A stretch of 5,406 nucleotides of DNA from Deltaproteobacteria bacterium RBG_13_61_14 (GTDB lineage: Bacteria > RBG-13-61-14). Location of the stretch: contig MGQK01000097.1 of the NCBI GenBank assembly GCA_001797815.1, forward strand, positions 4,683 to 10,088, written 5' to 3'. A program made the position numbers and the translations under genes. Under the pieces are notes generated by a model. The model was given only the letters and a program-made list of their open reading frames with translations, was not told the DNA's origin and made no database searches. Shown here piece by piece: positions 1 through 5,406 of this stretch. Numbering within the stretch: position 1 is the first letter of the stretch; each line of letters begins with the position of its first letter.

Positions 1-629
1 ATGAGCTTTCGAGCCAGCGCATAGTCGGTCAGGAATACAGGGCACACTTCGACAGTGATTTCCTGCAGTCCGTGGCTCCTGAACAGGCGATGTAGTGTGC
101 GTCCTGAGAACGGGTTGTTCATCATCTTTTCGGTGTGAAACCGGACTAGCCGTCGCTCAAGCTCGGGTTCATCGCTGTCTATTGTGAAAGTGGCCCAGTC
201 GCCATCGAGCACAACAACCCAGCCGCTGGGGCGGGTCACGCGAACCATTTCTGCAAACGCCCGATCGGGGTCTCGCATGTGCTGGAGCATCCGTTCACTG
301 CGACTTGCGTCGAAGAAGTCAGCCGGCCATGGCAAAGCAGTGGCATCGGCTTGGCGGTGTACTACGCGGGAACTGACGCCTGCAGCTTGTGCACGCTCAT
401 TGGCCTGCGCCACCATCTGGGCATCGTAGTCAGCGCCGTAGACCTCGCCGGCTGGGCCGACGAGGTTGCTGATTGCCAAGGTGTCTGAGCCCGGACCACA
501 TCCGACGTCCAACACTCTATGGCCTGGCTCCAAGTGCATCAACTCATAGCTCCGCCGCTTGCTCGGCGCCATCAACCGTGTCGAGGTGTCAAGGTAGTCA
601 GCATCAACATATCCTTTTGGTTGCGACAC
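1..629 (-). CDS. Class I SAM-dependent methyltransferase, 3' end outside window
   Basis: The frame is open from GTG at 629 to the window edge, giving 209 residues without the C-terminus. The start is supported by AAGGGA at 638-643, 8 nt upstream. Glycine-rich motif I DVGCGPGSDT is at residues 41-50, the acidic GADYD that would bind the SAM ribose at 65-69, QADATALPW at 93-101, FDASRSERMLQH at 106-117 and the RVTRPSGWVVVLDGD strand/turn at 130-144. The whole resembles the UbiE/Methyltransf_11 group, whose members are commonly around 270 residues, so perhaps 60 are missing. The acceptor substrate cannot be read from the sequence; small-molecule or quinone-type acceptors are possible. It is soluble, with no signal peptide or membrane segment. 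It is the first gene of its cassette, beginning 83 bp after core site 706-712. No convincing promoter was found in that gap, so transcription may come from upstream cassettes. Confidence 0.9.
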   Translation of the reverse strand, partial: MSQPKGYVDADYLDTSTRLMAPSKRRSYELMHLEPGHRVLDVGCGPGSDTLAISNLVGPAGEVYGADYDAQMVAQANERAQAAGVSSRVVHRQADATALPWPADFFDASRSERMLQHMRDPDRAFAEMVRVTRPSGWVVVLDGDWATFTIDSDEPELERRLVRFHTEKMMNNPFSGRTLHRLFRSHGLQEITVEVCPVFLTDYALARKL

Positions 630-705
630 GAGATCGTTCCCTTCTTGTGTGTGGAGTGACTTACCCGTTGTGTGGAACCAGTATGTTGAAGTTCAAGATC
701 GAGCC

Positions 706-937
706 GCCCAACGGCCTCGAGCTACGAAGTCCCATGCTCTTTATGGGAAGCTGCCCGGCGGAAGCAGGCAGACCAAGAAAGTTTCTCTGCCCGGCCGGCG
801 GGCCAGACAAGCCGCCCCGAAGGCACCGCCCGCCGGGTCAGCCGAAGGTCCTGGTGCCTTCACCGCACCTCCCGGGAGATCACCGGGACGATGTGCGGTG
901 CGGCGCAGGTGTCCAGGGCTTCAGCGAGTTGTTGGGC
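706..937 (-). other. attC-like recombination site of the membrane-protein cassette, unusually long
   Basis: On the minus strand it starts with R'' GCCCAAC (937-931), continues with AACTCGCTGAAGCC, which resembles the R''-spacer-L'' side of known attC sites, and ends with R' GTTGGGC (712-706). The core sites extend to a perfect 12-bp inverted repeat, GAGCCGCCCAAC at 701-712 and its complement at 931-942. Just inside R', GGGACTTCG can pair with CTGAAGCCC while leaving one unpaired T, like the extrahelical base of L''. The total length is 232 bp, well above the usual roughly 57-141 bp. The interior holds the 106-bp shared repeat (832-937), a hairpin with 9-bp arms at 795-803 and 828-836, and a small CCCAT/ATGGG hairpin nearer R'. 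It could instead be a short attC followed by an ORF-less insert. This 232-bp stretch and the flanking gap from 630 to 975 hold no credible gene. Confidence 0.65.
832..937 (-). repeat. 106-bp direct repeat, copy 1 (attC-type hairpin element)
   Basis: It matches 3811-3916 at 101 of 106 positions in the same orientation, and the last 76 bases (862-937) are identical. All five differences lie between 842 and 860. On the minus strand it folds as a nested hairpin: GAAGCCCTGG against CCAGGACCTTC, then a perfect 8-bp CACCGCAC/GTGCGGTG stem, then CCCGG/CCGGG around a short loop. The end at 931-937 is core site GCCCAAC. This is probably the left half and stem of one attC family reused by two cassettes. 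Confidence 0.85.
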
Positions 938-975
938 GGCTCTGATTTGCCAAGACGCCTTTCCAGACTCTGATT

Positions 976-1560
976 TCATGCCCATCCGTAGGGTGTTACG
1001 CTCTTGTAAGCTCGCCAAGTGAAGACAGCGATGGCGGCGATCAACGCTGCCGTCAGCCACAGCGGGAAGGGCGCCCAAACCTGCACTCCCAACATGGCGC
1101 TGGTCAGAACGACGAACAGGCAAGTGGAAGCCATACGCTTGCGCCGCAGGCGCAGTGCGCCAATGCGGGGCGCGAAGTCCGCTGGCAATGAATTACCCGC
1201 CTGGGCAAACAGTGCGTCAATCTGCGGCTGTAGGCTCAAGTGGACAAAGGACAGCAGCGCGGCAATGAACACCAGCAGCAGGAACTTTAACCCCAACGCG
1301 GGATTGGTGAGCAGTGTGCCCAACCCCTGGCCGCGTAGGAACATCAAGGCCAGACCACTGACCAGGGCAGTGGCTTGGAACACGAAGCAGGGAATCGTGC
1401 GGTTCTTGATGATATTCTCCAGGTAGGTGTCGGCACGGTCACCCAGGGGCGGCCCCAAGCGTACTCGCTGATTGACGATGACGAGGGCGTAGAAAGGCCA
1501 CGCCATCAGAATGGCGTTGACGATATGAATGACCTTGAGAATGCTGAGAAGGGTGTCCAT
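976..1560 (-). CDS. Five-helix integral membrane protein, possibly DUF2269/CopD-like
   Basis: This 194-residue protein starts at ATG 1560, with a strong AAAGGAG at 1569-1575 placed 8 nt upstream. Hydrophobic segments lie at about residues 5-29, 57-76, 89-110, 145-161 and 164-182. A basic loop RLRRKRM at 137-143 precedes the fourth and should be cytoplasmic. The first helix carries LKVIHIVNA with a histidine (residue 12), which recalls the LHI motif in helix 1 of DUF2269 and CopD-type membrane proteins. That similarity is from memory and is weak evidence. No enzyme motif or signal peptidase site is seen. Its function is unknown. It is the only gene of its cassette; the stop is 38 bp before R''. 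Upstream, TTGACC at 1613-1618 could be a -35 element, but the nearest -10-like hexamer (GATAGC) is about 20 bp away, so an own promoter is doubtful. Confidence 0.88.
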   Translation of the reverse strand: MDTLLSILKVIHIVNAILMAWPFYALVIVNQRVRLGPPLGDRADTYLENIIKNRTIPCFVFQATALVSGLALMFLRGQGLGTLLTNPALGLKFLLLVFIAALLSFVHLSLQPQIDALFAQAGNSLPADFAPRIGALRLRRKRMASTCLFVVLTSAMLGVQVWAPFPLWLTAALIAAIAVFTWRAYKSVTPYGWA

Positions 1561-1629
1561 CGTTCTCTCTCCTTTGGCCTTGTTCAGCTATCGCGCTTGA
1601 AGCAGCCGCGGAGGTCAAGATCATGAGCC

Positions 1630-1756
1630 GCCCAACGGTGGACTTCACCCCCGCGGCGGTGAACCAAAGACACCTTCGCGGGGAAGACTCACCGGGACTA
1701 CCTGAAACTTCGCCAGGGCGAGGCGGTAGCCACGTCGGCTGCAAGCCGTGTTGGGC
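1630..1756 (-). other. attC-like recombination site of the sulfurtransferase-SDR cassette
   Basis: On the minus strand R'' GCCCAAC (1756-1750) is followed by ACGGCTTGCAGCCGAC, very like the R''-L'' side of environmental cassette attC sites, and R' GTTGGGC (1636-1630) closes the element. GGTGAAGTCC just before R' can pair with the L'' side GGCTTGCAGCC and leaves an extra G unpaired in CTTGCA, the asymmetry expected of attC. At 127 bp it is of ordinary length for a chromosomal attC. R' is followed by GGCTC, giving the 12-mer GAGCCGCCCAAC at 1625-1636 on the plus strand, shared with the other two internal junctions. No ORF of note lies inside, and the SDR stop codon is 33 bp upstream of R''. Confidence 0.75.
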
Positions 1757-1789
1757 CGCCTTTGAATGAACCAGAGTGCCTTCTTTAGC

Positions 1790-2647
1790 TCACTTGCCTT
1801 CATCGGTTTTAGTTTTTAGAGTGCGAGAACTCCAGACATAGAGTTCATCTTGTTCAATTTCATCTATTCGACGAATCAATTCTGGCAAATCATCCTTGGG
1901 TCCAACCCACCGGCCAGTCAATACATCGGCTTTGCCGGAAGCGAGAAACGTGACGAGTGGGCCTGCCAACTCTAGCGGTTGCCAGCTCTGTTCTGCCCAA
2001 CCCCGTAATTCGGGAAACCACTTGCGTCCGTCGGCTGAGTCGAGGAGATGGGTCATCATCTCCGTGGGGGTGGGGCCAGTTGAGATGGCGAATACGCTGA
2101 TACCATAGTCTTTGGTTTCGCTTGCCAGAAGATGCGTGAAGCGCGTGATTGCCACTTTGGAACAGTCATAACCCGTGAGATAAGGCATGGCGGCACTTGT
2201 GAAATTGATGATCCTGCCCTTTCGGCGCGGCACCATGCGTTGCAACACGGCACGCGAGCATAGAAACGCGCCACGCAAATTCACTTCCACATCGCGCCAC
2301 CATTCGTTTGGGTCTACTTCCCAGACCGGGCCAATGGCCGTCAGGCGCCCAGCGTTGTTCACTAACAAACCGACTGAGCCTAATTGCTGTTCCACTTGGT
2401 CCACCGTCTGCTGTACGGCGGACTGGTCGCTAACATCTACGGTTATCGCAATGGCATGACCGCCATCGTTTTCAATCAGGGATACCGTTTCTGAGAGTTG
2501 GTTGTAAGACCGGGCCACTACCGCAACCGTAGCGCCAGCCTGTGCTAGTGTGCGTGCAATTTCGCGCCCGAAACCCCGGCCACCGCCGGTAACGATGGCA
2601 ACCTGACCAGCCAATTCTTGCGATTTCACTGTGGGATCAGCCTGCAT
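1790..2647 (-). CDS. Short-chain dehydrogenase/reductase (SDR), NAD(P)-dependent
   Basis: This 285-residue Rossmann-fold oxidoreductase carries the nucleotide-binding TGGGRGFG at residues 20-27, DVSD at 71-74, NNAG at 97-100, Asn123 in VNLRG, and the active-site Y160-x3-K164 (YDCSK). Ser151 is the likely catalytic serine, but it is only 9 residues before the tyrosine, where about 13 is usual, so the intervening loop is short. TGPTPTEM (190-197) replaces the usual PG-x-V/I-x-T segment. Arg46 after the second strand hints at NADP(H), but this is uncertain. The substrate is unknown. A longer reading from ATG 2695 would overlap the upstream gene by 10 bases. ATG 2647 is preferred because it has GGGAGG 7 nt upstream and places the fold at the usual distance from the N-terminus. 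It is the second gene of a two-gene operon and may act on a product linked to the sulfurtransferase, but nothing shows this directly. Confidence 0.93.
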   Translation of the reverse strand: MQADPTVKSQELAGQVAIVTGGGRGFGREIARTLAQAGATVAVVARSYNQLSETVSLIENDGGHAIAITVDVSDQSAVQQTVDQVEQQLGSVGLLVNNAGRLTAIGPVWEVDPNEWWRDVEVNLRGAFLCSRAVLQRMVPRRKGRIINFTSAAMPYLTGYDCSKVAITRFTHLLASETKDYGISVFAISTGPTPTEMMTHLLDSADGRKWFPELRGWAEQSWQPLELAGPLVTFLASGKADVLTGRWVGPKDDLPELIRRIDEIEQDELYVWSSRTLKTKTDEGK

Positions 2648-2654
2648 GGGTTTT

Positions 2655-2660
2655 CCTCCC
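2655..2660 (-). promoter_or_regulatory. Ribosome binding site that decides the SDR start
   Basis: GGGAGG on the minus strand, inside GAGGGAGG, lies 7 nt before ATG 2647. The alternative ATG at 2695 sits within the last codons of the sulfurtransferase gene and has no comparable purine run at the right distance. The site therefore favours the shorter protein and a 38-bp intergenic gap. Confidence 0.75.
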
Positions 2661-2685
2661 TCGAGATAGGGTTGCGTGAGCGGCC

Positions 2686-3540
2686 CTAGCTCCATTTCTC
2701 AATGGGCGTATCTGCTAAGTTCCCCCACTCCGCCCAGGAACGGTCATACTCGCGCACATTAGGGTAGCCAAGCAGTTGCGTTAGCGCAAACCACATATGC
2801 GTGGACAGTCCGCCGCGTACGCAGTAGGTCACAATATTCTTGTCAGGCGTGATACCTTTTTCGGAGAACAGTGCCCGCAACTCCTCAACTGACTTGAACG
2901 TGCCATCGGTTCGTGTTGTGGGAGTTTGCCAGCCTTGAAATTGCCCATCGGCATCCGTAATAGGAGCCGCTGGGACATTGACTGCGGTGGGAATACGCCC
3001 GCCGCGTTGCATGCCTGCGGTGTTTTCACCCGTATACATATCTACCGGGCGAGCATCCACTATCATCTGCTGCATCTGCCCGATTACGCTAATAATGTGG
3101 TCTTTGTCGGCGCGGAGATCCCAATTCGGCTCTTGAGCAACATACTGCTTACGCTGTACCCTAGGCTTCTCGACACTCAGTGAACGGCCTTCTGCCAACC
3201 ACTTCTGCCGTCCGCCATCGAGCAGGCGTATGTCTGCGTGTCCATATACCTTGAGCATCCAGAACGCCATAACGGCAATCAAGTTGCTCAGTCCGCCATA
3301 AATGACAACTGTGTCGCTGTTAGCGATACCCGCATTCGACAACATGGCTTCGACTTGTGCTTTGTCGGCGAGGTGCTGGAAATCGGATAGACCCCAACCT
3401 GCGACTGCACCGGGAATATGTCCCGATTCGTACTCGGACGTATTCACGCCGACTTCCAGAAAACGGACATTCGAGTCATTCAGATGGTCGGCAACCCATT
3501 GGGTGCCTACAAGAACTTCAGGACGAGCGTAAGTGGACAT
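2686..3540 (-). CDS. Tandem-domain rhodanese-type sulfurtransferase (thiosulfate/3-mercaptopyruvate)
   Basis: This 284-residue protein has the usual length for a two-domain sulfurtransferase moving sulfane sulfur from thiosulfate or 3-mercaptopyruvate to a thiophilic acceptor. The N-terminal domain (about 8-125) contains RFLEV, ESGHIPGAVAG (38-48) and RLLDGGRQKW (105-114) but no catalytic cysteine: the equivalent loop reads YGGLSN (81-86). The C-terminal domain (about 150-280) contains VDARPVDMYTGE, RIPTAVNVP and the active-site loop from Cys240 (YCVRGGLST, 239-247), then LLGYPNVREYDRSWAEWGN (256-274). The loop has the length seen in SseA-like proteins but not the textbook CRKGVT or CGSGVT, so donor preference is open. 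It is cytoplasmic, with no signal peptide. A TTG at 3558 would add six residues, but ATG 3540 has AAAGGAG 6 nt upstream and is preferred. It is the first gene of the operon; a promoter candidate lies at 3686-3714. Confidence 0.94.
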   Translation of the reverse strand: MSTYARPEVLVGTQWVADHLNDSNVRFLEVGVNTSEYESGHIPGAVAGWGLSDFQHLADKAQVEAMLSNAGIANSDTVVIYGGLSNLIAVMAFWMLKVYGHADIRLLDGGRQKWLAEGRSLSVEKPRVQRKQYVAQEPNWDLRADKDHIISVIGQMQQMIVDARPVDMYTGENTAGMQRGGRIPTAVNVPAAPITDADGQFQGWQTPTTRTDGTFKSVEELRALFSEKGITPDKNIVTYCVRGGLSTHMWFALTQLLGYPNVREYDRSWAEWGNLADTPIEKWS

Positions 3541-3685
3541 GATATTCTCCTTTCGCAAACTGAAGGATGGCTATTGAATGTGCGACAGTGAGCCGCCCAA
3601 CTAGTGATTGGACAGCGCCCTGGCGGTGTAGTAGGCGGGGAAAGTGGAGGGGAGCTGTGGGGAGACGGCTGCCTCAAGTCGCTCT

Positions 3686-3714
3686 AGTCTAGCTCAGGGC
3701 GAGCTCAAGGGCAA
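3686..3714 (-). promoter_or_regulatory. Candidate sigma70-type promoter for the sulfurtransferase-SDR operon
   Basis: The minus strand reads TTGCCC (3714-3709), a 17-bp spacer, then TAGACT (3691-3686). Each hexamer keeps the most conserved bases of the vegetative consensus. Transcription would start near 3679 and give a leader of about 140 nt to ATG 3540, crossing core site 3595-3601. The promoter therefore sits in the tail of the preceding cassette rather than in the operon's own cassette. Confidence 0.55.
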
Positions 3715-3774
3715 GCTGTAATTGCTGGTTTGCGTACGCTGTTGCGGGCAACGACCCACCCATTCTCGCGCATT

Positions 3775-3811
3775 CTGGCGGGCAAGAGACTACTGACTCT
3801 CCGCCCGCCAG
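3775..3811 (-). repeat. GC-rich hairpin with perfect 9-bp stem
   Basis: CTGGCGGGC (3775-3783) and GCCCGCCAG (3803-3811) form a perfect stem, and AGAG/CTCT can extend it inside. The corresponding tail near 800 carries CCGGCGGGC (795-803) and GCCCGCCGG (828-836), where one pair has changed on both sides. No run of T follows on either strand, so it is a poor match to an intrinsic terminator. Confidence 0.7.
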
Positions 3812-3916
3812 CCGGGTCAGTCGAAGGCCCTGGGGCTCTCACCGCACCTCCCGGGAGATCACCGGGACGATGTGCGGTGCGGCGCAGGTGTCCAGGGCTT
3901 CAGCGAGTTGTTGGGC
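3811..3916 (-). repeat. 106-bp direct repeat, copy 2 (attC-type hairpin element)
   Basis: Same element as 832-937; bases 3841-3916 are identical to 862-937. In this copy the outer stem is better matched: GAAGCCCTGG faces CCAGGGCCTTC with one bulged G. The inner CACCGCAC/GTGCGGTG stem is perfect. It begins at the R'' core site and follows the higA gene, whereas copy 1 follows the unrelated membrane-protein gene. Confidence 0.85.
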
Positions 3917-3927
3917 TGCGGGTCACC

Positions 3928-4248
3928 TCAGCGCGAGGAAGGAGCCGTGTGCCGATGTGGCCGAATGCCCGTGAGAACGCTGGCCTCCGTCCGCCGCGCA
4001 CGATACAGATCCCAGCGCAGCTGGAGATTCATCCAGTAGCCCTCGGTGGTGCCGAAGTACTTCGCCAACCTCAAGGCTGTCGCAGGCGTGATCCCCCGCC
4101 GCGCGTTCACGATCTCATTGACGCGCTGGTACGGCATGTGGAGAGCGCCTGCCAGTTCTCGCTGGCTGACCTCCATCGGCTTGAGGAACTCCTCAAGCAG
4201 CATCTCACCCGGATGGGTGGGCTCTCTGTGTGTGGGAACACGCACCAT
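3928..4248 (-). CDS. higA: HigA-family antitoxin, HTH_3 DNA-binding protein
   Basis: This 106-residue protein starts with the family signature HPGEMLLEEFLKPMEVSQRELA (residues 12-33) and continues as an XRE/HTH_3 helix-turn-helix (about 25-60), with PYQRVNEIVNARRGITPATA as the recognition helix and following turn. FGTTEGYWMNLQLRWDLYRA (65-84) is also typical of HigA. It would bind and neutralise HigB and repress the operon promoter. The ATG at 4248 has GGGGAGG at 4254-4260, 5 nt upstream. The gap from the toxin gene is 24 bp, in toxin-first order as in other higBA operons. About 20 extra C-terminal residues (GIRPHRHTAPSSR end) run almost to the attC R'' site, 11 bp past the stop, and may have been acquired at the cassette junction. 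Confidence 0.94.
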   Translation of the reverse strand: MVRVPTHREPTHPGEMLLEEFLKPMEVSQRELAGALHMPYQRVNEIVNARRGITPATALRLAKYFGTTEGYWMNLQLRWDLYRARRTEASVLTGIRPHRHTAPSSR

Positions 4249-4272
4249 GTGTACCTCCCCTATCCTCGCACC

Positions 4273-4572
4273 CTACGACTTGTGATAGTCGACGATCTCG
4301 ACCTCTTCAGGCCCTTGCGGTGTCCAGACGAAACAGATCCGATACTGTTCGTTGATACGGATGCTGTGTTGGCCTGTCCGATGTCCGCGCAGGGGCTCAA
4401 GTCGATTGCCCGGCGGGACTCCAAGATCCTTCAGCTCCTGAGCCGAGTCGATCTGATCGAGCTTCCTTCGGGCGACTGCCCGGAGCCGCTGCGGACACAG
4501 TTTTCGCGCGGCAGCCGAATTCACACCGTTGAAGACGTCTTCGGTGGCCTGGTTGTGGAAGCTCTCGATCAC
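4273..4572 (-). CDS. higB: HigB-family toxin (RelE-like ribosome-dependent mRNA endonuclease)
   Basis: This 99-residue protein carries the HigB signature along its length: PPGNRLEPLRGHRTGQHSIR (53-72), INEQYRICFVW (73-83) and VEIVDYHKS at the C-terminus. The basic and aromatic residues that act in RelE/HigB mRNA cleavage are present (Arg65, Arg72, Arg78, Tyr96-His97). The N-terminal MIESFHNQATEDVFNGV is shared with this group. The length is typical and nothing suggests inactivation. The start is GTG at 4572. It has no Shine-Dalgarno sequence; the -10 element ends just 6 bp before it, so the message is probably leaderless. Toxin-antitoxin pairs are common in chromosomal cassette arrays, where they are thought to discourage loss of the array. 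HigA downstream is its partner. Confidence 0.94.
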   Translation of the reverse strand: MIESFHNQATEDVFNGVNSAAARKLCPQRLRAVARRKLDQIDSAQELKDLGVPPGNRLEPLRGHRTGQHSIRINEQYRICFVWTPQGPEEVEIVDYHKS

Positions 4573-4578
4573 GGCTAC

Positions 4579-4607
4579 ATGATAACACGGCTACCATGCT
4601 ATGGCAA
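4579..4607 (-). promoter_or_regulatory. Promoter of higBA, likely giving a leaderless mRNA
   Basis: The minus strand has TTGCCA (4607-4602), a spacer of exactly 17 bp, and TATCAT (4584-4579). Six bases separate the -10 from the GTG start of higB, so a usual start point falls on the G of GTG. TAGCATGGTAGCC in the spacer holds the half-repeats TAGCAT and GGTAGC, which might be part of a HigA operator; this last point is weak. Confidence 0.7.
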
Positions 4608-4633
4608 GCCCAAGCAAACGAGCACCACCCGCT

Positions 4634-4640
4634 GCCCAAC
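4634..4640 (-). other. Outermost core site (GTTGGGC), 5' edge of the cassette array
   Basis: GTTGGGC on the minus strand opens the higBA cassette and continues as GTTGGGCAGCGG, complementary at 11 of 12 positions to the sequence CCGCAGCCCAAC that ends the same gene module (3910-3921). Upstream no matching R'' and no paired L boxes are apparent. The nearest RYYYAAC is ATCCAAC at 4895-4901, inside a coding remnant. This could be an attI fragment, a decayed attC, or a secondary insertion site. Confidence 0.5.
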
Positions 4641-4648
4641 TGGTGATT

Positions 4649-4963
4649 CTACGCACTTTGACCAACGGCGGCACCCAGCAGCCGAGCTAGCTCCTCAGAA
4701 TGCGCCGGGTCAGGCACGTACAGCCCCTTCCTCACTAGCGAAGAATACCGCCGCGAGAATCCCGTGGCCTCTGCAGTCACCATGATTGACAGGCGCTTCA
4801 GGCGTGGCAAGATCTCCCGGTCAACACGGTCCTTCTCCGACGCAAGATCCAAATCCTGCTTCTCCCACTCCGCCCGTTCGGCCCCTGGGCGGGTGTTGGA
4901 TACTCCCCGATTCCTTGCCGCTCTCAGGCCAAGTCCGCGGCGCGTCCCTGCCAGCCTTGCACG
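4649..4963 (-). pseudogene. Remnant of a hypothetical protein with helix-turn-helix-like C-terminus
   Basis: The frame is open from just after a TAG at 4964-4966 to TAG at 4649-4651, 104 codons, but has no ATG or GTG near its beginning. The first usable start is TTG at 4852, giving 67 residues with no clear ribosome site. From memory, RNRGVSNTRPGAERAEWEKQ followed by REILPRLKRLSIMVTAEATGF and SRRYSSLVRKGLYVPDPAHS resembles the C-terminal half of a family of bacterial hypothetical proteins that has an ATGLS-x-RY-x3-IRRG-x-x-VPHPRHW pattern. Here HPRHW has become DPAHS. Similarity extends upstream of the TTG, so the gene looks truncated or interrupted at its 5' end. Its natural stop is retained 8 bp before the core site at 4634-4640. 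The family assignment is uncertain and its function is unknown. Confidence 0.5.
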
Positions 4964-4969
4964 CTAAGC

Positions 4970-4983
4970 GCCAGGCGCCTGGC
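4970..4983. repeat. 14-bp perfect palindrome
   Basis: GCCAGGCGCCTGGC reads the same on both strands. It lies between the gene remnant and the plus-strand promoter, in a stretch (4964-5059) where I see no gene. No T run follows on either side, so it is not an obvious terminator. It could be a protein-binding site or chance in GC-rich DNA. Confidence 0.4.
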
Positions 4984-5059
4984 ACCGGAACGGCCTGCCA
5001 TTCACATGACCGAGGCCGGTGACGCTTTTCTCGGACTCTAACAGCGACTCCCCTCCAGG

Positions 5060-5088
5060 TTGACATCACGCCTCCGCCCCTCTATACT
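5060..5088 (+). promoter_or_regulatory. Near-consensus sigma70 promoter, likely leaderless
   Basis: TTGACA (5060-5065) is a perfect -35, the spacer is 17 bp and TATACT (5083-5088) differs from TATAAT by one base. The ATG at 5096 begins 7 bp after the -10, so the expected transcription start is at or next to the A of ATG. No Shine-Dalgarno sequence could fit in such a message. Confidence 0.82.
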
Positions 5089-5095
5089 GCGCCGG

Positions 5096-5406
5096 ATGGA
5101 CGTCCAGGCGATCCTGGTCATCGCCGCGATCTTGATCGGCGTCTGCGTGTTGACGCTGCGCTCGGAGCCGCGCCGGCGCCGCACCATCCTGCTTCTGGTC
5201 CCCCTTCCGGCAGCCGCACTTCTGCTGCGCTGGGCGGCCTACCGTCGCGCCTGGCCGGAACTGGCCGCCGCCGCCGGGCTGGCCGCCGCCGGCGTCCTGT
5301 TGTGGTGGCTCGTCCTCGGCCGCCGCCTGCCGCCGGCCAGCAACAGCCCCGTTCGCGTGTGGAACAACAAGGAGGAGCGTTACGAACCTCCGGACGATCC
5401 TGCTCG
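5096..5406 (+). CDS. Small GC-rich membrane protein of unknown function, 3' end outside window
   Basis: The ATG at 5096 opens a frame that stays open for 103 codons to the window end. Three hydrophobic stretches are visible at about residues 4-21, 31-46 and 56-75, separated by the basic segments RSEPRRRR (22-29) and YRRAWPE (49-55). They are followed by a polar tail with VRVWNNKEERYEPPDD (86-101), predicted to be cytoplasmic. I do not recognise the family. Codon third positions are almost all G or C, with runs of GCC, unlike the sulfurtransferase and SDR genes, which fits host backbone DNA next to acquired cassettes. The start is supported by the strong promoter 7 bp upstream rather than by a ribosome binding site. 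It diverges from the minus-strand array. Confidence 0.7.
   Translation, partial: MDVQAILVIAAILIGVCVLTLRSEPRRRRTILLLVPLPAAALLLRWAAYRRAWPELAAAAGLAAAGVLLWWLVLGRRLPPASNSPVRVWNNKEERYEPPDDPA

Follow-up and report, generated by a model that had tools for sequence, protein, structure and literature searches.

The window analysed here (5,406 nt; positions 4683-10088 of the 13,961-bp contig C97, or L004) carries part of an integron cassette array for which no integron integrase was found. With considerable confidence, this array is read as a CALIN, that is, chromosomal integron cassettes that lost, or were parted from, their integrase. By definition, a CALIN has two or more attC sites and lacks an integrase (PMC9024848). 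The array is assigned to this class because it combines a cluster of attC sites with the lack of an integron integrase: at least two sites are close and co-oriented, two of them are full-length according to a covariance model, and no integrase is near, within the limits of 95% genome completeness and of the left contig end. The initial annotation, which had proposed a CALIN or a degraded integron, is supported by this attC cluster and its cassette-like genes. Its probable origin is a chromosomal integron that was degraded or displaced.

Array layout and cassette genes

The source MAG comprises 4.74 Mb in 132 contigs with N gaps (95% complete, 0.5% contaminated). Six N runs of 23-484 bases are present on L004, including L004 727-1210, and one lies directly beyond either window end. 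Window positions are L004 positions minus 4682. Seven attC-like sites (a to g) were found within 7.2 kb of the contig, all on the minus strand and delimiting at least eight cassettes. All genes between the sites are encoded on the minus strand, in line with the single gene direction that the initial annotation had noticed. The first reading had described four modules at 1-4640. The array itself and its right boundary (core at 4633-4639) hold, but four is an undercount and the left end was merely the window edge, past which the array runs leftward for ~4.3 kb and gains four sites.

Along the direction of transcription, the cassettes hold HigB-HigA, a rhodanese plus a short-chain dehydrogenase/reductase (SDR), a 194-aa membrane protein, a methyltransferase, an alpha/beta hydrolase, a SnoaL-like protein, a MazF-like toxin with a small ORF upstream, and a last cassette. 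The latter has no visible attC and is cut by the left flank; its gene could not be read through because of an N run. Within the window, the HigB-like toxin of the RelE superfamily (4273-4572, minus strand; PF05015, E 7.5e-15) and the HigA antitoxin (3928-4248, minus strand; TIGR02607, 106.7 bits at a cut-off of 47.7) bear out the toxin-antitoxin (TA) pair noticed among the cargo. The two-domain rhodanese, a mercaptopyruvate-type sulfurtransferase (2686-3558, minus strand, ATG at 3540; PF00581, E 2.4e-26), has NF008557 as its top family, with a score under the cut-off of that family, and shares its cassette with the SDR as second gene (1790-2695, minus strand; PF00106, E 1.5e-50). The 194-aa hydrophobic protein (976-1560, minus strand) was assigned to no family, and no plasmid homologues of it were found. 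The class I SAM-dependent methyltransferase (1-629, minus strand; PF08241, E 4.9e-22) has its C-terminus outside the window; the full ORF (L004 4529-5311) encodes 260 aa and contains a short N run. A MazF/PemK toxin module (PF02452) is located outside the window at L004 1386-2182, and the 99-aa ORF upstream of the toxin is probably its antitoxin, making another TA cassette. The array carries two TA modules, which are commonly reported cassette cargo (PMC8618304). A HigA homologue with 64% identity to the protein in the window is encoded at L076 390-686 in the unrelated genome G027; its contig bears intI and an attC site lies ~0.8 kb away, which suggests that HigA travels with integrons.

The compactness of the cassettes is typical. 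Across the array, 12-68 nt separate a stop codon from R'' and ~25-77 nt separate R' from a start codon; the gene ends described as close to R'' are indeed 39, 34 and 12 nt ahead of it at sites d, e and f. Each cassette would be composed of one or two genes and an attC site. The attC bottom strand is expected to fold into a hairpin at which IntI recombines at G/TT of GTTRRRY, as is established for the family, and such recombination would have joined unrelated genes head-to-tail in one direction. An integron integrase presumably built the array. By now the array would be static unless an integrase comes in trans, and its cargo may be expressed from internal promoters, e.g. those of the TA cassettes.

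The attC sites

The exact GCCCAAC/GTTGGGC cores reported for the three junctions in the window were recovered, each pair with 7/7 complementary bases. All three sites are on the minus strand. Site d (706-937, 232 nt) has R'' at 937-931 and R' at 712-706, site e (1630-1756, 127 nt; L004 6438-6312) has R'' at 1756-1750 and R' at 1636-1630, and the unusually long attC-like site f (3595-3916, 322 nt) has R'' at 3916-3910 and R' at 3601-3595. Left of the window, also on the minus strand, attC-like sites with R''/R' cores occupy L004 4487-4305, 3372-3221 (site b) and 2682-2513, and the degenerate site g lies at L004 ~1506-1386. R'' and R' are complementary at 7/7 positions in a as well as in d, e and f, at 6/7 in b and at 5/7 in c. 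Site lengths are 121-322 nt across the array and 152-322 nt for a-d and f.

Hairpins between the genes, another element of the initial annotation, had mixed support. Bottom-strand DNA folding gave z-scores of -3.0 for both d and e, with all 7 R pairs formed in d, and of -2.2 for b, but the fold of f was weak, as were those of a, c and g. By hand inspection, the unpaired hairpin bases of d are on the arm opposite to that of the training sites described below. The sites are of at least two types. Sites d and f are 94% identical over 115 nt on the R'' side and have unrelated R' sides, and a-d have a common R' side. An Rfam scan of the whole window returned sub-threshold chance matches only.

Comparison with chance

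To train a covariance model (CM) of attC, 11 sites were taken from the plasmid integron of Gemmatirosa kalamazoonensis and two from class 1 integrons; they are 60-130 nt long, and none comes from this MAG. Training had first been tried on contigs from three intI-positive genomes, which yielded too few sites, so that the Gemmatirosa integron was used instead, together with class 1 plasmids. As a control, the CM recovered extra Gemmatirosa sites outside the training set and one site each in two unrelated intI-positive genomes. On C97, its top two matches were g (24.7 bits, E 9.7e-5) and e (24.6 bits, E 1.1e-4), both on the minus strand, and the maximum in 14 Chloroflexota control contigs was 12.1 bits. 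Among the three junctions for which a covariance-model search had been proposed, this CM recovered 1630-1756, but 706-937 and 3595-3916 reached ~6-8 bits through partial matches; these two sites score low in the full CM because of their very long loops. Sites a, b, c, d and f all scored ~10 bits or less, mostly as partial alignments, and exceed the training lengths.

Since these five sites are longer than the training set, the R'' half (20 nt) was scored by itself, using a matrix for which independent sites of this kind were again the source. Six half-sites on C97 scored 18.1-19.7 bits, all on the minus strand, with 19.7 bits for both d and f. Among 534,438 control positions, one scored at least 17 and five scored at least 15. 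A two-sided matrix scan without loop penalty was dropped as unspecific (controls up to 23.9), whereas the R'' half by itself separates sites from controls. The consensus of HS286, a published attC PCR primer, fits L004 3350-3372 in site b with 2 mismatches, at 0 matches expected. From the sites, a 21-base R'' signature was derived. Its six exact copies all lie on the minus strand of C97, and it has no match with fewer than 3 mismatches in the rest of the 4.7 Mb; the count is circular for the six copies but not for the absence elsewhere. The genome-wide attC search was incomplete, with 150 of 4,394 candidates scored and even the two C97 sites going unreported. The attC-like sites of the array are real beyond chance, with full-length CM support at e and g.

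These results bear on the proposal that the genes merely form a common co-directional cluster, in which palindromic (REP-like) repeats are dispersed instead of attC sites. Several sites do have long similar blocks in common (115 nt at 94%), as such repeats would. The similarity is, however, confined to the intergenic sites and the 21-base signature is absent from the rest of the genome, and the R''/R' consensus, the HS286 match and the independent CM matches all argue for attC. Moreover, at 14 rhodanese homologue loci in other genomes (38-44% identity), neither an SDR nor any other cassette gene was found within ~1.5 kb; the conserved operon-like neighbourhood which the initial annotation had named as the opposing case was not seen. 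We consider REP-like repeats very improbable.

Search for the integrase and attI

A genome-wide profile search with TIGR02249 in this 95% complete MAG gave a best match of 80.4 bits, far from the cut-off of 265, and this match is Xer-like. Among 60 comparison genomes, three scored 448-472 bits. A tblastn search with two genuine IntI sequences against the 13.96-kb contig C97 gave no match. The tyrosine recombinases on contigs C15, C88 and C61 were considered as cryptic IntI and rejected, as all score far below the TIGR02249 cut-off.

The outer boundary of the array is a lone terminal R' core, GTTGGGC, at 4633-4639 on the minus strand. It may be an attI remnant, a truncated attC or a secondary insertion site. 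No convincing second core of an attI was found at this place; the candidate R'' at 4895-4901 gives a poor 268-nt pair with 5/7 bases. To the right of this core follow, in order, a 67-aa ORF, a small membrane protein gene and genes for a HAD phosphatase, a CoA-transferase, an S41 peptidase and a Zn-peptidase. The 67-aa ORF (4649-4852, minus strand) ends 9 nt from the core, has no family match and appears to be the C-terminal part left over from a longer protein. In a complete integron, intI would be divergent from the first cassette and accompanied by attI. Here, the 67-aa ORF and the membrane protein gene (5096-5404, plus strand), which is not an integrase, occupy this place, as the initial annotation had noticed for the latter gene. 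Because no IntI was found and the right flank could be read through into other genes, the attI end of the array is in view and carries no intI.

Alternatively, the assembly may have cut a complete sedentary integron, whose integrase would then lie past the left contig end or in the 5% of the genome that the MAG lacks. CALINs are overestimated in draft genomes (PMC9024848), this MAG is in 132 contigs with N gaps, and the contig begins exactly at a repeat. On the other hand, it is the attI-proximal right end which lies inside the contig and runs into the HAD, CoA-transferase and S41 peptidase genes without intI, and no IntI above the family cut-off was found elsewhere in the genome. An assembly cut is considered improbable.

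Flanking regions and origin of the array

Direct repeats of the small membrane protein gene, together with the sequence upstream of it, lie on both sides of the array. The right copy is at 4999-5347 on the plus strand (L004 9681-10029). The left copy, at L004 1-343 beyond the window, is truncated, and the contig ends there. Identity of the copies is 91-92%, with 304/332 identical positions (92%) in the main block at L004 12-343, and the genome holds two copies only. The repeat could have arisen when the array was displaced by duplication or recombination, or it may be an old tandem gene copy.

In sequence comparisons, the flanking genes resembled those of Chloroflexota. The S41 peptidase is closest to Chloroflexota/Anaerolineae MAGs (up to 61%), and HAD, CoA-transferase and S41 peptidase are found in the same order in the Chloroflexota contig L041, without intI. 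The flanking membrane protein gene has no clear homologue in the Chloroflexota contigs compared. Two same-order genomes were searched and showed no rhodanese match at E 1e-40 and no attC match; comparison with an empty site was impossible there because the HAD flank gene is absent from both. The GC content of the cassettes is 53-62% versus 68% in the right flank.

According to published work, CALINs can arise by three routes: off-target insertion, loss of intI, or rearrangement (PMC8618304). A rearrangement that removed the intI end is slightly favoured here, since the last cassette is truncated and the flanking gene is duplicated on both sides. Alternatively, an integrase from a plasmid or passing element may have inserted the cassettes off-target at a secondary site of the chromosome, in which case there would never have been any intI at this locus. 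The right boundary, a lone R' core without recognisable attI, is compatible with this route, and attC sites of at least two types would also fit. Seven or more cassettes at one place are, however, many for repeated off-target events, and the R'-side type common to a-d is as in a resident integron. Off-target insertion is regarded as a rather unlikely origin of the CALIN.

Comparison with known integrons

The array is a good but ordinary example of the well-known orphan arrays. CALINs are common, with 2,961 in one survey and almost 6 attC sites each on average (PMC9024848). The array shares with them the close attC sites, the co-oriented cassettes and the lack of IntI, and its seven sites are near the reported mean. 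It differs in attC sites of up to 322 nt and in the direct repeat of a flanking gene around it; the long attC sites and the 92% identical repeat of the membrane protein gene are its odd features. As a speculative and improbable interpretation, the array may represent an integron type specific to its phylum-level lineage, with unusually long attC sites (150-320 nt). It would have moved as a block between direct repeats of the flanking gene and been mobilised in trans by an integrase; attC tools that are tuned to short sites would fail to link this enzyme to the array. Long attC sites seem prone to being under-called, as a model trained on short sites was convincing at full length for two of the seven only.

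The Gemmatirosa kalamazoonensis plasmid integron likewise has serial cassettes with attC sites, and the R''-side motif TCG-T/C-TG-A/C-AGC is present in both. In contrast, it encodes an integrase and its 20 attC sites are nearly uniform, almost all being 94-99 nt long, whereas here no integrase was found and the sites vary from 121 to 322 nt. This plasmid integron (L054 13610-24628) is complete with at least 20 attC sites, and its PLSDB record is unannotated. With the attC sites (59-base elements) of class 1 integrons, the array shares the core GTTRRRY/RYYYAAC and, with the 2 mismatches in site b, the HS286 consensus. The class 1 sites compared are 56-72 nt long and lie behind resistance genes on mobile elements; no such cargo is present here.

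Integrons have been reported in Chloroflexi/Chloroflexota (PMC2426708, PMC9668308). The present analysis adds a well-delimited CALIN with its cargo listed, and another contig of the MAG adds a second; their lineage, near Chloroflexota, is poorly sampled. This second cluster, on the 5,411-bp contig C50 (L074), has three attC sites at 591-668, 1148-1244 and 1704-1781, with 45.1, 26.7 and 22.9 bits. Its genes are MazE-like and HicB-like (UPF0150, under its cut-off). It adjoins IS21-type istA/istB genes and a transposase fragment, IS family names being taken from reading the ORFs, and is thus an IS-invaded attC cluster.

Follow-up and report, generated by a model that had tools for sequence, protein, structure and literature searches.

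The attC sites of sedentary chromosomal integrons, such as the VCR of Vibrio cholerae, are imperfect palindromes bounded by RYYYAAC and GTTRRRY cores, with one site per cassette gene, a branched variable terminal structure in the long sites, lengths of 57-141 bp and high relatedness within an array, about 80% in chromosomal integrons (PMC5371416). The folded bottom strand of the attC is cut by the integron integrase, IntI (PMC8946536, PMC5371416). Clustered attC sites are also found as integrase-less cassette arrays, or CALINs (PMC9024848, PMC8618304), and integrons are on record in Chloroflexota (PMC8618304), a phylum not among the 11 taxa for which attC covariance models have been made (PMC8352920); we found no description of a Chloroflexota attC type in the literature searched. 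The locus described here shares the cores, the imperfect palindrome, the one-site-per-gene arrangement, the branched terminal structure in long sites and the relatedness within the array with sedentary chromosomal integrons, has seven clustered attC sites as a CALIN does, and carries what appears to be a lineage-associated family that a covariance model recognises. It differs in that five of its sites (E2-E5 and E7, 170-322 bp) are longer and contain self-contained hairpins in their arms, and in that relatedness is graded, at 61-94% between pairs and often in one half only. It adds a member to the integron system already known and is no new kind of element.

The window, which is the whole 5,406-base stretch analysed, covers bases 4683-10088 of a 13,961-base contig (L011, contig C97 of its genome bin), and positions below are those of the window unless the contig is named. 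It contains nine GCCCAAC cores against 1.2 expected, and paired core ends GCCCAAC/GTTGGGC at 706/931 and 3595/3910 delimit sites of 232 and 322 bp. Seven putative attC sites (E1-E7) were counted on the contig, each after a different minus-strand gene. Four lie upstream of the window (contig positions 1397-1510 for E1, 2509-2686 for E2, 3217-3376 for E3 and 4303-4491 for E4), and three are bounded by cores inside it, all read on the minus strand: E5 at 706-937 (232 bp, the site of the cassette of ORF 976-1560, with R'' at 937-931 and R' at 712-706 in gene orientation), E6 at 1630-1756 (127 bp) and E7 at 3595-3916 (322 bp, the site of the higBA cassette). A core pair of the RYYYAAC ... GTTRRRY form bounds each site, with a variant core, GTCAGGC, in E1; there is one attC per cassette gene or gene pair, and all genes share one orientation. 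E1 and E6 fall inside the 57-141 bp range, which is an observed range and no definition, while E2-E5 (170-232 bp) and E7 lie above it. The last core (4634-4640, minus strand), of the R' type and complementary to the 3910-side core across higBA, marks the proximal boundary of the array. We considered 4634-4901 as an eighth attC and dropped it, as its left core alone fits and 4641-4901 is without a relative.

E2-E5 can be aligned along both arms and were used to build a model, R1, which scores E1 at 14.8 bits (a weak match) and E7 at 43.7 bits (E 1.7e-9). On this comparison E1-E5 and half of E7 are assigned to one predicted attC family. E5 is a training member of R1 and is independently recovered by a second model, R2 (E 6.7e-7). 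Its fold is more stable than expected (z = -3.9); the fold energies of E2, E4 and E7 are no lower than those of shuffled sequences. Complementarity between L'' and L', with the extra L'' base, can be seen by eye in shorter relatives from Anaerolineae and is blurred by inserted hairpins in E2-E5, and E7 has no recognisable L' partner. The apparent extra-base positions in E2-E5 would have the sites in the opposite orientation, a reading we dropped, the same model strand following the genes in two related genomes (Anaerolineae bacterium W167 and G376, below).

The cassette genes, all on the minus strand, encode a MazF/PemK-like toxin with a small partner ORF, a SnoaL-like protein, an alpha/beta hydrolase, a methyltransferase cut at the window edge (1-629; contig 4529-5311), a 194-aa probable membrane protein (976-1560), a short-chain dehydrogenase (SDR, 1790-2695) with a rhodanese-like sulfurtransferase (2686-3558), and HigBA, comprising the helix-turn-helix antitoxin higA (3928-4248) and the RelE-like toxin higB (4273-4572). 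The SDR and rhodanese genes form a two-gene cassette, as do both toxin-antitoxin pairs. Toxin-antitoxin cassettes are frequent in sedentary chromosomal integrons, and this array has two that are toxin-antitoxin-like, the MazF/PemK-like cassette (L011:1545-2182) and HigBA (window 3928-4572).

In an integron the two ends of one cassette, rather than those of the linear site, once formed a single site. Across each gene the core and the bases following it agree at 83 of 112 positions, a score equalled by 16 of 5040 permutations. When the circular forms were rebuilt, the number of expected terminal pairs on the bottom strand rose from 3.4 to 12.4 in E2, from 1.8 to 11.1 in E3, from 5.6 to 10.9 in E4 and from 3.8 to 11.8 in E7; E5 is closed in either form, and E6, the weak case, is unchanged by circularisation. 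In these predicted folds circularisation thus restores the terminal stem of four sites, as expected of true cassette ends.

The element that drew attention to the locus is a 106-bp repeat at 832-937 and 3811-3916. As the initial annotation had it, the copies match at 101 of 106 bases (the mismatches being at 842, 849, 855, 858 and 859), and they are identical at one end, over the final 78 bases and not the 76 first counted. Similarity extends over 115 nt at 94% identity (826-940 and 3805-3919) and ends there, the flanks being unrelated, so that the match is far above chance and belongs to no larger duplication. On the minus strand the hairpin fold of the first copy has z = -3.4, with none of 200 shuffles equally stable, and that of the second z = -2.0. 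The copies follow, on the minus strand, ORF 976-1560 and higA (3928-4248), the gene order given in the annotation; its membrane-protein gene is membrane-like, with no Pfam or NCBIfam match. The view that the element as a whole ends the two cassettes did not hold, since each copy is merely half of a larger site: on the plus strand it makes up the right-hand part of both E5 and E7, and in gene orientation the gene-proximal half, which comprises the R''-L'' arm and part of the variable terminal structure. Only two full-length copies occur in the bin; a third, upstream of the window at contig 4429-4490, is missing precisely the inner 51 bp. An Rfam search returned nothing relevant.

We consider it very probable, from these sequence comparisons, that the repeat is the gene-proximal half of two attC sites in a CALIN of an Anaerolineae-related (Chloroflexota) bacterium. 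Each cassette would consist of one or more genes and an attC, the folded single strand of which would be cut by the integron integrase at G/TT in the core and joined to another core, cassettes moving as circles. The array would have been assembled by an IntI acting in trans or by one since lost, and its sites would resemble one another because a single attC family is shared by cassettes that were assembled in the same lineage. The sites presumably recombine, and the half common to E5 and E7 would have come to both from a single recent source. A long variable terminal structure makes for poor extrusion from double-stranded DNA, so that E5 and E7 may be slow recombination sites.

No IntI was found on the contig or in the bin, where the integron-integrase model scores highest on XerD and XerC. 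A CALIN is a cluster of two or more attC sites with no IntI; a complete integron has IntI and attI beside the first cassette, and at the corresponding proximal end here chromosomal genes follow the last core at 4634-4640. The array is therefore a CALIN. An IntI may exist elsewhere in the true genome, since the contig ends on the distal side of the array and the bin is probably not the genome it comes from.

With 78 bases identical, the halves of E5 and E7 seem to share a recent origin, for which copying of one attC and gene conversion would both account on these data. The distal end of E7 is chimeric or decayed, and among the loci examined nothing is related to its distal half (3595-3810), whose last bases (CCCAACTAGTGATT) are similar to those at the array boundary at 4634 (CCCAACTGGTGATT). 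One account of the 106-115 bp held in common is homologous exchange between attC sites, by gene conversion or a site-joining deletion, as opposed to a common origin of the two cassettes; part of an unrelated attC in E7 would have been overwritten by an E5-type half, its distal half surviving. It would explain why E7 is E5-like in its gene-proximal half only, why identity is complete beside the core (78/78) and fades inward, and why E4 and E5 differ more, even though E4 is the closer whole-site relative (83% over 158 nt). The common stretch begins, however, exactly at the R'' core, as it would with a common attC, and further in E7 is weakly E4-like (69% over 74 nt), which fits a diverged whole site. 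We judge such an exchange quite possible, at a little under an even chance.

The predicted attC family is not confined to this contig. Among 84,980 species genomes the L'-R' pattern occurs on two contigs only, both of Anaerolineae bacterium W167, on which R1 locates six and four sites respectively (E up to 0.06), every one of them on the same strand as the cassette genes; W167 has attC arrays on at least three contigs (L038, L039) and no IntI above the cut-off. The exact 32-base repeat core has no match in the same 84,980 genomes, the 18-base core and the L'-R' pattern none in viral contigs, and plasmid and phage collections gave short chance matches or nothing. Across the class Anaerolineae, R1 matches at E <= 0.01 in 13 of 298 genomes, with sites after different genes, a count that understates the attC sites because few candidates were scored per genome. 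Some of the weak matches in the 13 seem to be due to chance (L055 has the look of coding sequence, and L054 is partial). R2, trained on 13 sites that are mostly shorter and include E1 and E3, recovers E2, E4 and E5, on none of which it was trained, at E values no higher than 1e-6. In G376 (L080), first-type sites at 8645-8776, 7156-7287 and 5470-5601 each lie behind a minus-strand gene, and the gene next to them, on the other strand, is a genuine IntI (482.7 bits). By these matches the G376 locus is a complete integron bearing this attC type. Several repeats of the GTTGG type between its IntI and first cassette (about 9680-9865) make that stretch a candidate attI. In G146 a family attC site is 600 bp away from an IntI fragment (L082, G146:C474, 1677-2726), and this locus is perhaps a CALIN formed through integrase loss.

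E6 is missed by both models and matches a site in G282 at 76% over 134 nt. The G282 relative has a cassette gene on either side, its array contains a first-type site as well, and the genome has an IntI on another contig. The initial annotation had read 1630-1756 as a different attC and thus two families as mixed in one array; this reading stands, and by sequence the mixing of two predicted types recurs and is not peculiar to this locus. Its proposal of a lineage-specific family is supported in so far as the sites belong to a lineage-associated attC family, with related sites after other genes in Anaerolineae. The many copies it looked for in the rest of the genome are not there: the bin has none outside the contig (R1 matches on its contigs C74 and C44 lack cores and were dismissed), and 98 relatives of the bin by DNA gave no match off the contig.

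The lack of further copies in the bin is probably due to misbinning of the contig. To the right of the array lie genes for a HAD hydrolase, a CoA-transferase-like protein, an S41 peptidase and a Zn peptidase, collinear with W167 at 52-69% identity; in W167 a divergent mutL-like gene precedes HAD and there is no array at that point. With its flank syntenic with W167 and the XerD of the bin not close to that of W167, the contig is probably an Anaerolineae contig. The alternative is that the contig is rightly placed in the bin, the host lineage having received both array and flank horizontally from an Anaerolineae-type source; in its favour, the bin is rated 95% complete and 0.5% contaminated. 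We think this alternative unlikely, since four consecutive flank genes are collinear with W167, the Zn peptidase is 71% identical to that of W167 and 50% identical or absent in two genomes of the same order as the bin, and the bin XerD is 52% identical to that of a same-order genome against 35% for W167. Two further observations concern the array borders. The chromosomal segment to the right of the array (L011:9681-10029; window 4999-5347) is 91% identical to L011:1-343 at the left contig end, so that direct copies of about 345 bp flank the array on both sides; they are too diverged for a recent target duplication. A 67-aa minus-strand ORF with no family match (window 4649-4852) lies at the array boundary and is perhaps the remnant of a gene invaded by the array.

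The arms of the predicted sites contain hairpins of two kinds. A 51-nt hairpin is nested in E5 (861-911) and E7 (3840-3890), both read from the minus strand, and is absent from E4, whose right arm is present minus the inner 51 bp common to E5 and E7. A smaller hairpin, of 23 nt, appears as an insertion in the L' arm when E3 is compared with shorter Anaerolineae sites, and versions of it are found in L' and L'' arms in the contig and in W167, including the L' arm of E5 (725-747, minus strand; CCCATAAAGAGCATGGGACTTCG). Over 16 versions 93.8% of cells pair, a percentage inflated by choosing the sequences partly by stem and by eye, and 17 cells change on both sides, a level of covariation reached by none of 500 shuffles and no slid control. 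We regard it as a new detail that these attC sites have a small, covarying hairpin in one arm or in both, and that E5 and E7 also have the nested 51-nt hairpin, as judged from the predicted stems. These insertions could also be small mobile or repeated palindromes (REP/MITE-like) that entered attC sites, the common element then reflecting their spread and not attC descent. Both the E3 insertion and the similar hairpins of the L' and L'' arms here and in W167 would suit such an origin, as would the absence of the 51-nt hairpin from E4, but every clear copy in the 258 kb of loci falls within an attC site (a weak test, these loci being attC-rich) and the common 106 bp extends beyond the hairpin to take in the attC core and the L'' arm; we find it improbable. 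It is conceivable, if doubtful, that Anaerolineae attC sites grow by arm hairpins, the small module on either side first and then the 51-nt one, that one grown half was joined to two unrelated genes, and that the modules tune folding or mark attC acquisition. A simple segmental duplication of the locus, which the initial annotation had itself raised and which the mere two full-length copies in the bin would fit, is scarcely credible given that similarity ends at 115 nt with no duplicated flank, the adjoining genes are unrelated and diverged sister sites follow other genes.

Why the attC sites of one chromosomal array look alike, and how a gene first acquires an attC, are unsettled, and two unrelated genes with a near-identical attC half, together with sister sites that lack one hairpin, provide a concrete case for comparison. 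An integron contig can, moreover, be binned with the wrong genome, which matters where cassettes serve to assign hosts.
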